From contig NZ_RCUV01000008.1 of NCBI RefSeq assembly GCF_003667545.1, positions 124,001-188,000 on the forward strand: a DNA stretch of 64,000 nt. Reading direction: 5' to 3'. The translations under genes and the position numbers were made by a program. The notes beneath the pieces are model-generated. The model had not been told where the DNA came from and searched no databases. It worked only from the letters and a program-made list of their open reading frames with translations. The DNA comes from Mycetocola manganoxydans (lineage in GTDB: Bacteria > Actinomycetota > Actinomycetes > Actinomycetales > Microbacteriaceae). This document shows positions 1 through 64,000 of the stretch, piece after piece; the first letter of the stretch is position 1, and each line of letters begins with the position of its first letter.

Positions 1-66
1 ACCACCAGCAATCCATCCCGGGTTCGTCGCGTCCACGGCGCCCTGGGTCTCGACGACTCCCGCCTG

Positions 67-711
67 ATGGGGGTGCTCGCGCTGCTGTGGTCGACGACGG
101 CCGTGTACATCGTGCTGCACTTCACGCACGTGTTCCTCGGCGTGCCCTGGAGTCCGCTGTTCAACCTCGGGACCGAACGCGGTTACGGCGAAGTGTTCTT
201 CCAGATGCTTACCGGTTGGTCGATCGTCCTCCTTGTGCTCGCGGCCTTCAGGCGGCGCTCAGGCCTCCTGGCCATCTTCGGCGCGGCGATGGCTTACCTT
301 CTCGCCGACGACTACTTCACGATTCACGAACGATTCGGCACCTGGTTCGCCAACTCCGTGATGTACGTCGGAAAGCTGTCGACCCATATCGGTGAGGCAC
401 TGTGGCTGGCACTGATCGGACTCATCCTGCTCGGCGCTCTCGCGGTCGCGTACCGACGCTCCGACCAGCTGTTGCGCCGGGTTGCCATCACCCTCGCGGC
501 GCTCTTCGCCGCCCTCGTGTTCTTCGGGATCGCCATCGACATCCTCCACAGCCCGTTCATCGACATGCCGGTGATCGATCCGGTGTTCATCGCTCTCGAG
601 GATGGCGGCGAGATCGCCGTCATGAGCCTGATCGTCGTATACGTGGTGTCCCTCGCGTTCCCGCGCGAGAATGACGGGTCCACCACCGACGAGCCGTCGA
701 TCGGTCCGTAA
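67..711 (+). CDS. Polytopic membrane protein of unknown function
   Basis: I do not recognise this family. The 214-residue product has about six hydrophobic helices (roughly residues 3-21, 45-60, 66-80, 112-130, 138-160 and 183-200) and a polar C-terminal tail, so an inner-membrane protein is likely. A conserved-looking acidic/His patch (ADDYFTIHERFG, near residue 80) lies between helices 3 and 4. The frame is open back to base 1 of the window, so the true start may lie outside it; the ATG used here has no clear ribosome binding site. The stop codon (709-711) lies inside the first unit of a 30-bp direct repeat, which is unusual for a coding end. Confidence 0.6.
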   Translation: MGVLALLWSTTAVYIVLHFTHVFLGVPWSPLFNLGTERGYGEVFFQMLTGWSIVLLVLAAFRRRSGLLAIFGAAMAYLLADDYFTIHERFGTWFANSVMYVGKLSTHIGEALWLALIGLILLGALAVAYRRSDQLLRRVAITLAALFAALVFFGIAIDILHSPFIDMPVIDPVFIALEDGGEIAVMSLIVVYVVSLAFPRENDGSTTDEPSIGP

Positions 712-785
712 CGGTCGTTCGGTGAATCGATCGGTCCGTAAGGGTCGTTCAACGAGGGTTGGAGTCGCCTTTTCAGACCGATCGA
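698..785. repeat. 3'-end palindromic element, R'-R-L type (copy E1)
   Basis: Two copies of TCGATCGGTC lie exactly 30 bp apart (697-706 and 727-736). Each is followed by CGTAA/CGTAAG and GGTCGTTC. The inverted arm GACCGATCGA follows at 776-785. The element fills the gap between two converging genes: the first arm copy overlaps the stop of the upstream gene, and the inverted arm ends 2 bp before the end of putA. Arm spacings (30 and 49 bp) match those of the element at 8836-8926 although the arm sequence differs. Confidence 0.8.
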
Positions 786-787
786 GG

Positions 788-3700
788 TCAGATGACCTCG
801 GCACTCCACGGGTCGAGGTTTCCGAACCTGTGCGCCGTGATCGAGATCGCCTGTTCGTGCAGGAACGGCAGGAGCTCGATCCGTCCGGACTGCGTCACCG
901 CGCCCGAGTAGATCGCGAGGTCGGGGTTTCCCCGTGCCTCTTCTGCGAGCGCCCGATGCAGGGCCACGCGGGAATCCTCGGGTCCGACGATGCGCACGCG
1001 AGGCGTCTCACCGCGCGCCGTACGGCTCACCCACTCCCCGTCGGTTTCGACGAAGACGGGAACGGAGAGGTCGCCGAGAAGTCCTCGCACGGGAGCAGGG
1101 AGACCGGATGCCACGCTGAGCGTGAACGGAGACCGCGCACGGAGTGCGGCGAGCGCGACCCGCAGCACCTCACCGAGATCGGCGTCGGCCGAGGCCCGGA
1201 TCGCAACGGGAACCGGGCGGTACCGGAAGAGATTTCTCTCGACCGGGATACCCGAGGCATCCTTCGTCTCGCCGTACTCGTTGCCCCACGCGATGGCATC
1301 CGACAGGGCGGACCGGCGCAGGACGTCGAATTCCTCGTAGCCAAGAGACGGCTGCGCCGCTTCGATGAGCCGGGTGACCGAGCTGTCGAGGCCGCGGAGG
1401 TGCAGCGTCTTGCTGCTCGACCCGGCGTCCGGCAGCCAGGAACCGAGGGTGAGCAGGTAGTTGGGTCCGCCGGCCTTCGCGCCCGCGCCGACGGCGGAGC
1501 GCTTCCAGCCGCCGAACGGCTGGCGCTGCACGATCGCGCCGGTGATTCCGCGGTTGACGTAAAGGTTTCCCGCTTCGACAGTGGTGAGCCACTCGGCGAG
1601 CTCGTCCGGGTCCTGGGTGTGGAGCCCCGAGGTGAGCCCGTAGTCGATGGCGTTGGTGAACCGGATCGCCTCGGCCAGGTTCGCGGCGTGCATCACTCCG
1701 AGGACAGGACCGAAGAACTCGGTGAGATGGAAGTAGGAGCCGGGGGCGACATCGGCCCGGATGCCTGGTGACCACAGCCGGCCGGTGTCGTCGAGCTGCT
1801 TCGGCTTGACCAGCCATTTCTCTCCCACGCCGAGTTCGGTGAGGGCGTGCTTGAGTTTGCCGTCTGCCGGCTCGATGATCGGGCCCATGAGACTCGTCGC
1901 GTCCTCCGGGTATCCGACCCGGAGGGAGGTGGCTGCGTCGACGAGCTGGCGGTGGAATCGTTCGCTCCTGGCGACGGAGCCGACGAGGATGACGAGGCTC
2001 GCTGCCGAGCACTTCTGACCGGCGTGGCCGAATGCACTCTTCACGACATCTGCGGCCGCCAGGTCCAGGTCGGCGCTCGGAGTGACGATGATGGCGTTCT
2101 TTCCGCTTGTCTCGGCGAGGAGCGGAAGGTCGGGGCGCCAGGAGCGGAAGAGGTCAGCGGTCTCCCACGCTCCGGTGAGGATGACCCGGTCGACGTCGGG
2201 GTGCGAGACGAGTTGCTTGCCGAGCTCGCGCTCGTCGAGGGCGACGAGGGTGAGGAGTTCCTGCGGCACTCCCGCCTCCCACAGTGCTTCAGCGAGAACT
2301 GCTGCGCAGCGGCGGGCCTGGTGCGCGGGCTTGAGGATGACGCCTGAGCCTGCAGCGAGCGCGGCGAGCACGCCCCCCGCTGGGATCGCGACGGGGAAGT
2401 TCCACGGCGGGGTGACGACGGTGAGCTTCGACGGCACGAACCGGGCCCCGCGCACGGCGTCGAGTTCGCGGGCCTTCGCCGCGTAGTAGTGGGCGAAGTC
2501 GATGGCTTCGCTGACTTCGGGATCGGCCTCGGCGATGGTCTTCCCGGTTTCGGATGCCATCACCTCGATCAGGCGGTCACGGTTGGCCGCGAGAGAGAGG
2601 GCCGCCTTCTCGAGCACGGCTGCGCGGTCGGCGGCCGGAAGGCCCCCCCACGTTGCCCCGCGGTCGCGGACGCCGCCGATGATGAAATCGAGAGTGGCGG
2701 CATCCGGAACCGTGCACTCCGCGATCGTGCGATTGCCGAGTTCACTGCCGGGTACCCTGGCCAGGATCCTGGTTGCCCAGGCCCGGTTCGCCGGCAGGGA
2801 CGGGTCGGTGTCGCGCGTGTTGACGAATCCGGGCGCGCCGAGGTCGGTGGCGGGTACCGTGTTGAGCGTCGTGGTGTCGAAGACGCGAACGGTGTCGAAC
2901 GGGGACTCCTGCTTCGACCCGCGGGCGAGGCCGAGCACCTGCTGGGTCATGCCGAGCTCGTCACCCTCTGGCTTGGTGAAGGGCTCGGCCGACGGCGCAC
3001 GCTGCACGAGTTCGTCGGCGGTGGCGAGGGTCCACTCGGTCTCACGGTTCTGGGTCCGACGCGGCGACGGTATTTCGTGCGGCGTCGCTTCGAGCTGGGA
3101 GACGGATGCCAGGAACCGCTTCTTCTCCCGTTCGAACAGGGCGGTGTTCTCGTGCAGTTCGAACACCGCGGACATGAAGTTCTCCTGCGACGCGTTCTCC
3201 TCGAGCCGCCGGATCAGATAGGAAATGGCGACGTCGAACTCTTTCGGGTTCACCACCGGTGTGTAGAGCAGGAGGTTCCCGACGTCGCGTTTCACGGCAT
3301 CCGCCTGCCCGGTCGCCATTCCGAGGAGCATCTCGAATTCGACGCCGTCGGTGACGCCGCGAGCCTGGGCAAGGAGCCAGGCGAAGGCGAGGTCGAACAG
3401 GTTGTGACCCGCAACGCCGACGCGGACGTTTCTCGTGCGCTCCGGGGTCAACGCCCACATCAGCACGCGCTTGTAGTTGGCGTCGGTGTCCTGCTTGGAG
3501 TCGTACGGCGCTGTCGGCCAGTCGTGGATGGCTGCGTCGACGCCCTCCATCGCGAGGTTTGCACCCTTCACGAGGCGGACCTTGATCGGTGCCCCACCGG
3601 ATGCCACGCGTTCGGCCGCCCAGTCCTGGAGCGTCTGCATCGCAGCGAGTGCGTCAGGAAGGTAGGCCTGCAGCACGATTCCCGCCTCCAGCCCCTTCAA

Positions 3701-4450
3701 CTGCGGCTGGTCGAGAATTCGCATGAAGGCGGCGACCGTGAGGTCGAGGTCGCGGTACTCCTCCATGTCGAGGTTGATGAACTTCTCGGTCGGGGAGCTC
3801 GCAGCAAGTTCGTACAGAGGCGTCAGCCGCTCGACCACACGGTCGACGGCGTCGTCGAACGCCCACATCGACAGCTGGGAGACGATCGACGAAACCTTGA
3901 TCGAGACGTAGTCGACGTCGTCGCGCGCGAGCAGGTTCCGCGTCCCGTGAAGTCGTTTGGCCGCCTCGGCGTCACCGAGAACCGCTTCGCCGAGCAGGTT
4001 GAGGTTAAGCCGGGAACCCTCCTGACGGAGGTGCTCGATCGCCGGGCCGAGCTTCGCCGGGGTGGCGTCGACGACGAGGTGCCCAACCATCCCGCGGAGT
4101 ACCTTGCGGGCGACCGGAATCACAACCCACGGCATCACCGGGCCGAGGATTCCGCCCGCGGTGATCGCGGCGCGGAGGTACCAGGGCAGGAAGGCCGGGG
4201 TCAGCTTCGCGACCCGCTGCAGGTTGTAGCCGGCGACGAAGAGATCCTCCGGTCGCATCACACCGTCGACGAAGCCGACGGTGAAGGCGAGTCCGTTCGG
4301 ATCCTTGAGAACTTCGGCCAGGCGCTGGGCCGCCGGGTCGACCGTCGCGCCTGCGCTCTCGTCCACCCATTTACGGGCGAGGGAGACGGCATCCGTAGCG
4401 AGCTGAGTGGCGCTCAAATCCGCGCCGGCCGAGGTGTGAGGCATGATCAC
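788..4450 (-). CDS. putA: Bifunctional proline dehydrogenase / glutamate-semialdehyde dehydrogenase PutA
   Basis: Oxidises proline to glutamate in two steps: an FAD-dependent proline dehydrogenase, then an NAD-dependent aldehyde dehydrogenase. The 1220-residue protein has the PRODH barrel at about 100-460 and an ALDH domain at about 540-1000. The ALDH catalytic Glu is in LAETSGKN (about 780) and the Cys in GQKCS (about 814). About 200 further C-terminal residues resemble the extra domain of long PutA proteins. There is no N-terminal ribbon-helix-helix domain, so this PutA should not be its own repressor. GTG at 4450 is preferred over ATG at 4444 because AGGAGG lies 9 nt upstream of it. A LysR gene is divergent and is the likely regulator. 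Confidence 0.95.
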   Translation of the reverse strand: MIMPHTSAGADLSATQLATDAVSLARKWVDESAGATVDPAAQRLAEVLKDPNGLAFTVGFVDGVMRPEDLFVAGYNLQRVAKLTPAFLPWYLRAAITAGGILGPVMPWVVIPVARKVLRGMVGHLVVDATPAKLGPAIEHLRQEGSRLNLNLLGEAVLGDAEAAKRLHGTRNLLARDDVDYVSIKVSSIVSQLSMWAFDDAVDRVVERLTPLYELAASSPTEKFINLDMEEYRDLDLTVAAFMRILDQPQLKGLEAGIVLQAYLPDALAAMQTLQDWAAERVASGGAPIKVRLVKGANLAMEGVDAAIHDWPTAPYDSKQDTDANYKRVLMWALTPERTRNVRVGVAGHNLFDLAFAWLLAQARGVTDGVEFEMLLGMATGQADAVKRDVGNLLLYTPVVNPKEFDVAISYLIRRLEENASQENFMSAVFELHENTALFEREKKRFLASVSQLEATPHEIPSPRRTQNRETEWTLATADELVQRAPSAEPFTKPEGDELGMTQQVLGLARGSKQESPFDTVRVFDTTTLNTVPATDLGAPGFVNTRDTDPSLPANRAWATRILARVPGSELGNRTIAECTVPDAATLDFIIGGVRDRGATWGGLPAADRAAVLEKAALSLAANRDRLIEVMASETGKTIAEADPEVSEAIDFAHYYAAKARELDAVRGARFVPSKLTVVTPPWNFPVAIPAGGVLAALAAGSGVILKPAHQARRCAAVLAEALWEAGVPQELLTLVALDERELGKQLVSHPDVDRVILTGAWETADLFRSWRPDLPLLAETSGKNAIIVTPSADLDLAAADVVKSAFGHAGQKCSAASLVILVGSVARSERFHRQLVDAATSLRVGYPEDATSLMGPIIEPADGKLKHALTELGVGEKWLVKPKQLDDTGRLWSPGIRADVAPGSYFHLTEFFGPVLGVMHAANLAEAIRFTNAIDYGLTSGLHTQDPDELAEWLTTVEAGNLYVNRGITGAIVQRQPFGGWKRSAVGAGAKAGGPNYLLTLGSWLPDAGSSSKTLHLRGLDSSVTRLIEAAQPSLGYEEFDVLRRSALSDAIAWGNEYGETKDASGIPVERNLFRYRPVPVAIRASADADLGEVLRVALAALRARSPFTLSVASGLPAPVRGLLGDLSVPVFVETDGEWVSRTARGETPRVRIVGPEDSRVALHRALAEEARGNPDLAIYSGAVTQSGRIELLPFLHEQAISITAHRFGNLDPWSAEVI

Positions 4451-4534
4451 GAGACTATTCCTCCTGCGTTGGAGTGTCGGGAGGTCGCCGCGCGGTTTGC
4501 GGGGACTCTCAGTCTCAGTGTGCGCCAGCGCGTC

Positions 4535-4552
4535 GATTCAGAAAAGCGAATC
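4535..4552. promoter_or_regulatory. Candidate LysR operator between putA and its divergent regulator
   Basis: A perfect inverted repeat GATTC-N8-GAATC lies in the 148-bp divergent intergenic region, about 35 bp upstream of the -10-like hexamer of the LysR gene and about 85 bp from the putA start. The T-rich/A-rich dyad with a short spacer fits LysR-type binding sites. Assignment to this regulator is inference. Confidence 0.4.
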
Positions 4553-4586
4553 TTTCCGAAGGATATTCATCAGCGCAGCCGATGGT

Positions 4587-4592
4587 TAGGCT
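4587..4592 (+). promoter_or_regulatory. -10 hexamer TAGGCT, leaderless start of LysR gene
   Basis: TAGGCT sits 6 nt before the ATG at 4599, with no Shine-Dalgarno sequence between. This is the position expected if transcription starts at the A of the start codon. No good -35 hexamer is visible. Confidence 0.5.
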
Positions 4593-4598
4593 GGCCGC

Positions 4599-5495
4599 AT
4601 GCTCGATATGAGACGGCTCCGCCTGCTGCGCGAGGTTCAGCTTCGCGGGACGCTCGCCGATGTCGCCGAAGCCCTCGCGTACAGTCCATCGTCTGTGTCG
4701 CAACAGTTGTCGCAACTGGAGCGTGAGGCGGGCGTCAAACTGCTCCAGAAGAGCGGCCGGCGGGTTCAGCTGACCCCACAGGGTGAATTGCTCGCCACCC
4801 GGGCCGCCGAACTGCTCGACGGGCTCGAACGCGCTGAGGCGGAACTCGCCACATCGCTCGACGCTGTTGTCGGTACCGTGCGGGTCGCGGTGTTCCAGTC
4901 CGCCGCCCATGCGGTGATTCCCGAGGCGCTGACGTTGCTGCGGGATGAGCACCCACAACTTCGCGTCGAGATCGTCGAGCGCGAGCCCGAGGAGGGACTG
5001 TTCGACCTCGCCGCCCGTGACTTCGATCTCGTGCTCGCCGAGCAGTACCCGGGACACACGCGGCCCCACCTTCCCGACCTGGATCGTGAGTTCCTCGCGA
5101 CCGATGTGTTGCGACTGGCGTTGCCGCCGGCATCCGCCGTGTCGTCGCTGTCGGATGCCGCTTCGCTTCCGTTCGTGATGGAACCGGAGGGGACCGTCGC
5201 GCGGCTGTGGGCGACGCAACTGTGCCGGGCGGCCGGGTTCGAGCCAGACGTGCGGTTCGAGACCGCTGACCTGATCGCACACATCCGGCTCGTGGAGTCG
5301 GGCAACGCGGTCGGGATGCTGCCAGACCTGGTCTGGTCGGGGCGCGACCCGGCGCTGCGGCTCATCGACCTGCCCGGCACTCCCTCGCGCACGGTCTTCA
5401 CGTCGGCGCGTCTGGTCAGCGCCGCGCGGCCGGCGGTGACCGCCGTGCGGAGTGCACTCGCGCGGGCGACCGGGTTCCTGGTGTCGCCGGCCTGA
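4599..5495 (+). CDS. LysR-family transcriptional regulator, likely of putA
   Basis: 298 residues, the usual LysR length. The N-terminal winged helix-turn-helix (about 1-60, with AEALAYSPSSVSQQLSQLE as recognition region) is followed by a periplasmic-binding-protein-like effector domain (about 90-290). It is transcribed divergently from putA across 148 bp that contain a GATTC-N8-GAATC dyad, the classical arrangement for a LysR protein controlling its neighbour. Proline or a proline-derived molecule as effector is inference from position. The next gene begins 65 bp downstream on the same strand. Confidence 0.85.
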   Translation: MLDMRRLRLLREVQLRGTLADVAEALAYSPSSVSQQLSQLEREAGVKLLQKSGRRVQLTPQGELLATRAAELLDGLERAEAELATSLDAVVGTVRVAVFQSAAHAVIPEALTLLRDEHPQLRVEIVEREPEEGLFDLAARDFDLVLAEQYPGHTRPHLPDLDREFLATDVLRLALPPASAVSSLSDAASLPFVMEPEGTVARLWATQLCRAAGFEPDVRFETADLIAHIRLVESGNAVGMLPDLVWSGRDPALRLIDLPGTPSRTVFTSARLVSAARPAVTAVRSALARATGFLVSPA

Positions 5496-5548
5496 CATCG
5501 GCGGTCGACGGCTCCTCCTGGTTCTGGAGCCGCCGGCTGCCATCGTGG

Positions 5549-5554
5549 GAGAAT
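5549..5554 (+). promoter_or_regulatory. -10-like hexamer GAGAAT before oxidoreductase gene
   Basis: GAGAAT lies 6 nt before the ATG at 5561 and keeps the A2 and T6 positions of a -10 box. It fits the leaderless pattern seen repeatedly in this window, but weakly. Confidence 0.3.
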
Positions 5555-5560
5555 CGCGGC

Positions 5561-7231
5561 ATGACGACACCCCAGGGATACGACGCGATCATCGTCGGAG
5601 GCGGCCACAACGGTCTCGTCGCCGCCGCCTACCTCGGCAAGGCAGGCAAACGAGTGCTCCTTCTCGAGCGACTGGATGCCGTCGGCGGGGCCGCCGTATC
5701 CGCCCAGGCATTCGAGGGCGTCGAAGCCTGGCTCTCGCGCTACTCGTACCTCGTCAGCCTCCTCCCCCAGCGGATCATCGACGACCTCGCACTCGACATC
5801 ACGCTCGTGCGCCGCCGCTATTCGTCGTACACGCCGGACCCGTCGGACCCGACCCGCGGGCTGCTCATCGACAACGCCGATGCTGTCGCCACGAAGGCCT
5901 CGTTCGATCGCATCGGGGCTCCCGCGGACGAATTCGACCTGTTCGAGCGCTTCTACGAACACTGCCGCCGGCTCACCGAAGCACTGTGGCCGACCATGAC
6001 GGCTCCGCTTCTCACCCGGTCCGAAGCGAAGCGCCTCGTGACGGATGTCGGCGGGTCCAGCGAGTGGGACGCGATGATCGAGCATCCGATCGGCGACGTC
6101 ATCTCGACGCATCTCGAGAACGACCTCGTGCGTGGTGTCGTTCTCACCGACGCCCTGATCGGCACCTTCGCCCGCGCCGACGATACCGACCTGCAGCAGA
6201 ACATCTGCTTCCTGTACCACCTGATCGGTGGGGGAACAGGGGACTGGGACGTTCCCGTCGGCGGCATGGGTGCCGTGTCCAGCGAAATCGCGCGGGCTGC
6301 AAGGGACGCCGGTGCCGAGCTCGCCACGAACGCCGAGGTCACCGCGATCGACCCGGCGGGGCGCGTACGGTACATCGTCGATGGTGCCCAGGTCGAGGCA
6401 TCCGCGACCTGGATTCTCGCGAACGTCGCCCCCGCGACCCTCGACGCGCTTGTTCGCGCGGGAACCGAGGTGTCGTACGGGCGCGAGCAGCTCGCGGCCG
6501 GTGAGCCGTCGGCCGGGGTGTTCGAAGCGCGGCCGTTCGGTTCCGCTACCGACCACAATCCGAACACCAGCCGTGAAGGCGCGCAGGTCAAGGTGAACCT
6601 GCTGCTCTCCCGCTTGCCCCGGTTGCTCGACGAGACGGTGAGTCCCGAGGCCGCGTTCGGTGGAACTTTTCACATCAATGAGTCGTGGTCAGGACTCGAC
6701 GCGGCGTATTCGATGGCCGCAGGCGGCGGCATCCCGAGCCCGTTGCCGTGCGAGATCTACTGCCACTCGCTCGCCGACCCGACCATCCTCGGTCCCGAGC
6801 TTCGGGAGGGAGGTGCCCATACCCTCACCGTTTTCGGACTGCACGTGCCGTCGCGCCTCGTGACCGCCGAGAACAACGACGAGATGCGGTCTCGGCTGCA
6901 GGCCGCGGTGCTGGAATCGCTCAACTCGGTGCTCGCCGAACCGATCGAGGACATCATCATGACGGATGCCGCCGGCTGGCCCTGCATCGAAACGAAGACG
7001 ACGCTCGACATCGAACGAGCGGTGGGCATGCCGAAGGGCAACATCTTCCACGGCGGCCTCGACTGGCCGTTCCTCGAGGACGATGCGCCCGTCAGCACAC
7101 CGGCCGAGCGTTGGGGGGTGGCGACGCGGCATCCGCGAATCGTGCTGTGCGGGTCGGGAGCGCGGCGCGGCGGGGCCGTCTCCGGGATCGGCGGGCACAA
7201 TGCCGCGATGGCGGTGCTCGAGAGCGAGTAG
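5561..7231 (+). CDS. FAD/NAD(P)-dependent oxidoreductase, phytoene-dehydrogenase-like
   Basis: The 556-residue flavoprotein has an N-terminal dinucleotide-binding motif (VGGGHNGLVAAAYLGKAGK, about residues 11-29) followed by LLERLDAVGGAA. The C-terminal FAD region contains CGSGARRGGAVSGIGGHNAA. This is the layout of the phytoene-desaturase-like/PYROXD2 amine-oxidase superfamily, whose members include non-carotenoid enzymes. It lies far from the crt operon and is much longer-range in similarity to CrtI than CrtI is to other desaturases, so a carotenoid role is not implied. The substrate cannot be told from sequence. It follows the LysR gene by 65 bp and may be independently transcribed. Confidence 0.8.
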   Translation: MTTPQGYDAIIVGGGHNGLVAAAYLGKAGKRVLLLERLDAVGGAAVSAQAFEGVEAWLSRYSYLVSLLPQRIIDDLALDITLVRRRYSSYTPDPSDPTRGLLIDNADAVATKASFDRIGAPADEFDLFERFYEHCRRLTEALWPTMTAPLLTRSEAKRLVTDVGGSSEWDAMIEHPIGDVISTHLENDLVRGVVLTDALIGTFARADDTDLQQNICFLYHLIGGGTGDWDVPVGGMGAVSSEIARAARDAGAELATNAEVTAIDPAGRVRYIVDGAQVEASATWILANVAPATLDALVRAGTEVSYGREQLAAGEPSAGVFEARPFGSATDHNPNTSREGAQVKVNLLLSRLPRLLDETVSPEAAFGGTFHINESWSGLDAAYSMAAGGGIPSPLPCEIYCHSLADPTILGPELREGGAHTLTVFGLHVPSRLVTAENNDEMRSRLQAAVLESLNSVLAEPIEDIIMTDAAGWPCIETKTTLDIERAVGMPKGNIFHGGLDWPFLEDDAPVSTPAERWGVATRHPRIVLCGSGARRGGAVSGIGGHNAAMAVLESE

Positions 7232-7250
7232 GCCCCGGGTGGCGCGCTGC

Positions 7251-7342
7251 GTTGCTCGGTCACCTTTGGCTGGACTGCGCGGTTGCTTGGCCACTCTTGG
7301 CTGGACTACAGCCAGATCTGTAGCCAAAAGTGGCGACGCAAC
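7251..7342. repeat. 3'-end palindromic element, R'-R-L type (family 5, copy a)
   Basis: Direct arms GTTGCTCGGTCACCTTTGGC (from 7251) and GTTGCTTGGCCACTCTTGGC (from 7282) are 31 bp apart. The inverted arm, from TAGCCAAAAGTGGCGACGCA, spans 7321-7342. The second arm and the inverted arm form a stem of about 21 bp, and CTACAG/CTGTAG forms an inner hairpin. It begins 19 nt after the stop at 7231, between two converging genes. The same family recurs at 45679-45763. Confidence 0.8.
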
Positions 7343-7398
7343 GCCACCCGCGGATGCCGCCTCACCCGGCCCGCGGCATCCGCCCCACAACGACCGCG

Positions 7399-8379
7399 TC
7401 AGTGCCTGCGGTGGTCCTGGATCGTGATCTTCGGGCCACGTCGCGGTTTGCGGATGCCGCTCAACAGGATCAACCGCAGCACCCGCTGGCGCTGGCCAGC
7501 CCACGGTTCGAGCAGTTCGAGCATGGCGTCGTCGTCCACCGGTGAGCCGGTGAGCGCCATCCCGACCGTCGACGCGAGGTGGTAGTCGCCGACGCTGACG
7601 GCATCCGGGTCGCCATGGGCACGGCTGGTCACTTCGGCGGCTGTCCACGGGCCGATGCCGGGCAGGCTGCGCAAGCGAACGGATGCCTCGGCGGCCTCGG
7701 CGACGACGTCCCCGGTTCCCGTGATCGTGCGTTCCAGGGCGGCGGCGACGCGGGACGCCCGCACCGCTGTCTCGGAGCGCTGCGGACCGACACCTGCGGT
7801 GTGCCACTCCCAGCTCGGGATGTGGCGCCAGGTGTCGGCGTCCGGGGCGACGACCATGCCGTCCGGCGCGGGCCCGGGAGCGGGAGTGCCGTGGCGGCGC
7901 ACGAGCAGTCGCCAGGCCGCCCACGCTTCGACGACAGTGACCTTCTGCTCCAGGATCGCCGGCGCGAGCATCTCGAAGACCAGCCGGTTGCGGCCGAGGC
8001 GCAGACCGGGGTTTCGTCGATGAACCTCACTGAGCAGCGGACTCGGCGACAGGTCGATGTCGCTCCAGTCGTCGCGGGCGCCGAGGAGTTCGGGCACCCC
8101 GTCGATCGACCATTCGGCGCCGGGACCCCACGCGGTGGCGTCGACTCCGGTCGCGTCCTGGGCGAGGTGCAGGGTGGCCGGCCCGGCTGGCGTGCGCATG
8201 GTGATCCACGCGCCGGTCGTCGTGCGCCGGAAGCACGGTCCGTCTCCGCCACGCGAGAACGGGCTGACGATTCTCTGCACCTGTAACGGATGCCGCGGAG
8301 CGTACCGTTCGCGTCGCACAAGGTCGCCGGCGGAACTCGCTGCGTCGAGCGAGCTGCGGGTGAGTGCGGGCGCGTCCAT
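7399..8379 (-). CDS. DNA-3-methyladenine glycosylase 2 family protein (AlkA-like)
   Basis: Base-excision repair enzyme predicted to remove alkylated purines. The C-terminal half carries the helix-hairpin-helix signature LPGIGPWTAAEV (about residues 228-239) followed by the catalytic-Asp segment SVGDYHL, as in AlkA/HhH-GPD glycosylases. No iron-sulfur cysteine cluster is present, which argues against MutY/Nth. The N-terminal 180 residues are family-specific. The start at 8379 is preferred because TAGGGT stands 7 nt upstream; an in-frame ATG 9 nt earlier overlaps that hexamer. Confidence 0.82.
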   Translation of the reverse strand: MDAPALTRSSLDAASSAGDLVRRERYAPRHPLQVQRIVSPFSRGGDGPCFRRTTTGAWITMRTPAGPATLHLAQDATGVDATAWGPGAEWSIDGVPELLGARDDWSDIDLSPSPLLSEVHRRNPGLRLGRNRLVFEMLAPAILEQKVTVVEAWAAWRLLVRRHGTPAPGPAPDGMVVAPDADTWRHIPSWEWHTAGVGPQRSETAVRASRVAAALERTITGTGDVVAEAAEASVRLRSLPGIGPWTAAEVTSRAHGDPDAVSVGDYHLASTVGMALTGSPVDDDAMLELLEPWAGQRQRVLRLILLSGIRKPRRGPKITIQDHRRH

Positions 8380-8386
8380 CCCGTTC

Positions 8387-8392
8387 ACCCTA
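8387..8392 (-). promoter_or_regulatory. -10 hexamer TAGGGT, leaderless start of AlkA-like gene
   Basis: On the minus strand TAGGGT precedes the ATG at 8379 by 7 nt, with no Shine-Dalgarno sequence. Confidence 0.4.
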
Positions 8393-8430
8393 CGTCAGGG
8401 GCACCGACATTCGCCGGGGAGCTGCTGTGG

Positions 8431-8573
8431 TTCATCGGTCCCGTTTGCCCGGTTTCGGGCCACAAAACCGACATTCCGGACCGACGAACGCACCCCGTCG
8501 CATCCGACCCCGCTTCATCGGTCCCGTATGCCGCTTTTCGGGCCGCACACCCGACATTCCGGACCGACGAACG
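8431..8573. repeat. Tandem pair of 60-bp palindromic elements (family 2)
   Basis: Two near-identical 60-bp units (8431-8490 and 8514-8573, period 83 bp) each run from TTCATCGGTCCCGT to ATTCCGGACCGACGAACG. The ends form an inverted repeat (CGGTCC/GGACCG with TTC/GAA outside). The first unit contains an inner CGGTTT/AAACCG dyad. This is part of the 555-bp non-coding gap 8380-8934, which holds no gene but five element copies of three families. Confidence 0.8.
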
Positions 8574-8621
8574 GTGGTTCCGACGAAAATCCTGCGTGAC
8601 GCCCGCGCCTCGCGCTACAAC

Positions 8622-8760
8622 TGTCGCAAACGCACCGCATCCCGCCGCAAAGCGCGCAATAGCGACCACCGAACCGCGGCCGGCATCCCGAGCGACACTT
8701 CAGTTGTCGCAAACGCACCGCATTCCGCCGCAAAGCGCGCATCAGCGACCACCGAACCGC
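8622..8760. repeat. Tandem pair of 56-57-bp repeats (family 3)
   Basis: Two near-identical units (8622-8678 and 8705-8760) begin TGTCGCAAACGCACCGCAT and end AGCGACCACCGAACCGC. They are 83 bp apart, the same period as the neighbouring family-2 pair. Ends GTCGC/GCGAC are inverted. No other copy is seen in the window. The long frames that read through this region are repeat artefacts, not genes. Confidence 0.75.
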
Positions 8761-8835
8761 CGTCTCACCCGGCCACCCACTCACCCACGGCGTCCCCACG
8801 AGACGGATGCCGCGGCATCCGCCCCGTAAAAAACG

Positions 8836-8926
8836 TCGCTCGGTCAAGAATGGTCGCCCCGCACCGCGCACTCTCGCCAAAACCGACCGAGCGATGCGGC
8901 GAACAGCCGAAACCGACCGAGCAACG
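8836..8926. repeat. 3'-end palindromic element, R'-R-L type (family 4, copy a)
   Basis: GCTCGGTC at 8838-8845 is inverted against GACCGAGC at 8885-8892, which is repeated directly at 8915-8922 (30 bp on). The element ends 8 nt beyond the stop of the minus-strand thioesterase gene, with the doubled arm nearest that stop. It aligns along its whole 90 bp with 51024-51114. GGATGCCGCGGCATCC abuts the single-arm side at 8813. Confidence 0.82.
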
Positions 8927-8934
8927 GCACGAGC

Positions 8935-9519
8935 TCAGCGCGGATCGACCGGAACCGCGCCAGGCCACTCGCTCGGCGCCGGTGCAGAGGTCGACGGGAG
9001 CGCGACATCCTGGCCCCAGCGGACCTGCCACTCCGGAAGCCGCAGCTCCGGCGGCACCGACCCGATCGCGTCGATGAGTTCGGCAACCGACACGGTTCCG
9101 CCGCGCTTCTTGAGGAATCGCGCCCGGATCGTGGCCTGCGCGAAGATCTCACCGTTCACGACGATCCGCTGGTCGACGAACACCGCCTTGTCGTCGTAGC
9201 CTGATACCCGCGTCTCGATCACGAATTTCTGCCACAGCTTGAGCGACTTCCTGAACGTGATCGTCTCGGCGACAACGACCGGGTACCAGCCGCGGCCGGT
9301 GAGGATGTCCCAGATCCCGTTCCGGATGAGCAGGTCGAACCGCCCGAGATCCAGCACAGACAGGTACACACCGTTGTTCATGTGCCGATTGAGGTCGAGG
9401 TCGGTCGGCAGCACACGCATCGGGAGACGCCCGACGTCATAGTGCCCGATCGCGGGGCCGCGCTTACCGGCGCGGGGTGCACGCAGGAACAGAAGCAGGG
9501 TGCGGAAAATCATGTGCAT
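8935..9519 (-). CDS. Hotdog-fold acyl-CoA thioesterase-like protein
   Basis: The 194-residue protein resembles the 4HBT/THEM6 group of hotdog thioesterases: the signature LPTDLDLNRHMNNGVYL (about residues 34-50) is the typical start of the hotdog domain, followed by the strand-helix pattern ending near FLKKRGG. Such proteins hydrolyse acyl-CoA or acyl-carrier thioesters; the acyl group is not predictable. About 40 C-terminal residues rich in Pro/Ala lie outside the fold. The ATG at 9519 has TAGCAT 7 nt upstream, so it is probably leaderless. Confidence 0.75.
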   Translation of the reverse strand: MHMIFRTLLLFLRAPRAGKRGPAIGHYDVGRLPMRVLPTDLDLNRHMNNGVYLSVLDLGRFDLLIRNGIWDILTGRGWYPVVVAETITFRKSLKLWQKFVIETRVSGYDDKAVFVDQRIVVNGEIFAQATIRARFLKKRGGTVSVAELIDAIGSVPPELRLPEWQVRWGQDVALPSTSAPAPSEWPGAVPVDPR

Positions 9520-9526
9520 TGGACGG

Positions 9527-9532
9527 ATGCTA
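9527..9532 (-). promoter_or_regulatory. -10 hexamer TAGCAT, leaderless start of thioesterase gene
   Basis: Minus-strand TAGCAT lies 7 nt upstream of the ATG at 9519; no ribosome binding site is visible. Confidence 0.4.
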
Positions 9533-9571
9533 CGCGGTCACCGCACCTGCGGCATCCGGCCTGTAGGGAGA

Positions 9572-9610
9572 GAACAAGCCGCCCCGAAATCGAGTCGGGA
9601 CGGCTTGTTC
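9572..9610 (-). terminator. Hairpin terminator of the prp operon
   Basis: GAACAAGCCG at 9572 pairs with CGGCTTGTTC ending at 9610, and an inner CCGA/TCGG extends the stem. It lies about 28 nt past the prpC stop, on the minus strand, with no long U-tract, as is common in actinobacteria. Confidence 0.7.
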
Positions 9611-9638
9611 ACCAGCCCACAATCGTGGGCGGGGCGAT

Positions 9639-10754
9639 TCACTCGGTGAGGTGCCGTTCGTCCGGCCCGTTGTATGCGGACAGCGGCCGGATGAGTGCAT
9701 TCGACGCGGCCTGCTCCATGATGTGGGCGGTCCAGCCGACGATCCGCGACGCGACGAAGAGCGGCGTGAAGGTCGGCGTGTCGAACCCCATGAGGTTGTA
9801 CGCAGGGCCGGACGGGTAGTCCAGGTTCGGTTTGATGTTCTTGCGCGAACCCATCGCCCCTTCGAGCGTTTCGTACAACTCGAGCATTTCCGGGCGATCG
9901 TAGTGCTCGACGAGCGTGTCGAGCGCGGCCTTCATGGTCGGAACCCGCGAGTCACCGTTCTTATAGACGCGGTGCCCGAAGCCCATGATCTTGCGCTTGG
10001 TGGCGAGCGCATCCTCGAGCCATGCCTCGGCTTTGTCTGCCGTTCCGATCTCGTCGAACGTGTGCATGACGGCTTCGTTGGCCCCGCCGTGGAGAGGTCC
10101 CTTGAGCGCGCCGACGCCTCCGACGACCGCGGAGTACAGGTCGCTGAGCGTCGAGGTGATGACTCGAGCGGTGAACGTCGACGCGTTGAAGGAGTGCTCG
10201 GCATACAGGATCATCGACACGGTGAACGCGTCGACGACGACGGATGCCGGAACCTCACCGAACGTCATCCAGAGGAAGTTCTCCGAATAGCCGAGGTCGT
10301 CGCGGGGTGGCACGAGGTCCTCACCGCGGCGGCGGCGCTGGTCGTACGCGACGATCGCCGGCAGCTGGGCGTAGAGCCGCGCTGCCTTGTTGAGGTTGGA
10401 TTCTTCCGTCGCGACGTCGGCGTCCGGGTCGTTGGCTCCGATCGCGCTCACCGCGGTGCGGAGGACGTCCATCGGGTGCGCGGTCTTCGGCGTCAGGTCG
10501 ATGACGGCGCGCACGTTGTCGTCGAGGGCTCGCTGCCCGCGTTCGACGTCCACGAAGGCGGCCAGTTCGGCATCCGTCGGGAGTTCACCGTGCCAGAGCA
10601 GGTACGCGACCTGCTCGAAGCTGCAGTTGGCGGCGAGTTCCTGAACCGGGTAGCCCCGGTACAGGAGAGAGTTGGTCTCCGGGTTGACCTTGGAGACCGC
10701 GGTGTAATCGACGACGACGCCGGCAAGCCCCTTCTTGATGTCGGACTCTGTCAT
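9639..10754 (-). CDS. prpC: 2-methylcitrate synthase (citrate synthase family)
   Basis: Condenses propionyl-CoA with oxaloacetate to 2-methylcitrate, the first step of the methylcitrate cycle. The 371-residue product is the short citrate-synthase type, starting with LAGVVVDYTAVSKVNPETNSL-like sequence. Catalytic motifs visible include GPLHGGANEAV (His), MGFGHRVYKNGDSR (His) and the FDTPTFTPLFVASRIVGW C-terminus with the usual Arg. The start at 10754 follows AAAGGAG by 7 nt; an upstream extension of the frame is not coding. Its placement after prpD and prpB argues for the methylcitrate rather than the Krebs-cycle enzyme. A hairpin terminator follows. Confidence 0.92.
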   Translation of the reverse strand: MTESDIKKGLAGVVVDYTAVSKVNPETNSLLYRGYPVQELAANCSFEQVAYLLWHGELPTDAELAAFVDVERGQRALDDNVRAVIDLTPKTAHPMDVLRTAVSAIGANDPDADVATEESNLNKAARLYAQLPAIVAYDQRRRRGEDLVPPRDDLGYSENFLWMTFGEVPASVVVDAFTVSMILYAEHSFNASTFTARVITSTLSDLYSAVVGGVGALKGPLHGGANEAVMHTFDEIGTADKAEAWLEDALATKRKIMGFGHRVYKNGDSRVPTMKAALDTLVEHYDRPEMLELYETLEGAMGSRKNIKPNLDYPSGPAYNLMGFDTPTFTPLFVASRIVGWTAHIMEQAASNALIRPLSAYNGPDERHLTE

Positions 10755-10794
10755 TCCGTGCTCCTTTGCTGAGAAGTATCGAGCGTGCGGGGTG

Positions 10795-11694
10795 CTATTT
10801 GGCGACGGTGAAGTTGAACACCGAGGTGTCGAAGTGGTTGTAGCCCTCGTAGTCGACCAGGTCGTACAGGTCGGCACGGTGCTGCATTTCGTCGAGCTTA
10901 GAGGTGAGGTTACCGTGCTCGGTCAACGTGTCGAGGGCACGTCCCGCAGCTCCCATGGCGATCCGCAGCAGCGAGACGGGCCAGATGACGATGTTGATGC
11001 CGATGTCGGCGAGCTGGCTGCTCGTGAACAGTTCGCTCTTTCCGAACTCGGTCATGTTCGCGAGGATCGGCACGTCGACCGCGTTGCGCACCGCTTCGAA
11101 CTCACCGAGGTCGCGCATGGCTTCAGGGAAGATCGCGTCGGCGCCAGCATCGACGAGTTTCTTGGCGCGGTCGATGGCGGCATCGAGGCCGTCGACGGCA
11201 CGGATGTCGGTGCGCGCCATGATGAGGAAGTTGTCGTCCCTGCGTGCGTCCGCCGCTGAGCGGATCCGCTTGAGCGCCGTCGACTCGTCCACAACCTGCT
11301 TGCCGTCGAGGTGGCCACAGCGCTTGGGGTTGATCTGGTCCTCGATGTGCATGCCGGCGAGACCGGCATCCTCGAGTTCCTGAATGGTGCGGGCGACATT
11401 CATCGGCTCGCCGAATCCGGTGTCCGCGTCGACGAGAGCGGGGAGCTCGGTCATCCGGGCGATCTGCTTCGCGCGGCCGGCGACCTCACTGAGGGTCGTG
11501 AGCCCGATGTCGGGCAGCCCGAGATCAGCGCTGAGGACGGCGCCGGAGATGTAGACGCCGTCGAAACCCTTCTGCTCGATCAGTCGCGCGGAGAGCGGGT
11601 TGAATGCGCCGGGGAACTGGAGGAGTTCGCCGGTGGCGAGGCGGTCCCGGAAGATCCGGCGCTTGTCTTCGGGTGTGGTTTTCGAGTACAGCAT
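10795..11694 (-). CDS. prpB: Methylisocitrate lyase
   Basis: Splits 2-methylisocitrate into pyruvate and succinate, the last step of the methylcitrate cycle. The 299-residue protein has the isocitrate-lyase-superfamily signature PKRCGHL (about residues 121-127) with the catalytic Cys, and the metal-binding DADTGFG motif near residue 88. Length matches PrpB rather than the longer isocitrate lyase. It starts only 2 nt after the prpD stop and lies 40 nt upstream of prpC, so the three genes form one transcript. Confidence 0.95.
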   Translation of the reverse strand: MLYSKTTPEDKRRIFRDRLATGELLQFPGAFNPLSARLIEQKGFDGVYISGAVLSADLGLPDIGLTTLSEVAGRAKQIARMTELPALVDADTGFGEPMNVARTIQELEDAGLAGMHIEDQINPKRCGHLDGKQVVDESTALKRIRSAADARRDDNFLIMARTDIRAVDGLDAAIDRAKKLVDAGADAIFPEAMRDLGEFEAVRNAVDVPILANMTEFGKSELFTSSQLADIGINIVIWPVSLLRIAMGAAGRALDTLTEHGNLTSKLDEMQHRADLYDLVDYEGYNHFDTSVFNFTVAK

Positions 11695-11696
11695 GT

Positions 11697-13220
11697 TTAG
11701 AAGAGTCCCTTCGGGGAGTCGACGCCGGCCAGGACGCCAGAGGCCGCCTGGATGGTGAGGCCGCTGAGCTCGTCAGCGGTGAGTTCGGGCAGGCGCTGCA
11801 CGAGCTCGAGGAAACGCTCGATCTCGGCGGGTTCGAGAACGTCTGCGGCAAGGGTGCGGAACTTGGTGATGTAGTCCTCGCGGGCGAACGGACGGGCACC
11901 GAGCGGGTGCGCGTCGGCGACGGCGATCTCGTCGACGATCGTGGAACCGTCGGTGAGGACGATCTCGACGCGGCCACCGAAGGCCTTCTCGTTCGGATCG
12001 AGGGAGTGGTAGCGGCGGGTCCACTCGGCGTCTTCCTGGGTGGTCACTCGCTGCCACAGCTCGACGGTGTCCTGGCGGGACGCACGTTCAGGCGCATAGG
12101 AGTCGACGTGGTGCCAGCGGCCGTCCTGCAGGGCGACGGTGAAGATGTACGGGATCGAGTGGTCGAGCGTCTCGCGGGACGCGGTCGGGTCGTACTTCTG
12201 CGGGTCGTTCGCGCCGGACCCGATGACGTAGTGGGTGTGGTGCGATGTGTGGAGCACCACCCGATCGATCGTGCCGGACTCGACCAGATGCGGGTACTGG
12301 CTGTGCAGCTTGCGCGCGAGGTCGATCCACGCCTGCGCCTGGTACTCGGCCGAGTGTTCCTTCGTGTAGCTGTCGAGGATCGCACGCTTCGGCTCGCCCG
12401 CTTCGGGGAGCGGAACCTCGTAGGAGGCATCCGGACCGTCGAGCAACCAGGCGATCACGCCGTCCTCGCCCTCGTAGATGGGTTCGGGTGAGGTCTGGCC
12501 GCGCATGGCCCGGTCGACGGCTTCGATCGCCATCTTGCCGGCGAAAGCGGGCGCGTGGGCCTTCCAGGTGGAGATCTGGCCCTTACGCGACTGACGGGTG
12601 GCGGTTGTGGTGTGGAGCGCCTGGCCGACGGCCTGGAAGATCGTCTCGACGTCGAGGCCGAGCATGGTGCCGATGCCCGCTGCCGCCGATGGGCCGAGGT
12701 GCGCGACGTGGTCGATCTTGTGCTTGTGCAGGCTGATCGCCTTGACGAGGTCGACCTGGATCTCGTAGCCGGTCGCGATGCCACGGACGAGGTCCCGACC
12801 GGTGCAGCCGGCGTGCTGCGCGACGGCGACGATCGGAGGGATGTTGTCGCCGGGGTGCGAGTACTCCGCCGCGAGGAACGTGTCGTGGTAGTCGAGCTCA
12901 CGAACGGCAACACCGTTCGCCCACGCTGCCCACTCCGGGCTGACGCGACGGCCGGGATCCGACCCGAACACGGTCGCTCCGTTCCCGCCGGTGGTGACCG
13001 GGTGGGCGAGCGCCTGCGATCGCGCGGACACGACGGGGGCACGCGTGAGGGATGCCGCGGCAACGGACGCGTTGTCGATCACGCGGTTGATGATCATGTC
13101 GGTGACCTCGGCGGACACCTCCACCGGGTCGGCGGCGACCTCGGCGATCGCCCAGGCCAGCTGCCCGGTGCGCTCGAGGTTCTCTTCGCTCTTGTGGACC
13201 CTCAGGTGGTGGTTCTTCAT
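11697..13220 (-). CDS. prpD: 2-methylcitrate dehydratase (MmgE/PrpD family)
   Basis: Dehydrates 2-methylcitrate to 2-methyl-cis-aconitate. The 507-residue protein matches the MmgE/PrpD fold from end to end: an N-terminal helical domain with [14 protein letters not shown] and the [18 protein letters not shown] active-site stretch, then the smaller C-terminal domain from about residue 280. AAGGGA lies 5 nt before the ATG. It follows the GntR gene by 20 bp and overlaps nothing, completing the gntR-prpD-prpB-prpC order. Confidence 0.94.
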
Positions 13221-13240
13221 GGTGTTCCCTTCGTGGACGT

Positions 13241-13885
13241 TCAGACGGTGGCGCCGGTCGGGCCGGCGGCGTCGAGGAGGTTGGCGAGACTCTTGCGCAG
13301 ATGCACGGCTGTAGCCTGCGCTGCGAGCATCTCGTCTCGGTCGAGGATTGCCTGGACGATGAGCAGGTGTTCGGAGACCGACTCGGCCAGGCGGGTGGGG
13401 TTATCCTGCGCCAGACGGCGGACGCGCGCCAGGTGATTGCGCAGCCCGGCGAGGGAGGCGAGGAGGAACGGGTTCGCCACAGCGGTGTCGATGGCCGCGT
13501 CGAGGCGGGCAACGAGATCGTAGTAGGCGGCTGATCCCTGTTCGAGGCCGGCGGGAGCCGCGAGGAAGTCGTCACGGAGCCTCTCGAACGTGGCGGTCTC
13601 CCGGCGTCGCGCAGCTAGGCGGGCGGCCTGGGTTTCGAGCGCCTCGCGCAATTCGAACAGCCCGGCGAGGTTGTCGGCCGACACGTCTGTGACGACTCCG
13701 GCGCGGCCGCGCTGCGTGTCGATGAGCCCCTCGGCGGCGAGCCGGGTAATGGCTTCACGGAGAGGCGTCCGCGAGATGCCGAGGCGCTCAGACTGCTCGG
13801 TCTCACCGAGCACGGTTCCCGGGGCAAGGCGCCACTGAAGGATGTCATCCTTCAGGACGGCGTAGGCCCGATCGCTTGCTCGCAC
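13241..13885 (-). CDS. GntR/FadR-family regulator of the prp operon
   Basis: 214 residues with a winged helix-turn-helix at about 5-70 ([24 protein letters not shown] is the recognition region) and an all-helical FCD effector domain from about 78. It is the first gene of the prp gene set, which makes it the likely propionate- or methylcitrate-responsive regulator. The GTG start at 13885 has TATGCT 6 nt upstream, so it is read as leaderless. Two inverted GTATAC-type sites lie just upstream and are probable operators. Confidence 0.85.
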
Positions 13886-13891
13886 AGCCCC

Positions 13892-13897
13892 AGCATA
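13892..13897 (-). promoter_or_regulatory. -10 hexamer TATGCT, leaderless start of gntR-prp operon
   Basis: Minus-strand TATGCT stands 6 nt before the GTG at 13885. It is immediately downstream of the candidate GntR sites. Confidence 0.5.
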
Positions 13898-13912
13898 CGA
13901 CGTTTTTCCGGT

Positions 13913-13976
13913 CCGGTATACAGAAGCGCGTCAAAGCGGGGCAATCCGTGCCAGTTGAGGGCGTTCCGTATACCGG
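13913..13976. promoter_or_regulatory. Paired GntR operator candidates (GTATAC sites)
   Basis: CCGGTATAC at 13913-13921 and its inverse GTATACCGG at 13968-13976 are centred 55 bp apart, about five helical turns. Both share the palindromic core GTATAC, of the kind bound by FadR-type GntR dimers. The proximal site is 16 bp upstream of the -10 hexamer; the distal one abuts the end of the upstream gene. Confidence 0.55.
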
Positions 13977-13979
13977 CTG

Positions 13980-15014
13980 TCAGTGTCGAGGTGGCGAGTG
14001 CGTCAGCGCTGCACGGGCCGCGCCCTCCGGAACGGCCGCGAGCGTCGACGGCATCCAGCGCGGGCTGTTGTCCTTGTCGATCACGCGGGCGCGGATGCCT
14101 TCGGTCAGGTCGGGTTGCTCAACGAGCCACGCGGAGACCCGGTACTCGGACGTGAGGCAGTCGCGGAGGTTCCCGAGCTGCCGTGCCTCTCGCATGGACG
14201 CGAGCGCAACCGTCAACGCGAGCGGTGAGAGCTTCGTGAGTTCGTCAGCGGCGGCGCGCGCGTCGACCTCGGACTCGGCTCCGAGCTGTTCCAGGATCGT
14301 CGCCACGCTGTCCCCGGAGTAGCAGCGATCGATCCACTCACGGCGCTCGAGAAGCTCGGAGGGCGGCGGGGTCTCGTCGAACAGCAGCACGACCTCGGCG
14401 GGAGAGCCGGGGTCTGCCCGTTCGCCGAGGGCCTGGTAGAGATGCGGGAGCCGCTCCGATGGGACGTAATAGTCCGCGAAACCGCACGCGAGAGCATCCG
14501 CCCCGGTCATCGTTGCCGCGTTGAGACCGAGGTAGGTGCCGAGCTCGCCCGGCGCGCGGGCGAGAAGGTGGGTGCCGCCGACGTCAGGGCTGAAGCCGAT
14601 GCGGGTCTCGGGCATCGCGACCCGGCTGCGTTCGGTGACGATGCGGATACCGGCGTGAGCTGAGACGCCGACGCCGCCTCCCATGGTGATGCCGTCCATG
14701 ATCGAGACGAACGGCTTCGGATACTCGGCGATGATCGCGCACAGCTCGTACTCGTCGTGCCAGAAGTGGCGGGAGAGATCATTGCGCCCGGCGAGAGCAT
14801 TCGTGTGCAGCCCGCGAATGTCTCCGCCGGCGCAGAGGCCGCGGTCGCCGGCGCCGTCGAGGACGACGAGCGACACTTCGGAGTCGTCCCGCCAGCTCAC
14901 GAGCGCGTCGCGGATCCCGAGGATCATGCCGTGCGTGAGTGCGTTGAGCACAGCGGGCCGGTTGAGAGTGAGATGGCCGATGCCGTCTCCCACGCTCACC
15001 AGAAGGTCGCCCAT
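13980..15014 (-). CDS. 3-hydroxyisobutyryl-CoA hydrolase-like crotonase
   Basis: The 344-residue crotonase-superfamily protein has the oxyanion motif DRGLCAGGDIRGL (about residues 57-69) and PETRIGFSPDVGGTHLLAR, whose Glu and Asp are those used by 3-hydroxyisobutyryl-CoA hydrolases of valine breakdown; length (about 345) also fits that group rather than simple hydratases (about 260). The start at 15014 follows AGGAG with 5 nt spacing. It lies in a run of acyl-CoA-degrading genes on one strand, but 95 bp before the gntR start, so it is probably a separate unit from prp. Confidence 0.82.
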   Translation of the reverse strand: MGDLLVSVGDGIGHLTLNRPAVLNALTHGMILGIRDALVSWRDDSEVSLVVLDGAGDRGLCAGGDIRGLHTNALAGRNDLSRHFWHDEYELCAIIAEYPKPFVSIMDGITMGGGVGVSAHAGIRIVTERSRVAMPETRIGFSPDVGGTHLLARAPGELGTYLGLNAATMTGADALACGFADYYVPSERLPHLYQALGERADPGSPAEVVLLFDETPPPSELLERREWIDRCYSGDSVATILEQLGAESEVDARAAADELTKLSPLALTVALASMREARQLGNLRDCLTSEYRVSAWLVEQPDLTEGIRARVIDKDNSPRWMPSTLAAVPEGAARAALTHSPPRH

Positions 15015-15068
15015 GTGTGCTCCTCTCTCGTTCAAGCCCCCCGCGGCTCGAGCCTAGACCCCGCCGAA

Positions 15069-15133
15069 TTCACTCGCTGCGGACACGATCACCCGGTGCG
15101 CCGCGTGAAGCGGACCGGAACGAGTGAAAACGC
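15069..15133. repeat. 65-bp palindromic intergenic element (family 1, copy A)
   Basis: Starts TTCACTCG and ends CGAGTGAA (15121-15128) followed by AACGCGGG. Inner CGGAC and CACCCGG blocks are shared with the copies at 16046 and 61003. It lies 32 nt beyond the stop of the minus-strand SDR gene. GGATGCCGCGG abuts it at 15143. Confidence 0.75.
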
Positions 15134-15164
15134 GGGTGAACGGATGCCGCGGGCCGGCCGCCGC

Positions 15165-15992
15165 CTACAGGAAGATGTCCGGAAACAGGTCGTCCTCGGC
15201 AACACCGGGTGAGTACTGCGAGAAGTCGGTCACACCGGCGGCGATCAGAACGTCTTCGACGATGAGGGACTGGCCCGTGTACCCACGTGCCGGCTGAATG
15301 AGCACTTCGTAGGCGGCATCCGCGTAGATCTCCGGCGTGCGACTCTTGGCGAGAAGCGCCTCTCCGCCGAGGATGTTGCCGACGGCAGCGGTCTTGATCG
15401 TCGTACGCGGCCACAGCGTGTTGGCGGCGATGCCGTCGCGGGCGAATTCGGCGGCGAAACCGAGTGTCGCCATCGACATCCCGTACTTCGCGAGGGTGTA
15501 GCCGGTGTGTGCGCCGAGCCACTTCGGGTCGAGGTTGATCGGTGGGCTCAGCGACAGGATGTGCGCGTTGTCGGCCTGCTTGAGGTGCGGGATCGCGGCG
15601 CGCGAGAGCATGAACGTTCCGCGCATGTTGACGTCCTGCATGAGGTCGAAGCGCTTGGGCTCGAGGTCGAGGGTGCGCGCGAGGCTGATGACGCTCGCGT
15701 TGTTGACGACGATGTCGATGCCCCCGAACGTGTCGACGGCCTGGCTGACGGCGTCGGCGATGGACGCGTCGTCGCGCACGTCTCCGACGACGGCGAGCGC
15801 CTGGCCGCCTGCCGCGCGCACGGCGTCGGCCGCGGTGTGGATGGTGCCTTCGAGGCGCGGGTCGGGGGTGTCCGTCTTGGCGAGCATCACGATGTTGGCG
15901 CCGTCGCGTGCGGCACGGAGGGCGATGGCGAGGCCGATGCCGCGGCTGCCGCCCGACATGAGGATCGTCTTTCCTGCGAGTGGTGCTGTCAT
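15165..15992 (-). CDS. SDR oxidoreductase, HSDL2-like
   Basis: Short-chain dehydrogenase of 275 residues with the nucleotide-binding motif SGGSRGIGLAIA (about 13-24), NNAS (about 97) and the catalytic pair in HTGYTLAKYG. The SPPINLD motif before the catalytic Tyr and the overall length recall hydroxysteroid-dehydrogenase-like protein 2 (HSDL2) and its bacterial relatives, found beside fatty-acid oxidation genes. The substrate is unknown. The ribosome binding site is poor (AAAGTGA). Palindromic elements of the same family flank the gene on both sides. Confidence 0.78.
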   Translation of the reverse strand: MTAPLAGKTILMSGGSRGIGLAIALRAARDGANIVMLAKTDTPDPRLEGTIHTAADAVRAAGGQALAVVGDVRDDASIADAVSQAVDTFGGIDIVVNNASVISLARTLDLEPKRFDLMQDVNMRGTFMLSRAAIPHLKQADNAHILSLSPPINLDPKWLGAHTGYTLAKYGMSMATLGFAAEFARDGIAANTLWPRTTIKTAAVGNILGGEALLAKSRTPEIYADAAYEVLIQPARGYTGQSLIVEDVLIAAGVTDFSQYSPGVAEDDLFPDIFL

Positions 15993-16045
15993 GGGGTCAC
16001 TTTCGTTTCGAGGTTCGGGGGCGGATGCCGCGGGCCGGATGCATT

Positions 16046-16110
16046 TTCACTCGGTGCGGACCAATTCACCCGGCGTAGCGCGTGTTGTGGTCCGGAGTGG
16101 GTGAATTCGC
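16046..16110. repeat. 65-bp palindromic intergenic element (family 1, copy B)
   Basis: Runs from TTCACTCGGTGCGGACC to GGGTGAATTCGC. Two alternative pairings are visible: TTCACCC/GGGTGAA and GGACCA/TGGTCC. It ends 22 nt from the stop of the minus-strand enoyl-CoA hydratase gene. GGATGCCGCGG precedes it at 16023. Confidence 0.75.
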
Positions 16111-16132
16111 GGGCCCGGCCGGCGAGCGGATG

Positions 16133-16906
16133 CTAGCGGCGGGCCGAGCGGGCGACGAACGCGGCGATGCGGGCCCTGGCGTCATCGGTTCCCGCTGCCG
16201 CGGCGATCGTGCGGGCTTCGTCGTCATACGAGGCCCGGAGCTCGCGGTGCACGCCGGATCGGAGCAGTCGCTTCGCCTGCCCGAATGCCGCGGTCGCGCC
16301 GGTGAGCCAGCGATCGGCGACCGCGCGAGCGCGGGCATCCGTCTCGCCCGGAGGGGTGACCTCGGTGATGAGGCCCCAGTCGAGGGCTTCGGCGGCGGTG
16401 AGCGAGGTGTCGCTGAGGGTGAGTTGCAGCGCGCGGCGCAGGCCGACGGCTTCGGGGAGGAGCGTCGAGACACCGCAGTCCGGGGTGAGGCCGATGTCGG
16501 CGTACTTCGACACGAAGCGAGCGTTCTCGGACGCGACGATGTAGTCGGCGACGAGCATGAAGCCGAGGCCTCCCCCGGCGACGGCGCCCTGAACGGCGGC
16601 CACGATCGGCTTCGGTGTCGCGGTGAGGATCTGGTGCCCCTCGTGGATGATGTCGGCGAGCTCGCCGATGGTGGCGGATGTCTCGCCGTCCATCGCGCTC
16701 ATCTCAGCGACGTCCCCGCCCGCGCAGAACGCTGGACCGGCGGCGTCGACGAGCACGGCTCGGATGTCGTCGCGGTCGGAAACCTGACGAGCGATGTCGA
16801 GCCAGGCGTGGGCGGCGTCGTCATTGATCGCGTTGAGCCTGGCAGGACGGTTGAGGGTGATGTGGGCGAGGCCGTCGTTCACGGCGAAGAGGATGCTGTC
16901 GGTCAT
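16133..16906 (-). CDS. Enoyl-CoA hydratase/isomerase family protein
   Basis: A 257-residue crotonase with oxyanion-hole residues in PAFCAGGDVAEM (about 58-69) and GAVAGGGLGFMLVADY (about 106-121). The position corresponding to the second catalytic acid reads YADIGLTPDCGVS, with Asp where hydratases usually have Glu; this resembles the PaaG-type isomerases. It therefore may isomerise a double bond rather than hydrate it. AAAGGA precedes the ATG by 5 nt. It is 18 nt downstream of the following SDR gene and probably cotranscribed with it. Confidence 0.85.
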   Translation of the reverse strand: MTDSILFAVNDGLAHITLNRPARLNAINDDAAHAWLDIARQVSDRDDIRAVLVDAAGPAFCAGGDVAEMSAMDGETSATIGELADIIHEGHQILTATPKPIVAAVQGAVAGGGLGFMLVADYIVASENARFVSKYADIGLTPDCGVSTLLPEAVGLRRALQLTLSDTSLTAAEALDWGLITEVTPPGETDARARAVADRWLTGATAAFGQAKRLLRSGVHRELRASYDDEARTIAAAAGTDDARARIAAFVARSARR

Positions 16907-16924
16907 GTGGTTCCTTTGATAGAG

Positions 16925-17689
16925 CTACTTCGGTGCCATCCGGATGGCACCGTCCAGGCGGATGGTCTCACCGTTGAGGTACGAGTTCTCGGCGATGTGC
17001 TGCACGAGGGCCGCGTACTCGTCAGGGCGGCCGAGGCGTGACGGGAACGGCACCTGCTCGCCGAGCGAGTCCTGCGCCGCCTGCGGGAGGCCCTTGAGCA
17101 TCGGGGTCTCCATGATCCCCGGCGCGATCGTGGCGACGCGGATGCCGTATCTCGCCAGTTCCCGCGCGAGCGGAAGTGTCATGGCAGCGACACCGCCCTT
17201 CGACGCTGCGTATGCGGGCTGGCCGATCTGCCCGTCGAATGCGGCGACGCTGGCGGTGTTGACGATCACGCCCCGTTCGCCGTCGGCGTCCGGCTCGGAT
17301 TCCGCCATCGCGGCGGCGGCGAGCCGCACGACGTTGAAGGTTCCGATCAGATTCACCTGGAGCACGCGGCTGAATGTCTCGAGGGGCAGAATGCCGTCAC
17401 GACCGAGGACCTTGCCCGGTGTGGCAACGCCGGCACAGTTGACGACGATCCGGAGGGGTGCCAGCTCGAGGGCCGCGTCGACGGCTGCCTGAACTTCGTC
17501 TTCGTTCGACACGTCGGCGGGAACGAAACGTGCGTTCTCACCCAGCCGCGCCGCGGCATCCGCACCGGGAGACGACGGCAGGTCGACGATCACGACCGAC
17601 ATCCCGGCTGCGCTGAGCCGGGTGGCTGTGGCGTTGCCGAGTCCCGAGGCGCCACCGGTGATGAGGGCGGATGCTCCGTCAAGCTTCAT
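16925..17689 (-). CDS. 3-hydroxyacyl-CoA dehydrogenase type 2-like SDR
   Basis: 254 residues of the HSD10/17beta-HSD10 type: [11 protein letters not shown] cofactor motif (about 12-22), NCAGVA (about 86), the catalytic [10 protein letters not shown] and the C-terminal [18 protein letters not shown]10 proteins oxidise 3-hydroxyacyl-CoA in fatty-acid and isoleucine breakdown using NAD. The enoyl-CoA hydratase gene follows after 18 nt, giving two consecutive beta-oxidation steps, and a thiolase gene lies upstream on the same strand. GAGAGGA is 7 nt before the ATG. Confidence 0.87.
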
Positions 17690-17827
17690 TGCTGGGTCCT
17701 CTCGTTCCTGAGTGGGTGTGCTGCGAGCCTAGGGGTGCCGGCCGGCGCGCTCCACCCGCGTTGTCGCCGACGACGATCTGCAGGCGTTGCCTCGCCGGGG
17801 CGTTGTGTCGTCTCTACAACGTCGCCG

Positions 17828-17912
17828 TGCACGTTCAACAGGCAGTCGCGCCGGAAACCGGCCGTTTGCACCTGTTGAGAGTGCTCGCGGCCAAATCACG
17901 CCTGTTGAGCGA
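17828..17912. repeat. 3'-end palindromic element, R'-R-L type (family 6, copy a)
   Basis: GTTCAACAGG at 17833-17842 is inverted against CCTGTTGAGA at 17871, which recurs as CCTGTTGAGC at 17901, exactly 30 bp on. An inner CCGG-AAA-CCGG hairpin lies between. The doubled arm is nearest the thiolase stop (17924). The copy at 59304-59388 has identical spacings (38 and 30 bp). The rest of the 234-bp gap shows nothing else. Confidence 0.82.
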
Positions 17913-17923
17913 ACCTCGCTGCG

Positions 17924-19117
17924 TCAGATCCGCTCGATCAGGGTCGCGTTGGCCATGCCGCCGCCCTCGCACATGGTCTGTAGGCCGTAACGCCCGCCGC
18001 CGGTGTTGAGTGCGTTGACGAGGGTCGCGAGAATGCGGGTTCCGGATGCTCCGAGCGGGTGCCCGAGAGCAATCGCGCCGCCCCACGGGTTGAGTTTCGA
18101 CGCATCGACGTCGAACTCGCGCTGCCAGGCGAGCGGCACGGACGCGAACGCTTCGTTGACCTCGAACACGTCGATGTCGTCGATCGAAACCCCGGTGCGC
18201 TCGAGCAGTCGCTGCGTCGCTGGGATGACGCCGGTGAGCATCTCGATCGGGTCGCTGCCGACCTGGGCGAAGCCGACGAAGCGTGCGAGCGGCGTGAGGC
18301 CGAGTTCCTCCGCCTTCTCCTCGCTCATGATGAGGGCAGCGGATGCCCCGTCGGTGAGCGGGGACGCGTTGCCCGCGGTGATGTTCCAGCCGATGTCGGG
18401 GAAACGCTCGGCATACTCGTCGGTGCGGAATGCGGGCGACAACCCGGCGAGTCCGTCGGCAGTGGTTCCCCGGCGCACCGTTTCGTCGACACCGAACCGG
18501 GTGCTGCTGCCATCCGCGCCAGGCACGTTGACCGGGACGACCTCGGGAACAAACAAGCCGCGATCGATGGCGGATGCCGCGCGGCGGTGCGACTGGGCGG
18601 CGTACGCGTCGAGGTCACTCCTGCTGAGCTTCCAGCGAGCGGCGATGAGCTCGGCCGAGATGCCCTGGTGAACGAGACCGTCGGGGTATCGTTCCCGAAC
18701 GCCCTGGCCGTAGGCATCCTCCCCCAGCGTGGCGTAGCCGATCGGCTGCCGGCTCATCTGCTCGACTCCGCACGCGATCACGATGTCGCTCGTGCCCGCC
18801 ATGATCGCCTGTGCCGCGAACTGCGCCGCCTGCTGGCTGGAGCCGCACTGCCGGTCCACCGTCGTGCCGGGAACGCTTTCCGGGAGGCCGGCGGCGAGAA
18901 CCGCGTTGCGGGCGATGTTCACCGACTGCCGTCCAGCCTGTGTGACGCAGCCGGCGATGACATCGTCGATGCGGGCCGGGTCGATCCCGGTGCGCTCGAC
19001 GAGTTGCTGGAGGACCTGGGCCAGAAGGTCGACCGGGTGGATCTCGCTCAGGCCCCCGCCGGGCTTGCCCCGCCCGGATGGCGTTCGAATGGCGTCGATG
19101 ATGACAGCGCGTGACAT
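17924..19117 (-). CDS. fadA: Acetyl-CoA acyltransferase (thiolase)
   Basis: Cleaves 3-ketoacyl-CoA with CoA to acetyl-CoA and a shortened acyl-CoA, or the reverse. The 397-residue protein has the nucleophile Cys in DRQCGSSQQAA (about 88-92), the His in NPWGGAIALGHPLGASG (about 348) and the second Cys in QTMCEGGGMANA near the C-terminus. The start at 19117 follows GGAG by 5 nt; an upstream frame extension is not coding. It lies upstream of the HSD10-like and hydratase genes, separated by 234 bp with a palindromic element, so the element may separate transcripts. Confidence 0.92.
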   Translation of the reverse strand: MSRAVIIDAIRTPSGRGKPGGGLSEIHPVDLLAQVLQQLVERTGIDPARIDDVIAGCVTQAGRQSVNIARNAVLAAGLPESVPGTTVDRQCGSSQQAAQFAAQAIMAGTSDIVIACGVEQMSRQPIGYATLGEDAYGQGVRERYPDGLVHQGISAELIAARWKLSRSDLDAYAAQSHRRAASAIDRGLFVPEVVPVNVPGADGSSTRFGVDETVRRGTTADGLAGLSPAFRTDEYAERFPDIGWNITAGNASPLTDGASAALIMSEEKAEELGLTPLARFVGFAQVGSDPIEMLTGVIPATQRLLERTGVSIDDIDVFEVNEAFASVPLAWQREFDVDASKLNPWGGAIALGHPLGASGTRILATLVNALNTGGGRYGLQTMCEGGGMANATLIERI

Positions 19118-19248
19118 GGTGCTCCGATCGGTCGGTTGTCTTCGAGCGTACGACTTTTGCCGTGAACCCGGCCAGCGGCATCCCCCTTCCGTCTCGCGTT
19201 CCGTCGTGGCAGCGTGGGGAACGCTCAGCACAGTGAAGGGAGAGCTTC

Positions 19249-19812
19249 ATGGGCAGGATTCTCGTTCAGCAACTCGTCACGCTCGATGGGTTCGCGGCTG
19301 ACTCCGCCGGAAACCTCGACTTCTTCGAGTCGGTGACGGACTGGAACGAAGCGGATGCCGACCAGTTGCGGTCGCTCGACTCGATCTCGGTGATGGCGCT
19401 CGGGAGTACGACGTACCGGATGTTCGCGAGCTACTGGCCGACCGGGCAGTCACGCGACGAGCTCATCGCTGACAAGCTCAACAGCCTCGACAAGGTCGTG
19501 TTCTCGCGCTCGCTCGATAAAGCTCCGTGGGGAAACCACCCACCGGCGACGATCGTCGCGGGGGATGCCACGGCCACCCTTCGCGCGATCGCCGACGACG
19601 CCACGGGCGACGTCATCGTCTGGGGCAGCCCGTCACTCGCCGACCAGTTGTTCCGGGAGGGTGGCGTCGACGAGGTATGGCTTCAGATCTGCCCCGTCCT
19701 CCTCGGCGAAGGCACGCGGCTGTTCCCCGACGGCTTCGCGTCGCAGCTCGCGCTTCTCGAGAGCACCGCATACGACTCGGGGCTTCTGCGCGCGAGCTAT
19801 GCGCTGGTGTGA
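19249..19812 (+). CDS. Dihydrofolate reductase-family (RibD C-terminal-like) protein
   Basis: 187 residues of the RibD-C/DHFR-like fold often annotated as dihydrofolate reductase family: N-terminal LVQQLVTLDGFAAD strand and GSTTYRMFASYWP (about 51-63), with C-terminal VDEVWLQICPVLLGEGTRLF. These proteins bind NADPH but their substrates are mostly unknown; I would not call it folA. GGGAGA lies 5 nt before the ATG. Its 3' end overlaps the converging aldolase gene by 16 bp. Confidence 0.8.
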   Translation: MGRILVQQLVTLDGFAADSAGNLDFFESVTDWNEADADQLRSLDSISVMALGSTTYRMFASYWPTGQSRDELIADKLNSLDKVVFSRSLDKAPWGNHPPATIVAGDATATLRAIADDATGDVIVWGSPSLADQLFREGGVDEVWLQICPVLLGEGTRLFPDGFASQLALLESTAYDSGLLRASYALV

Positions 19813-20594
19813 TCCCCCGGCAGGCCGCGGAGGTCCGCGACCGCAGCGCTCGAGAGGAAAGAGACATCCGTTCCGATGAGCAGCATGTGCATGCCGCGAT
19901 CGCGATAGGCCGCCGCTGACTCGGCGTCTGCGCAGTGGATGCCGACCTGTCGCCCGGCCGCGAGTGCGGTGTCGAGGATGCGGGAGACGGCATCCGTGTG
20001 TTCGGTGCTGCCGATCGGTGAGCCGAGGCTCGACGCGAGGTCGGCGGGCCCGATGAGGATGACGTCGATGCCGTCGACAGCGACGATGTCGTCGACGGCG
20101 TCGAGACCGGCCCGCGTCTCGACCATCGCCACGACGAGAAGGTCATCGTTGGCGCGTTCGCGGTAGGTGGGGATGTCGAGCCCGTAGCTCGTGCCTCTGG
20201 CAGGGCCGATTCCCCTGGCGCCCACGGGTGGGAACCGGGTGGCACGAACGATCGCTTCGGCGTCGGCGGCGCTCTCGACCCGCGGCACGATGACGCCGGC
20301 TGCCCCGGTGTCGAGCGCGCGGCTGAGGTCGTTGCCGAGCCCTGGGACACGAATCACGACGGATGCTCCGCGCACGTCTCCTGCGCGCACCAGCTGCTCC
20401 AGGATCGGCAGGTCGAAAGCGGCGTGTTCGGCATCGGGGACGATGATGTCTGCGCCCGAGAGCGCGAGGACCTCGGTGACGGTGGGGCTGCCGATGATCT
20501 GGAATGTCCCGACGAGTGCCCGCCCGGTGATTTCCGAGCGCAGAGAACGCTCACCCTCGGTGTTCTCGCGTGACTGCAGGGAACCGTACGACAT
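19797..20594 (-). CDS. HpcH/HpaI-family class II aldolase
   Basis: Metal-dependent pyruvate-type aldolase of 265 residues, related to 2-keto-3-deoxy-L-rhamnonate and 4-hydroxy-2-oxoheptanedioate aldolases. PDAEHAAFD (about 52-60) carries the family His, and VAMVETRAGLDAVDDI (about 156) and LIGPADLASSLG (about 178) hold the metal Glu and Asp. The normal substrate cannot be told. AAAGG precedes the ATG by 9 nt. No sugar or aromatic catabolism genes are nearby, so it appears to be a stand-alone gene. Confidence 0.85.
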   Translation of the reverse strand: MSYGSLQSRENTEGERSLRSEITGRALVGTFQIIGSPTVTEVLALSGADIIVPDAEHAAFDLPILEQLVRAGDVRGASVVIRVPGLGNDLSRALDTGAAGVIVPRVESAADAEAIVRATRFPPVGARGIGPARGTSYGLDIPTYRERANDDLLVVAMVETRAGLDAVDDIVAVDGIDVILIGPADLASSLGSPIGSTEHTDAVSRILDTALAAGRQVGIHCADAESAAAYRDRGMHMLLIGTDVSFLSSAAVADLRGLPGDHTSA

Positions 20595-20681
20595 CGCTTG
20601 CGACCTTTCTCTCGGCAGTCACGAGTGATCCCCCCTGACCACCGACCATCCTAGGCCGGGCGAGCATCCAGACGGCTGGAC

Positions 20682-20687
20682 TAAAAT
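20682..20687 (+). promoter_or_regulatory. -10 hexamer TAAAAT, leaderless start of trhO
   Basis: TAAAAT ends 7 nt before GTG at 20695. An in-frame ATG at 20686 lies inside the hexamer, which supports the GTG as the real start. Confidence 0.5.
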
Positions 20688-20694
20688 GGGCATC

Positions 20695-21600
20695 GTGGCC
20701 ATCTCGAAGATCCTTCTCTATTACGTCTTCACGCCACTTGCCGACCCCGACGCGATTCGGTTGTGGCAGCGTGACCTCGCCGAATCCCTCAATCTGCGAG
20801 GACGCATCCTGCTCTCGAAGGACGGCCTCAACGGCACGCTCGGTGGCGAACTGAACGCCGTGAAGAAGTACCTGCGCAAGACGCGCGAGTACCCGGCGTT
20901 CAAGAACCTGGACGTGAAGTGGTCGGAGGGCACCGGGCTCGACGAGAACGGCGCGAGCCTCGACTTTCCCCGGCTCGTCGTGAAGGTGCGCGACGAAATC
21001 GTCTCGTTCGGTGCACCGGGTGAGCTTCAGGTCGATGACGCTGGCGTCGTCGGCGGGGGCACGAAGCTGCAGCCGGACGAGCTGCACGAACTCGTCGCCG
21101 AGCGCGGAGACGACGTGGTGTTCTTCGACGGACGCAATGCCTTCGAAGCCGAGATCGGGCGATTCAAGGACGCGGTCGTGCCCGAAGTGTCGAACACGCG
21201 CGAGTTCGTCGCCGAGCTGGAGAGCGGAAAGTACGACCACCTCAAGGACAAGCCGGTCGTCACGTACTGCACCGGCGGCATCCGTTGTGAGGTGCTCTCG
21301 GGGCTGATGAAGAGCCGAGGTTTCGGTGAGGTCTACCAGCTCGACGGCGGGGTGGTGCGTTACGGCGAAACCTTCGGCGACGACGGGCTCTGGGAGGGCT
21401 CGCTCTACGTCTTCGACAACCGCATGTCCATGGATTTCTCGGACCACGCCGCCGTGATCGGCTCATGCTCGGTCTGTGGCGAACCGTCCAAGCACATGCA
21501 GAACTGCGCGGATGCCTCCTGCCGCACCCAGTTGGTTCTGTGCGAAACGCACGCGGCCGCGGCGCCCCTCTGTGGGACACACGCGGCCGTAGCGAAGTAG
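20695..21600 (+). CDS. trhO: tRNA uridine(34) hydroxylase TrhO (rhodanese-related)
   Basis: Adds the hydroxyl group at U34 of certain tRNAs, the first step toward 5-methoxyuridine. The 301-residue protein has the YceA-type N-terminal domain starting [16 protein letters not shown], a rhodanese domain with active-site Cys in [11 protein letters not shown] (about 185) and a Cys-rich tail (CSVCGE, CADASC, LCETH, LCGTH), typical of the family. GTG at 20695 is chosen because the family usually begins a few residues before KILLYYVF and because TAAAAT lies 7 nt upstream. Confidence 0.9.
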
Positions 21601-21609
21601 CGGGTCTGC

Positions 21610-21861
21610 CTAGCCGTCGGTACGACCGTCGATCTGGTCGTTGAGGATCTCGTCTGCGGCCTCGGGATCGGCGTCTTCGTTGTTGTAGTGCTCCTTGAGC
21701 ACCTCGTTGTCGCCGTCGTAGTCCGAACCGCGAAGCTCTGGCGACGACACGATGTCTTCGCTGAAGCCCTGCTCGACGAACTGGGCGTCGACGACCTCGG
21801 GTGTGGCGGCAAGGCCGTCGGGGAGTGCGTTCTTGGGTGAGCCGTTCTCGATGTCACTCAT
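21610..21861 (-). CDS. Small acidic hypothetical protein
   Basis: I do not recognise a domain. The 83-residue product is strongly acidic (many Asp/Glu) and predicted to be largely disordered; no signal peptide or membrane segment. The start at 21861 is preferred over longer in-frame forms because GAGAGG precedes this ATG by about 6 nt. It converges with trhO, leaving 9 bp between the stops. The 336-bp region upstream (to 22198) contains no gene but a four-part dyad. Confidence 0.65.
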   Translation of the reverse strand: MSDIENGSPKNALPDGLAATPEVVDAQFVEQGFSEDIVSSPELRGSDYDGDNEVLKEHYNNEDADPEAADEILNDQIDGRTDG

Positions 21862-21972
21862 GGTGTTCCTCTCGTTGCGGTCCTTCGACGGTAATTCCGT
21901 CGCAGAGCCGTCGGCAAGGCCCTTGCGCCGCGCTCGCCACGCCTGCAACGAGCAATGAGAGCGCACGCAAAA

Positions 21973-22037
21973 CAGGAGATCGTACGTTTAGCAGGAGAAA
22001 ATCTCCGAAAGCATCCTGTAAACCGTGCAGTCTCCTG
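21973..22037. repeat. Symmetric four-arm dyad in a divergent promoter gap
   Basis: CAGGAGA occurs at 21973 and 21992 (19 bp apart), and the inverse CATCCTG/TCTCCTG at 22012 and 22031 (also 19 bp apart), with flanking GTTTA/TAAAC. The symmetry centre is near 22005. It lies in the 336-bp gap between two divergently transcribed genes, about 110-180 bp from each start. It could be an operator or a further palindromic element with a different arm order. The remainder of the gap shows only Pro/Gly-codon-like GC-rich sequence. Confidence 0.6.
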
Positions 22038-22185
22038 TAAACCCTTCGATGGCTCGCTCGCTTGCGCTCAGGCGGGCGACGGCGTCGAGTGCCCAGGGTG
22101 TGGTCGGGCGCCCATGGGCGGGGGTGCTCGATGCCGCCGCCCGCCGTCTCCGTGACCTGCCGCCCCGCCGTCCTTAACCCCCCGA

Positions 22186-22191
22186 TACAGT
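22186..22191 (+). promoter_or_regulatory. -10 hexamer TACAGT, leaderless start
   Basis: TACAGT is 6 nt upstream of the ATG at 22198, with no ribosome binding site. Confidence 0.4.
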
Positions 22192-22197
22192 TGCAGC

Positions 22198-22485
22198 ATG
22201 AAACGCATCGACTACTACGGCCGCTCCTTCACCGTCTCGGATACCTACGCCGATGCCCTCGTTGGTCACATCAACCACCTGATCATTTCGGGTCTCCCCC
22301 AGGGTCAGTTCTTCGCGATGCGGTGCTACACGACGGATCCGGCCCAGGTCGTTGAGGTCACCGCCCAGTTCGTCGCCGGTGTTCCACTGCTGGTCTACCC
22401 CGCGGATGCCGCGTTCGACGGCGCCGATGAGATCGTCGACGACCCGGACACGATCGCGCACCTCACGGCGTACAAGACCCTCTGA
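22198..22485 (+). CDS. Small hypothetical protein
   Basis: A 95-residue soluble protein I do not recognise, beginning MKRIDYYGRSFTVSD. No cysteine pairs, signal peptide or membrane segment; secondary structure looks mixed alpha/beta. The codon pattern (G/C third positions) is like the neighbours, which supports it being real. It ends 16 bp from the converging methyltransferase gene. The start appears leaderless. Confidence 0.6.
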   Translation: MKRIDYYGRSFTVSDTYADALVGHINHLIISGLPQGQFFAMRCYTTDPAQVVEVTAQFVAGVPLLVYPADAAFDGADEIVDDPDTIAHLTAYKTL

Positions 22486-22501
22486 TCGACGAAAGCCCCC
22501 G

Positions 22502-23224
22502 TTACCGCTCCCGCCGAACCCGGACCACGGTGTCCTGAATCGCCAGGGTCCTGCCGTCCTTCCACGGAACCGTGCGGTCGTAGAGTCCGTTTGTCTCGAT
22601 GACCCAGCCGTCGGGGAGAGCGAGCGATGCGAGCACCTCCTCGGTCGACGGCAGAGGCTGGCCGTGTTGGTCGTGCTCAGCCAGCTCGGAGTCGGGCGGG
22701 AACGCCGCGTGCCCGACGATGAGCAGGCGTCCACCGGGTGCGACGGCGGAGGCAGCGCGCCGCAGAATCGCCTCACGTTCGAGCTCGACCGGGGAGTGGA
22801 AGAACGCCGCCGTCACGAGGTCGTATTCCGCAGACGGATGCCACGTGTCCAGGTCCGTCTGCACCCACTCGATCCGGTCAGCGAGTCCCTGCTCGGCTGC
22901 CTTCGCCGCGGCCACGGCCAGCGCGTTCGCAGAGATGTCGAGCGCCGTGACCTTCCACCCCTGGGAGGCGAGCCAGAGAGCATCCGCCCCCTCTCCGCAT
23001 CCGAGTTCGAGGGCGGCGCCGGGTGTCAGACCGAGCACTTCGTGTTCGACGGTTGCGTTGACGCGACCACTCCAGATCTGCCCGCTCTCATTCCGGTGGG
23101 TGACATAGCGCGCCTCCCAGAACTCAGCCGGGCTGTCGGGACCGACTGCGTCGACATGAGAGTTGTGGGCGGTCGCGCCGTGAGCGTGAGGAGCTGCGCT
23201 GGAGTGGTCGTGGTGGGAGGTCAT
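22502..23224 (-). CDS. Class I SAM-dependent methyltransferase with His-rich N-terminus
   Basis: 240 residues. The SAM-binding motif LELGCGEGADALWLA (about 74-88) and motif II VTALDIS (about 94) identify a Rossmann-type methyltransferase of the methyltransf_25 group; VAPGGRLLIVGH is the post-I strand. The first 25 residues are rich in His (HHDHSS, HAHGATAHNSH), suggesting a metal-binding tail. The start at 23224 is used with CAGGCT 6 nt upstream. It is divergent, across 41 bp, from an XRE-cupin regulator that could control it. The relation to tellurite/thiopurine-type detoxifying methyltransferases is only a guess. Confidence 0.8.
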   Translation of the reverse strand: MTSHHDHSSAAPHAHGATAHNSHVDAVGPDSPAEFWEARYVTHRNESGQIWSGRVNATVEHEVLGLTPGAALELGCGEGADALWLASQGWKVTALDISANALAVAAAKAAEQGLADRIEWVQTDLDTWHPSAEYDLVTAAFFHSPVELEREAILRRAASAVAPGGRLLIVGHAAFPPDSELAEHDQHGQPLPSTEEVLASLALPDGWVIETNGLYDRTVPWKDGRTLAIQDTVVRVRRER

Positions 23225-23230
23225 GTGTCC

Positions 23231-23236
23231 AGCCTG
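23231..23236 (-). promoter_or_regulatory. -10-like hexamer CAGGCT before methyltransferase gene
   Basis: Minus-strand CAGGCT lies 6 nt before the ATG at 23224, in the 41-bp divergent gap shared with the XRE gene. Confidence 0.35.
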
Positions 23237-23265
23237 CACGGATGCTACGTTAAGAGCAACTATCG

Positions 23266-23874
23266 ATGCCGAATCGGCAAGAATGGAACACCGTGCAGAA
23301 CGACTCGCTCACCCTCATCGGCCCGCGACTCAAGAGCTGGCGCGAGAAGCGCAGCATGACCCTCGCCGAGCTCAGTGAGACCACGGGAATCTCGACGAGC
23401 ACCCTCTCTCGCCTCGAGGCAGGCAAACGTGCGCCGAACCTTGAACTCGTGGTGCCGATCGCCCGCGCCCTCCGGCTCGAACTCGACGACATCGTGCCGC
23501 GCACGGCACTCGACCCGCGGGTGTCGCGCACGACGAAACGCATAGGCGAGATCCAGTACGAGACGCTGTCACCCGAGTCCAGTCCGGTGCAAACGTACAA
23601 AGTGACGTTTCCTGCGAACCCCGCTGGGGTCGTCGCGGTTCCCGACCCCAGGGTCCACGACGGCCAGGAATGGCTGTATGTCCTTTCCGGTCGCCTGCGG
23701 CTCGTGCTCGGCGAGCAGGACGTGACGCTCGGTGCGGGCGAAGCCGCAGAGTTCGACACACGCATCCCGCATTGGCTGGCGGCCACGGGAGCGGGTCCCG
23801 CCGAGGTGCTGTCGATCTTCAGCAAGGAGGGCAAGCGGATCCACCTCCGTGCCCGCCCGGCCACGCGGCCCTAG
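23266..23874 (+). CDS. XRE-family regulator with C-terminal cupin domain
   Basis: About 200 residues: a helix-turn-helix at roughly 24-78 (TLAELSETTGISTSTLSRLE) and a cupin sensor domain from about 110 (VHDGQEWLYVLSGRLRLVLG and LGAGEAAEFDTRIPHW). This two-domain type senses small molecules and usually represses adjacent genes. It is divergent from the methyltransferase gene and is followed 9 bp later by acuI. The start may instead be GTG at 23293; neither start has a clear ribosome binding site. Its TAG stop forms the beginning of the acuI -10 hexamer. Confidence 0.83.
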   Translation: MPNRQEWNTVQNDSLTLIGPRLKSWREKRSMTLAELSETTGISTSTLSRLEAGKRAPNLELVVPIARALRLELDDIVPRTALDPRVSRTTKRIGEIQYETLSPESSPVQTYKVTFPANPAGVVAVPDPRVHDGQEWLYVLSGRLRLVLGEQDVTLGAGEAAEFDTRIPHWLAATGAGPAEVLSIFSKEGKRIHLRARPATRP

Positions 23875-23877
23875 GCT
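23872..23877 (+). promoter_or_regulatory. -10 hexamer TAGGCT, leaderless start of acuI
   Basis: TAGGCT stands 6 nt before the ATG at 23884 and includes the stop codon (TAG, 23872-23874) of the preceding regulator gene. Confidence 0.5.
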
Positions 23878-23883
23878 GGACGC

Positions 23884-24894
23884 ATGACAACGACGTTCTC
23901 GGGCTGGCTGGTATCGAAAGAGGCGGATGCCTCCGGAAAAGAAACGCAGACGGCATCCGTTCGCGAACTCTCCGACGACGACCTCATGCCGGGCGACACC
24001 GTCGTCTCGGTGGAGTACTCGAGCATCAACTACAAGGACGGACTCGCGCTGTGCGGCCGGCCGGGAGTGGTCCGCAACTGGCCGCTCATCCCCGGTATCG
24101 ACCTGGTTGGCACGGTCGAGTCGTCGGACTCAGACGTGTGGTCGGCCGGGGATGTCGTCCTGCTCAACGGTGCAGGCATCGGCGAGGGCCACCATGGCGG
24201 GCTTGCACAACGAGCGCGCGTCGATGGCGACTTCCTCGTCCGGGTTCCCGATGCGCTCGGTGCACGCAGGGCCGCCGCGATCGGTACGGCAGGCTTCACG
24301 GCGATGCTGTCCGTCCTCGCCGTCGAAAAGCACGGCGTCTCGCCGGGCGACGGCTCGGTGCTCGTGACGGGCGCCGCCGGCGGTGTCGGTTCGGTTGCCG
24401 TCGCGCTGCTCTCCCGGCTCGGGTTCGAGGTCGTTGCTTCGACCGGCAGAGTCGACAGTGAGGGCGAGTATCTGCGCGCGCTCGGCGCTTCGGACGTGAT
24501 CGATCGCTCCACCCTGTCCGAACCGGGGAAGCCGATGCAGTCACAGCGATACGCCGCTGTCGTCGACGCCGTTGGAAGTCACACTCTCGTCAATGCGATC
24601 GCCCAGCTCGCCTACGGCGGCGTCGCCACCGCGTGCGGGCTGGCGCAGGGGCCTGACCTTCCGGCAACCGTTCTTCCATTCATCCTCCGCGGTGTCAGCC
24701 TCGCCGGGATCAACTCCGTCGACGCACCCCTGGCCTCACGGCAGGAGGCGTGGGACCGGCTCGCTCGTGATCTCGACGTAGGACTGCTCGACTCAATGAC
24801 CGAAGAGATCCCGCTTGCCGCTGCTCAGGAGCGGGCGGAAAGCATCCTCGACGGCGGAGTCCGCGGCAGGACCGTCGTCGACGTCAACGCCTGA
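23884..24894 (+). CDS. acuI: Acrylyl-CoA reductase family NADPH oxidoreductase (AcuI/YhdH)
   Basis: 336-residue medium-chain dehydrogenase without structural zinc Cys cluster. Features of the AcuI/YhdH group: YSSINYKDGLALCG (about 45-58), VVRNWPLIPGIDLVG (about 61-75) and the NADPH motif VTGAAGGVGSVAVALL (about 162-177). Members reduce acrylyl-CoA to propionyl-CoA. That product would feed the prp pathway encoded 10 kb away, a functional link that is inference. It follows the XRE-cupin gene directly. Confidence 0.87.
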   Translation: MTTTFSGWLVSKEADASGKETQTASVRELSDDDLMPGDTVVSVEYSSINYKDGLALCGRPGVVRNWPLIPGIDLVGTVESSDSDVWSAGDVVLLNGAGIGEGHHGGLAQRARVDGDFLVRVPDALGARRAAAIGTAGFTAMLSVLAVEKHGVSPGDGSVLVTGAAGGVGSVAVALLSRLGFEVVASTGRVDSEGEYLRALGASDVIDRSTLSEPGKPMQSQRYAAVVDAVGSHTLVNAIAQLAYGGVATACGLAQGPDLPATVLPFILRGVSLAGINSVDAPLASRQEAWDRLARDLDVGLLDSMTEEIPLAAAQERAESILDGGVRGRTVVDVNA

Positions 24895-24920
24895 CGCACA
24901 CCCGGGTCGGTGAACGCGGA

Positions 24921-25712
24921 TCAGACGGCGTCCGGCTGATCCGGCGCGGGTTTTGCGGATTCGGCCGCCTTCGGCGAACCCGTCGACGGTGTGGCTTTCG
25001 GAGCACGGGGCTTTTTGGCTGCCGGAGCTTTCGGCTCCTTCGCCGCTTTCGCGGGTGTGGCCGCCGGGGGTCGAACCGACTTCGCGGGAGCCTTCGGCTT
25101 CGGCTCGGCCGACGTCACGCCCGCCTCATCCGCGAGCTTCGCCGCTGCTGCTTTGGCTGCAGCGGACTTCGTCGGCGTCTTACGTGGTGCGCGGGCCTTG
25201 GCCGCTGCCACGGCGGTATCCGGAGTGACGACGGCGAGGCCCTCCGTGGGAGAAGGCGTTCCAGCGGCGGCCGGCGCGTCGGCGTCCGTCTTCGGTACCC
25301 TCTTGGGTTTCGGCATCACCTGCGGCGTTGTCTTGCGCACACGCGGCGACTTCTTGGTTGGTTTGACGTCGAGCTGGAGCTTCGACACGAGCTCCATGCC
25401 GTGCTTCGTCGTGATGATGAGACGCGAAAACTCCTCGTCGGCGACATCGATGACGACGGACGGCTTCGTGCCTTTGAGCACGAGGAAGTCTTTGCCGCCG
25501 TGGAACTTCCACTGGCCGACGGCGAGCGTCAGGGGGATGGCGGTGCCGGGGGCACGGATGCCGCGGACCCAGATCCACGGATCGTCGGTCAGCGTGGCCG
25601 ACCGAATCGACGAACGCGGCACGACGATGTTCTCCCGCCGCAGCGAGAGAGTCTTTTCAGCGGTCGACAAAATCACTTCGAGACGGTCGGGGTGCAGCAG
25701 GAGTCGAGCCAT
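24921..25712 (-). CDS. Hypothetical protein: compact N-terminal domain plus histone-H1-like tail
   Basis: 263 residues in two parts. Residues 1-115 form a compact beta-rich domain I do not recognise (resembling PH-like folds: DRLEVILSTAEKTLSLRRENI, KFHGGKDFLVLKG). From about 118 on it is almost entirely Lys, Ala and Pro, with runs such as AAAKAAAAKLAD, TPAKAAKEPKAPAAKKPRAP and PRKTPTKSAAA. These resemble the C-terminal tails of histone H1 and of actinobacterial HupB-type proteins, suggesting nucleic-acid binding by charge. No membrane segment. AGGGG precedes the ATG. It stands alone between acuI and hemL. Confidence 0.7.
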   Translation of the reverse strand: MARLLLHPDRLEVILSTAEKTLSLRRENIVVPRSSIRSATLTDDPWIWVRGIRAPGTAIPLTLAVGQWKFHGGKDFLVLKGTKPSVVIDVADEEFSRLIITTKHGMELVSKLQLDVKPTKKSPRVRKTTPQVMPKPKRVPKTDADAPAAAGTPSPTEGLAVVTPDTAVAAAKARAPRKTPTKSAAAKAAAAKLADEAGVTSAEPKPKAPAKSVRPPAATPAKAAKEPKAPAAKKPRAPKATPSTGSPKAAESAKPAPDQPDAV

Positions 25713-25814
25713 CCCCCTAGTCTGCCGGGGTCCGGCGAGAAACCCGGTGGTGACACCTCACAAAGACATAACGTCCCGGTTGGAGATCGGTTTGCGGGTC
25801 ACCCCGGCGGCCGC

Positions 25815-27146
25815 TCAGGCGGGCTTCGTCGCCTCCGCTGCGGCGCGAGCTGCGGCGGGAAGAGCGTCGACAATCCGCGCGATGACGTTCTCGTCGTGCG
25901 CGGCCGAGACGAACCACGCCTCGAAGACGCTCGGCGGCAAAGACACCCCGCCATCGAGCATGGCGTGGAAGAACGGGGCGTATCGCCACGCCTCCTGCGC
26001 CTGGGCTTCGGCGTAGTTACGCGGTCGGTCCTCGGCAAAGACGAAGCTGAACAGGTTGCCCGCGCGTTGCACGACGTGGGCGACGCCCTCGCGGCTCAAT
26101 GCCTCCGACACGGCGGAGGACAGCACGGCGGATGCCTCGTCGAGGCGCGCGTAGACGGCAGCGGTGGCGCGTTCGAGGGTGGCGATCCCGGCAGCGACGG
26201 CGACGGGGTTACCACTCAGCGTTCCGGCCTGGTAGACCGGGCCCGACGGGGCGAGGAAGTCCATGACGTCAGCCCGTCCGCCCAATGCCGCCAGCGGCAT
26301 ACCTCCACCGATGACCTTGCCGAACGTGAACAGGTCGGGGGTGTAGACCGGGCCGTCCGCGAGCGACAGGCCCCAGAAACCGGAAGGACTGACCCGGAAT
26401 CCGGTGAGCACCTCGTCGAGGATGACGAGCGCGCCGTTCTCGTGGGCAAGTTCGGTGAGAGCGGCGTTGAAGCCGCGGTTGGGCGCGAGAACTCCCATGT
26501 TCGCGGCGGCGGCCTCGGTGATGACCGCGGCGATCTGGTCACCGCGCTCGGCGAAGACGGCGCGCAGGGCGTCGAGGTCGTTGTATGGCAAGACGAGGGT
26601 CTGCGCGGCGATGGCCGCCGGCACACCGGCGGATGCCGGCATGGCGAGCGTGGCGAGGCCCGAGCCCGCTTCGGCGAGGAGTCCGTCGGAGTGGCCGTGG
26701 TAGTGCCCAGCGAACTTGACGAGCAGGTCACGGCCCGTGAAACCCCGAGCGAGACGGATCGCCGTCATGGTGGCTTCCGTGCCCGTGGAGACGAGCCGCA
26801 GCTTCTCGATCGGCGCGACGCCGACAGCGGAGACGCGTTCCTTGACCAGTTCGGCCAGTTCCGTTTCGGCAGGCGTCGATGCACCGAAGGACAGTCCGCG
26901 GGTGGCGGCGTCCTGAACGGCCCGCACGACGTCCGGGTGGGCGTGGCCGAGGATGGCGGGGCCCCAGGAACCGACGAGGTCCAGGTATTCGGTGCCATCG
27001 GCATCCGTCACTGTCGCTCCCGAGGCCTTCACGAGGAAGCGGGGAGTACCGCCGACGGAACCGAAGGCGCGAACCGGCGAGTTCACTCCGCCGGGGATGG
27101 AGAGCTTGGCACGGTCGAAGAGGTCGTCGTTGTTCACTTGAGCCAT
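25815..27146 (-). CDS. hemL: Glutamate-1-semialdehyde 2,1-aminomutase
   Basis: PLP enzyme converting glutamate-1-semialdehyde to 5-aminolevulinate. The 443-residue class III aminotransferase begins [21 protein letters not shown], diagnostic for HemL, and has the PLP Lys in [18 protein letters not shown] (about residue 270) with LDEVLTGFR upstream. Last gene of the minus-strand heme operon; its start overlaps the end of hemB by 13 bp, implying coupled translation. With hemA (44.3 kb) it completes the C5 route to ALA. Confidence 0.96.
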
Positions 27147-28108
27147 CCTGCCAGTTCGGTCGCCCAGTAGGTCAGGACGGTGTCGGCGCCTGCCCTCCGG
27201 ATGCTGATCACCGACTCCTCGATCGCACGGCGCCGATCGATCCAGCCGTTCGCCGCAGCAGCCTCGATCATCGCGTACTCACCGGAGACCTGGTATGCCC
27301 AGACTGGAATGTCGCTCATCGCGGCGACGTCGGCGAGAACGTCGAGATAGCTGCCCGCCGGCTTGACCATGACGATGTCCGCACCTTCGGACATGTCGAG
27401 GGTGGACTCGCGCATTCCCTCGCGCCGGTTGCCCGGGTCGAGCTGGTAGCTGCGTCGATCGCCAGACAGTTGGGAGTCGACGGCCTCGCGGAACGGTCCG
27501 TAGAACGCCGACGCGTACTTGGCCGAATAGGCGAGGATCGCGGTGTCGACGAATCCTTCCTCGTCGAGAGCGGAGCGCACGGCGTCGACCTGGCCGTCCA
27601 TCATGCCGCTGAGCCCCAATATGCTCGATCCCGCATCTGCCTGGACCAGCGCCATGTCGACGTACCGCTCCAGGGTGGCGTCGTTGTCGACCCGCCCTCG
27701 ATCGTCGAGCACCCCGCAGTGACCGTGATCGGTGAACTCGTCGAGGCAGAGGTCGGTCTGCACGACGAGCGCGTCGCCGACCTCCGCGGCGACCGCAGCC
27801 GTCGCGACGTTCAGGATGCCGCGGGGATCGGTCGCCTGCGAGCCGGTCGCGTCGCGGACGGCTGGAACCCCGAAGAGCATCACTCCGCCGACACCGGCCT
27901 CGGCAGCATCTGCTGCCGCGCGCTTGAGCGAGTCGAGCGTGTGTTGAGACACACCGGGCATCGAACCGATCGGCACCGCCTCGTCGACACCTTCGCGCAC
28001 GAAGAGCGGAAGGACGAGTTCGGCCGGGTGCAACCGCGTCTCAGAGACGAGGCGGCGCATGGCGGGAGTCTGACGGAGACGGCGGGGACGAATCACGGGT
28101 ACGTTCAC
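27134..28108 (-). CDS. hemB: Delta-aminolevulinic acid dehydratase (porphobilinogen synthase)
   Basis: Condenses two ALA molecules to porphobilinogen. The 324-residue protein has both Schiff-base lysines ([14 protein letters not shown] and VMVKPAG) and a Cys-rich zinc site ([14 protein letters not shown]), so it is the zinc-dependent type. GTG at 28108 is the start, with TAGGCT 6 nt upstream, suggesting an internal leaderless promoter in addition to readthrough from hemD (50 bp upstream). The 3' end overlaps hemL by 13 bp. Confidence 0.96.
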
Positions 28109-28114
28109 CCGTTC

Positions 28115-28120
28115 AGCCTA
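28115..28120 (-). promoter_or_regulatory. -10 hexamer TAGGCT, internal promoter before hemB
   Basis: Minus-strand TAGGCT lies 6 nt before the hemB GTG, in the 50-bp hemD-hemB gap. Confidence 0.45.
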
Positions 28121-28158
28121 CGCTCCGGCGCCTGAACCCCTCCCGAATGCGGTCCCGC

Positions 28159-28962
28159 TCAGTTGTCGACCGTATCCGGCACCCACGGGGCCCTGCCGGC
28201 TTCGACGAGCGCCACCATGCTGTCGAGCAGCGCGGACACGGTCTGGTGCCGGGAGACGACGTGGACGGCGAGGCCGAAGCCCGCGGCATCCTTCGCGGTT
28301 CGGGGCCCGATCGCGGCGACGAGAGTCGACGGCGGAAGTTCTCCGAACTGTTCGACGACCTGCTGCGCGACACTGCCGCTCGTGACGAGGATGCCGTTGA
28401 TCCGCCCCGACCGGACGTCGGTGATGATCTTCTCTGCGACCGGCTCACCGATCGTCCTGTATGCGACGACGGATTCGACGTCGTGCCCGGCGGCGATCAG
28501 GCCCTGGGTGAGGAGGGGCTTGGCGATCTCGGAACGGAGGGTGAGGAAGCGCCTGGGCTTCGGCTCCAACTGGGTGAGCTCGGAGAGCATCCCTTTCGCC
28601 GAATTGTCCTTCGCTGGCACGAGGTCGACCCGGTAGCCGACGGCCTGGAGGGCCGCCGCGGTGGTTTCACCGACAGCGGCGACGCGCGTGCGCTCCGGGA
28701 TGCGAACCCCCTGCGAGTACATGACGTCGACCGTCGTCGCGCTGGTGACCGTGAGCCAGTCGAAGACGCCGTCCGCGAGTGCGGCGAGTGCCGTGGTCAG
28801 GCGCGCAGGGTCGTCTGTCGGTGCGAAGTTGATCATCGGTGCGACAACCGGGGTCGCACCCCTGGCGCGAAGGTCCGCAGCGACGCTGTCACCCCAGGGT
28901 CCACCGCGGGGCACGAGAATGCGCCAGCCTTTCAGCGGTTTCGACGGTGCGGGTGTGGACAT
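28159..28962 (-). CDS. hemD: Uroporphyrinogen-III synthase
   Basis: Closes hydroxymethylbilane with inversion of ring D. This family is poorly conserved; the 267-residue length, the two-domain alpha/beta pattern with WLTVTSATTV (about 66) and NGILVTSGSVAQQVVEQFG (about 195), and the position right after hemC support the call. It starts 11 bp downstream of hemC. A fused methyltransferase domain (cysG/cobA), common in other actinobacterial HemD proteins, is absent. Confidence 0.88.
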   Translation of the reverse strand: MSTPAPSKPLKGWRILVPRGGPWGDSVAADLRARGATPVVAPMINFAPTDDPARLTTALAALADGVFDWLTVTSATTVDVMYSQGVRIPERTRVAAVGETTAAALQAVGYRVDLVPAKDNSAKGMLSELTQLEPKPRRFLTLRSEIAKPLLTQGLIAAGHDVESVVAYRTIGEPVAEKIITDVRSGRINGILVTSGSVAQQVVEQFGELPPSTLVAAIGPRTAKDAAGFGLAVHVVSRHQTVSALLDSMVALVEAGRAPWVPDTVDN

Positions 28963-28973
28963 TGTGACTGCCT

Positions 28974-29933
28974 TCAGTTCTGCCTGATGGGCGCGAGCGT
29001 TGCTGCGCCCTGGGCGAGGAGCTCGTCGGCGAGGGTGCTGCCGACGGTCTCTGCCGTTGCTGTGTTCTCGTGTCGGGTGGCGGCCGCGAAATCGGCCGTT
29101 CGGGTGAGCCTGAGCGTACCGGATCCATCAGGAGCATAAACCGCACCGGTGAGACGAACGTGTTCCGGGGTGACGACGGCAGTCGCTCCGATGGGCGCCG
29201 CGCAGCCGGCCTCAAGCCGCGAGAGGATGGCTCGCTCGGCGGTCACGGCGGTGCGGGTGTCGGGATGTTCGATCTCGTCGAGCGCCCGGAGAATGTCGCC
29301 GAAGCGGGCGGGGTCGTCGAAGATGGCGGTTCGAACCTCGATAGCGAGCGCGCCCTGAGCCGGAGCGGTCGGCCAGTCGTCGAGCTCGAAGTAGTCGGTG
29401 ACGGCGTCGAGCCGGCCGAGGCGACCGAGCCCCGCCGCAGCGAGAACGACGGCATCGAGTTCGCCGGAGGTGACGAATCCGAGTCGGGTCTCGACATTGC
29501 CGCGGATGTCCAGGACGGTGAGGTCCGGGCGGACGGCGGCGAGCTGGGCGGCGCGACGGGGCGACCCCGTGCCCACTCGGGCACCATCGGGAAGCGTCGA
29601 GAGGGTGAGGCCATCGCGCGCGCACAGGACGTCGCGGGCGTCGGCGCGCTCGGGGACAGCGCCGACCCGCAGACCGGCATAGGCGGCGGTCGGCAGGTCC
29701 TTCATCGAGTGCACGACGAGGTCGCACTCGCCCCGAAGGAGGAATTCACGAAGCGCAGATGCAAACACGCCTGTTCCGCCGAGGCTCGACAACGACTCTC
29801 GCGATATATCACCGTGCGTCGTGACGGGAACGAGTTCCGTCTCGACCCCGGTGGCTGCCGTGATGGCGCGCGCGATGTCGCCGGTCTGGGCCATGGCGAG
29901 AGCACTTCCCCGGGTACCGATCGAGAGGGTCAT
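28974..29933 (-). CDS. hemC: Hydroxymethylbilane synthase (porphobilinogen deaminase)
   Basis: Polymerises four porphobilinogens. The 319-residue protein begins SIGTRGSALAMAQTGDIA, keeps the VVHSMKDLPT motif (about 74-83) and the dipyrromethane-cofactor Cys in LEAGCAAPIGA (about 240). The start overlaps the hemH stop by 4 bp (ATGA). Order hemH-hemC-hemD-hemB-hemL on one strand indicates a single polycistronic message. Confidence 0.95.
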   Translation of the reverse strand: MTLSIGTRGSALAMAQTGDIARAITAATGVETELVPVTTHGDISRESLSSLGGTGVFASALREFLLRGECDLVVHSMKDLPTAAYAGLRVGAVPERADARDVLCARDGLTLSTLPDGARVGTGSPRRAAQLAAVRPDLTVLDIRGNVETRLGFVTSGELDAVVLAAAGLGRLGRLDAVTDYFELDDWPTAPAQGALAIEVRTAIFDDPARFGDILRALDEIEHPDTRTAVTAERAILSRLEAGCAAPIGATAVVTPEHVRLTGAVYAPDGSGTLRLTRTADFAAATRHENTATAETVGSTLADELLAQGAATLAPIRQN

Positions 29934-31111
29934 GGTTGCAGCCCGGACAGCGCGGGTTTGAATCCCAGCCGGACGTTCTCACAGCAGCCGGGGCGGCACA
30001 CGTCGTACCAGGGCCCGAGGTCGGTCATCGCCGGACGTTCCTCGACCGGCACACCGTCGCGCCGCTCGAGCACGAGGTCGATGAGTCCGGTGACGTAGGC
30101 AGAGTGCGTTCCCGGCGTCGGCACACGAACCGAGTAGAGCTTGTTCTCCTCCGCCGATTCCGTCGCCTCGTTGTCGAGGTCCCAGAGCACTTCCATGTGG
30201 TCGCTCACGAATCCCAGAGGAACGATGACCACGGCACGGATGCCACGGGCAGGCAATTCCGCAATGGCGTCGTTGATGTCGGGCTCGAGCCACGGCATGC
30301 TCGGAGGGCCTGAGCGCGACTGGTAGACGAGCTGCCAGGCGAGTTCGCCCTCGAGGGCGAGTTCGCGCTTCACCGATTCGATGACGACCTCGGCGACGGC
30401 ATGGTGCTGGGCGGCGTACGCGCCACCCTCGCCGAAGCCACGCTCAGCGGGGCCGGACTTGGCGGCATCCGTCGACGGAATGGAGTGCGTCGAGAACAGG
30501 ATCTCGACCTCGGAGAAGAGATCGATTCCGGGGTTGTCGGCGAGGACCTTCGTGAGGCCGTCGCGCACACCGTCGATGAACGGTGTCACGAAGCCCGGGT
30601 GGTCGAAGAACTGACGCACCTTGTCGATCGAGATGTGCCCGAACAGGCTCGTCTCGTCGAGGGCGATCGCGAAGTCCTCACGGTACTGGCGGCAGCTCGA
30701 GTACGACGAGTACGCGCTCGTCGCGATGGCGATGAGCTTGGTGTAACCACGCTCATTGGCCTCCACGAGCGCGTCGCGCAGGTACGGGTCCCAGTTGCGG
30801 TTGCCCCACAGGACGGGAAGGTCGATGCCACGCGCGGCGAGTTCGGCCTCCATTGCAGCCTTGAGCTGACGGTTCTGGTCGTTGATCGGGCTCACCCCGC
30901 CGAAGTGGCGGTAGTGGTGGGCGACCTCTTCGAGGCGCTCCTCAGGGATGCCTCGCCCACGCGTGACGTTTCGCAGGAAGGGAATGACATCGTCCTGCCC
31001 CTCGGGTCCGCCGAAGCCGGCGAGAAGGATCGCGTCGTACGCGACCGGTTCTGTGATGTGCGGTTCGCCGGATGCCGCTGCATCCGTCGCGCCGAGAACT
31101 GCGTCACTCAC
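29930..31111 (-). CDS. hemH: Coproporphyrin III ferrochelatase
   Basis: Inserts iron into coproporphyrin III in the coproporphyrin-dependent pathway (also named cpfC). The 393-residue protein contains YDAILLAGFGGPEGQDDVIPFL (start of the ferrochelatase fold, given here in two overlapping parts), LFSTHSIPSTDA (catalytic His) and ELARGI-type WLEPDINDA motifs. The start is GTG at 31111 behind GGAGG with 7 nt spacing; the long frame further upstream is not coding because it runs through hemQ. GTGA overlaps the hemQ stop. C-terminal Cys residues (CRPGCCEN) may bind an iron-sulfur cluster. Confidence 0.93.
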   Translation of the reverse strand: MSDAVLGATDAAASGEPHITEPVAYDAILLAGFGGPEGQDDVIPFLRNVTRGRGIPEERLEEVAHHYRHFGGVSPINDQNRQLKAAMEAELAARGIDLPVLWGNRNWDPYLRDALVEANERGYTKLIAIATSAYSSYSSCRQYREDFAIALDETSLFGHISIDKVRQFFDHPGFVTPFIDGVRDGLTKVLADNPGIDLFSEVEILFSTHSIPSTDAAKSGPAERGFGEGGAYAAQHHAVAEVVIESVKRELALEGELAWQLVYQSRSGPPSMPWLEPDINDAIAELPARGIRAVVIVPLGFVSDHMEVLWDLDNEATESAEENKLYSVRVPTPGTHSAYVTGLIDLVLERRDGVPVEERPAMTDLGPWYDVCRPGCCENVRLGFKPALSGLQP

Positions 31112-31830
31112 TGCAGGACCTCCGGGATGTCGGTTGTTGGAATACGTCGACCCGTATAGAACGGGACTTCTTCGCGGACGTGCCTGCGGGCATCCGTCGC
31201 CCGGAGATCGCGCATGAGGTCGACGAGCTCGAGGAGGTCGTCGGATTCGATCGGCAGGATCCACTCGTAGTCGCCGAGCGCGAACGCCGAGACGGTGTTG
31301 GCGATCGCACCGCGGAACGCGGCACCCTTGCGGCCGTGGTCGGCGAGCATCTTGCTGCGCTCGTCGTCGGGGAGCAGGTACCACTCGTAGCTGCGCACGA
31401 ACGGGTAGACGGTGAGCCACCCCCGGGGTTCGACGCCACGGAGGAAGCCGGGAACGTGGCGTTTGTTGAACTCCGCCTCACGGTGGACCCCCATCGCGTT
31501 CCAGGTGGGGAGCATCGGCCGGAGGATGCTCGTGCGGCGCAGAACCCGGAGGGCGCGCTGCAGGCTGTCGGCGGTGTCGCCGTGGAGCCAGATCATCAGG
31601 TCGGCGTCGGACCGCAGGCCGGAGACGTCGTAGAAGCCCCTGACGGTGACACCGTCGGCGGTGATGCGGGAGACGGCGCCGTCGAGTTCGAAGACGGCGT
31701 GGTCGCTCAGTGGTGCCCGGTGTTCGGGGTCTCGGCGCAGGACTGCCCAGAGGGCGAATCCAATCGGGTTCTCTTCAGGTTCGGGATCATGCAGGGTCGA
31801 TGGTGCCTCGGCAGAGGCCGGGTGAGTCAT
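31108..31830 (-). CDS. hemQ: Coproheme decarboxylase HemQ
   Basis: Last step of the coproporphyrin pathway: oxidative decarboxylation of coproheme to heme b (also named chdC). The 240-residue chlorite-dismutase-like protein has the HemQ region YPFVRSYEWYLLPDDER (about 140-156, with the catalytic Tyr) and the proximal His in MLADHGRKG (about 164). Its presence shows that heme is made via coproheme, as in other actinobacteria. Two starts are possible: ATG at 31830, or ATG at 31839 which has AAAGGG upstream. It overlaps hemH by 4 bp. Confidence 0.94.
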   Translation of the reverse strand: MTHPASAEAPSTLHDPEPEENPIGFALWAVLRRDPEHRAPLSDHAVFELDGAVSRITADGVTVRGFYDVSGLRSDADLMIWLHGDTADSLQRALRVLRRTSILRPMLPTWNAMGVHREAEFNKRHVPGFLRGVEPRGWLTVYPFVRSYEWYLLPDDERSKMLADHGRKGAAFRGAIANTVSAFALGDYEWILPIESDDLLELVDLMRDLRATDARRHVREEVPFYTGRRIPTTDIPEVLQ

Positions 31831-31931
31831 ACCTAACATCATCACCCTTTCTTGTGCGCGACCCAAATTGCTTTCCCCTGGATGCGAAGCATTCACAGGA
31901 ACCCGCAGGAACCTCGTCCACACCGAAGAGC

Positions 31932-31958
31932 GTCGTACTCGAGGAATCGGAGCACGAC
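31932..31958 (-). terminator. Possible weak terminator after the DUF3618 gene
   Basis: GTCGTACTC (31932-31940) pairs with GAGCACGAC (31950-31958) with one mismatch. It lies 64 nt past the stop at 32022, on the minus strand, in the 191-bp gap before hemQ. No U-tract follows. Confidence 0.3.
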
Positions 31959-32021
31959 GGGTCGACTCCGGGCGCTATCGCGAGAAGACGAACGGATGCC
32001 GCGGGGCGGTGCAGCGCGAAA

Positions 32022-32261
32022 CTAGCGGACGACGATCGCCCGGGTGATTGCCCAGACCGCGGTGCCGGCGACGACCGCGACGGCCGCTACTCCGCTGAAG
32101 AATGCCGCGGGGTTCTGACGCTGCAGGCGCGCGGCCTCGACCTTGCCCTGCGAGACGGCGCGGGACACCTTGCGCGGGACGTTGAGCTTGTCCTCGATGG
32201 CGTTGAGGGTGGAGACGAGCTCCAACCGTGCGTGCTCGGTTGACGAATTAGTACCGGTCAT
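32022..32261 (-). CDS. DUF3618 family small membrane protein
   Basis: 79 residues: a hydrophilic N-terminal half with RLELVSTLNAIEDKLNVPRK (typical DUF3618 start, amphipathic helix) and one membrane helix at about 52-74. The function is unknown; DUF3618 genes usually sit beside holin-like and YtxH-like genes, as here. The gene overlaps the 3' end of the holin-like gene by 14 bp, so translation is probably coupled. Confidence 0.8.
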   Translation of the reverse strand: MTGTNSSTEHARLELVSTLNAIEDKLNVPRKVSRAVSQGKVEAARLQRQNPAAFFSGVAAVAVVAGTAVWAITRAIVVR

Positions 32262-32661
32262 ACTCGCCCTCCCCCTTCACAGCGCGGAGATCCTTCTTGA
32301 CGCTCTCGATCGGGTTCGGGTCAGCACCCATCTTCTTGAAGAAGCTGAGGCCGATGAGCGCCAGGACGACGGCGATCAGCAGGAATGCGACGAAGACAAT
32401 GAGCGCAGCCAGCCATGCGGGCAGGATCAGCGCGAGCGCCAGGATCCCGACGGCGACGAGCGTGCCGATTGCAAAGAACAGGAAGATCAGGGCGAGCACC
32501 ACGAAGATGGCGCCCTTGCCCGCGTAGCTCCCGAGGTGAGCAGCCTTGGTCTTGAGCTGGTCGATCTCGGCCTTGATCAGGTTGGTCACCAGGCCGGGGA
32601 GGTTCCCGATCAGGGTGGCCAGCGATTCCCGGTTCTTGTCGTTCACGGTGCGATCCGTCAT
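32248..32661 (-). CDS. Phage-holin-family (holin superfamily III) membrane protein
   Basis: 137 residues with an amphipathic N-terminal helix (SLATLIGNLPGLVTNLIKAE) and two long membrane helices (about 50-75 and 82-108) joined by a short turn. This matches the actinobacterial putative holin-X/superfamily III proteins, which are chromosomal envelope proteins and not evidence of a prophage. GGGAG precedes the ATG by 7 nt. It is the middle gene of a three-gene cassette. Confidence 0.82.
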   Translation of the reverse strand: MTDRTVNDKNRESLATLIGNLPGLVTNLIKAEIDQLKTKAAHLGSYAGKGAIFVVLALIFLFFAIGTLVAVGILALALILPAWLAALIVFVAFLLIAVVLALIGLSFFKKMGADPNPIESVKKDLRAVKGEGEYDRY

Positions 32662-32679
32662 GAAAGAACTCCCGACGTC

Positions 32680-33036
32680 TTAGAGGGTGGCGCTGGAGGA
32701 CGAACCGGGAGCTGAGCTCTCCGGCTTGACCTTCTCGACGACGTCGTCGACGGCATCCTTGGTCTTGGCGATCGTCGCGTCGAGCTTCTGCCCGGGTGTT
32801 CCGTTGCCTCCGATGCCGGATGACACCTTCTTCACGCCTGCGAAGAGCGCCTTGGGCAGCTCGCTCGCGCGGGTCTTGGCGAAGTCTTCGACGAGCTCGA
32901 CCTTCTGCTGAACGGCGTCGGTCTCCCAGACCTTGAGCCAGTTCTTCTTGATCTGCTCGTAGCGCGCACGTCCCGCACGCGATCCGAGTACGTATCCGGT
33001 GGCCAGACCGGCTACAAAAATCAGCTTGTCCCTCAT
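32680..33036 (-). CDS. YtxH-like membrane-anchored small protein
   Basis: 118 residues. The N-terminal LIFVAGLATGYVLGSRAGRARYEQI (membrane helix followed by the GSRAGR turn) is typical of YtxH-domain general-stress proteins; the rest is a Lys/Glu-rich amphipathic helix with a Ser-rich end. GGAG lies 5 nt before the ATG. It follows hemY by 44 bp on the same strand and leads the YtxH-holin-DUF3618 cassette placed between hemY and hemQ. Confidence 0.8.
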   Translation of the reverse strand: MRDKLIFVAGLATGYVLGSRAGRARYEQIKKNWLKVWETDAVQQKVELVEDFAKTRASELPKALFAGVKKVSSGIGGNGTPGQKLDATIAKTKDAVDDVVEKVKPESSAPGSSSSATL

Positions 33037-33080
33037 GTTTACTCCGTTTCGTCGCGCTTCCAGCTTGTCTAGCGTAGACC

Positions 33081-34682
33081 CTACGAGGCCGTGTTGTCCG
33101 GGCTGGCTTTGTCTCCACCGGGTCTGGTATGTCCGCCGTCCGTTGTTCCCGACGGCCGGTACGAAGCCGCCACGAGATGCCGCACACGACGGGATGCCGC
33201 GAGGGCGTCCGGGACGACGGATGCCAGGCCGGTGCCTGCAAGCCAGGCGCCGGTGACATCGAGGTCACCGATCCTGAGCGCGGCGGCGCGCAGCGCTTCG
33301 GCGCGTTCCCGCTGGCCGATCGCCGCACCGGGAAGCGTTCCATTCCAGACGGTCCGCGCGAAGCCGACCACAGCCGAGTCGTCGAGGGGAACGCCGAGGA
33401 GCGCCGCGGCATCGCGAACGGCGAGGGCCCGAACAGCGGTGTCGTCGAGTCCGGTCGTGGGGTTGGCAGCGCCGTGGCGCCCATAGGAAAGGCGGACGAC
33501 GTGCCGGTGCGGATGGCCGGTGCTGGCTTCGTCGTGCAGCCACTGCCACTTCGCTGTGGAGTGCGTCAGCGCCTTCGCGGTCACGGTCGACCCGGATGAT
33601 TCAGCAACGAGCACGCCGCTTCCGCGCGGCGCAGCGTCGAGTGCGGGCGCGTCGAGGACGAGGGTGACCAGTTCGATGGCCGGCGCGTCGACCGGGCTCT
33701 CGGCAGCGATCTCCGCTGAGAACGGTGCGAGCAACCGGAGCGCTTCGGCCTCGGGGGCCGCAACGATCACGTAATCCGCCTCGAGCACGGTTCCGTTCTC
33801 GAGCGCGACCTCCCAGCGCGTCGTGATCTCCTCAACGCCTGTCGCGTCAGCGACTGCCCCTGACGGGTCCGTCGTCGCACCGTCACCAGGGGCGACGGCG
33901 TCGGTGTCTGCCGCTTCCTCCGGGTCAGCGATGCGCGATACCGCGCTGACACCCGCACCGAGCAGCAGAGTAGCGCCGCGATCAGTGAGGTCGGCGGTCA
34001 GAGCGGTCACGAGTGTGGACATCCCGCCGCGGAGCCCCTCGACGGCCGATCCGGCCGGAGCGTTGCTGCGGAGGATGGCGACCGCTCCTGAGAGTGAACC
34101 TGCTGCAGTCAGTGCACGGTTGAGCCCGGGAGCGGCACGGGTCACATCGAGGTCGGACGGGTCGGCGGAGTAGACGCCGCGGGTGACGGGCGCGACGAGC
34201 GACTCGAGTACTGCGGCGCCCATCCGGCGACGGACGAGGTCGCCGAGGTTGCGTTCTGTTCCGATGGTGAGGACGGGCCGGATCCGGTCGAGATAGGCGC
34301 GAAGAGCCCCGCGCCAGCCGATCACCCTGCGCACGTCGTCTGCGAGCGGGCTCGAAGGGATGCCGAGCAGCCCCGCCTTCGGCAGGGGAACGGAACGACC
34401 GTCTGCGAGGCGCACCCAGGCGCCGGCGGGCACCGGTCGGACGACGGAGTCCGCAAGCCCGAGGCCGTCGACGAGCTTCCGCACCGTCCCACCACGGGTG
34501 GCGTAACTTTCGGCGCCCGTGTCGACCCGGATGCCGGCGACGGTCTGGGTGGCGACGGCGCCTCCTGGCGCGTCAGTGCGCTCGACGACGGTGACGTGCA
34601 TTCCAGCCGTCGCGCAGTCCCGCGCCGCGACGAGTCCGGCGATCCCGCCACCGATCACCACAACGGAACGGGGCGTGGTCAT
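33081..34682 (-). CDS. hemY: Coproporphyrinogen III / protoporphyrinogen oxidase (HemY type)
   Basis: Oxygen-dependent FAD oxidase; in HemQ-containing actinobacteria it oxidises coproporphyrinogen III to coproporphyrin III (also cgoX). The 533-residue protein starts with the FAD motif VIGGGIAGLVAARDCA (about 9-24) and ends with the FAD contact region VTGAWLAGTGLASVVPDA (about 470-487). An acidic, low-complexity insertion (about residues 245-290, rich in Asp/Ala) interrupts the conserved fold and is longer than usual. The ATG overlaps the hemE stop by 4 bp. Confidence 0.92.
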   Translation of the reverse strand: MTTPRSVVVIGGGIAGLVAARDCATAGMHVTVVERTDAPGGAVATQTVAGIRVDTGAESYATRGGTVRKLVDGLGLADSVVRPVPAGAWVRLADGRSVPLPKAGLLGIPSSPLADDVRRVIGWRGALRAYLDRIRPVLTIGTERNLGDLVRRRMGAAVLESLVAPVTRGVYSADPSDLDVTRAAPGLNRALTAAGSLSGAVAILRSNAPAGSAVEGLRGGMSTLVTALTADLTDRGATLLLGAGVSAVSRIADPEEAADTDAVAPGDGATTDPSGAVADATGVEEITTRWEVALENGTVLEADYVIVAAPEAEALRLLAPFSAEIAAESPVDAPAIELVTLVLDAPALDAAPRGSGVLVAESSGSTVTAKALTHSTAKWQWLHDEASTGHPHRHVVRLSYGRHGAANPTTGLDDTAVRALAVRDAAALLGVPLDDSAVVGFARTVWNGTLPGAAIGQRERAEALRAAALRIGDLDVTGAWLAGTGLASVVPDALAASRRVRHLVAASYRPSGTTDGGHTRPGGDKASPDNTAS

Positions 34683-35794
34683 TGCGCGTGAACGAACTCG
34701 ACGAGACGGGTGAGCACGGCGGGATCGGTTTCGGGTGGAACGCCGTGACCGAGGTTGACGACGTGGCTGGGAGCGCTTGCGCCGCGCTCGAGCACGTCAC
34801 GGACGTGCGCCTCGAGGACCGGCCAGGGTGCGGCAAGGAGGGCGGGATCGATGTTGCCCTGAACAGGTACAACTCCGCCCAGCCGACGGGACGCTTCGTC
34901 AAGCGGTACGCGGTAGTCCACCCCGACGACATCAGCACCGATGTCGTGCATCGCCTTGAGCAGCTCACCGGTTCCGACACCGAAGTGCACGATCGGCACG
35001 GTCCGGGTGACGGCGTGCGCACCGGGCTCGGCAGGCGGGATGCTGTAACTGAGGTCGCGCACGTGCTCGAGGGCGCGAGCGGATGCCGGTGCCACGTAAC
35101 GCACGTAATCATCGAGCGAGAGCGCTCCAGCCCACGAATCGAACAACTGTGCGGCGGATGCCCCGGCGAGGACCTGTGCGCGGAGGAACCGGCCGGTGAC
35201 CTCGGCCACCCACTCCATCAGGCGCGCCCACGCCTCCGGCTCGGCGTGCATGAGGGTGCGCGCGTGGATGTGATCCTTCGACGGACCGCCTTCGACGAGA
35301 TACGCCGCGAGGGTGAAAGGAGCTCCGGCGAAACCGATGAGCGGAGTGCGTCCCAGCTCGGCGACGGTGAGCCGCACCGCCTCGATGACCGGGGCGAGGG
35401 TCTCGTCGAGCACGGCAGGGTCGAGCGCGATGAGCTCGTCGACATCCGCCGCCGTGCGGACCGCCTTGCCAAGCACAGGACCCTTACCGGGGACGATCTC
35501 GACCTCGACACCGACCTGCTTGAGCGGAACGACGATGTCACTGAAGAAGATGCCCGCATCGACGCCGTGCCTGCGCACCGGCTGCAGGGTGATTTCGCTC
35601 GCGAGCTCCGGAGTGAGACACGCATCCAGCATGGCGTTTCCTACCCGCAGTTTGCGGTACTCGGGCAGCGAGCGCCCCGCCTGCCGCATGAACCACACCG
35701 GCGAGACGTCGGGCCGGGTACCCCCGTACGCGGTGATCAACCGGGAGTCGTGGGTGAGTCCTGCCTCGAGCGGGTGGTTCTGAGAAAGCTGCAC
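34679..35794 (-). CDS. hemE: Uroporphyrinogen decarboxylase
   Basis: Decarboxylates uroporphyrinogen III to coproporphyrinogen III. The 371-residue protein has the signature PVWFMRQAGRSLPEYR (about 31-46) and the second conserved segment GFAGAPFTLAAYLVEGG. The start is GTG at 35794. It is the first gene of the minus-strand heme set, followed by hemY with a 4-bp overlap. Two direct repeats TGTCAAAGTCC lie just upstream. Confidence 0.95.
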   Translation of the reverse strand: MQLSQNHPLEAGLTHDSRLITAYGGTRPDVSPVWFMRQAGRSLPEYRKLRVGNAMLDACLTPELASEITLQPVRRHGVDAGIFFSDIVVPLKQVGVEVEIVPGKGPVLGKAVRTAADVDELIALDPAVLDETLAPVIEAVRLTVAELGRTPLIGFAGAPFTLAAYLVEGGPSKDHIHARTLMHAEPEAWARLMEWVAEVTGRFLRAQVLAGASAAQLFDSWAGALSLDDYVRYVAPASARALEHVRDLSYSIPPAEPGAHAVTRTVPIVHFGVGTGELLKAMHDIGADVVGVDYRVPLDEASRRLGGVVPVQGNIDPALLAAPWPVLEAHVRDVLERGASAPSHVVNLGHGVPPETDPAVLTRLVEFVHAQ

Positions 35795-35804
35795 CGTCTC
35801 ATTG

Positions 35805-35829
35805 TGTCAAAGTCCCGCTGTCAAAGTCC
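35805..35829. promoter_or_regulatory. Direct repeats in the hemE promoter region
   Basis: TGTCAAAGTCC occurs at 35805-35815 and again at 35819-35829, a 14-bp period, 11-35 bp upstream of the hemE start. The position suggests an operator or RNA-polymerase contact region for the heme genes. CACAAT (minus strand, 35801-35806) stands 6 nt before the GTG and could be the -10 hexamer. No known heme or iron box is recognised. Confidence 0.4.
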
Positions 35830-35875
35830 TGCCCGGGGCGCCGCGCAACCCCGGCTGGAACCCGGGCTCGGGGCG

Positions 35876-35881
35876 TATGGT
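35876..35881 (+). promoter_or_regulatory. -10 hexamer TATGGT, leaderless start
   Basis: TATGGT lies 6 nt before the ATG at 35888; no Shine-Dalgarno sequence is present. Confidence 0.45.
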
Positions 35882-35887
35882 CACCTC

Positions 35888-37363
35888 ATGACAGCGAAAC
35901 GAATACTCGTAACGGGCTCGACCGGTTACGTCGGCGGGCGGCTCGTGCCCCGTCTTCTCGACGCCGGCCACGACGTGCGCGTTCTCGTGCGTTCACCCGA
36001 GAAGCTGAGGGACGTGCCGTGGGCCGGTCAGGTCGACGTTGTCGAAGGGTCCCTGCAGGACCGGGATGCCATGTCGCGCGCCGCGGAGGGAATCGACGTT
36101 CTGTACTACCTCGTGCATTCGATGACCGGGCGCGGGGATTTCGAAACGGAAGAGCGCGCAGCCGCCGAGAGCGTCGCATCCGCCGCCCGAGAAGCCGGCG
36201 TGCAACGCATCGTCTACCTGGGCGGCCTCCATCCCGAGGGCGATGACCTCTCACGCCACTTGCGGTCCCGCGTGCTCGTCGGACAGACCCTCCTCGACTC
36301 GGGAGTGCCGACCATCGCGTTCCAGGCGGGTGTGATCATCGGCTCCGGCTCGACCTCATTCGAGATGATCCGCCACCTCACCGAGGTGCTGCCGTATATG
36401 CCCGCTCCCAAGTGGGTCCGCAATCACATCCAGCCGATCGCAATCCGTGACGTGCTCCACTACCTCGTTGCCGCGATCGACCTGCCGCCCGACATCAACA
36501 GGACCTTCGACATCGGCGGGCCGGACATCCTCCGCTACGGACAGATGATGAACGGTTATGCCGTCGAAGCCGGGCTCCCGCAACGAGCCATCGCCGCTCT
36601 TCCGGTGCTCACGCCGTGGCTCGCGTCGCAGTGGGTCAACCTCGTCACACCGATCCCGCGGTCGATCGCTGTGCCGATCGTCGAGTCGCTGCAGTTCGAC
36701 TGCGTCCAGCGGGAGCACGACATCGACGAGGTGCTGCCACCGCCGGAGGGTGGCCTGACCGGCTACCGGCGCGCGGTGCGACTCGCTCTCGCGAAAATGC
36801 GCGACGGTGACGTCGAGACGAGCTGGCAGAACGCATCGGTCGAGGGCGCGCCGAGCGACCCATTGCCGAGCGACCCCCAGTGGGCTGGCCACACCGTCTT
36901 CACCGATCTCAAGATTCGTGAGACGGATGCCTCACCCGCTCAGCTCTGGACGGTCATCGAGGGCATCGGTGGCGAGAACGGCTGGTACTCGTTCCCGCTC
37001 GCGTGGGCGCTACGCGGCTGGATGGACAAGCTCGTCGGCGGAGTCGGACTTCGCCGGGGGCGCCGACACGCGCAGGAACTTCAGACCGGCGACGCCCTCG
37101 ACTTCTGGCGGGTCGAAGCGATCGAGCACCAGCGCCGGCTACGGCTCCGCGCCGAGATGCGGGTCCCGGGAAAGGCCTGGCTCGAGATGGAGATCGAGCC
37201 AGGAGAGAACGGTGGCTCCCGCTATCGCCAACGCGCCGTCTTCTTCCCCATGGGGCTGTCCGGGCGGCTGTACTGGTTCGCGATCCTGCCGTTCCACGGC
37301 ATCATCTTCAACGGAATGGCGAACCGGATCACGCTTGAGGCCGAGAAGCGTCCCGCCTCCTGA
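35888..37363 (+). CDS. NAD(P)-binding SDR with C-terminal DUF2867-like domain
   Basis: 491 residues. The N-terminal half is an atypical (extended) SDR of the NmrA/complex-I-NDUFA9-like kind: ILVTGSTGYVGGRLVPRL (about 5-22) binds the dinucleotide, but the classical Y-x3-K pair is not evident. The C-terminal half (about 330-485) is a DUF2867/SRPBCC-like domain (GLSGRLYWFAILPFHGIIF). Such fusions are common in actinobacteria; their substrate is unknown. It is divergent from hemE. The longer frame running back over hemE is antisense and not used. Confidence 0.82.
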   Translation: MTAKRILVTGSTGYVGGRLVPRLLDAGHDVRVLVRSPEKLRDVPWAGQVDVVEGSLQDRDAMSRAAEGIDVLYYLVHSMTGRGDFETEERAAAESVASAAREAGVQRIVYLGGLHPEGDDLSRHLRSRVLVGQTLLDSGVPTIAFQAGVIIGSGSTSFEMIRHLTEVLPYMPAPKWVRNHIQPIAIRDVLHYLVAAIDLPPDINRTFDIGGPDILRYGQMMNGYAVEAGLPQRAIAALPVLTPWLASQWVNLVTPIPRSIAVPIVESLQFDCVQREHDIDEVLPPPEGGLTGYRRAVRLALAKMRDGDVETSWQNASVEGAPSDPLPSDPQWAGHTVFTDLKIRETDASPAQLWTVIEGIGGENGWYSFPLAWALRGWMDKLVGGVGLRRGRRHAQELQTGDALDFWRVEAIEHQRRLRLRAEMRVPGKAWLEMEIEPGENGGSRYRQRAVFFPMGLSGRLYWFAILPFHGIIFNGMANRITLEAEKRPAS

Positions 37364-37372
37364 AAGCCGGCG

Positions 37373-37963
37373 TCAGCACGCGCCCCACAGGCCGCGACCG
37401 TTCGCCTGCGCCTCGGCGGCGAGCGCGTCGAACCCCGCCTTGCGCTCGTGTGCGTCACGGTACGGTTCGGCGTAGCCGCCGGAGAGCAGCAGTGCTTCGA
37501 CCGACGCCCATGCCCCATCGCCCGATGCCACCCAGACATAACGGAGAAGCCGGTCGTAACGATCGGTATCCCCCTGCCCGGGGTCGAGATCGAGTCGCAC
37601 CACTTCGCCGCTGAGCAGGTCGGTGAGGTAGGCGGACGACTCAGGGCCGAAGCACTCGATCGGCGTATCGGGCTGGACGGTTTCCGGGGTGTCGACGCCG
37701 ATGAGGCGCAGCCGCTCGGTGCCGTTTCCGCGATCAATGACGAGCGTGTCGCCGTCGACGACCCTCACGACGGTCGCCGTCTCGCTCGCTGAACCCGGTG
37801 CAGCGGGCAGCCCGGGTGCGGCCGGTGCGGAACCCGCCGGAGCGGGAGCCGGCGCGTCGAAAGGCGTCGGAAGGCCCGGGGAGCCGCCGTTCACCGAGTA
37901 GGCGAGGAGTGCGCCGATGGCGAGAATACCGACGACGATAAGTCCGGTCAGTCTGCGGAGCAT
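37373..37963 (-). CDS. Secreted or membrane-anchored thermonuclease-like nuclease
   Basis: 196 residues: an N-terminal hydrophobic segment (about 8-24, LIVVGILAIGALLAYSV) acting as signal or anchor, a Pro/Ala-rich linker (about 30-58), then a staphylococcal-nuclease domain with VRVVDGDTLVI (Asp for calcium), RLRLIGVDTPE (Arg and Glu region) and DRYDRLLRYVWV (second Arg). The protein ends right after the fold at GRGLWGAC. Predicted to act outside the cytoplasm on nucleic acid. AAGGGAG precedes the ATG by 4 nt. Confidence 0.85.
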   Translation of the reverse strand: MLRRLTGLIVVGILAIGALLAYSVNGGSPGLPTPFDAPAPAPAGSAPAAPGLPAAPGSASETATVVRVVDGDTLVIDRGNGTERLRLIGVDTPETVQPDTPIECFGPESSAYLTDLLSGEVVRLDLDPGQGDTDRYDRLLRYVWVASGDGAWASVEALLLSGGYAEPYRDAHERKAGFDALAAEAQANGRGLWGAC

Positions 37964-37995
37964 CGTTCTCCCTTCGACTGCCTGCCCGGGTGAGC

Positions 37996-38541
37996 TTAGT
38001 GCTTCTGTGCGAGTTGGCTGAGGTCGGTGAGGAACCGGACGACGACGTCGCGTTCGTCACGGGTGAGCTTGGCCACCGCCTCGAACCGGCGGGCGTGCAT
38101 CCGGCCGACGCTTTCTCTCGCGTCTGTGCGGGTGGCATCCGTGATCGTGATCGCGAGGGCGCGTCGATCGGTCGGATGCGGCGAACGGAGAACATGGCCC
38201 GCACGTTCCAGCCGGTCGAGGAGCTTGGTCGTCGACGCCGTCGAGATTTTGAGGGTCTCAGCGAGCAGACCTGGCGTTACGACCGCCCCGGTATTACGGG
38301 ACGCCATGAGGAAGCGCAGCGCCTTCATGTCTGTGGCGTTGAGCTTCATGTGACGCTGAGACTCTTCGCTCATCGCCTGCTCCGCTTCGCGCCAGGTGCG
38401 CAGAGCGGCGAGGACGTCTACGATCGAGTCCACCTCGTCGTCGTCCATGGCGGAGCGCTTCACAAGTTCCTCGCCCGGGTCGATGACGCGGGGATCGAGC
38501 ATCCACGCTGGTGAAGCGTGGGGCGATCCGTCGGAGGTCAT
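37996..38541 (-). CDS. MarR-family regulator, divergent from the carotenoid operon
   Basis: 181 residues with the MarR winged helix domain at about 60-145 (LLAETLKISTASTTKLLDRLERAGHV and the wing HPTDRRALAITIT). It is transcribed away from idi-crt across 72 bp of AT-rich DNA. In Corynebacterium glutamicum a MarR protein, CrtR, in the same place represses its C50 carotenoid operon and responds to prenyl diphosphates; this protein is probably its counterpart. The N-terminal 35 residues are an extra extension. The start has TACACT 6 nt upstream. Confidence 0.85.
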   Translation of the reverse strand: MTSDGSPHASPAWMLDPRVIDPGEELVKRSAMDDDEVDSIVDVLAALRTWREAEQAMSEESQRHMKLNATDMKALRFLMASRNTGAVVTPGLLAETLKISTASTTKLLDRLERAGHVLRSPHPTDRRALAITITDATRTDARESVGRMHARRFEAVAKLTRDERDVVVRFLTDLSQLAQKH

Positions 38542-38547
38542 CCTCCC

Positions 38548-38606
38548 AGTGTACGAACAAAACGCATGCTAATCTAATAATTCACCTGGCTAGCTAAATG
38601 TGGGGA
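38548..38606. promoter_or_regulatory. Divergent marR / idi-crt promoter-operator region
   Basis: This is the most AT-rich stretch of the window. Minus strand: TACACT (38548-38553), 6 nt before the marR ATG. Plus strand: CTAAAT (38594-38599) with TTCACC 7-8 bp before it gives a plausible start near 38606, followed by GGGGA before idi. The segment GCTAATCTAATAATT...GGCTAGC contains TAAT/CTAG-type half sites suited to a MarR dimer. Confidence 0.45.
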
Positions 38607-38613
38607 CCCGACG

Positions 38614-39171
38614 ATGCACCTTCAGGAGACGACCGAGCGCGTCGTACTTCTCGATGCCGGAGGGGTCCCCATCGGCACCGACCTCAAGGCAACTGTCCAT
38701 ACCGAGGACACCGCACTGCACCTGGCGTTCTCCTGCCACGTGGTGAACGATGCCGGACAAATCCTCGTCACGCGCCGCGCGCTCTCGAAGAAGACCTGGC
38801 CTGGCGTCTGGACGAACTCCTTCTGTGGGCACCCGCAGCCGGACGAGGCCTCCGAGGACTCCGTCGCCCGTCGTGCCAGCCACGAGCTCGGCCTCGACAT
38901 CACGGACCTCGAACTCGTTCTTCCCGACTTCCGCTACCGCGCCGTCGACGCGTCAGGCATCGTTGAGAACGAAGTGTGCCCCGTCTACCTCGCGAGGGCC
39001 GTCGGAGAGCCGCTGCCCAATCCGAGTGAAGTCATGGACACGGCCTGGGTCGACCCCGTGACCCTGGGCGAGTCGGTGAAGCGCACACCGTGGGCGTTCA
39101 GCCCGTGGCTCGTGCTCCAGGCCGACCAGCTCGAACTCCTCGGCGGATCGCTGCAATCGGCTCGCGCATGA
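38614..39171 (+). CDS. idi: Isopentenyl-diphosphate delta-isomerase, type I
   Basis: Interconverts isopentenyl and dimethylallyl diphosphate, supplying the allylic starter for CrtE. The 185-residue Nudix-fold protein has the active-site Cys in WTNSFCGHPQPDE (about 68) and the Glu of the Nudix-like helix (ASHELGLDITDLELV). Length agrees with bacterial type I Idi. It heads the carotenoid operon; crtE starts within its last codon (ATGA overlap). Confidence 0.95.
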   Translation: MHLQETTERVVLLDAGGVPIGTDLKATVHTEDTALHLAFSCHVVNDAGQILVTRRALSKKTWPGVWTNSFCGHPQPDEASEDSVARRASHELGLDITDLELVLPDFRYRAVDASGIVENEVCPVYLARAVGEPLPNPSEVMDTAWVDPVTLGESVKRTPWAFSPWLVLQADQLELLGGSLQSARA

Positions 39172-40238
39172 CCGGGGTACTGACCGACTTCGCTGGCGTC
39201 GGAGTTCACGAAGCGGTGCAGCAGCGCCTCGAGGACTTCTTCGCCGACCGCATCAGCCTCGCGTCCGCCTACGGCGACAATTACCGTCTCCTCTGGGAGG
39301 CGGCCCGCTCCGCGTCGAGCGGAGGAAAGATGTTCCGCCCCGCCCTCGTCGCCGGCGTGTATCGCGATCTCGGTGGGACCGACGACGATTCCGCTCTCCG
39401 CATCGCGACGGCGTTCGAACTGCTCCACACCGCCTTCCTCCTTCATGACGACGTGATCGACCGTGACCTGATCCGCCGCGGAGTGCCGAATCTCGCCGGC
39501 TCGTTCGCCGCCGATGCCGCGGAGCGCGGTGCAACGGACGCCGCGGCAGCGACGTGGGGGCAGGCATCCGCCATTCTCGCCGGCGATCTTCTCATCCAGG
39601 CGGCACAGGGTTTCATCGCCAGGCTCGACATCGCCGGACCGATTCGCGGCGAACTCCTCGACCTGTTCGACGGGAGCATCTTCGTGACCGCAGCGGGGGA
39701 ACTCGCCGATGTCTCGTTCAGCGCAGGAGTGCGGCTGCCGTCTCTCATCGACGTCATGGCGATGACGGAGCAGAAAACGGCCAGCTATTCGTTCGAAGCG
39801 CCGCTCAAGGCGGGCGCCATCCTCGCGGGAGCTGACCAGAACACGCTCACCATCCTCGGTGAGTTCGGGCGACTGGTCGGGGTGGCGTTTCAGCTCCGCG
39901 ACGACCAGCTCGGCGTGTTCGGCGATGAGGGCGTCACAGGCAAGAGCGTCCTCAATGACCTTCGCAACGGCAAGGAGACCCCTCTCATCGCCCACGCTCG
40001 CTCGACCTCGCGGTGGGACGAAATCGCCGCGGTGCTCGGAGACCCCGATTTGTCAGAGACGGACGGCCAGGTCGTTCGCGCGGTGCTCGAAGAGTGCGGC
40101 GCCCGCACGTTCGTCGACGGCCTCATCGCCGACCACGTTTCGCGCGCCGAGGCCCTGCTCGCGGCGAGTACGCTGCCTGACACCCTGTCTGCACATCTGC
40201 GCGACGTCGCGCGGCACGCCGTGGTGCGGGCGGCGTGA
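39168..40238 (+). CDS. crtE: Geranylgeranyl diphosphate synthase
   Basis: Trans-prenyltransferase building GGPP (C20). The 356-residue protein has the first Asp-rich motif LHDDVIDRD (about 87-95) and the second LRDDQLGVFGD (about 242-252). The start at 39168 overlaps the idi stop; the frame's upstream extension lies inside idi and is not used. It precedes crtB with a 1-bp overlap (TGATG). Confidence 0.94.
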   Translation: MTGVLTDFAGVGVHEAVQQRLEDFFADRISLASAYGDNYRLLWEAARSASSGGKMFRPALVAGVYRDLGGTDDDSALRIATAFELLHTAFLLHDDVIDRDLIRRGVPNLAGSFAADAAERGATDAAAATWGQASAILAGDLLIQAAQGFIARLDIAGPIRGELLDLFDGSIFVTAAGELADVSFSAGVRLPSLIDVMAMTEQKTASYSFEAPLKAGAILAGADQNTLTILGEFGRLVGVAFQLRDDQLGVFGDEGVTGKSVLNDLRNGKETPLIAHARSTSRWDEIAAVLGDPDLSETDGQVVRAVLEECGARTFVDGLIADHVSRAEALLAASTLPDTLSAHLRDVARHAVVRAA

Positions 40239-41122
40239 TGGCGAAACGCGTCGTGCTGAGCGACCTCTCCCTCTACTCCTTTGTCGCCCATCGGAGTTCG
40301 TCACGGATCATCCGTGACTACTCCACCTCGTTCGGCCTGGCGTCGCGACTGCTGTCAGCAGGCATCCGCACCCGGGTCGAAGACATCTATGCCCTCGTTC
40401 GCGTCGCCGACGAGGTGGTCGACGGTGCCGCCGAACAGGCCGGCCTCGGGCTCGACCGCCAGCGCGCCCTGCTCGATGCCCTCGAGGCCGAGACGAATGC
40501 CGCGCTCGAGGACGGCTACAGCACCAACCTCGTCGTGCACGCCTTCGCGATCACCGCTCGCGACAGCGGATTCGGCGCCGAGCTCACCGCGCCCTTCTTC
40601 GCGTCGATGCGCCGGGATCTCAGCCCGCTCGACTTCACGGACGCTCAGGAGCTCGCGGACTACATCTACGGCTCTGCCGAGGTCGTCGGCCTGATGTGCC
40701 TCGCCGTGTTCCTCCGCGACCAGCCCATCTCGGAGGCCGAGCGTCTCCGGTTCGATGCGGGTGCCCGCCGCCTCGGCGCGGCGTTCCAGAAGATCAACTT
40801 CCTCCGCGACCTTGCCACCGACTGGACAACGCTCGGCCGCAGCTACTTCCCCGGCGTCGACCCGGCGACCCTGACCGAGGAGCAGAAACTGGAGCTCGTC
40901 AGCGATATCGAGCGAGACCTCGATGCCGCGGGCTCGGTCATCCCCGATCTTCCCGCCGGATGCCGCCGGGCGGTCGCCGCCGCACACGGACTCTTCAGCG
41001 TGCTGACCGAGCGAGTCAAGGCGACCCCCGCAGCCGAACTCCTCTCCACCCGGGTCCGGGTCTCCACCCGCACCAAACTCACGATCCTTGCCCGCTCGAT
41101 GATGCCGGCGCGCGCCCTGTGA
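40238..41122 (+). CDS. crtB: Phytoene synthase
   Basis: Head-to-head condensation of two GGPP to phytoene. 294 residues with both Asp-rich substrate motifs: VRVADEVVDGA (about 50-60) and NFLRDLATDWTTLGRSYFP (about 187-205). ATG at 40238 overlaps the crtE stop; GTG at 40235 is an alternative one codon earlier. It is followed by crtI with a GTGA overlap. Confidence 0.95.
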   Translation: MAKRVVLSDLSLYSFVAHRSSSRIIRDYSTSFGLASRLLSAGIRTRVEDIYALVRVADEVVDGAAEQAGLGLDRQRALLDALEAETNAALEDGYSTNLVVHAFAITARDSGFGAELTAPFFASMRRDLSPLDFTDAQELADYIYGSAEVVGLMCLAVFLRDQPISEAERLRFDAGARRLGAAFQKINFLRDLATDWTTLGRSYFPGVDPATLTEEQKLELVSDIERDLDAAGSVIPDLPAGCRRAVAAAHGLFSVLTERVKATPAAELLSTRVRVSTRTKLTILARSMMPARAL

Positions 41123-42693
41123 CCGGCTCGCAGGCGCCAGGAACGGCGATCGTCATCGGCGCGGGCATCGCCGGCCTCGCGACCGCCGGTCTGCTCGCGA
41201 AAGAGGGCTATTCCGTCACCGTGCTCGAATCCCGCAGCGAGGTCGGCGGACGTGCCGGCTCGTGGGAGAAGGACGGTTTCCGGTTCGACACCGGCCCCAG
41301 CTGGTACCTCATGCCCGAGGTGTTCGACCACTTCTTCAACCTCATGGGCAGCTCGGCCGCCCATGAGCTGACCCTCGAGAAGCTCGACCCCGGTTACCGG
41401 GTGTTCTTCGAGAAGCACGACGAACCGATCGACATCGCCGCCGACCGCGAAACCAACCTCGACACGTTCGAGCGGGTTCAGCCGGGCGGGAGGGCCGCAC
41501 TCACCCGCTACCTCGCATCCGCTCGCGACACCTACGAGATCGCGCTCAAGCGGTTCCTCTACAGCACCTTCCAGTCGTACCGTACGGCGATCACCGGCGA
41601 CGTCCTCGGCCGCGCCCGGACCCTGGCGCGACTCCTGCTCGAACCCCTCGACACCCTGACGTCACGCACGTTCTCCGACCCGCGCCTGCGCCAGATACTC
41701 GGCTACCCCGCCGTCTTCCTCGGCTCGTCTCCGTTCGTCGCCCCGAGCCTGTACCACCTGATGAGCCACCTCGACCTCGAGGACGGCGTCTACTACCCAC
41801 AGGGCGGCTTCACCGACATCATCACGCGCATCGCTTCTCTCGCGACGGATGCCGGTGTGACAGTGACGACGGATGCCACAGTGACCGCGATCACGACGGC
41901 CGGCGGCAAGCGTGCCCGGGTGACGGGTGTCCGCTACACCGACGCCGATGGTGCCGGTCACCGCCTCGACGCCGACGTCGTCGTGTCTGCAGCAGATCTT
42001 CACCACACCGAGACGACCCTTCTGCCGCGGGCGCTGCAGTCGTACCCGGAGAGCTGGTGGGAAAAGCGGGTTCCTGGACCCGGTGCTGTGCTCCTCATGC
42101 TCGGTGTCACCGGAGAGCTGCCGGAGCTCGCCCACCACAGCCTGTTCTTCACCGAGGACTGGCACGACAACTTCGACCGTATCTTCGGCAAGGAAACGTC
42201 GATTCCCCATCCGGCATCGATCTACGTCTGCCGCCCGAGCGCGACGGACGACTCCGTTGCACCGGAAGGGATGGAGAACCTGTTCGTGCTCGTTCCCGTG
42301 CCGTCGGACCCCGGAATCGGCGGCGGTGGCGAGGACCGCACCGGTTCGCCGGTCGTCGAGGAACTCGCCGATGAGGTCATCGCCCAGATCGCAGCCTGGG
42401 CGAACATCCCGGACCTCGCGGAACGGATCGTTGTCCGCAAGACCGTCGGCCCACAGGACTTCCGCGACGACTTGAACTCCTGGCGTGGAACATCGCTCGG
42501 CCCGGCGCACACGCTCAAGCAGAGCGCGTTCTTCCGCGGCAAGAACGTGTCATCCAAGGTCGACGGGCTCTACTACGCCGGCGGCACAACGGTTCCCGGC
42601 ATCGGGCTGCCGATGTGCCTCATCAGTGCAGAACTCGTGATCAAGCGTCTTCGGGGCGACATCAGCACCGGGCCCCTCGCCGAGCCGCGATGA
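41119..42693 (+). CDS. crtI: Phytoene desaturase (lycopene-forming)
   Basis: FAD-dependent desaturase that converts phytoene to lycopene. The 524-residue protein has IVIGAGIAGLATAGLLAKEG (about 11-30), the RAGSWEKDGFRFDTGPSWY region (about 48-66) and the C-terminal CrtI signature YYAGGTTVPGIGLPMCLISA (about 481-500). The start is GTG at 41119 overlapping the crtB stop; the longer upstream frame lies inside crtB. It is followed by crtYe with a 4-bp overlap. Confidence 0.95.
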   Translation: MTGSQAPGTAIVIGAGIAGLATAGLLAKEGYSVTVLESRSEVGGRAGSWEKDGFRFDTGPSWYLMPEVFDHFFNLMGSSAAHELTLEKLDPGYRVFFEKHDEPIDIAADRETNLDTFERVQPGGRAALTRYLASARDTYEIALKRFLYSTFQSYRTAITGDVLGRARTLARLLLEPLDTLTSRTFSDPRLRQILGYPAVFLGSSPFVAPSLYHLMSHLDLEDGVYYPQGGFTDIITRIASLATDAGVTVTTDATVTAITTAGGKRARVTGVRYTDADGAGHRLDADVVVSAADLHHTETTLLPRALQSYPESWWEKRVPGPGAVLLMLGVTGELPELAHHSLFFTEDWHDNFDRIFGKETSIPHPASIYVCRPSATDDSVAPEGMENLFVLVPVPSDPGIGGGGEDRTGSPVVEELADEVIAQIAAWANIPDLAERIVVRKTVGPQDFRDDLNSWRGTSLGPAHTLKQSAFFRGKNVSSKVDGLYYAGGTTVPGIGLPMCLISAELVIKRLRGDISTGPLAEPR

Positions 42694-43016
42694 GCATCAT
42701 CTATCTTCTGGTTCTGCTCGCCTCGATCGGCTGCATGATGCTGCTCGACCATCGGTTCAGACTGTTCTTCTGGCGAGACGCGCGCCGTGCCGCTCTCGTC
42801 GTGCTCGCCGGACTCGTGTTTTTCGTGCTCTGGGACCTGTTCGGTATCGGGCTGGGGATCTTCTACCGGGGTGAAACCGAGTTCATGACCGGAATCGTCG
42901 TGGCTCCGGAACTCCCCCTCGAGGAACTCTTCTTCCTCGCATTCCTCAGCTACCTGACGATGGTCCTCATCACGGGCGCTGACGTTCTGCTCAGGGCAAG
43001 GAGGTCGACCCGATGA
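42690..43016 (+). CDS. crtYe: C50 carotenoid cyclase subunit, CrtYe type
   Basis: 108-residue membrane protein with three helices, one half of the heterodimeric lycopene/C50 cyclase found in actinobacteria. The motif PELPLEELFFLAFLSYL (about 71-87) contains the PxEE acid pair needed for cyclisation. Whether the ring is epsilon (decaprenoxanthin) or gamma (sarcinaxanthin; CrtYg) cannot be decided from sequence by eye. Start and stop overlap crtI and crtYf by 4 bp. Confidence 0.9.
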   Translation: MSIIYLLVLLASIGCMMLLDHRFRLFFWRDARRAALVVLAGLVFFVLWDLFGIGLGIFYRGETEFMTGIVVAPELPLEELFFLAFLSYLTMVLITGADVLLRARRSTR

Positions 43017-43342
43017 CGTACGTGACACTCAGCATCGTGTTCGTCGCCGTTGCGTTCGCCGTCCTCGCGATCGCGCTCGGAACATCCGCTCGCCGTCGCG
43101 AGCTCATCGCGCGCTGGTGGCTGCCCGTCGCCGCCGCCGGGGTCGCGCTCACCGTGCTCACCGCCGTCTTCGACAACCTCATGATCGCCACGGGGCTCAT
43201 GGTCTACGAACCCGGCCACCTCGCCGGAATCCTGATCGGCCAGGCACCACTCGAGGACTTCGCCTACCCGTTCGCCGGACTGGTGCTTCTGCCTGCGGTC
43301 TGGCTGCTCCTCGGACGGCGGCGAAAGGCGTCGCGTGAATAG
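43013..43342 (+). CDS. crtYf: C50 carotenoid cyclase subunit, CrtYf type
   Basis: 109 residues, three membrane helices, second half of the heterodimeric cyclase. GQAPLEDFAYPFAGLVLLP (about 80-98) has the matching PLEDF acid motif. Its 3' end overlaps crtEb by 8 bp, so the three last genes are translationally linked. Together with CrtYe it cyclises the elongated C50 chain. Confidence 0.9.
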   Translation: MTYVTLSIVFVAVAFAVLAIALGTSARRRELIARWWLPVAAAGVALTVLTAVFDNLMIATGLMVYEPGHLAGILIGQAPLEDFAYPFAGLVLLPAVWLLLGRRRKASRE

Positions 43343-44213
43343 CCCCGCCCGCGTCGCCGGCGCCCTGTTCGTGTCCTCGAGGCCGCTCAGCTGGATCAAC
43401 ACGGCGTTCCCGTTCGCCGCCGCCTACTTCCTCACGACCGGCCGGATCGACGTCGCGCTCGTCGTCGGCTCCCTGTTCTTCCTCGTGCCGTACAACCTCG
43501 CGATGTACGGCATCAATGACGTCTTCGACTACGAGTCCGACCTCAAGAACCCGCGCAAGGGCGGGGTCGAGGGTGCCCTGCTCGACCGGGGAATGCACCG
43601 CGTGACCCTCGTTGCCGCTGCGGTCACCTGCATCCCGTTCATCGTCGTTCTCGTGTTGCTCGGCGGACCGGCGTCCTGGCTCGTGCTCGCCGTCAGCCTC
43701 TTCGCGGTCGTCGCCTATTCGGCGCCGGGGCTACGTTTCAAGGAACGGCCCTTCCTCGACTCGATCACATCGAGCACCCACTTCGTCAGCCCGGCGGTCT
43801 ACGGTCTCGTGCTCGCAGGAGCGACCTTCACTCCGCAGCTGATCGCCGTGCTCGCCGCGTTCTTCCTCTGGGGAATGGCGAGCCACGCTTTCGGTGCGGT
43901 TCAGGATGTCCTTCCCGACCGCGAAGGCGGCATCGGGTCTATCGCCACGGTGCTGTCGGCCGCGACCACGGTGCGGCTCGCCCTCGGAGCGTGGACGACA
44001 GCCGGTGTGCTCATGCTGTTCACCGAGTGGCCTGGCCCGATCGGTGCCCTGTTCGTCCTGCCGTACCTGATTGCCGTGTTCCCCTACCGATCCGTGTCAG
44101 ATGCCGACTCTGAACGGGCGAACCGCGGCTGGAAACACTTCCTCTGGCTCAACTTCCTCGTCGGGTTCCTCGTGACGATGCTCATGATCGCCTGGGCGTT
44201 CCTGCGGGGCTGA
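43335..44213 (+). CDS. crtEb: Lycopene elongase / UbiA-type prenyltransferase
   Basis: Adds dimethylallyl units to the ends of lycopene, giving flavuxanthin-type C45/C50 carotenoids. The 292-residue protein of about eight membrane helices has the first Asp motif NDVFDYESDLKNPRKGG (about 57-73) and the second DVLPDREGGIGS (about 193-204). It is the last gene of the operon; no glycosyltransferase (crtX-like) follows. The next gene, hemA, has its own promoter. Confidence 0.92.
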   Translation: MNSPARVAGALFVSSRPLSWINTAFPFAAAYFLTTGRIDVALVVGSLFFLVPYNLAMYGINDVFDYESDLKNPRKGGVEGALLDRGMHRVTLVAAAVTCIPFIVVLVLLGGPASWLVLAVSLFAVVAYSAPGLRFKERPFLDSITSSTHFVSPAVYGLVLAGATFTPQLIAVLAAFFLWGMASHAFGAVQDVLPDREGGIGSIATVLSAATTVRLALGAWTTAGVLMLFTEWPGPIGALFVLPYLIAVFPYRSVSDADSERANRGWKHFLWLNFLVGFLVTMLMIAWAFLRG

Positions 44214-44301
44214 CACCGCAGCATCCGCTCCTCCTCCGACGCGGAGTCCGCCCTGAGCGGACGTGCACCTCCTGTGGGCGGAAGCACTCAGACAGGCCGG
44301 G

Positions 44302-44307
44302 TATCCT
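44302..44307 (+). promoter_or_regulatory. -10 hexamer TATCCT, leaderless start of hemA
   Basis: TATCCT lies 6 nt before the GTG at 44314. No ribosome binding site is present, although the hemA start is well fixed by the conserved N-terminus. This is among the best examples of the leaderless pattern here. Confidence 0.55.
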
Positions 44308-44313
44308 TGGTTT

Positions 44314-45645
44314 GTGCTCATGTGTCTGACGGCGAGTCACAAAAACGCCTCCTTCGACCTCCTCGAGCGTCTCTCCGGGGGCGCCGGGGCCGTTGCGCAA
44401 CGCATCACGGACCACTCCGAATGCGTCACAGGTGCCGTCGTCATCTCGACCTGCAACCGGTTCGAGGCGTACATCGATCTCGACGACCCGATCACCGCCG
44501 GCCAGCAGGTCGGCGTCGAAGCGGCGACGGATGCCATCAGCGCCGCGTCCGGTATCCCCGCAGACGAATTGCGTGCCACCTGGAACGTCCACACCGACGA
44601 AGACGCCGCCCGCCACCTCTTCGCGGTGTCTGCAGGACTGGAATCCGTCATCGTCGGCGAGGGTGAAATCGCCGGACAGGTGCGCCGTTCGCTCGAGACC
44701 GCTCGCGAAGCAGGAACCACCACGAGCGACCTGGAGCGCCTGTTCCAGCGCGCATCGCAGACTTCTCGCGGCGTGAAGAACAACACGCCGCTCGGCCGCG
44801 CCGGCCGGTCGATCGTGCGGCTCGCCCTCGATCTCGCTGAGAGCCGCATCGTCGACTGGTCCGCCGTTCGGGTCCTCCTCATCGGCACCGGAGCATACGC
44901 AGGTGCGAGCCTCGCCGCCCTGCGCGACCGCGGGGTCACCGATGTCGCCGTCTACTCACCGTCCGGTCGCGCCGCCAAATTCGCCGCGAGCCACGCCATT
45001 CGCGCGGTCGAACAGGATGCTTTCGCTCGCGAAGCCGCAACGGCGACCATCATCGTGACGTGCACGACGGCATCCGGTTTCGTCCTCGATGCCGCAGCGC
45101 TGACCGCCGGCCGCCTCGCCGCGCTGCCGGCGTTCGAGCAGGATGACACCCCCGGCTGCCCGGTTCACGCCGAAGCCGGCCAGCTCGTGATCGACCTCGG
45201 GCTTCCCCGCAACGTGGACCCGGACGTCGCTGGCGTGCACGGCGTCGACCTGCTCGACCTCGAGACCATCCGCATCCACGCGCCGCTCGAAGAGCTGCAG
45301 GCCACCGACCACGCCCACGCGATCGTCGATCGTGCCGCGCGCAAGTTCGTCTCGGTTACCCACGAGCAGAGCCTCGCGCCCGCTGTCGTCGCCCTCCGCA
45401 AGCACGCACACGAGCTCCTCGAGTCCGAGATCGCCCGGGTCGCTCCCCGGGACCCGAACGGTGTCGCCGAGCAGGCGCTTCGGCACATGATGGGCCGCCT
45501 GCTTCACGCACCTACCGTTCGCGCCCGCGACCTCGCTCGCGCCGGCGATGCCCAGCGCTACCTCGATGCGCTCGATGCGTTGCTGGGCCTTGCGGTGGAG
45601 TCGGACGAGGTCGCCGACCTCGAGGCCGGCGAAGCGGCATCCTGA
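44314..45645 (+). CDS. hemA: Glutamyl-tRNA reductase
   Basis: Reduces glutamyl-tRNA to glutamate-1-semialdehyde, the first committed step of heme synthesis. The 443-residue protein starts LMCLTASHKNASFDLLERLS, has the catalytic Cys in STCNRFEAY (about 50) and the signature SAGLESVIVGEGEIAGQV (about 107-124). GTG at 44314 aligns with the conserved GluTR start; the earlier in-frame ATG at 44263 is unlikely. Oriented opposite to the other heme genes and 100 bp after crtEb, with its own promoter. Confidence 0.95.
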   Translation: MLMCLTASHKNASFDLLERLSGGAGAVAQRITDHSECVTGAVVISTCNRFEAYIDLDDPITAGQQVGVEAATDAISAASGIPADELRATWNVHTDEDAARHLFAVSAGLESVIVGEGEIAGQVRRSLETAREAGTTTSDLERLFQRASQTSRGVKNNTPLGRAGRSIVRLALDLAESRIVDWSAVRVLLIGTGAYAGASLAALRDRGVTDVAVYSPSGRAAKFAASHAIRAVEQDAFAREAATATIIVTCTTASGFVLDAAALTAGRLAALPAFEQDDTPGCPVHAEAGQLVIDLGLPRNVDPDVAGVHGVDLLDLETIRIHAPLEELQATDHAHAIVDRAARKFVSVTHEQSLAPAVVALRKHAHELLESEIARVAPRDPNGVAEQALRHMMGRLLHAPTVRARDLARAGDAQRYLDALDALLGLAVESDEVADLEAGEAAS

Positions 45646-45678
45646 GCTGACCCTCGCGCGGCCGTCTCGTGCCGCGCC

Positions 45679-45763
45679 GTTGCCACTTTTGGCTGATCAG
45701 CACGTTGCGTTGCCACTTTGGGCTGACAAACGCGCCGGCTTGCAGCCAAACCCGGCAACGCAA
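45679..45763. repeat. 3'-end palindromic element, R'-R-L type (family 5, copy b)
   Basis: GTTGCCACTTTTGGCTG at 45679 and GTTGCCACTTTGGGCTG at 45709 are 30 bp apart. The inverse CAGCCAAACCCGGCAACGCA begins at 45743. It begins 33 nt after the hemA stop in a convergent gap, doubled arm first, as in the family-5 copy at 7251. It is distinct from the ordinary terminator next to it. Confidence 0.82.
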
Positions 45764-45788
45764 TGCTTCTTGCGGCCACCGCCAACGC

Positions 45789-45822
45789 AAAACGCCCGCC
45801 CACGAGGTGTGGGCGGGCGTTC
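45789..45822 (-). terminator. Rho-independent-type terminator of the Q/P-rich membrane protein gene
   Basis: On the minus strand AACGCCCGCCCAC pairs with GTGGGCGGGCGTT around loop ACCTC, followed by TTT. The 12-bp GC stem lies 14 nt past the stop at 45836. It is the clearest classical terminator in the window. Confidence 0.85.
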
Positions 45823-45835
45823 GAGCGTGCGGCGC

Positions 45836-46237
45836 TTAGAGGTTGTCGTAGTTGATCGAGCCTGCGGTGCCGAGCGCTGCAAAGAACAGCACGATCCCGA
45901 TGATGATGATTACCAGCGACAGGATGCCGAGGACGATCGCGATGATCGCGAGGACCCTGCCCTGCTCACCGGTCTTCTTGATCTGGTTGAGTGCGATGAA
46001 GCCGAGGATCGCGGCGATGATGTTGAAGCCGAGAACGGCGCCAGCGATCGAGACGATCGACAGGACGTTCCACTTCTGGCTCTGCTGACCGGGCTGGCCG
46101 TAAGCCGGTGCACCGTACTGCGGTGCCTGCTGCGGAGCGTTGTACTGGGGTGCCCCGTACTGCGGAGCCTGCTGGCCCTGGCCGTAGGGCTGGTTCGAGC
46201 CGGCCGGGGGTACTGATGGTGTGTTGTTGTCAGTCAT
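45836..46237 (-). CDS. Gln/Pro-rich membrane protein, DUF4190-like
   Basis: 133 residues. The first 55 are disordered with repeats of QAPQYGAP, PQYNAPQ and QPYGQGQ. Two membrane helices follow (about 60-85 and 95-120) with the loop FIALNQIKKTGEQGRVLAI, characteristic of DUF4190 proteins. The function is unknown; similar Pro/Gln/Tyr-rich N-termini occur in actinobacterial cell-envelope proteins. The start at 46237 follows AAGGAG by 4 nt. Confidence 0.78.
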   Translation of the reverse strand: MTDNNTPSVPPAGSNQPYGQGQQAPQYGAPQYNAPQQAPQYGAPAYGQPGQQSQKWNVLSIVSIAGAVLGFNIIAAILGFIALNQIKKTGEQGRVLAIIAIVLGILSLVIIIIGIVLFFAALGTAGSINYDNL

Positions 46238-46401
46238 AGTGCTCCTTCGTAAGCCGGGTTCCAGACTGGCAGCGACCCGTACGGGTGTCAATTACATCCG
46301 GGGGGTGTGGCATGGGCAGAACTACCCGCTTTTTCGCGGATGTGATGGATCGCGCGGTCGGAGCGGCCGCGCGATGTCGATCGGCCCCGCGAATATGCAC
46401 G

Positions 46402-46617
46402 TCAGGGGATGCCGCCGGTCCCTCGCATGATCTGAGCGGAGTACCCGCTCGATTCGGCGTCCGTCTTCGCCGCGTCAACCGCTCGAGGGTCGTGTCTGGC
46501 GGGATCGGACCACGATGACAATCGCCGGAACCTCACTTCGCGGCGGATGAGCACGGCCAGCGCGACGACGACAGCGACGCCGGTGAGTCCGGCGATGACG
46601 AGCAGAACAACGTCCAT
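46402..46617 (-). CDS. Small single-span membrane protein
   Basis: 71 residues: an N-terminal membrane helix (about 3-23, VVLLVIAGLTGVAVVVALAV) followed by a charged cytoplasmic tail beginning RREVRFRR. AAGGAG is 5 nt before the ATG, which supports a real gene. The next gene upstream encodes a similar helix-plus-charged-tail protein of 66 residues, 32 bp away, so the pair is probably cotranscribed. The function is unknown. Confidence 0.6.
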   Translation of the reverse strand: MDVVLLVIAGLTGVAVVVALAVLIRREVRFRRLSSWSDPARHDPRAVDAAKTDAESSGYSAQIMRGTGGIP

Positions 46618-46649
46618 GGTGCTCCTTGGGTTGCCGAGTGTGTCGAATT

Positions 46650-46850
46650 CTAGAAATTCTGGCCGTCGTCACGGGCGAATCGAGCCGCAACGGCGTGGGC
46701 TTCGCCTTCGACTCGTTCCCTCGGCATCGTGGTCGAGCCGGGCTCGGAATCGTACCGGCGCTCGCGTGCGTCACGGATGCCGAGCACCACCAGGAGGGCA
46801 ACGAGGCCGATGCCTGCGGCGATGAGAATGGCGGCGATGACAGGGTCCAT
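46650..46850 (-). CDS. Small single-span membrane protein
   Basis: 66 residues: helix at about 3-23 (PVIAAILIAAGIGLVALLVV) and an Arg/Glu-rich tail starting RDARERRYD. GAAGGAG precedes the ATG by 5 nt. Its plan is the same as that of the 71-residue neighbour, though sequence identity is low. No recognised family. It lies between a hairpin terminator of glyS and the neighbour. Confidence 0.6.
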   Translation of the reverse strand: MDPVIAAILIAAGIGLVALLVVLGIRDARERRYDSEPGSTTMPRERVEGEAHAVAARFARDDGQNF

Positions 46851-46902
46851 GCGAGCTCCTTCGTTGTCGCCACCCTACGGGCTGGGTGCCGCAATCGAAA
46901 GC

Positions 46903-46940
46903 GCGAAGGCCGCCCCCGCGTGAACGGGGACGGCCTTCGC
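46903..46940 (-). terminator. Hairpin terminator of glyS
   Basis: GCGAAGGCCG (46903-46912) pairs with CGGCCTTCGC (46931-46940), and CCCCG/CGGGG extends the stem. It lies 20 nt past the glyS stop on the minus strand; GCTTTCG follows rather than a U-run. Confidence 0.75.
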
Positions 46941-46959
46941 ACGACGGAAGCGACCGGGG

Positions 46960-48345
46960 CTAAGCGCCCTTGAGCCGCTCAGCGAGGTACAGGTAGAGCT
47001 TGTCGATCGACACGCGCTCCTGCGCCATGGTGTCGCGATCGCGAACGGTGACCGCGTGATCCTCGAGCGAGTCGAAGTCAACGGTGACGCAGTACGGCGT
47101 GCCGACCTCGTCCTGGCGGCGGTACCGGCGGCCGATAGCACCGGCGTCGTCGAAGTCGATGTTCCACGTCTCGCGCAGTTCGGCAGCAATCTTCTTCGCC
47201 ACCGGAGAAAGGGCTTCGTTGCGGCTGAGCGGAAGGACCGCCGCCTTCACCGGCGCGAGGCGCGGGTCGAGCTTGAGCACGGTGCGCTTGTCGGTGCCGC
47301 CCTTCGCGTTCGGCACTTCCTCCTCGTGATACGCGTCGACGAGGAACGCCATGAGCGAGCGGGTGAGCCCGGCCGCGGGTTCGATGACGTAGGGAACCCA
47401 GCGTTCGTTCTTGCCCTGGTCGAAGAACGACAGGTCCTTGCCGGAGTGCTCCCCGTGAGTGGTGAGGTCGAAGTCGGTGCGGTTGGCGACACCCTCGAGC
47501 TCGCCCCAGTCTCCGCCGGTGAAACCGAACTTGTACTCGATGTCGACAGTGCGCTTTGAGTAGTGCGAGAGCTTCTCCTGCGGGTGCTCGAACAGACGCA
47601 GATTCTCCGGGTCAATGCCGAGATCGGTGTACCAGTTGAACCGGTAGTCGATCCAGTACTGGTGCCACTCTTCATCCGAGCCGGGTTCGACGAAGAACTC
47701 GAGTTCCATCTGCTCGAACTCACGGGTGCGGAAGATGAAGTTTCCGGGAGTGATCTCGTTGCGGAAGCTCTTGCCGATCTGGCCGACGCCGAATGGCGGC
47801 TTGATACGGGATGCCTGAAGCACGTTCGCGAAGTTGACGAAGATTCCCTGCGCGGTCTCCGGGCGCAGGTAATGCATGCCGGACTCGTCCTCAACCGGAC
47901 CGAGGTAGGTCTTGAGCATCATGTTGAAGTCGCGCGGAGGAGTCCACTCGCCGCGGGTTCCACAGTTGGGGCAGGCGATCTCGAGCATCCCGGTTTCGGG
48001 CGCACGGCCCTTCTTCTCTTCGAATGCCTCGAGCAGGTGGTCCTCACGGAACCGCTTGTGGCAGCTCAGGCACTCGACGAGCGGGTCGGTGAAGACGCCG
48101 ACGTGGCCTGATGCTTCCCAGACCTTCTTCGGCAGGATGACGCTCGAGTCGAGGCCGACGACGTCGTCACGGCGGGTGACCATGTACTTCCACCACTGGC
48201 GCTTGATGTTCTCTTTGAGTTCGACACCAAGGGGCCCGTAGTCCCAGGCGGATCGCGACCCTCCGTAGATCTCACCGGCCTGGAAGACGAAGCCGCGGTG
48301 GCGGGCAAGGGCGATGACTGAGTCGAGACGGCTGGATGCTGCCAC
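46960..48345 (-). CDS. glyS: Glycyl-tRNA synthetase (alpha2 type)
   Basis: Charges tRNA-Gly. The 461-residue class II synthetase begins [19 protein letters not shown] and has [20 protein letters not shown] (class II N-terminal motif, about 25-44), a zinc-finger-like CLSCHKRF...CPNCGTRGE insertion (about 92-140), and the motif 2 region [23 protein letters not shown] (split here as [10 protein letters not shown] and [12 protein letters not shown]). The start is GTG at 48345 behind GGAG with 5 nt spacing; a longer upstream frame is not used. Confidence 0.95.
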
Positions 48346-48520
48346 TGTGGCTCCAAATACGAAAAACGGCCCGTGCCGGCTGCACGGACTCCCCCAGCTT
48401 AGCCGCGACGCGCCTGCAGCCTGCCCACTGCCCGTCTGCTCCAGAAGCACGCGGGCAGCGCCGGCAACCGGCATCCCGGGCATCGAAATCAACCCTCCGG
48501 ATGCCGTCAGCGAGCGCCCG

Positions 48521-48526
48521 TAGACT
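48521..48526 (+). promoter_or_regulatory. -10 hexamer TAGACT, leaderless start of hydrolase operon
   Basis: TAGACT precedes the ATG at 48533 by 6 nt. It drives a three-gene unit divergent from glyS. Confidence 0.5.
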
Positions 48527-48532
48527 GGCCCG

Positions 48533-49282
48533 ATGGCCGAAACGAGCACCTCTGAGTTCCGATCTCATGAGCGTGTGACCGTCGTCGCGGAAAGCGGCAT
48601 CCGCACCGGGCCGGGTTTCATCCTCCTGCACGGAATCGGCATGGGCCGGCACTACTGGGGCGCGCTGACCGAGACGCTCGGCGAGCACGGCCGAGTGTAT
48701 GCGCTCGACCTCCCCGGCTTCGGCGACGCCCCGGAACCCGAGGACCCGCTCGAGATGCACCAGGCCGGTGACCTCATCGCTGAGCTCGTTGACAGCCTTG
48801 GCATCGAGGATCCGGTGCTCGTTGGCCATTCGATGGGATCGCAAGTCGCCGTCGAGGCGGCGGCGCGGCATCCGGAGGTCTTCACGCGCGTGGTGCTCAT
48901 CAGCCCGACGGTGAACCCGGAGGAGCGTGGAGCGCGAATCCAGGCGCTGCGCCTCGTGCAGGACCTGTGGGGCGCTCGCCTGCGGGTTCTGGGATACGGA
49001 TTCGTCTATTACGTCAAGGCCGGGCCGCGCTGGTACTTCAAAACGCTGCGAAAGATGATGAACCACCGGGTCGAGGACACGCTGCCGCGCGTGCAGGCCG
49101 ACACGCTCGTTATCCGCGGAAGCGACGACCTGCTGTGCCCGAGGGGCTGGGTCGACCGGATCGTCGGGACGGTTCCCCTGGCGCGACTCGTGGAGGTTCC
49201 GGGAACGGGACACGAGGTCATGATGACCAACGGGCACGAGGTGGGCGCCCTAATTGCCGGCCACGCGGAAGGACGAGGATGA
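48533..49282 (+). CDS. Alpha/beta hydrolase
   Basis: 249 residues. The oxyanion strand [15 protein letters not shown] (about 29-43), the nucleophile elbow [12 protein letters not shown] (Ser about 100), the acid in [11 protein letters not shown] (about 195) and the His in PGTGHEVMM (about 225) make a full catalytic triad. The substrate is unknown. It begins an operon with a second hydrolase and a Nudix protein, each joined by a 4-bp stop/start overlap. Confidence 0.85.
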
Positions 49283-50070
49283 ACGAAATCCTGCGCAAGC
49301 TTGGCGTCTGGGCCCTGGACTATGTCGACGCGGGTGTCGTGCACGTGCGGTCGGTGATCCGCTGGCGGGTACCAGAGGAGTTCGCGATCGGTGAACCCGG
49401 CAGACCGACCATCGTGCTCATCCCCGGGGTCTATGAGCGCTGGGCGTTCCTCCGCGAGATCGCCGAGCGGCTCAACGCCGCCGGCTACCCGGTGAGTGTC
49501 GTGCACGGCCTCGGCTACAACCGGCGCCCCGTCGTCGACACCTCTGAACGCCTCGCGCGCGCCCTGTCGAGGGTGGCCGCGAATCCGGCGGGCCGGCTGA
49601 TCGTTGCCCACAGCAAGGGCGGCCTTGTCGGAAAGCACCTCCTCGTCACCGAGGCGGACCGGCTTCACCTGCGCGGGCTCGTCGCAATCTGCACGCCGTT
49701 CGCCGGCTCACGGTACGCCCGCTACGTGCTCGGCCAGACCCTGCGGGCGTTCAGCCCGACGAACGAGACCATCGTGAGCCTCGGCAGCAACTCGAGCGTC
49801 AACGCATCCATCGTCTCGATCTTCGGCGGCTTCGACCCACACGTTCCCGACGGCTCGGTGCTCGCCGGTGCCACCAATGTCAAGCTGCCGGTCGACGGGC
49901 ACTTCCGCATCCTCCGGAAACCGCGGACCCTCGATGCGGTCGCCGATGCGGTCGACCTGCTGGTGCGTTCATCGGAGGCCGCCGCCATGGTCGGCCCCAC
50001 TGCCGCAGAGGCATCTGACATCGCCGGTGTCGCCGACGTCGTCGCCGACGGCAGTGAACGCACCGCGTGA
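49279..50070 (+). CDS. Lipase-like alpha/beta hydrolase
   Basis: 263 residues. TIVLIPGVYERWAFLREIAERL (given as TIVLIPGVYERW and FLREIAERL, about 44-65) precedes the nucleophile AHSKGGLVGK (Ser about 115). GSNSSVNASIV and VDGHFRILR provide candidate acid and His (about 209). The AHSKGG elbow, with Lys after Ser, recalls actinobacterial triacylglycerol-lipase/esterase-like proteins. ATGA overlaps with the preceding hydrolase and GTGA with the Nudix gene indicate one operon. Confidence 0.82.
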   Translation: MNEILRKLGVWALDYVDAGVVHVRSVIRWRVPEEFAIGEPGRPTIVLIPGVYERWAFLREIAERLNAAGYPVSVVHGLGYNRRPVVDTSERLARALSRVAANPAGRLIVAHSKGGLVGKHLLVTEADRLHLRGLVAICTPFAGSRYARYVLGQTLRAFSPTNETIVSLGSNSSVNASIVSIFGGFDPHVPDGSVLAGATNVKLPVDGHFRILRKPRTLDAVADAVDLLVRSSEAAAMVGPTAAEASDIAGVADVVADGSERTA

Positions 50071-50474
50071 GCCAGCTCCCCGACATCCTCGTCGCAGCGG
50101 TCGCCCTGATCCGTGACCGACGGATGCTCATGGTCACCGCCCGCGGACGCGACGTCGTCTATCTCCCCGGCGGCAAGCTGGACGCCGGCGAATCGCCCGC
50201 GGATGCCGCCGCCCGCGAAGCGCGCGAGGAGGTCTCGATCGAGCTCGTCCCCGGCTCGGTGCGCGAGCTGTTCACCGTGGTGACGCAAGCCCACGGCGAG
50301 CCGGACGGTCGTCAGGTGCGCATGGTCGTCTTCGCCGCCGACTCGCTCGACGAACCACAGCCGAGCGCCGAAGTGAGCGAGGTGCATTGGGTCACGACCG
50401 CGGACCTCCACCGCTGCCCGCCCGCAGGTTCCGAGGTGCTGCGCCGGCTGGCAGAGCTGGACCTGGTCGACTGA
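50067..50474 (+). CDS. Nudix hydrolase
   Basis: 135 residues. The Nudix box reads GGKLDAGESPADAAAREAR followed by EEVSIEL (about 34-59): all catalytic Glu residues of GX5EX7REUXEEXGU are kept, but the conserved Gly is Ser. GTG start at 50067 overlaps the stop of the lipase-like gene. Nudix enzymes cleave nucleoside diphosphate-linked compounds; the substrate is not predictable. Confidence 0.85.
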   Translation: MSQLPDILVAAVALIRDRRMLMVTARGRDVVYLPGGKLDAGESPADAAAREAREEVSIELVPGSVRELFTVVTQAHGEPDGRQVRMVVFAADSLDEPQPSAEVSEVHWVTTADLHRCPPAGSEVLRRLAELDLVD

Positions 50475-50502
50475 GGTCGCTTGACGAGCGCAACGATTCG
50501 GT

Positions 50503-50931
50503 TCAGTCGCGCGGTTCCTGAACAAGGCCGCCAGCGGCCGGGTCGAGCTCCTGGAACACAGTGATCTGCAGGTCAGGGGCCTCGAGTCGCGCGTTCAGTG
50601 ACCGCCACGGCGTCTGGATCGGCGCGGCGACGAGCGTCGCACCCGCCTCGGTGAGGTTCTGGGTGGTGGCTGCGGCATCCGCCACTTCGAATGCCAGCCG
50701 GAACTTCGGCGCGACCGGCCGCCCCACCTCGACCTCGTCGATCATGCGCTTCTGTGCCGGGTTGATGATCTCGAGCGTTGCGCGGCCGGCATCGAGGATC
50801 ATGACGCGCGCGTCGCCGTCGCCCTCGAAGGCCGCCTCTTCGTCGAGCCCGAGGGCGTCGCGGTAGAACGCGATCGCGGCGTCGTGGTCTTCGACCTCGA
50901 CGACCAGTCGCATTTGCAGAACCTTGCTCAT
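50503..50931 (-). CDS. VOC-family protein (glyoxalase/bleomycin-resistance fold)
   Basis: 142 residues with the paired beta-alpha-beta-beta-beta units of the vicinal-oxygen-chelate fold: LRLVVEVEDHDAAIAFYRDALG-type start (VEVEDHDAAIAFYRDALGL, about 10-28) and a second unit from about 80 ending LQITVFQEL. Metal ligands are not complete by eye, so it may bind rather than transform a ligand. AAAGGA lies 6 nt before the ATG. Confidence 0.8.
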   Translation of the reverse strand: MSKVLQMRLVVEVEDHDAAIAFYRDALGLDEEAAFEGDGDARVMILDAGRATLEIINPAQKRMIDEVEVGRPVAPKFRLAFEVADAAATTQNLTEAGATLVAAPIQTPWRSLNARLEAPDLQITVFQELDPAAGGLVQEPRD

Positions 50932-51023
50932 GGTGATTCCTTTGCACTCGATGCGGCCGCGAGCGGCCTTACTCGACTACCGTACGATGCGGCCGCGAGC
51001 GCCCCGTGAGCGGATGCCGCGGC

Positions 51024-51114
51024 TTGCTCGGTCGGGAATGGTCGAATCGCACGGCGAACTCTCGCCATGTGTGACCGAGCAACGTGTGCGAACCACCGAA
51101 AGCGACCGAGCAAT
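51024..51114. repeat. 3'-end palindromic element, R'-R-L type (family 4, copy b)
   Basis: GCTCGGTC (51026-51033) is inverted against GACCGAGC at 51073-51080, repeated at 51104-51111 (31 bp on). It ends 9 nt beyond the stop of the minus-strand beta-lactamase-like gene, with the doubled arm nearest the stop. It aligns over its full length with 8836-8926, including GGAATGGTCG near GAATGGTCG. GGATGCCGCGG abuts the single-arm side at 51012. Confidence 0.82.
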
Positions 51115-51123
51115 CAGCTCGCG

Positions 51124-52050
51124 TCAGTGGATGTACTCAGCCATGTCGAGGCCCAGCGTGTGCATTGCGTCATAGACGGCGAGCCGGGTGGAGAGATCGG
51201 TGTCGGCGAACGACACGGCCACCGAATAGGCCACGCCTGCCCGCGGCCCGCGTACGACTCCTGCGTCGGCGCGCACGCCGGCATCCGCCCCCGTCTTGTT
51301 GAACATCTGGATGCCGTGATCCCCGGCACGGTGCGCGAGCGGATCCATGCCGAACGCAGACGCCACCATCGAGAGGTCGGTGTTGAGCGACAGCCACCCC
51401 GCGACCCGCTGGCTCGTTGCCGCGTCGACGATCTCGCCGCGGGCGAGCGCCGAGAACAGCCAGGCGATCTCCTTCATCGAACCCACGGAGAGGTGCGGTG
51501 CGTCGTCCGGGCCACGCTGGTCGCGCACCCGGTCGAGCAGCGCGGTGCGCTTGAGCCCGATCGACTCGGCACGATTGCGGACGGCATCGAGGCCGATGAG
51601 GCGCAGAAGCACATTGGTGGCGAGGTTGTCGCTGGTCGCACCGATGAGTGCTGCGAGGTCCGCGACGGGAAGCGAGGGCGCCTGCAGGTGCTGCCAGATG
51701 CCGGAGTCGCCGACCGAATCCTGTGATTCGCGATCGAGGATCGTGAGGGCAGCGAACTCGGTGTCGTTCAGCCGGGCGGCGACCTCGATGAGAAGCAGCA
51801 CTTTGCCGATCGACGCCGTCGGCATGACGACGTAGTCGTCGACGCTCAGGAGTTCGGCACCCGTGGCAAGGTCCGTCGCTCGCGCCGAAACCTGAACACC
51901 GTTGCGGGCAAGAAAGCCGAGTGCCTTGAGGCTCCGGGCGAACGTCTCGGCCGGCTCGGCCGACCGGTGTCTGGCGCGTCGACGTTCCCGTTGCCGCGTG
52001 CGGCTGTACGAGGGCTGCGATGCAGCGGGTTGTTGCGTCGACGGTACCAC
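51124..52050 (-). CDS. Class A beta-lactamase-like serine hydrolase
   Basis: 308 residues in the chosen frame. Three penicillin-recognising motifs are present in order: S-x-x-K in TASIGKVLL, SDN in TSDNLATN and KTG in NKTGADAG. The class A general-base Glu (ExxLN) is not evident between SDN and KTG, so deacylation may be slow and a transpeptidase- or esterase-like role is possible. No clear signal peptide is seen. GTG at 52050 is favoured because GGAG lies 9 nt upstream; a frame continuing to 52149 has no good start. Confidence 0.72.
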   Translation of the reverse strand: MVPSTQQPAASQPSYSRTRQRERRRARHRSAEPAETFARSLKALGFLARNGVQVSARATDLATGAELLSVDDYVVMPTASIGKVLLLIEVAARLNDTEFAALTILDRESQDSVGDSGIWQHLQAPSLPVADLAALIGATSDNLATNVLLRLIGLDAVRNRAESIGLKRTALLDRVRDQRGPDDAPHLSVGSMKEIAWLFSALARGEIVDAATSQRVAGWLSLNTDLSMVASAFGMDPLAHRAGDHGIQMFNKTGADAGVRADAGVVRGPRAGVAYSVAVSFADTDLSTRLAVYDAMHTLGLDMAEYIH

Positions 52051-52222
52051 TGGCCTGATCTCCGTTGAGTGACCGGCTGGTCGATGGGACGCACCATACC
52101 GATCACAGATTGCTCTGGTCCGGCCGATTCTCGCGACGCTCGTCTTCAACGAGAAACGTACGGGCGGTTCGCGGTGGCCGTCTCTCCAGTATCGCAGACG
52201 AATCGCGCCGAAAACGAGGCTC

Positions 52223-54238
52223 CTACCAGATGGTCACGCGCTCGGACGGGTCGAGCCAGAGTGCGTCGCCGGGTGTGACGCCGAACGTCTCATAGAACTC
52301 GTCGATGTTGCGCACGATCTGGTTGCAGCGGAACTCATTCGGTGAGTGCGGGTCGATCGCGAGCAGTCGGATCACCTCTTCATCACGACCCTTCTGCTGC
52401 CAGGCCTGCGCCCAGGAGAAGAAGAAGCGCTCGGCACCCGTGAGCCCATCGATCACCGGGGGTTTCTCCCCTCGGAGGGAGAGCAGGTACGCCTTCCACG
52501 CGATCGAGAGGCCACCGAGGTCGCCGATGTTCTCGCCGATCGTGAGGGCACCGTTGACGTGGTGGTCGGGCACCTGCGCCGGAGCGAGGGCGTCGAACTG
52601 GGCGATGAGATTCGCCGTCCGCTTCTCGAACGCTTCCCGGTCTTCGGCGGTCCACCAGTCGGTGAGCTTGCCGTCTCCGTCGTACTTCGAGCCCTGGTCG
52701 TCGAAGCCGTGCCCGATCTCGTGCCCGATGACCGCACCGATCGCACCGTAGTTCGCCGCGGCATCCCTGCCTTCATCGAAGAACGGGAACTGCAGGATCG
52801 CCGCGGGAAACACGATCTCGTTGAATCCGGGGTTGTAATACGCGTTGATCGTCTGGGGGGTCATGAACCATTCCTCGCGATCGAGGGGCTTGCCGATTTT
52901 GCCCAGTTCTCGGGAGAACTCGAACTGGCTTGCCCGGCGCACGTTGCCGATGAGGTCGGAGCGTTCGACGTCGAGCGTGGAGTAATCGCGCCACTTCGAC
53001 GGGAAACCGATCTTCGGCGTGAACTTTTCGAGCTTCTCGAGCGCACGGGTGCGGGTGTCGTCTCCCATCCAGTCGAGCGTCGCAATCGACTGACGGTACG
53101 CCTCGACGAGGTTGGCGACGAGAACATCCATCGATGCTTTCGCCTCCGGCGGGAAGTGCCGCTCGACGTAGATCTTGCCGACGGCTTCACCGAGCACGCC
53201 CTCGACGAGCGAGACACCGCGCTTCCAGCGGTCGCGAATCTCCGGGGTTCCGGAGAGGGTCTTTCCGTAGAACTCGAAGTTGGATGCCACGAATTCGCCG
53301 GACAGGTACGGAGCGGCTCCGTGAATCACCTTCCAGGCCAGCCAGTCCTTCCAGGCATCGAGCTGGTCGGGCACGAGCAGCGGCGCGAGGTCGGAGAAGA
53401 AGCTGGGCTCGCGGACCACGATTTCGTCGAAGGCACCTTCCGGGGCGCCGAGGTCTTCACGCCACGCATCGAGCAGGTTGCGGCTACCACCCGTGCTGGC
53501 GAACAACGTTGCCGCTTCGTCCCAGGTGTAGAGGTTGTACGTGGCTTCGCTGTCACGGGTGCGCACGTTGTCCCAGTGCACGGCAGCGATCGCCGTCTCA
53601 AGGTCGAAGACCGACCGTGCCCGAACGGCCGCATCCCGGAACTGGGCGCCGCCGTGAACGCCGTCGGCGACGAACTCGAACAACTCCTGAATGTGAGCGA
53701 CATAAGCGGTGCGGATCGACGCGAATCGGTCCTCGCGGTAGTAGCTCTCATCGGGCAACGAAATGCCGCCCTGCTCGACGAGAACGAGGTAGCGCTCGGG
53801 GTTGCCAGGGTCATTGTCGACGTAGAGCTGGAAGAATCCACTGACGCCGGCCCGGTCGAGCTGCGCCGTGGTGCGGACCAGCTGCTCGATCGACGTGATG
53901 CTCTCGATTGCGGCGAGCTGCGCGGCGATCGGCGTCGCCCCGAGCGCCTCGATCAGGTCTTCGTCCATGAAGCTCGCGTACAAGTGCCCGACCTTTTGCT
54001 GCTCAGGGTCGGTGGTGTCGTTGTCCGGAGCATCCTGTGCCTCGAGAATGATCGCCTGCACGTTCTTCTCGGCTTCCTCGGCGAGCATATGGAATGATCC
54101 CCACCGCGCCTTGTCGGCGGGAATGTCGGTGCGATCAAGCCACTGTCCGTTGACGTGGCGGTACAGATCATCCTGCGGGCGCACCGCCGGATCGAGTTCG
54201 TCACGCAGAATGCCGGAGGGAAGAGCAACGTCAGTCAT
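52223..54238 (-). CDS. M13-family zinc metallopeptidase (neprilysin/PepO-like)
   Basis: 671 residues, full length for bacterial M13 oligopeptidases. The zinc motif VIGHEIGHGFDDQG (about 504-517, HExxH) and the downstream ENIGDLGGL (third ligand Glu and the ExxxD) are intact, as is the NAYYNPGFNEIVFPAAILQ substrate strand (about 466-484). There is no signal peptide, so it is probably cytoplasmic. TAGGGT stands 6 nt before the ATG. Confidence 0.93.
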   Translation of the reverse strand: MTDVALPSGILRDELDPAVRPQDDLYRHVNGQWLDRTDIPADKARWGSFHMLAEEAEKNVQAIILEAQDAPDNDTTDPEQQKVGHLYASFMDEDLIEALGATPIAAQLAAIESITSIEQLVRTTAQLDRAGVSGFFQLYVDNDPGNPERYLVLVEQGGISLPDESYYREDRFASIRTAYVAHIQELFEFVADGVHGGAQFRDAAVRARSVFDLETAIAAVHWDNVRTRDSEATYNLYTWDEAATLFASTGGSRNLLDAWREDLGAPEGAFDEIVVREPSFFSDLAPLLVPDQLDAWKDWLAWKVIHGAAPYLSGEFVASNFEFYGKTLSGTPEIRDRWKRGVSLVEGVLGEAVGKIYVERHFPPEAKASMDVLVANLVEAYRQSIATLDWMGDDTRTRALEKLEKFTPKIGFPSKWRDYSTLDVERSDLIGNVRRASQFEFSRELGKIGKPLDREEWFMTPQTINAYYNPGFNEIVFPAAILQFPFFDEGRDAAANYGAIGAVIGHEIGHGFDDQGSKYDGDGKLTDWWTAEDREAFEKRTANLIAQFDALAPAQVPDHHVNGALTIGENIGDLGGLSIAWKAYLLSLRGEKPPVIDGLTGAERFFFSWAQAWQQKGRDEEVIRLLAIDPHSPNEFRCNQIVRNIDEFYETFGVTPGDALWLDPSERVTIW

Positions 54239-54244
54239 GTTTCC

Positions 54245-54250
54245 ACCCTA
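54245..54250 (-). promoter_or_regulatory. -10 hexamer TAGGGT, leaderless start of M13 peptidase gene
   Basis: Minus-strand TAGGGT lies 6 nt upstream of the ATG at 54238, just beyond the end of the lipoprotein gene. Confidence 0.45.
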
Positions 54251-54296
54251 GGAGACAGCTGGCGGTTCTGTTCCGTCTCTTCCGCGCGCCACCCGG

Positions 54297-54743
54297 TCAG
54301 TCGTCGCGCTCGAGGGTGCCGATCTCGTCGCCGTCGCTGTTACGAACGCTGAGTTCGTCGTCGTCGAGGAGGACCGCGGAGACAGCATCCCGCAGCCAGG
54401 TGTCGACGCCTTCGCATGCCATGAGCGTTCCTGCGAGGTTCTCGAGGCTGACGGTTTCGTCCGCGAGTGACCAACCGCCGACGAGCCGATTACAGCCGTC
54501 GCTGCCCGCGAGAGTCCCACCCTCGTCGAACGTGAGGTGCGGCTCGCGCTCGTCGGTCGACCCCCACGTTCCGAGCAGGCTCTCTTCGGTGAGTGCCGGA
54601 ACAGCCGGGTCCTCATCCGGAGACGCATCCCGCGGCGACGAGCCCGAGCCGCCGGCCGTCGCGCAGGAGGTGAGCATCAACGCCGCAGCACCGGCGACAG
54701 CGAGTGTTCTGAAAATTCTCGATGGGACGCGCTGCCGGACCAT
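54297..54743 (-). CDS. META-domain (HslJ-like) lipoprotein
   Basis: 148 residues. The N-terminus is a lipoprotein signal (RIFRTLAVAGAAALML then lipobox LTSC, Cys about 26), followed by a Ser/Asp/Pro-rich linker and a META domain from about 55 (LLGTWGSTDEREPHLTFDEGG, LAGSDGCNRLVGGW, LMACEGVDTWL). META/HslJ domains occur in small exported proteins linked to stress or drug resistance; the activity is unknown. GGAGG precedes the ATG at 54743 by 6 nt. Confidence 0.83.
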   Translation of the reverse strand: MVRQRVPSRIFRTLAVAGAAALMLTSCATAGGSGSSPRDASPDEDPAVPALTEESLLGTWGSTDEREPHLTFDEGGTLAGSDGCNRLVGGWSLADETVSLENLAGTLMACEGVDTWLRDAVSAVLLDDDELSVRNSDGDEIGTLERDD

Positions 54744-54818
54744 GGCCAACCTCCGAAGGCCTGACCAGTCTGGCCTGAGCCTGATGGCCGTCAGCCTAGA
54801 CCCCATTCTGACCGTGAT

Positions 54819-56432
54819 CTAGCCACCGGCCAGATCGCGGCGACGGAAGAACACGGATGCCGCGGCACCGGTGACAAGCGCCAACATGACCATGACGATT
54901 CCGGCGCTCCAGTCAGTATCCGTTCCCTGCGGCTCCGGGCTGTGCCGGAACGGCGAAAGATCGACCGCCCAGTCCGGCAGGCCGACCAGGGGTCCGAAGA
55001 TCCCGAGAAACATCGCGAGGCCGAGCCCGCCCCACGCGATGCCGGCGGTGAACCGCGGCACGAGCGCCCAGGCCAGGGCGGCCGCTCCCAAGAAGAGCAG
55101 GGCAGCAGGCACCTGCACCGCAGCGGCCAGCACAGCATGGGCACTGTTCTCCCGCACTCCAACGACGAAAGCGGCGACGACGGATGCCAGGGCGCCGGCG
55201 GTGACGACGGCCAGCACCGCGACGGCTCCGACGATGAGATAGCTGCCGAGCCAGCCGAGCCGCGACAGTGGCGTCGCCAGCATCAGCGCACCGGTTTCCC
55301 CCGCCTCTTCCTGACGCAACCGGATGATCGCCTGGATTCCGCCCGCTGCCGCGAGGATTCCGACGAGCGAGAAGATCACCGTCGTGAACGCTTCCGCCAG
55401 ATCGGCGCCGCCGGTGAGTCGGGTCAATTCGTCGGAGATCACGCTCCCACCGAGCGTCCCGTCGTCGAGAGCCGGGGCGAGCGCCCCGCCGAAGATCCCG
55501 AACACGGCACCCCCTGCGGCCCACGCGACGATTGACGGCCACTGCAGACGCCACGCCAGGCCGACCGGACCAGCGAGCGACCTCCGCGCGGCCGGCCGGC
55601 CGATGCCGACAGCGACGACGCTCGCACCGGCATCCCTCCGAGCGAGAAGGAGGGCGGCGACCCCCAGAAGCACAGCGGCAACCGCGAGGCTCACGAGTAG
55701 CGGGGCGAGCGCGTTCTCGGTGAACGGCCGCGTGCGATTCGCCCAGCCGATCGGCGACAGCCACGCCGGCCACGCGCTGTCGACCCGCACACCATCGTCC
55801 GAGACCGTGCCGAACGCGTCGCCGAGTCCGCGCAGCAGATACGAGATCAGCACGACCCCGACCCCGACGCTGTTGGCGGCCCTGGCGCTCGGCATCAGTT
55901 CGGATGCCACGAGGCCGACGGCGAGGAACGTGACGCCGGTCGCGGCGAGCGCCAGCCCGGCCACCACGGAACCGGCCGCGTCGAGACCGGCGACGGCGAA
56001 GCATCCGCTGACCGCGACGAAGAGAACGAGGTTCACGCCCAGTCCGTAGACGAGGGTCGAGAGCGCGGGCGTCCACCGTGCCGCCGGCGTGGCGGCGATC
56101 AGCGCGGCACGACCGCTGTCCTCCTCAGCGCGGGAGTGCCGGACGGCGAGGAAGGTGTTCATCAGCCCGACGAGGATGCCGAGAAAAGAGAACAGGGTGA
56201 AGACCAGGACGGCGTCGACGTCGGTGCCCTGCGGCGCTCCGCGCAGGAACAGGATCGCGGGGTTCGCGGCGGCGAGGCTGATGAGTGCCGTGCGTTCCGC
56301 GACCGAGCCGAAGGAGTCCTGCAGCCCGACGACGGCCAGCACGATGAGTGCGGCGAAGGACCCGATCCACGCCGGAATCTGTACCCGGTCGCGGCGCAGA
56401 CGATGCCAGACGAGGAGGCGGAGAGCGGTCAT
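54819..56432 (-). CDS. ABC exporter permease (large, two-repeat type)
   Basis: 537 residues with about twelve membrane helices in two similar halves of six; each half begins with a cytosolic amphipathic entry (ALRLLVWHRLRRDRVQIPAW; GPVGLAWRLQWPSIVAW) and contains an EDSGR/EEAGETGALML-type coupling segment. This layout fits the tetronasin/polyketide-antibiotic exporter permeases of actinobacteria. ATG at 56432 overlaps the ATPase stop by 4 bp. The cargo is unknown. Confidence 0.85.
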   Translation of the reverse strand: MTALRLLVWHRLRRDRVQIPAWIGSFAALIVLAVVGLQDSFGSVAERTALISLAAANPAILFLRGAPQGTDVDAVLVFTLFSFLGILVGLMNTFLAVRHSRAEEDSGRAALIAATPAARWTPALSTLVYGLGVNLVLFVAVSGCFAVAGLDAAGSVVAGLALAATGVTFLAVGLVASELMPSARAANSVGVGVVLISYLLRGLGDAFGTVSDDGVRVDSAWPAWLSPIGWANRTRPFTENALAPLLVSLAVAAVLLGVAALLLARRDAGASVVAVGIGRPAARRSLAGPVGLAWRLQWPSIVAWAAGGAVFGIFGGALAPALDDGTLGGSVISDELTRLTGGADLAEAFTTVIFSLVGILAAAGGIQAIIRLRQEEAGETGALMLATPLSRLGWLGSYLIVGAVAVLAVVTAGALASVVAAFVVGVRENSAHAVLAAAVQVPAALLFLGAAALAWALVPRFTAGIAWGGLGLAMFLGIFGPLVGLPDWAVDLSPFRHSPEPQGTDTDWSAGIVMVMLALVTGAAASVFFRRRDLAGG

Positions 56433-57385
56433 TGACTCGCCTTGCCCAGTCGCGCCTCGCGTCTCGTCCGCGGCGTTGCGGTCGGCTTCTCGTCGCCGTA
56501 GTGGCTGAGAAAGAGCTCCTCGAGCGACGGCGGGGTGATGGTGAGCCCGCGGACGCGGAGGGCGGCAAGGGCGGGGAGAACGTCGACGAGTTCGTCGCTG
56601 TCCGCGGTGAAGTGGGCTCGCGTTCCGTCGAGAACGAGGTCGGAGCTCCGCGGAAGAGAGCGCAGGTCGCTCTCGTCGAGACCCTCGAGCGCGAACGCCA
56701 CATCGGTGCGGGTGAGGTGTCGCAGGTCGGCGAGCGTTCCGGTCTCGACGATGCGGCCGGCGCGGATGATGCTCACCCGGTCGCACAGCTTCTCCACCTC
56801 GCTGAGGATGTGGCTCGAGAGAAGCACCGTGGATCCGGCCGCGACCGCCTCCGTGAGCTCCCGCCGGAACACCACCTCCATCACCGGGTCAAGCCCGGAC
56901 GTCGGTTCGTCGAGCAGGTACAGCCCGGCCGGAACCGCGAGGGCGGCGATGAGCGCGACCTTCTGCCGGTTGCCGGTGGAGTAGGTGTGCCCCTTGCGTG
57001 ACGGGTCGAACGAGAACGCATCGATGAGGTGGGCGCGACGGGCGGCATAGGCCTGCGGGTTCCGGATGCCGCGGAGTCGGCAGAGCAGGTCGATCGCCTC
57101 ACCGCCGGTGAGAGTGGGCCAGAGCGGAACCCCCGCCGGGACGTAGGCCATGCGGGTGTGGAGCGGAACGGCATCCGTCCAGGGATCCCGGTCATAGACC
57201 GTGACCGATCCGGACGTCGCCCTGGCGAGCCCGAGCAGGATCTTGATGGTGGTGGATTTGCCCGCCCCGTTGGGGCCGAGGAAGCCGTGGATCTCACCGC
57301 CGGAGACCTCAAGGTCGAGTCCGTCAAGCGCGCGGACGGATCCATAATTTTTCCGCAGGTCGTGCGTGGAAATGACCGTGCTCAT
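56429..57385 (-). CDS. ABC exporter ATP-binding protein
   Basis: About 318 residues: Walker A GPNGAGKST (about 38-46), signature YSTGNRQKV (about 136; LSGGQ replaced by STGNR, as in several antibiotic-resistance-type exporters) and Walker B LYLLDEPTSGLDP (about 155-167). The C-terminal 90 residues form the regulatory extension common in this class. The start may be ATG at 57385 (TAATGT 8 nt upstream) or ATG at 57397. It is coupled to the permease gene. Confidence 0.9.
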   Translation of the reverse strand: MSTVISTHDLRKNYGSVRALDGLDLEVSGGEIHGFLGPNGAGKSTTIKILLGLARATSGSVTVYDRDPWTDAVPLHTRMAYVPAGVPLWPTLTGGEAIDLLCRLRGIRNPQAYAARRAHLIDAFSFDPSRKGHTYSTGNRQKVALIAALAVPAGLYLLDEPTSGLDPVMEVVFRRELTEAVAAGSTVLLSSHILSEVEKLCDRVSIIRAGRIVETGTLADLRHLTRTDVAFALEGLDESDLRSLPRSSDLVLDGTRAHFTADSDELVDVLPALAALRVRGLTITPPSLEELFLSHYGDEKPTATPRTRREARLGKASQ

Positions 57386-57431
57386 GGCACCGGACATTAC
57401 CCCCGTGCTTGTCGGTTGTTAAGGGGGGAGC

Positions 57432-57800
57432 TCAGGCATCCTCGTCGAGGATCACCAGGCAGAACGGATGCCCCGCCGGGTCGAGATACACGCGGAAGTC
57501 GCTCTCGCGGTAGCCGGCGTCGGTCGCCCCGAGTGCGAGCACCTGTTTCTCGGCGAGGTCGATGTCGTCGACCTTGACGTCGAGGTGCAGCTGCTGCGGA
57601 ACGAGCTGTCCGGGCCACTGCGGCGGCGTGTACGGGTCGACGAGCTGGAAGGCGACGCTCGGCGCCCCGGTGACCGGCGCGATCGTCACCCAGTCGGCCT
57701 CGTTGTCGACCCGTTCCATGCCGAGCAACTCCTCGTAGAACGACGCCAGGCGGTCGGGGTCAGGGCAGTCCAGAACGATGCTGTGCAGTTCTCCGATCAT
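57432..57800 (-). CDS. VOC-family protein (glyoxalase-like)
   Basis: 122 residues: two beta-alpha-beta units with LHSIVLDCPDPDRLASFYEE (about 5-24) and LHLDVKVDDIDLAEKQVLALG (split: LHLDVKVDDIDLAE and QVLALG), ending VYLDPAGHPFCLVI. This resembles the glyoxalase-like (Glyoxalase_6) proteins of actinobacteria; the substrate is unknown. ATG at 57800 has no ribosome binding site but TAGTCT lies 7 nt upstream. Confidence 0.8.
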   Translation of the reverse strand: MIGELHSIVLDCPDPDRLASFYEELLGMERVDNEADWVTIAPVTGAPSVAFQLVDPYTPPQWPGQLVPQQLHLDVKVDDIDLAEKQVLALGATDAGYRESDFRVYLDPAGHPFCLVILDEDA

Positions 57801-57807
57801 GGCCGGA

Positions 57808-57813
57808 AGACTA
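57808..57813 (-). promoter_or_regulatory. -10 hexamer TAGTCT, leaderless start of VOC gene
   Basis: Minus-strand TAGTCT precedes the ATG at 57800 by 7 nt. Confidence 0.4.
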
Positions 57814-57967
57814 CTCGCGCCCGTAAGGGCTCGGGAACCCCGGCACACCCTCGAATTGCCACAATCTGCTGGAGCGGCGATCGATTCTCCACATCCTGTC
57901 GTTCATCGGTGCGCCGAGGAGCGTTTCGTGCGGAGTCGACCGCGTCAGCGCCGAACCCGTCCAAGGC

Positions 57968-57973
57968 TAGGCT
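57968..57973 (+). promoter_or_regulatory. -10 hexamer TAGGCT, leaderless start of MATE gene
   Basis: TAGGCT precedes the GTG at 57981 by 7 nt, with no Shine-Dalgarno sequence. Confidence 0.5.
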
Positions 57974-57980
57974 CGGTCGA

Positions 57981-59294
57981 GTGAGTACCGTGAACCGCGA
58001 CATCCTGCGTCTCGCGGTCCCCACCCTCGGCGCGCTGATCGCCGAACCGCTGTTCCTCCTCGCTGACTCCGCCATGGTCGGGCACCTCGGGATCCCGCAG
58101 CTCGCCGGCCTCGGCATCGCGAGCGTCGTGCTGCAGACGATCATCGGCCTCATGGTCTTCCTCGCCTACGCAACGACACCTGCCGTCGCCCGCAAACTCG
58201 GCGCGGGTGACGAACGCGGCGCGGTGTCTGTCGGGATCGACGGCATGTGGCTCGCGCTCGGCCTCGGTGCAGTGCTCGCGATCTGCGGCTGGATCGCAAC
58301 ACCCGCCCTCATCTCACCGTTCGGTGCGTCACCGGATGTCATGGGCGAGGCATCCGTGTATCTCTCGATATCGATGGCCGGGCTCCCGGCCATGCTCCTC
58401 GTCTTCGCCGGGACGGGACTGTTGCGCGGACTGCAGGACACACGCACCCCGCTCATCGTGGCGACGGTGGGCTTCGGGGCGAACATCGCGCTCAACTACG
58501 CTCTCATCTACGTTCTGAACTTCGGCATCGCCGGGGCCGCTCTCGGAACGGTGCTCGCGCAATGGGGAATGGCCGCCGTCTATGTTGTCGTAGTGCTGCG
58601 TCACGCCCGCCGGACGAAAGCGACCATCCGGCCGCACCGCGAAGGCATTTCAGGCTCCGCGCTCTCCGGCGGCTGGCTGTTCGTGCGCACGGTGAGCCTC
58701 CGTGCCGCGATCCTGCTCGCGACGTTCGTCGCAACGGACATCGGTACGGCCGAGCTCGCCGGCTTCCAGATCGTGATGACGCTGTTCACGTTCACCGCGT
58801 TCGCGCTCGACGCGCTCGCGATCGCCGCCCAGGCCCTTATCGGCAAGAACCTCGGTGCCGCGGACACCGCGCTCGTCCGCATGGTCCTCACCAGATGCCT
58901 GCAGTGGGGAGTCGGGGCTGGTGTGGTGCTCGGACTCGTCGTCGTCGCCACCTCGGGAGTCGCCGGCGTGCTGTTCACCGGTGACCCCGAACTCGCCCGG
59001 CTTCTCATGCCGAGCCTCGTGATCCTCGGGATCAGCACTCCGCTGGCCGGCTTCGTCTTCGTCCTCGACGGCGTGCTGATCGGGGCGGGTGACGCGCGCT
59101 ACCTCGCACTCACCGGCATCCTCAACGTCGCTGCGTTCGTGCCGCTCGCGCTGGGGGTCCTCCTGGCGGCACCGGCGGGCGCGAGCGGACTGGCGTGGCT
59201 CACGGCGGCGTTCGCTCTCGGTTACCTCGCTGCCCGCGGCGTCACCCTCGGCCTCCGGGCTCGCACCACGGCCTGGATGCGGACCGGCGCGTAG
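57981..59294 (+). CDS. MATE-family efflux transporter (DinF-like)
   Basis: 437 residues with twelve predicted membrane helices in two halves. The first half begins LRLAVPTLGALIAEPLFLLADSAMVG (quoted as LRLAVPTLGALIAEP and LLADSAMVG), the DinF/MATE hallmark; the second contains QIVMTLFTFTAFALDALAIA. Likely sodium- or proton-coupled export of organic cations or other small molecules. The GTG start is chosen because TAGGCT lies 7 nt upstream; earlier in-frame codons run antisense to the VOC gene. Confidence 0.9.
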   Translation: MSTVNRDILRLAVPTLGALIAEPLFLLADSAMVGHLGIPQLAGLGIASVVLQTIIGLMVFLAYATTPAVARKLGAGDERGAVSVGIDGMWLALGLGAVLAICGWIATPALISPFGASPDVMGEASVYLSISMAGLPAMLLVFAGTGLLRGLQDTRTPLIVATVGFGANIALNYALIYVLNFGIAGAALGTVLAQWGMAAVYVVVVLRHARRTKATIRPHREGISGSALSGGWLFVRTVSLRAAILLATFVATDIGTAELAGFQIVMTLFTFTAFALDALAIAAQALIGKNLGAADTALVRMVLTRCLQWGVGAGVVLGLVVVATSGVAGVLFTGDPELARLLMPSLVILGISTPLAGFVFVLDGVLIGAGDARYLALTGILNVAAFVPLALGVLLAAPAGASGLAWLTAAFALGYLAARGVTLGLRARTTAWMRTGA

Positions 59295-59303
59295 GTCACC
59301 GAA

Positions 59304-59388
59304 CGCCCGACAGGCGCATTCGGGCCGCTGGTGCGTTCAACAGGCGCAGACAGGCCCTTTTCGCCGGCGGCACCTGCTGAACGTGCAC
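59304..59388. repeat. 3'-end palindromic element, R'-R-L type (family 6, copy b)
   Basis: CGACAGG (59308) and CAACAGG (59338, within GTTCAACAGG) are 30 bp apart. The inverse CCTGCTGAAC is at 59373-59382, followed by GTGCAC. It starts 10 nt after the MATE stop with the doubled arm first. It is the inverted relative of 17828-17912, with the same 38-bp and 30-bp spacings. Confidence 0.8.
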
Positions 59389-59403
59389 ACGCGCCCGGGC
59401 TGG

Positions 59404-59409
59404 CAGACT
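59404..59409 (+). promoter_or_regulatory. -10-like hexamer CAGACT before RBBP9-like gene
   Basis: CAGACT lies 6 nt upstream of the ATG at 59416; A2 and T6 are kept. Confidence 0.35.
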
Positions 59410-59415
59410 CGGCTC

Positions 59416-59976
59416 ATGCCTGTTCGCATCGTCGTCGCCCACGGCTACCTCGCGTCGCCCGAAAAGCACTGGTTCCCGTGGCTGGTCGAGCAGTTCGACC
59501 CCGGCGTCGTAAGGGTTCCCGCCCTGCCATCTCCGAAGCATCCGCGGCCTGGACCGTGGGTGAACACGCTCCGGGATGCCGTCCGCCCGGTCGACGACGA
59601 CACGATCCTCGTCGCGCACAGCCTCGGTTCGATCACCACGCTCCGGCTGCTCGAGGCACTGCCGCGACCGTGGACCCTCCGCGGCCTCGTGATCGTCTCC
59701 GGGTTCGCCCAGCCGCTGCCCAACCTGCCCCAGCTCGACGCGTTCACCGCGGAACCGGTGAACTTCGCTGCCATCGCCCAGAGCACGCGTTCGATCCACG
59801 TGTTCGGCTCCGACAACGACACCACTGTCGCGCCGCCGATCACCGCTGCCCTCGCGAACGAGCTCGGTGCCCCGCTCACGATCCTCCCTGGCGGCGGGCA
59901 CTTCGTCGAACGCCAGGGCTGCCGGTCCATCCCCGAACTGCTGCCGGTACTCCACGACATGGTCGCCGGCGGCTGA
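59416..59976 (+). CDS. RBBP9/YdeN-family serine hydrolase
   Basis: 186 residues, the small alpha/beta hydrolase type: IVVAHGYLASPEKHWFPWL (about 5-23), the nucleophile VAHSLGSITTL (Ser about 69), the acid FGSDNDTTV (about 133) and LPGGGHFVE (His about 163). No cap domain. Members are widespread serine hydrolases with largely unknown substrates. It is separate from the MATE gene, with a palindromic element between. Confidence 0.85.
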   Translation: MPVRIVVAHGYLASPEKHWFPWLVEQFDPGVVRVPALPSPKHPRPGPWVNTLRDAVRPVDDDTILVAHSLGSITTLRLLEALPRPWTLRGLVIVSGFAQPLPNLPQLDAFTAEPVNFAAIAQSTRSIHVFGSDNDTTVAPPITAALANELGAPLTILPGGGHFVERQGCRSIPELLPVLHDMVAGG

Positions 59977-60093
59977 CCCGCGTGGCATAACCGAATCGTC
60001 ATCAGGACGCAAGAGGATGCCGCATCCCGCGTGCCCCTGACAGCATCGAAGACGCACCCACATTCCGATGTCGACGACCAGGAGGACCAGCGC

Positions 60094-60990
60094 ATGGCTG
60101 CAGACCAGTACGCATTCGAAGACCCAACCAAGAAATACGCCGACATCGACACCCCCGAGCAGTACCAGGAGGGGTCAGGACTCGATGCCGACCTCGTCGA
60201 GAAGGCCGACCGGGGCGAGAAGTCCTACCGGGGTACCGGTCGACTCGAGGGGCGCAAGGCGCTCATCACCGGCGCCGACTCCGGGATCGGCGCTGCCGTC
60301 GCCATCGCGTTCGCCCGTGAAGGCGCCGACGTCGCGATCTCGTACCTGCCCGAGGAGGAAGAGGACGCCCAGGAGATCGTGTCGCTCATCCAGGAGGCCG
60401 GACGCAAGGCTCTCGCGCTGCCCGGCGACCTGACGGATTCCAGCTACGCCAAGGGAATCGTCGAGCGCACCGTCGAGGAGTTCGGCGGAATCGACATCCT
60501 CGTGAACAACGCCGGAAAGCAGCAGTACGTCAACGATCTGGCCGATCTCAGCGACGCACAGTTCGACGAGACGTTCAAGACCAACGTCTACGCCATGTTC
60601 TGGACGACGAAGGCGGCGCTCGCACACCTGAAGCCAGGCTCGACGATCATCAACACGTCGTCGATCCAGGCCTACTCGCCGTCTGAGCATCTCGTCGACT
60701 ACGCGACGACGAAGGCTTCGATCAACGCGTTCTCGAAGGCGTTGGCGCAGCAGCTTGCCCCGAAGGGCATCCGGGTCAACGTCGTTGCACCGGGCCCGAT
60801 CTGGACGCCGCTGCAGACGGCGGGCGGCCAGCCCTCCGAGGCGCTGCCGGAGTTCGGCGAGCAGACCCCGCTCGGCCGCGCCGGTCAGCCGGCGGAACTG
60901 GCTCCCGCCTACGTGTTCCTCGCGTCGGGCGAGTCGAGCTACGTCTCGGGCGAGACGCTCAACGTGAACGGCGGGATGCCCACGCCGTAG
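60094..60990 (+). CDS. SDR oxidoreductase, general-stress YhdF/YdaD type
   Basis: 298 residues. A 50-residue N-terminal extension (YAFEDPTKKYADIDTPEQYQ) precedes the SDR core: ALITGADSGIGAAVAIAF (about 57-74), NNAGKQQ (about 137) and the catalytic DYATTKASINAF (about 210). The extension plus NNAGKQ is typical of the long SDRs found among Bacillus and actinobacterial stress proteins; the substrate is unknown. AGGAGG lies 8 nt before the ATG at 60094, which is preferred over an ATG at 60031. Confidence 0.88.
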   Translation: MAADQYAFEDPTKKYADIDTPEQYQEGSGLDADLVEKADRGEKSYRGTGRLEGRKALITGADSGIGAAVAIAFAREGADVAISYLPEEEEDAQEIVSLIQEAGRKALALPGDLTDSSYAKGIVERTVEEFGGIDILVNNAGKQQYVNDLADLSDAQFDETFKTNVYAMFWTTKAALAHLKPGSTIINTSSIQAYSPSEHLVDYATTKASINAFSKALAQQLAPKGIRVNVVAPGPIWTPLQTAGGQPSEALPEFGEQTPLGRAGQPAELAPAYVFLASGESSYVSGETLNVNGGMPTP

Positions 60991-61002
60991 GGCGCGCGCC
61001 CT

Positions 61003-61068
61003 TTCACTCGATACGGACGAAGGCACCCGGTACGCCGGGTGTCTTCGTCCGTTGTGCGTGATTTCGCG
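61003..61068. repeat. 66-bp palindromic intergenic element (family 1, copy C) with perfect hairpin
   Basis: ACGGACGAAG-G-CACCCGG (61013-61030), loop TACG, CCGGGTG-T-CTTCGTCCGT (61035-61052): an 18-bp stem broken only by one G-T pair. The outer TTCACTCG and TTTCGCG blocks match copies at 15069 and 16046. It lies 12 nt after the SDR stop and may act as its terminator. Its orientation relative to the preceding gene is opposite to that of the other two copies. Confidence 0.82.
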
Positions 61069-61160
61069 ACTTCGAGCCACCCGCGCGGCCGACGGCATCC
61101 ACCGATCGGTTGATGCCGGATTCAGTCGAACGTCCGCTACCGCCGGAGGCTCGACACGGG

Positions 61161-61166
61161 CACTCT
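61161..61166 (+). promoter_or_regulatory. -10-like hexamer CACTCT before ABC ATPase gene
   Basis: CACTCT lies 6 nt before the ATG at 61173; it is a weak match that fits the spacing rule of other leaderless genes here. Confidence 0.3.
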
Positions 61167-61172
61167 TGAAGC

Positions 61173-62083
61173 ATGAACTCCAGCAGAGCGCCGCACGGCG
61201 ACAACATCGTCGAGGTCGAGAACCTCGGTAAGCGCTACGGCAGCCTCACCGCCGTCGACGACGTGAGTTTCGAGATCCGTCGCGGGGAGACGTTCGCGCT
61301 CCTCGGTCCCAACGGTGCGGGCAAGTCGACCACGATCGAGATCCTCGAAGGCTACCGCGACCGCTCGAGCGGATCGGTGCGCGTCCTCGGTGTTGACCCG
61401 CAGAAGGGCGGCCTCGCCTGGAAGGCCCAGCTGGGCATCGTCCTTCAGTCCAGCGCCGAAGCCGCTCACGTCACCGTCCGTGAACAGCTCGAGCAATTCG
61501 CCGCGTACTACGACTCTCCACGAGACGTCGACGAGGTCCTCACCGCCGTCGGCCTCACCGAGAAGGCGAAGACCCGCATCGCCAAACTGTCCGGCGGCAA
61601 CGCCGTCGCGTCGACGTCGCCCTCGGCGTGATCGGCCGACCCCAGCTGCTGTTCCTCGACGAGCCCACCACCGGGTTCGACCCCGAAGCGCGCCGCCAGT
61701 TCTGGGAGCTCATCCGGTCGCTCAAGGCGGACGGCACCACGATCCTCCTCACCACCCATTACCTCGACGAAGCGGCACAACTCGCCGATCGGGTCGCCGT
61801 CATCGCCGGCGGCACGCTGGTCGAAATCGGACCGGTCGACACGATCGGTGGGGCAGAAGCCCGGATCCCCGTCGTCCGGTGGCGCGACGACGCGGGGCTG
61901 CACGAAGAACGCACGCTCGAACCCGCGGCCTTCGCCTCCCGCCTCTTCGCGGCCACCGGACGCGAACCGCGTGACCTCGAAATCCTGCGCCCGAGCCTCG
62001 AGGACGTGTACCTCGGACTCGTCGGCGCAAACGACCGGATGCCGCATGCCGCGGCTTCCGAAGGAGAACCGACCCATGTCTGA
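61173..62083 (+). pseudogene. ABC transporter ATP-binding protein, interrupted by a one-base frameshift
   Basis: The first frame (61173-61631) encodes Walker A LLGPNGAGKST (about 43-53) and runs to LSGG of the signature, then goes out of frame and stops. The second frame resumes at once: reading CAA from 61598 gives QRRRVDVALGVIGRPQ, then Walker B LLFLDEPTTGFDP and the LTTHYLDEA switch, to the stop at 62083. Joining them restores LSGGQRRRVDVAL, so exactly one base is missing at about 61596-61598. With that base the protein would be about 303 residues and normal. Sequencing error, recent mutation, or (less likely) programmed shifting are all possible. Confidence 0.88.
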
Positions 62084-62948
62084 GACCACTCTCACCCGGC
62101 CGCCCCTTCCGACGGGCGTCACTCCGCTGTCCCGTGGTCGCACGCTGCGGCTCGGGCTCAAGCGCATCGCCTACGAGGTCCGTGTCTACTTCCGTGTCGG
62201 GGACCAGGTGTTCTTCACCTTCCTCTTCCCGGTGGTGATGCTCTCGATCTTCGCGACAGCGTTCTCCACGAGCGGCAACATCGGGACGAATCCGGACGGC
62301 AGCGGTGGCATCACCCAGGGCGCGTACTTCCTCCCGGGAATGGTCGCGGCGGGCATCCTGCTCTCCGGCGTGCAGAACCTCGCCACCGACATCGCGATGG
62401 AGAAGAGTGACGGCACACTCAAGCGACTGGGAGGCTCACCCCTCCCCGTGGTCAGCTACTTCATCGGCAAGATGGGCCAGGTCTTCGTGACCTCCCTCGC
62501 ACAACTGGTGCTGCTGTTCCTGGTCGCCCGGATGCTGTTCGCCATCGAGCTGCCGACCGAGCCCGAGAAGTGGGCGACGTTCGCGTGGATCTACCTTCTC
62601 GGCATCCTCACGTGTGCCGTGCTCGGCATCGCACTCTCGGCCGTCCCGCGCACCGGCAAGAGCGCAGGAGCCGTCATCATCCCGATCGTGCTGGTGCTGC
62701 AGTTCATCTCCGGTGTCTACCTGATGTTCACGATGCTCCCCGAGTGGCTGCAGAACATCGCCAGCCTGTTCCCGCTCAAATGGCTGGCCCAGGGGATGCG
62801 ATCCGTGTTCCTGCCCGAGAGCTTCGCAAGTCTCGAACAGCACGGAGGCTGGGACCTCGACGCGGTCGCGCTCAACCTGCTCATCTGGTGCGTCGTCGGG
62901 CTGGTGCTCTGCCGCCTCACCTTCCGCTGGATCCGCAAGGACTCCTGA
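62076..62948 (+). CDS. ABC-2 type transporter permease
   Basis: 290 residues with six membrane helices: LKRIAYEVRVYFRVGDQVFFTFLFPVVML at the start (DQVFFTFLFPVVMLSIF is the first helix, about 44-60), GGSPLPVVSYFIGK coupling segment (about 122) and the FPLKWLAQGMRSVFLPE stretch (about 231-247), all typical of DrrB-like ABC-2 permeases. AAGGAG lies 9 nt before the ATG, and the gene overlaps the ATPase end by 8 bp. It is intact although its partner ATPase is frameshifted. A histidine kinase gene follows after 52 bp. Confidence 0.9.
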   Translation: MSETTLTRPPLPTGVTPLSRGRTLRLGLKRIAYEVRVYFRVGDQVFFTFLFPVVMLSIFATAFSTSGNIGTNPDGSGGITQGAYFLPGMVAAGILLSGVQNLATDIAMEKSDGTLKRLGGSPLPVVSYFIGKMGQVFVTSLAQLVLLFLVARMLFAIELPTEPEKWATFAWIYLLGILTCAVLGIALSAVPRTGKSAGAVIIPIVLVLQFISGVYLMFTMLPEWLQNIASLFPLKWLAQGMRSVFLPESFASLEQHGGWDLDAVALNLLIWCVVGLVLCRLTFRWIRKDS

Positions 62949-63000
62949 GCCGACGGCACCCGGCACAACCCATCGATGAGAAGTACGAGAGAGTAGTTTC

Positions 63001-64000
63001 GTGACCAGTCCGAAGTGGTGGGACCTCGCCCTCGTTGCGACCGTCCTCATCGTGGGCATAACGGTCGCATCGGTGAATGACGGAATCGGGCGCTGGGGCG
63101 CCTGGGCAGCCTTGGCGACGCTTATTGTCGTCTACGTCGCCTTCGGCCGCCGGCTCATCGGCGCCGAGGAACTGAACCCGCGGCCGACGCTCGCCGCATC
63201 CCTCTCGCTCCAGACCCTGCTCGCGCTCACGGTCGCGGCAGGATCGGCGTTCGAACCGAACGTCATCACCGCCCAGATCTTCATCTTCCCCCTGCTGTGG
63301 GTGGTGTCGCTCTCGACGAAGCAGGCCGTCCTCGCCAATATCGGAGCCGCGGCCGTCATCGCCGTCGGCTTCGTCATCGGCCTGAGGGAGGGCCAGGACG
63401 GTATCGTCCAGGGCATCTTCGTCGGCGGGCTCTCGCTCGGGTTCAGTCTCGCCCTCGGGCTCTGGATCAGCCAGATCGCCGCCTACGGTGACGAGCGGCA
63501 GCGCCTGCTCGTGGACCTGCAGGCCGCCCAGGGTGAACTCGAACTGCTCAGCAGGGATGCCGGGGCGACCGCCGAGCGGGAACGCATCGCCCGCGAGATC
63601 CACGACACGATCGCGCAGAGCCTCACGAGCGTCGTGATGCTGGCCCAGCGCGCTCGGCTCGAACAACCGACGGCGGAGTCCACGCTCGAGATGATCGAGT
63701 CCACGGCGCGGGAGGCCCTCGGCGAGGCCCGAGCCCTCGTCGCTGTCAACGCCGGGCTTCCCGGCGACGACGCGTCGCTCGGTGAGACCCTGCACCGACT
63801 CGCCGAGCGGTTCCGGCGTGAGACGGGAGTGATCGTCACCGCCCACATCGACGCGATCACCCTGCCCCGCGATCTCGAAGTCGTCCTGCTCCGCTGCGCC
63901 CAGGAGGGCCTCGCGAATGTGCGCAAGCACGCCAACGCGGGCGCAGCATCCGTCACCATCGAACAGCACGCGGATGCCGTCACCCTCACGATCGAGGACG
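63001..64000 (+). CDS. Sensor histidine kinase, NarL/DesK type (incomplete at right edge)
   Basis: The frame opens with GTG at 63001 and is still open at the window end (333 codons). About six membrane helices fill residues 8-160 (DLALVATVLIVGITVAS, AQIFIFPLLWVVSL and others), followed by a coiled segment and the HisKA_3 phosphoacceptor REIHDTIAQSLTS (His about 201). The N box of the ATPase domain, LRCAQEGLANVRKHANA, begins near 293; the G boxes lie beyond the edge. Its position after an ABC exporter suggests a two-component system controlling that exporter, with the response regulator gene outside the window. GAGAGAG lies 7 nt upstream of the GTG. Confidence 0.88.
   Translation, partial: MTSPKWWDLALVATVLIVGITVASVNDGIGRWGAWAALATLIVVYVAFGRRLIGAEELNPRPTLAASLSLQTLLALTVAAGSAFEPNVITAQIFIFPLLWVVSLSTKQAVLANIGAAAVIAVGFVIGLREGQDGIVQGIFVGGLSLGFSLALGLWISQIAAYGDERQRLLVDLQAAQGELELLSRDAGATAERERIAREIHDTIAQSLTSVVMLAQRARLEQPTAESTLEMIESTAREALGEARALVAVNAGLPGDDASLGETLHRLAERFRRETGVIVTAHIDAITLPRDLEVVLLRCAQEGLANVRKHANAGAASVTIEQHADAVTLTIED

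Follow-up and report, generated by a model that had tools for sequence, protein, structure and literature searches.

Gene calling delimited a gene-free interval at positions 8389-8934 of the window (the whole 64,000-nucleotide stretch of Mycetocola manganoxydans DNA that was analysed), confirming the gap that the initial annotation had described as packed with five repeat copies. The five units that fill this interval comprise two copies of F2, two of F3 and one of F4, and they are listed below with the remaining features and the two flanking genes.

7399..8388, minus strand: gene with its upstream end facing the gap (start at the gap), without a Pfam match
8431..8488, minus strand: F2 unit 1, a 58-bp inverted repeat with arms TTCATCGGTCC / GGACCGACGAA
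8489..8513, no strand assigned: 25-bp spacer between the F2 units
8514..8571, minus strand: F2 unit 2, starting 83 bp from F2 unit 1
8616..8673, minus strand: F3 unit 1, a somewhat degenerate 58-bp inverted repeat with arms related to TTCGGTGGTCGC / GCGACAGTTGAA
8674..8698, no strand assigned: 25-bp spacer between the F3 units, its sequence differing from that of the F2 spacer
8699..8756, minus strand: F3 unit 2, starting 83 bp from F3 unit 1
8804..8821, no strand assigned: short palindrome CGGATGCCGCGGCATCCG
8836..8894, no strand assigned: F4 unit, a 59-bp inverted repeat with arms TCGCTCGGTC / GACCGAGCGA and little pairing in the interior
8906..8922, plus strand: additional direct copy of the F4 right arm, GCCGAAACCGACCGAGC (family D4)
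8935..9519, minus strand: gene ending at the gap, thioesterase superfamily (PF13279)

The motif LPGIGPWTA suggests that the gene at 7399..8388 may encode a DNA-glycosylase-like protein. Units are listed on the strand where the model matched better, which is no proof of transcription. The two F2 units are 88% identical (E about 1e-16) and the two F3 units 90-95% identical; F3 unit 1 follows F2 unit 2 at a distance of 102 bp. The second copy of the F4 right arm follows the first after 30 bp, or about three helical turns. Other F4 copies occur elsewhere in the genome, including a 59-bp F4-type unit at window positions 51024-51082 (TTGCTCGGTC..GACCGAGCAA). Besides, a 59-bp inverted repeat of the TCGATCGGTCC type was observed at window positions 727-785, with more copies at C32:3157, C27:221304 and C16:266. 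The most over-represented 6-mer of the window is GGATGC/GCATCC (177 occurrences against about 55 expected), which is frequently seen in spacers immediately before units.

Architecture and census of the units

Related units were searched for with a looser pattern and two covariance models in six genomes of the genus, one per species, and were present in all six. The catalogue comprises 132 units at 40 further loci plus the gap at 8389-8934, with at least 28 arrays holding two or more units. Unit length was 57-59 bp in 130 of the 132 (108 units of 58 bp, 13 of 59 bp and 9 of 57 bp, with single units of 55 and 63 bp), some bias toward 58 bp being expected from the 58-position models with which the catalogue was built. 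In addition, an F2-arm pattern allowing variable arm spacing recovered 15 copies in the genome, all of them with 56 nt between corresponding arm positions. In the assembly of the window's genome, two contigs end inside near-identical array units (the end of L088 and the start of L172), apparently within one further array with a 25-nt spacer; arrays may therefore break assemblies and be under-counted.

The copies in the gap had been assigned to three families; F2, F3 and F4 are related versions of one architecture, a 58-59-bp inverted repeat, and not three unrelated repeats. F2 and F3 have a common T2, G8, C10 skeleton, and positions T2, G8, C10, G49 and C51 do not vary among the 48 representative units that were aligned. 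The conserved outer TTC is itself paired, the left arm of F3 differs from its right arm, and the interior half of the units in G201 is no longer palindromic. F3-type units are abundant in G086 and F2-type units in G201; both types occur in the window's genome, and a TTCRTCCGTC type is found in G246 and G149. In the 48-unit alignment, changes on both sides of the stem (compensatory changes) were found in 16 of the 21 arm pairs; the covariation score was 0.387, whereas shuffles scored 0.203 +/- 0.013 and slid pairings no more than 0.11. Compensatory changes and covariation above both controls indicate that the inverted repeat has been maintained and not merely inherited.

The arrays are like CRISPR arrays in the regular alternation of repeat and spacer, and differ from them in that the repeats diverge within and between arrays, the spacers are often copies, and the arrays are short, numerous and dispersed. 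Integron attC sites carry an R box (GTTRRRY / RYYYAAC) at their arms, and no such box was found at the arms of the units, which were read by eye.

Spacing and helical phase

The equal period of the two tandem pairs was exact, with 83 bp from start to start in both F2 and F3, and the difference in sequence that had been noted between the pairs was recovered in their unlike 25-bp spacers, though the F2 and F3 units themselves are related. The 83-bp period was also present at other tandem pairs, as opposed to unrelated periods. Among 84 neighbour distances from 26 arrays, 52 were at 80-84 bp and 7 at 71-73 bp, with smaller groups at 92-95, 102-104 and 124-126 bp and some other values. A spacing of 82-84 bp was seen in most arrays regardless of unit family or spacer sequence, including the four later arrays L146, L158, L170 and L171 (all at 83-84 bp). 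Moreover, F2 and F3 units alternate at 81-83 bp within a single array of the window's genome (C9), and since this mixed array keeps the spacing, the period does not belong to any single family. When the 24-25-bp spacers were clustered by single linkage, all of them merged, since about 64% identity is already reached between random 25-mers, and for this reason spacer independence of the 83-bp class was judged by array.

The main spacings other than 83 bp (72, 93 and 103.5 bp) are offset from it by whole helical turns, so that the spacing groups lie one turn apart, with two turns between 103 and 125 bp. In a phase test using one value per class per array, with the 83-bp class left out and a period of 10.4 bp, the remaining values shared the phase of the 83-bp class (p about 1e-4 with the 15 values that do not exceed 130 bp), the signal being weaker with all 19 values up to 165 bp (p = 0.015); the period is the known repeat of B-DNA, the idea for testing was prompted by the same distances, and the independence of the values is imperfect because arrays within one genus share ancestry. 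When the test was run on spacer clusters, none of 20,000 simulations reached the observed value for spacings up to 130 bp, and p was 0.0024 once spacings up to 170 bp were admitted. Spacings out of phase were 80, 108, 111.5, 131, 141, 149 and 160.5 bp. At one orthologous locus (L073/L078), units follow each other at 103 bp in G086 and at 72 bp in G201, three turns fewer.

Equal periods had been ascribed to duplication by one mechanism or to a spacing requirement, and both proposals found support. Units and spacers have been copied nearly exactly in some arrays (L066, L067, L077 and L080), and the copies in the last three of these show that local duplication expands arrays. The spacing requirement was largely borne out and is favoured because 82-84 bp recurs across families and unlike spacers and because 72, 93 and 103.5 bp are whole-turn offsets.

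Genomic location and turnover between species

All arrays were intergenic, with no gene inside an array at the 41 loci examined, and the units lie close to stop codons. Convergent genes flanked 22 of the 39 loci at which both neighbours were called, as against 9 of the 64 pairs of neighbouring genes within the window (p = 1.4e-5), gene orientation having been taken from a simple codon-usage gene caller and the p value being somewhat optimistic because some loci are mutually orthologous. The flanking genes examined were unrelated housekeeping genes; a recurrent neighbour was considered as a candidate for a binding protein and rejected, since recurrence arose only from orthology of the loci. At L092, an F2/F3 array was observed between two convergent genes for putative topoisomerase subunits, ParC/ParE-like as judged from their sequences.

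Comparison of the flanking proteins at all loci revealed that the same intergenic gaps hold arrays in different species, and in orthologous gaps occupied in up to five species the units differ in family, sequence and number. The gap between the genes for undecaprenyl-diphosphate synthase and DsbA contains units in five of the six species, with F2 and F3 units in G000, six F3-type units in G086, six F2-type units in G201, two units in G246 and one in G149. A unit was also present in 7 of 40 further orthologous regions, for which our own estimate of the expectation is well under one (about 10-20 loci per genome scattered randomly over several thousand gaps). A model-free palindrome scan of orthologous gaps gave 24 against a null of 17, and because this is little excess, the positional conservation rests on model matches.

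The gap at 8389-8934 is syntenic in the two closest species, G246 and G149, and contains no unit in either of them. Comparison with close relatives thus revealed that the locus is not invariant, and the absence of the array from the same gap indicates that it is dispensable in these species. Within the genus-wide set of arrays, which is itself unusual, this gap is an ordinary case.

Possible function and origin of the arrays

The most economical account, to which we give a probability of roughly 0.45, is that the arrays are BIME-like, phased double-stranded sites for a putative protein. Each unit would most likely be bound as double-stranded DNA by a putative dimeric protein reading the inverted arms (core TTC-NNNN-GTC), and neighbouring units at whole helical turns, usually eight, would align the bound protein on one face of the helix and thereby allow its cooperative assembly. 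Double-stranded DNA is favoured as the functional form because there is no net strand bias and the spacing is helical. Local duplication makes the arrays grow and shrink, and unit sequences are replaced species by species, as though tracking a shifting binding specificity. The difference between the left and right arms of F3 counts against this account, since it is not what a simple symmetric dimer predicts, and so do the spacings out of phase, the loss of palindromic symmetry from the interior half of the G201 units and the absence of the window's array from the two closest species. The likeliest function would be in topology, insulation or nucleoid organisation, as proposed for BIMEs, because the arrays are found close to stop codons, in most cases where genes converge. 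Enterobacterial BIMEs are also palindromic units in regularly spaced arrays at gene ends and, according to one published account, have been reported as binding sites of several proteins (PMC2817692). BIMEs alternate the orientation of their REP units, whereas the units described here are near-symmetric, spaced by whole turns and tandem rather than clearly alternating. A further mark of BIMEs is that they bind gyrase, IHF or Pol I.

A somewhat unlikely alternative is that the arrays are palindromic repeats of a selfish or mobile kind, comparable to REPINs or MITEs, and are spread by some enzyme that sets the spacing and prefers sites beside existing units or gene ends, their positional conservation reflecting either hot spots or ancient insertions since replaced by more recent families. 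Such an origin is consistent with species-specific families dispersed over each genome, with the lineage-specific array of the window, and with similar 48-61-bp hairpins, partly sharing a GTCGCA core, which turned up in about 11 of the 85 genera sampled from the family and mostly stood alone in the stretches examined. The units are also like REP and REPIN elements in being short, palindromic, intergenic, often grouped, divided into many families and located downstream of genes or between convergent genes. REPs are 20-40 bp long with small stems and an unpaired GTAG or CGTC tag, and Actinobacteria are not mentioned in the text of the REP survey (PMC3733652). Unlike members of the GTAG and CGTC superfamilies, the units here are 57-59 bp long with arms of about 11-21 bp, and no unpaired GTAG or CGTC tag was seen in them. 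Moreover, the Y1_Tnp gene (RAYT, PF01797) was absent from all six genomes (controls matched in 5 of 14), which rules out RAYT-driven spread for this genus; mobilisation by another enzyme is possible. Transposition alone would not give helical-turn spacing, no unit lay within a gene at the 41 loci, and inspection of the flanks, made without a clean empty site for comparison, revealed no obvious target-site duplications. In addition, no F2 or F3 unit was found in viral contigs, and neither phages nor plasmids yielded a real relative (plasmids gave two short matches of 26-32 bases). The arrays resemble REP and BIME clusters yet fall outside the REP family by the tests made.

We regard as rather doubtful the proposal of an undescribed bacterial chromatin-like system, in which a putative DNA-binding protein, with a specificity that shifts rapidly from species to species, would assemble on helically phased palindromic arrays at fixed intergenic positions, and the sequences of the arrays would be replaced genome-wide in step with it.

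It is also unlikely that the units act as RNA hairpins in 3' untranslated regions, either as bidirectional terminators or as RNA-processing signals at gene ends. Their location near stop codons and between convergent genes, the compensatory pair changes and the stable RNA hairpins predicted for most units agree with such a role. However, window positions 8200-9100 contain no terminator-like T tract and no intrinsic terminator, in which such a tract comes directly after a GC-rich hairpin, and the Rfam search returned three matches, all under the gathering score, leaving the units unassigned to any known structured RNA family. Viewed unit by unit, a strand bias toward wobble pairs appeared strong, but once G-T and A-C mismatches were collapsed by array and position there was no clear bias (p = 0.05, 0.38 and 0.91 for the three families); the G-U asymmetry had been inherited within arrays, and the RNA-strand hypothesis was rejected. 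The wobble-favoured strand was that of the genes at no more than about 6 of the 9 codirectional loci that were informative, a result judged not informative, and RNA needs neither helical-turn spacing nor a strict unit length. Finally, it is very improbable that replication slippage or recombination simply duplicated an 83-bp segment locally in tandem and that the period has no function. Such an origin agrees with the near-identical units and spacers in L066, L067 and L077, but is already weakened because the period returns in different families, alongside unlike spacers and in arrays that mix F2 and F3, because whole-turn alternatives of 72, 93 and 103 bp exist, and because several species have arrays at the same orthologous loci.

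Enterobacteria and pseudomonads are already known to have palindromic repeats at regular spacing. In our literature search (preprints and most subscription journals lay outside its scope), no such arrays were described, either in actinobacteria or with whole-turn spacing. The reading as phased protein-binding sites is testable, since phasing predicts cooperative protein binding, and the combination of fixed positions with changing sequences provides a comparative handle for distinguishing selfish repeats from repeats that serve the chromosome. In other genera of the family, near-perfect hairpins of 48-60 bp, such as CGAGTTGTCGCATATCGACC, were observed as single units (L104-L111 and L117).

Follow-up and report, generated by a model that had tools for sequence, protein, structure and literature searches.

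The last gene of a heme biosynthesis cluster in Mycetocola manganoxydans encodes a protein of 263 residues, in which a conserved domain, predicted to be PH-like, is followed by a tail rich in Lys, Ala and Pro. We tentatively favour, as possible though short of probable, the reading that this protein is an accessory factor of heme biosynthesis whose single PH-like domain has an adaptor or docking role. The domain, which would represent an uncatalogued family, may act as an adaptor or oligomeric docking protein that aids the enzymes of the pathway through protein contacts, as suggested by the position of the gene together with the presumed roles of bacterial PH domains. The C-terminal tail is an extension, presumably disordered, that differs between lineages. 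Where it is polycationic, as in this genus and neighbouring ones, it probably anchors the protein to a polyanion (acidic membrane lipid or nucleic acid), and the core function would not depend on it. The analysis started from a window of 64,000 nucleotides (the whole stretch of DNA that was analysed, positions 124,001 to 188,000 of contig NZ_RCUV01000008.1), to which all coordinates below refer unless a contig is named.

The reading frame, its domain and its tail

The reading frame of 263 aa is confirmed as real, and its parts are the following:

24921..25712, minus strand: whole ORF, 263 aa plus stop, ATG start; PH-like domain (predicted), then Lys/Ala/Pro tail
25371..25712, minus strand: conserved domain, residues 1-114, predicted PH-like (alignments, AlphaFold, fold searches)
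25545..25586, minus strand: family signature DDPWIWVRGIRAPG, residues 43-56 (alignments)
25296..25370, minus strand: basic proximal tail, residues 115-139, conserved within the genus
24924..25370, minus strand: Lys/Ala/Pro-rich tail, residues 115-263, presumably disordered, lineage-variable

The border between domain and tail lies at about residue 114, where conservation among relatives drops sharply. The domain has the GC content by codon position of a coding sequence (0.62/0.43/0.85). Although these values are flat in the tail (0.68/0.66/0.73), where the antisense frame is open too, the tail was accepted as coding because five other members of the genus, used for comparison, preserve both the reading frame and the first 25 residues of the tail. 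Within its own genome, the ORF gives a single match, which is itself.

The original prediction had described more than half of the protein as a Lys/Ala/Pro tail of the histone H1 type, and both points hold: the tail takes up 149 of the 263 residues and consists of 26% A, 18% P and 15% K, with a net charge of +18. Over the last 100 residues of the ORF, K+A+P amount to 67% and K to 16%. For comparison, 313 ORFs of 120 aa or longer were picked from 409 kb of this genome, the window among them, by a rule on GC by codon position that could miss genes with flat GC. The ORF is the sole one of them with K of at least 12% and K+A+P of at least 50% in that stretch, and the runner-up has 34% K+A+P. As in histone H1 and mycobacterial HupB, the C-terminus of the ORF is Lys/Ala/Pro-rich, net positive and presumably disordered; unlike theirs, it is joined to no known DNA-binding domain. 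The one match to HU (PF00216) in the genome is another gene, which encodes a short HU without a Lys/Ala/Pro tail (locus L276, C23:225414-225680).

Family status and predicted fold

In an alignment of 23 sequences, that of the window included, 40 positions are invariant, D43-D44-P45-W46-I47-W48-V49-R50-G51, R53 and G56 among them. In an alignment that extends to distant relatives (47 rows), G51, G56 and G66 never vary, and R53, P60 and F76 hardly do. The orthologue of Mycetocola miduiensis is 97% identical over the domain. In some orthologues (several of L164-L185), the last strands of the domain are separated by a variable insertion, often acidic, which ranges from a few to several tens of residues and precedes an R-[IV]-I-[IV]-S-T motif.

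A compact, beta-rich N-terminal domain of no recognised family had also been proposed from the window, and this description agrees with the predicted models and with the searches: no match above cut-off was obtained with Pfam and NCBIfam for the whole protein or with PHROGs for the domain, and PDB sequence searches with the domain and with profile A1 gave nothing significant. The Pfam and NCBIfam scans detected no known DNA- or RNA-binding domain, HU included, and no relative was confirmed among the viral contigs searched. The domain is a family without a named model in the searched libraries, and its type of fold is already known. A literature search, with most subscription papers outside its reach, found no paper on the domain, none joining pleckstrin homology and heme biosynthesis operon or Microbacteriaceae and PH domain-containing protein, and nothing relevant for hemL and Microbacteriaceae.

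In the fold of the PH-like superfamily, a C-terminal helix closes a beta-sandwich of seven strands. Two AlphaFold models, built from different queries and resting on 23 and 27 close sequences, have pLDDT of 68.2 and 67.2 and pTM of 0.63 and 0.65. Both place strands at residues 3-6, 10-14, 29-32, 36-42, 85-90 and 97-101, a helix at 17-22 and another from residue 105. They differ at residues 43-80, where confidence is low, and a seventh strand is predicted at 76-79 in one and at 62-65 in the other. Among the 50 VIA-align rows listed per model, nearly all are PH, PTB, FERM-F3 or GRAM structures by class label. The best Z values are 7.0 (70 residues, rmsd 2.6) and 7.2 (71 residues, rmsd 2.8), a level that may reflect merely a common arrangement. 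No solved bacterial PH structure was seen among the VIA-align rows shown, and Foldseek gave no match at E 0.001 for either model, with unrelated folds lower in its lists. A Z of about 7 is no proof, but since both runs gave such uniform lists of matches, a PH-like fold is the reading of the domain that we judge best, and a probable one. Chains of Rtt106, a histone chaperone with PH domains, occur among the structural matches, which does not make the protein a histone chaperone.

The PH superfamily serves mostly for protein or lipid contacts. A fold search had been suggested as a check on the idea of a nucleoid- or RNA-associated protein; its best matches fall in this superfamily, and the tail proved poorly conserved, which tells in part against that idea. 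Bacterial PH domains form rings via an open strand edge and have been proposed to mediate protein-protein contacts, according to Xu et al. (2010, PMC2817789). Like these domains (PHb; PF08000 and related DUFs), the ORF is a small bacterial protein with predicted strands, a C-terminal helix and matches in the PH superfamily; unlike them, its domain has a signature of its own, DDPWIWxRGxRAPG, and a position in a heme cluster. None of the Pfam models bPH_1 to bPH_6 matches the window protein, and the match of one distant relative to bPH_5 (E 0.22) falls short of the cut-off. Members of bPH_6 occur in 26 of 60 genomes of the family, most of the matches covering part of the model only.

Two other families were rejected as parents. 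One is DUF4429 (PF14472), which has no Pfam match and an hhalign probability of 35% over 40 columns; this weak profile match covers the start of the domain and would pass no threshold for membership. DUF4429 itself is present in one genome as pairs within a single frame. The other is DUF7882 (PF25355), with an hhalign probability of 0.4% and no Pfam match. According to PMC12227055, DUF7882 proteins are putative transducers of CryoRhodopsins and resemble the ORF in several ways: they are small and PH-reminiscent, come from this same family of bacteria, have a C-terminus predicted to be disordered, and their genes lie tightly next to that of a partner. The genome of the window has five DUF7882 matches (C16, C25, C29; L297-L301), two of them about 2 kb apart, and the ORF is not among them.

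Linkage to heme biosynthesis genes

The ORF lies behind a series of hem genes, all on the same strand:

25815..27146, minus strand: hemL, glutamate-1-semialdehyde aminomutase (Pfam Aminotran_3); name from context; 102 bp upstream of the ORF under study
27134..28108, minus strand: hemB (Pfam ALAD)
28159..28962, minus strand: hemD (Pfam HEM4)
28974..29933, minus strand: hemC (Pfam Porphobil_deam)
29930..31420, minus strand: hemH/cpfC (Pfam Ferrochelatase, domain residues 129-453); the true start is probably inside this reading frame
31108..31923, minus strand: hemQ/chdC (Pfam Chlor_dismutase); name from context
33081..34682, minus strand: hemY/cgoX (Pfam Amino_oxidase); specific name from context
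34679..35794, minus strand: hemE (Pfam URO-D)

The order on this strand is hemE, hemY/cgoX, two small ORFs, hemQ/chdC, hemH/cpfC, hemC, hemD, hemB, hemL and, at the end, the ORF under study. The two small ORFs (32248-32661 and 32680-33036, minus strand), which by eye we take to encode a holin/DUF1469-type membrane protein and a YtxH-like protein, could be further uncharacterised partners in the heme cluster. A promoter scan around the ORF detected no promoter-like site, and a terminator scan one terminator-like site, inside the hemL reading frame and at chance level. By its genes, the cluster is one of coproporphyrin-dependent heme biosynthesis (PMC10991733). According to the same paper, HemX of Bacillus and Staphylococcus is a non-enzymatic accessory of the hem operon that adjusts the pathway at a post-transcriptional level. 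Unlike the ORF, it is integral to the membrane, and the likeness is one of analogy, with no relation claimed.

The relatives found place the window near Mycetocola in the bacterial family Microbacteriaceae. The survey of this family found 123 places in 122 of 299 genomes, 120 of which were fetched (the own gene, G094 and G177 were left out). The 104 with a domain score of at least 100 are referred to here as close orthologues, and the other 16, as distant relatives, are counted apart. In 83 of the 104 (window not counted), hemL, hemB, hemD or hemC lies no more than about 4 kb upstream, on the same strand: 50 orthologues come directly after hemL and 13 directly after hemD, 18 have hemL as their nearest hem gene with a match that ends 0.4-4 kb away, and two have hemD within 4 kb. 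Of 31 genera, 26 have one or more hem-linked orthologues, and the orthologues adjacent to hemD belong to six genera from several parts of the tree. The median gap is 107 nt behind hemL and 68 nt behind hemD; it is 4 nt in six loci behind hemL, all of one genus, and 2-4 nt in four loci behind hemD, all of one other genus, gaps of 2-4 nt being the spacing of translational coupling.

In the other 21 close orthologues, no hem gene was found within about 4 kb, one of these loci (L148) being cut by a contig end; in some of the 21, for instance in G055, HemB lies a few kb further upstream on the same strand. A second of the 21, locus L091 (G245, a MAG; same place as L001), is among the nearest relatives by domain, with 98% domain identity. 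Its available upstream sequence of 1.5 kb matches no hem gene and contains, in place of hemL, a different frame that by eye resembles a sugar kinase; this change is either a real rearrangement or an assembly error. HemB occurs in 105 of 105 genomes with a close orthologue, the own included and read by eye from a table, versus 149 of 194 others (Fisher p 7e-10, uncorrected for relatedness). As these 149 genomes have HemB and no close orthologue, the gene is not required for heme synthesis.

Relatives are also found outside the family. Profile A2 (47 rows) has members in 35 of 396 genomes of the phylum and 54 of 297 genomes of the order, of which 29 and 32, respectively, are outside the family. 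A search with the domain located relatives on plasmids of Streptomyces and, with weaker matches, of lactobacilli; on one Streptomyces plasmid the gene lies between a TetR regulator and a hydrolase, and on one lactobacillus plasmid near an antitoxin and an IS3 transposase. Among 40 loci outside the family (20 + 20 of the phylum and order matches, several with flanks cut by contig ends), none lies beside a recognisable heme-pathway gene, one weak HemL-like aminotransferase match in the first set apart. The domain was recovered in all 40, followed by a short sequence that is not a Lys/Ala/Pro tail.

Inherited gene order is the strongest counter-case to a heme accessory role. Since gene order is inherited among related genomes, linkage by itself is no proof of function. 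Like its scattered relatives in Streptomyces, lactobacilli and other actinobacteria, the ORF could be a general PH-like protein, with an unrelated function, that owes its place beside hem genes merely to this inheritance, a reading that we lean against and nonetheless consider quite conceivable. It agrees with the varied contexts of the plasmid-borne relatives, the lack of recognisable heme neighbours outside the family, the 21 orthologues without a nearby hem gene, the changed frame upstream of L091 and the restriction of very short gaps to one genus each. By contrast, it is less easily reconciled with a spacing of 2-4 nt that one genus shows after hemL and another after hemD, or with genomes such as G160, G047, G003 and G019, in which the gene is kept beside hemD and hemB is elsewhere in the genome. 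We place the link of the gene to heme biosynthesis only just below an even chance. If it holds, the ORF would offer a concrete, single-copy, non-enzyme gene with which to probe how the bacterial family controls or organises heme synthesis. A more specific version, which we regard as unlikely, would make it a dedicated accessory factor of actinobacterial coproporphyrin-dependent heme synthesis, its PH-like domain being a hub that assembles or positions soluble enzymes and its H1-like tail, in some genera, a tether of heme synthesis to nucleoid or membrane.

Variation of the tail and its possible roles

The tail is a lineage-specific add-on and not a trait of the family, and it is conserved less well than the position of the gene. 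Among the 104 close orthologues, it is shorter than 20 residues in 58, basic in 24 (net +5 or more over 20 residues or longer), neutral in 16 and acidic in six (net -5 or less), and its length ranges from 0 to 530 residues. For instance, it is absent at four loci of Plantibacter, where the proteins end at residue 115, acidic at three loci of Agromyces and near-neutral at five of six loci of Cryobacterium. On the domain tree, which has few columns and many unresolved forks and is therefore weakly resolved, a long basic tail (at least 40 residues) requires at least four changes. One group of 27 rows (support 82) contains 22 of the 25 basic rows, its other five rows being one tail-less genus, and the remaining three basic rows form part of a second group. 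Such a series of natural tails on one domain (almost none, acidic, neutral, basic) offers a test of what a polycationic tail contributes.

The tail of the ORF aligns beyond chance with those of the five other members of the genus; its alignments with four other genera hardly exceed those of shuffled sequence, if at all (z -0.1 to 2.9). Positive charge is retained by basic tails of 59-530 residues where their sequences are unalignable between genera, so that the composition of the tail outlasts its sequence for a while.

These patterns bear on two further explanations. The original prediction was that of a nucleoid- or RNA-associated protein, whose tail would bind DNA or RNA as those of H1 and HupB do, with the PH-like domain bringing partners. 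Its H1-like tail stands, as does the basic character of that tail in 22 of the 27 rows of the main long-tail group, and the persistence of charge beyond alignable sequence and the tail-less HU of the genome would fit such a role. However, the tail is variable (very short, neutral or acidic in 80 of the 104 orthologues), the scans detected no nucleic-acid-binding domain and the genomic context points to heme biosynthesis, which leaves the proposal weakly supported and, in our view, improbable. Very short, neutral or acidic tails prevail among the orthologues, so the core function of the family cannot be that the tail binds nucleic acid. The other explanation concerns the tail only and fits either reading of the domain: it could be a functionless, near-neutral, GC-rich extension of low complexity, produced by repeat expansion or loss of a stop. 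This we hold to be somewhat unlikely; the range of lengths, the flat GC by codon position and the repeated changes of the basic label on a weakly resolved tree are what it would lead one to expect, whereas the persistence of charge and composition over several genera and the conservation of the proximal 25 residues within the genus are not. In our view, the tail is very probably accessory to the core function of the protein.

In one genus, four orthologues (L128, L154, L156, L158) have tails of 396-530 residues with a net charge of +40 to +52; hemD directly precedes three of them and is within about 1.2 kb of the fourth.
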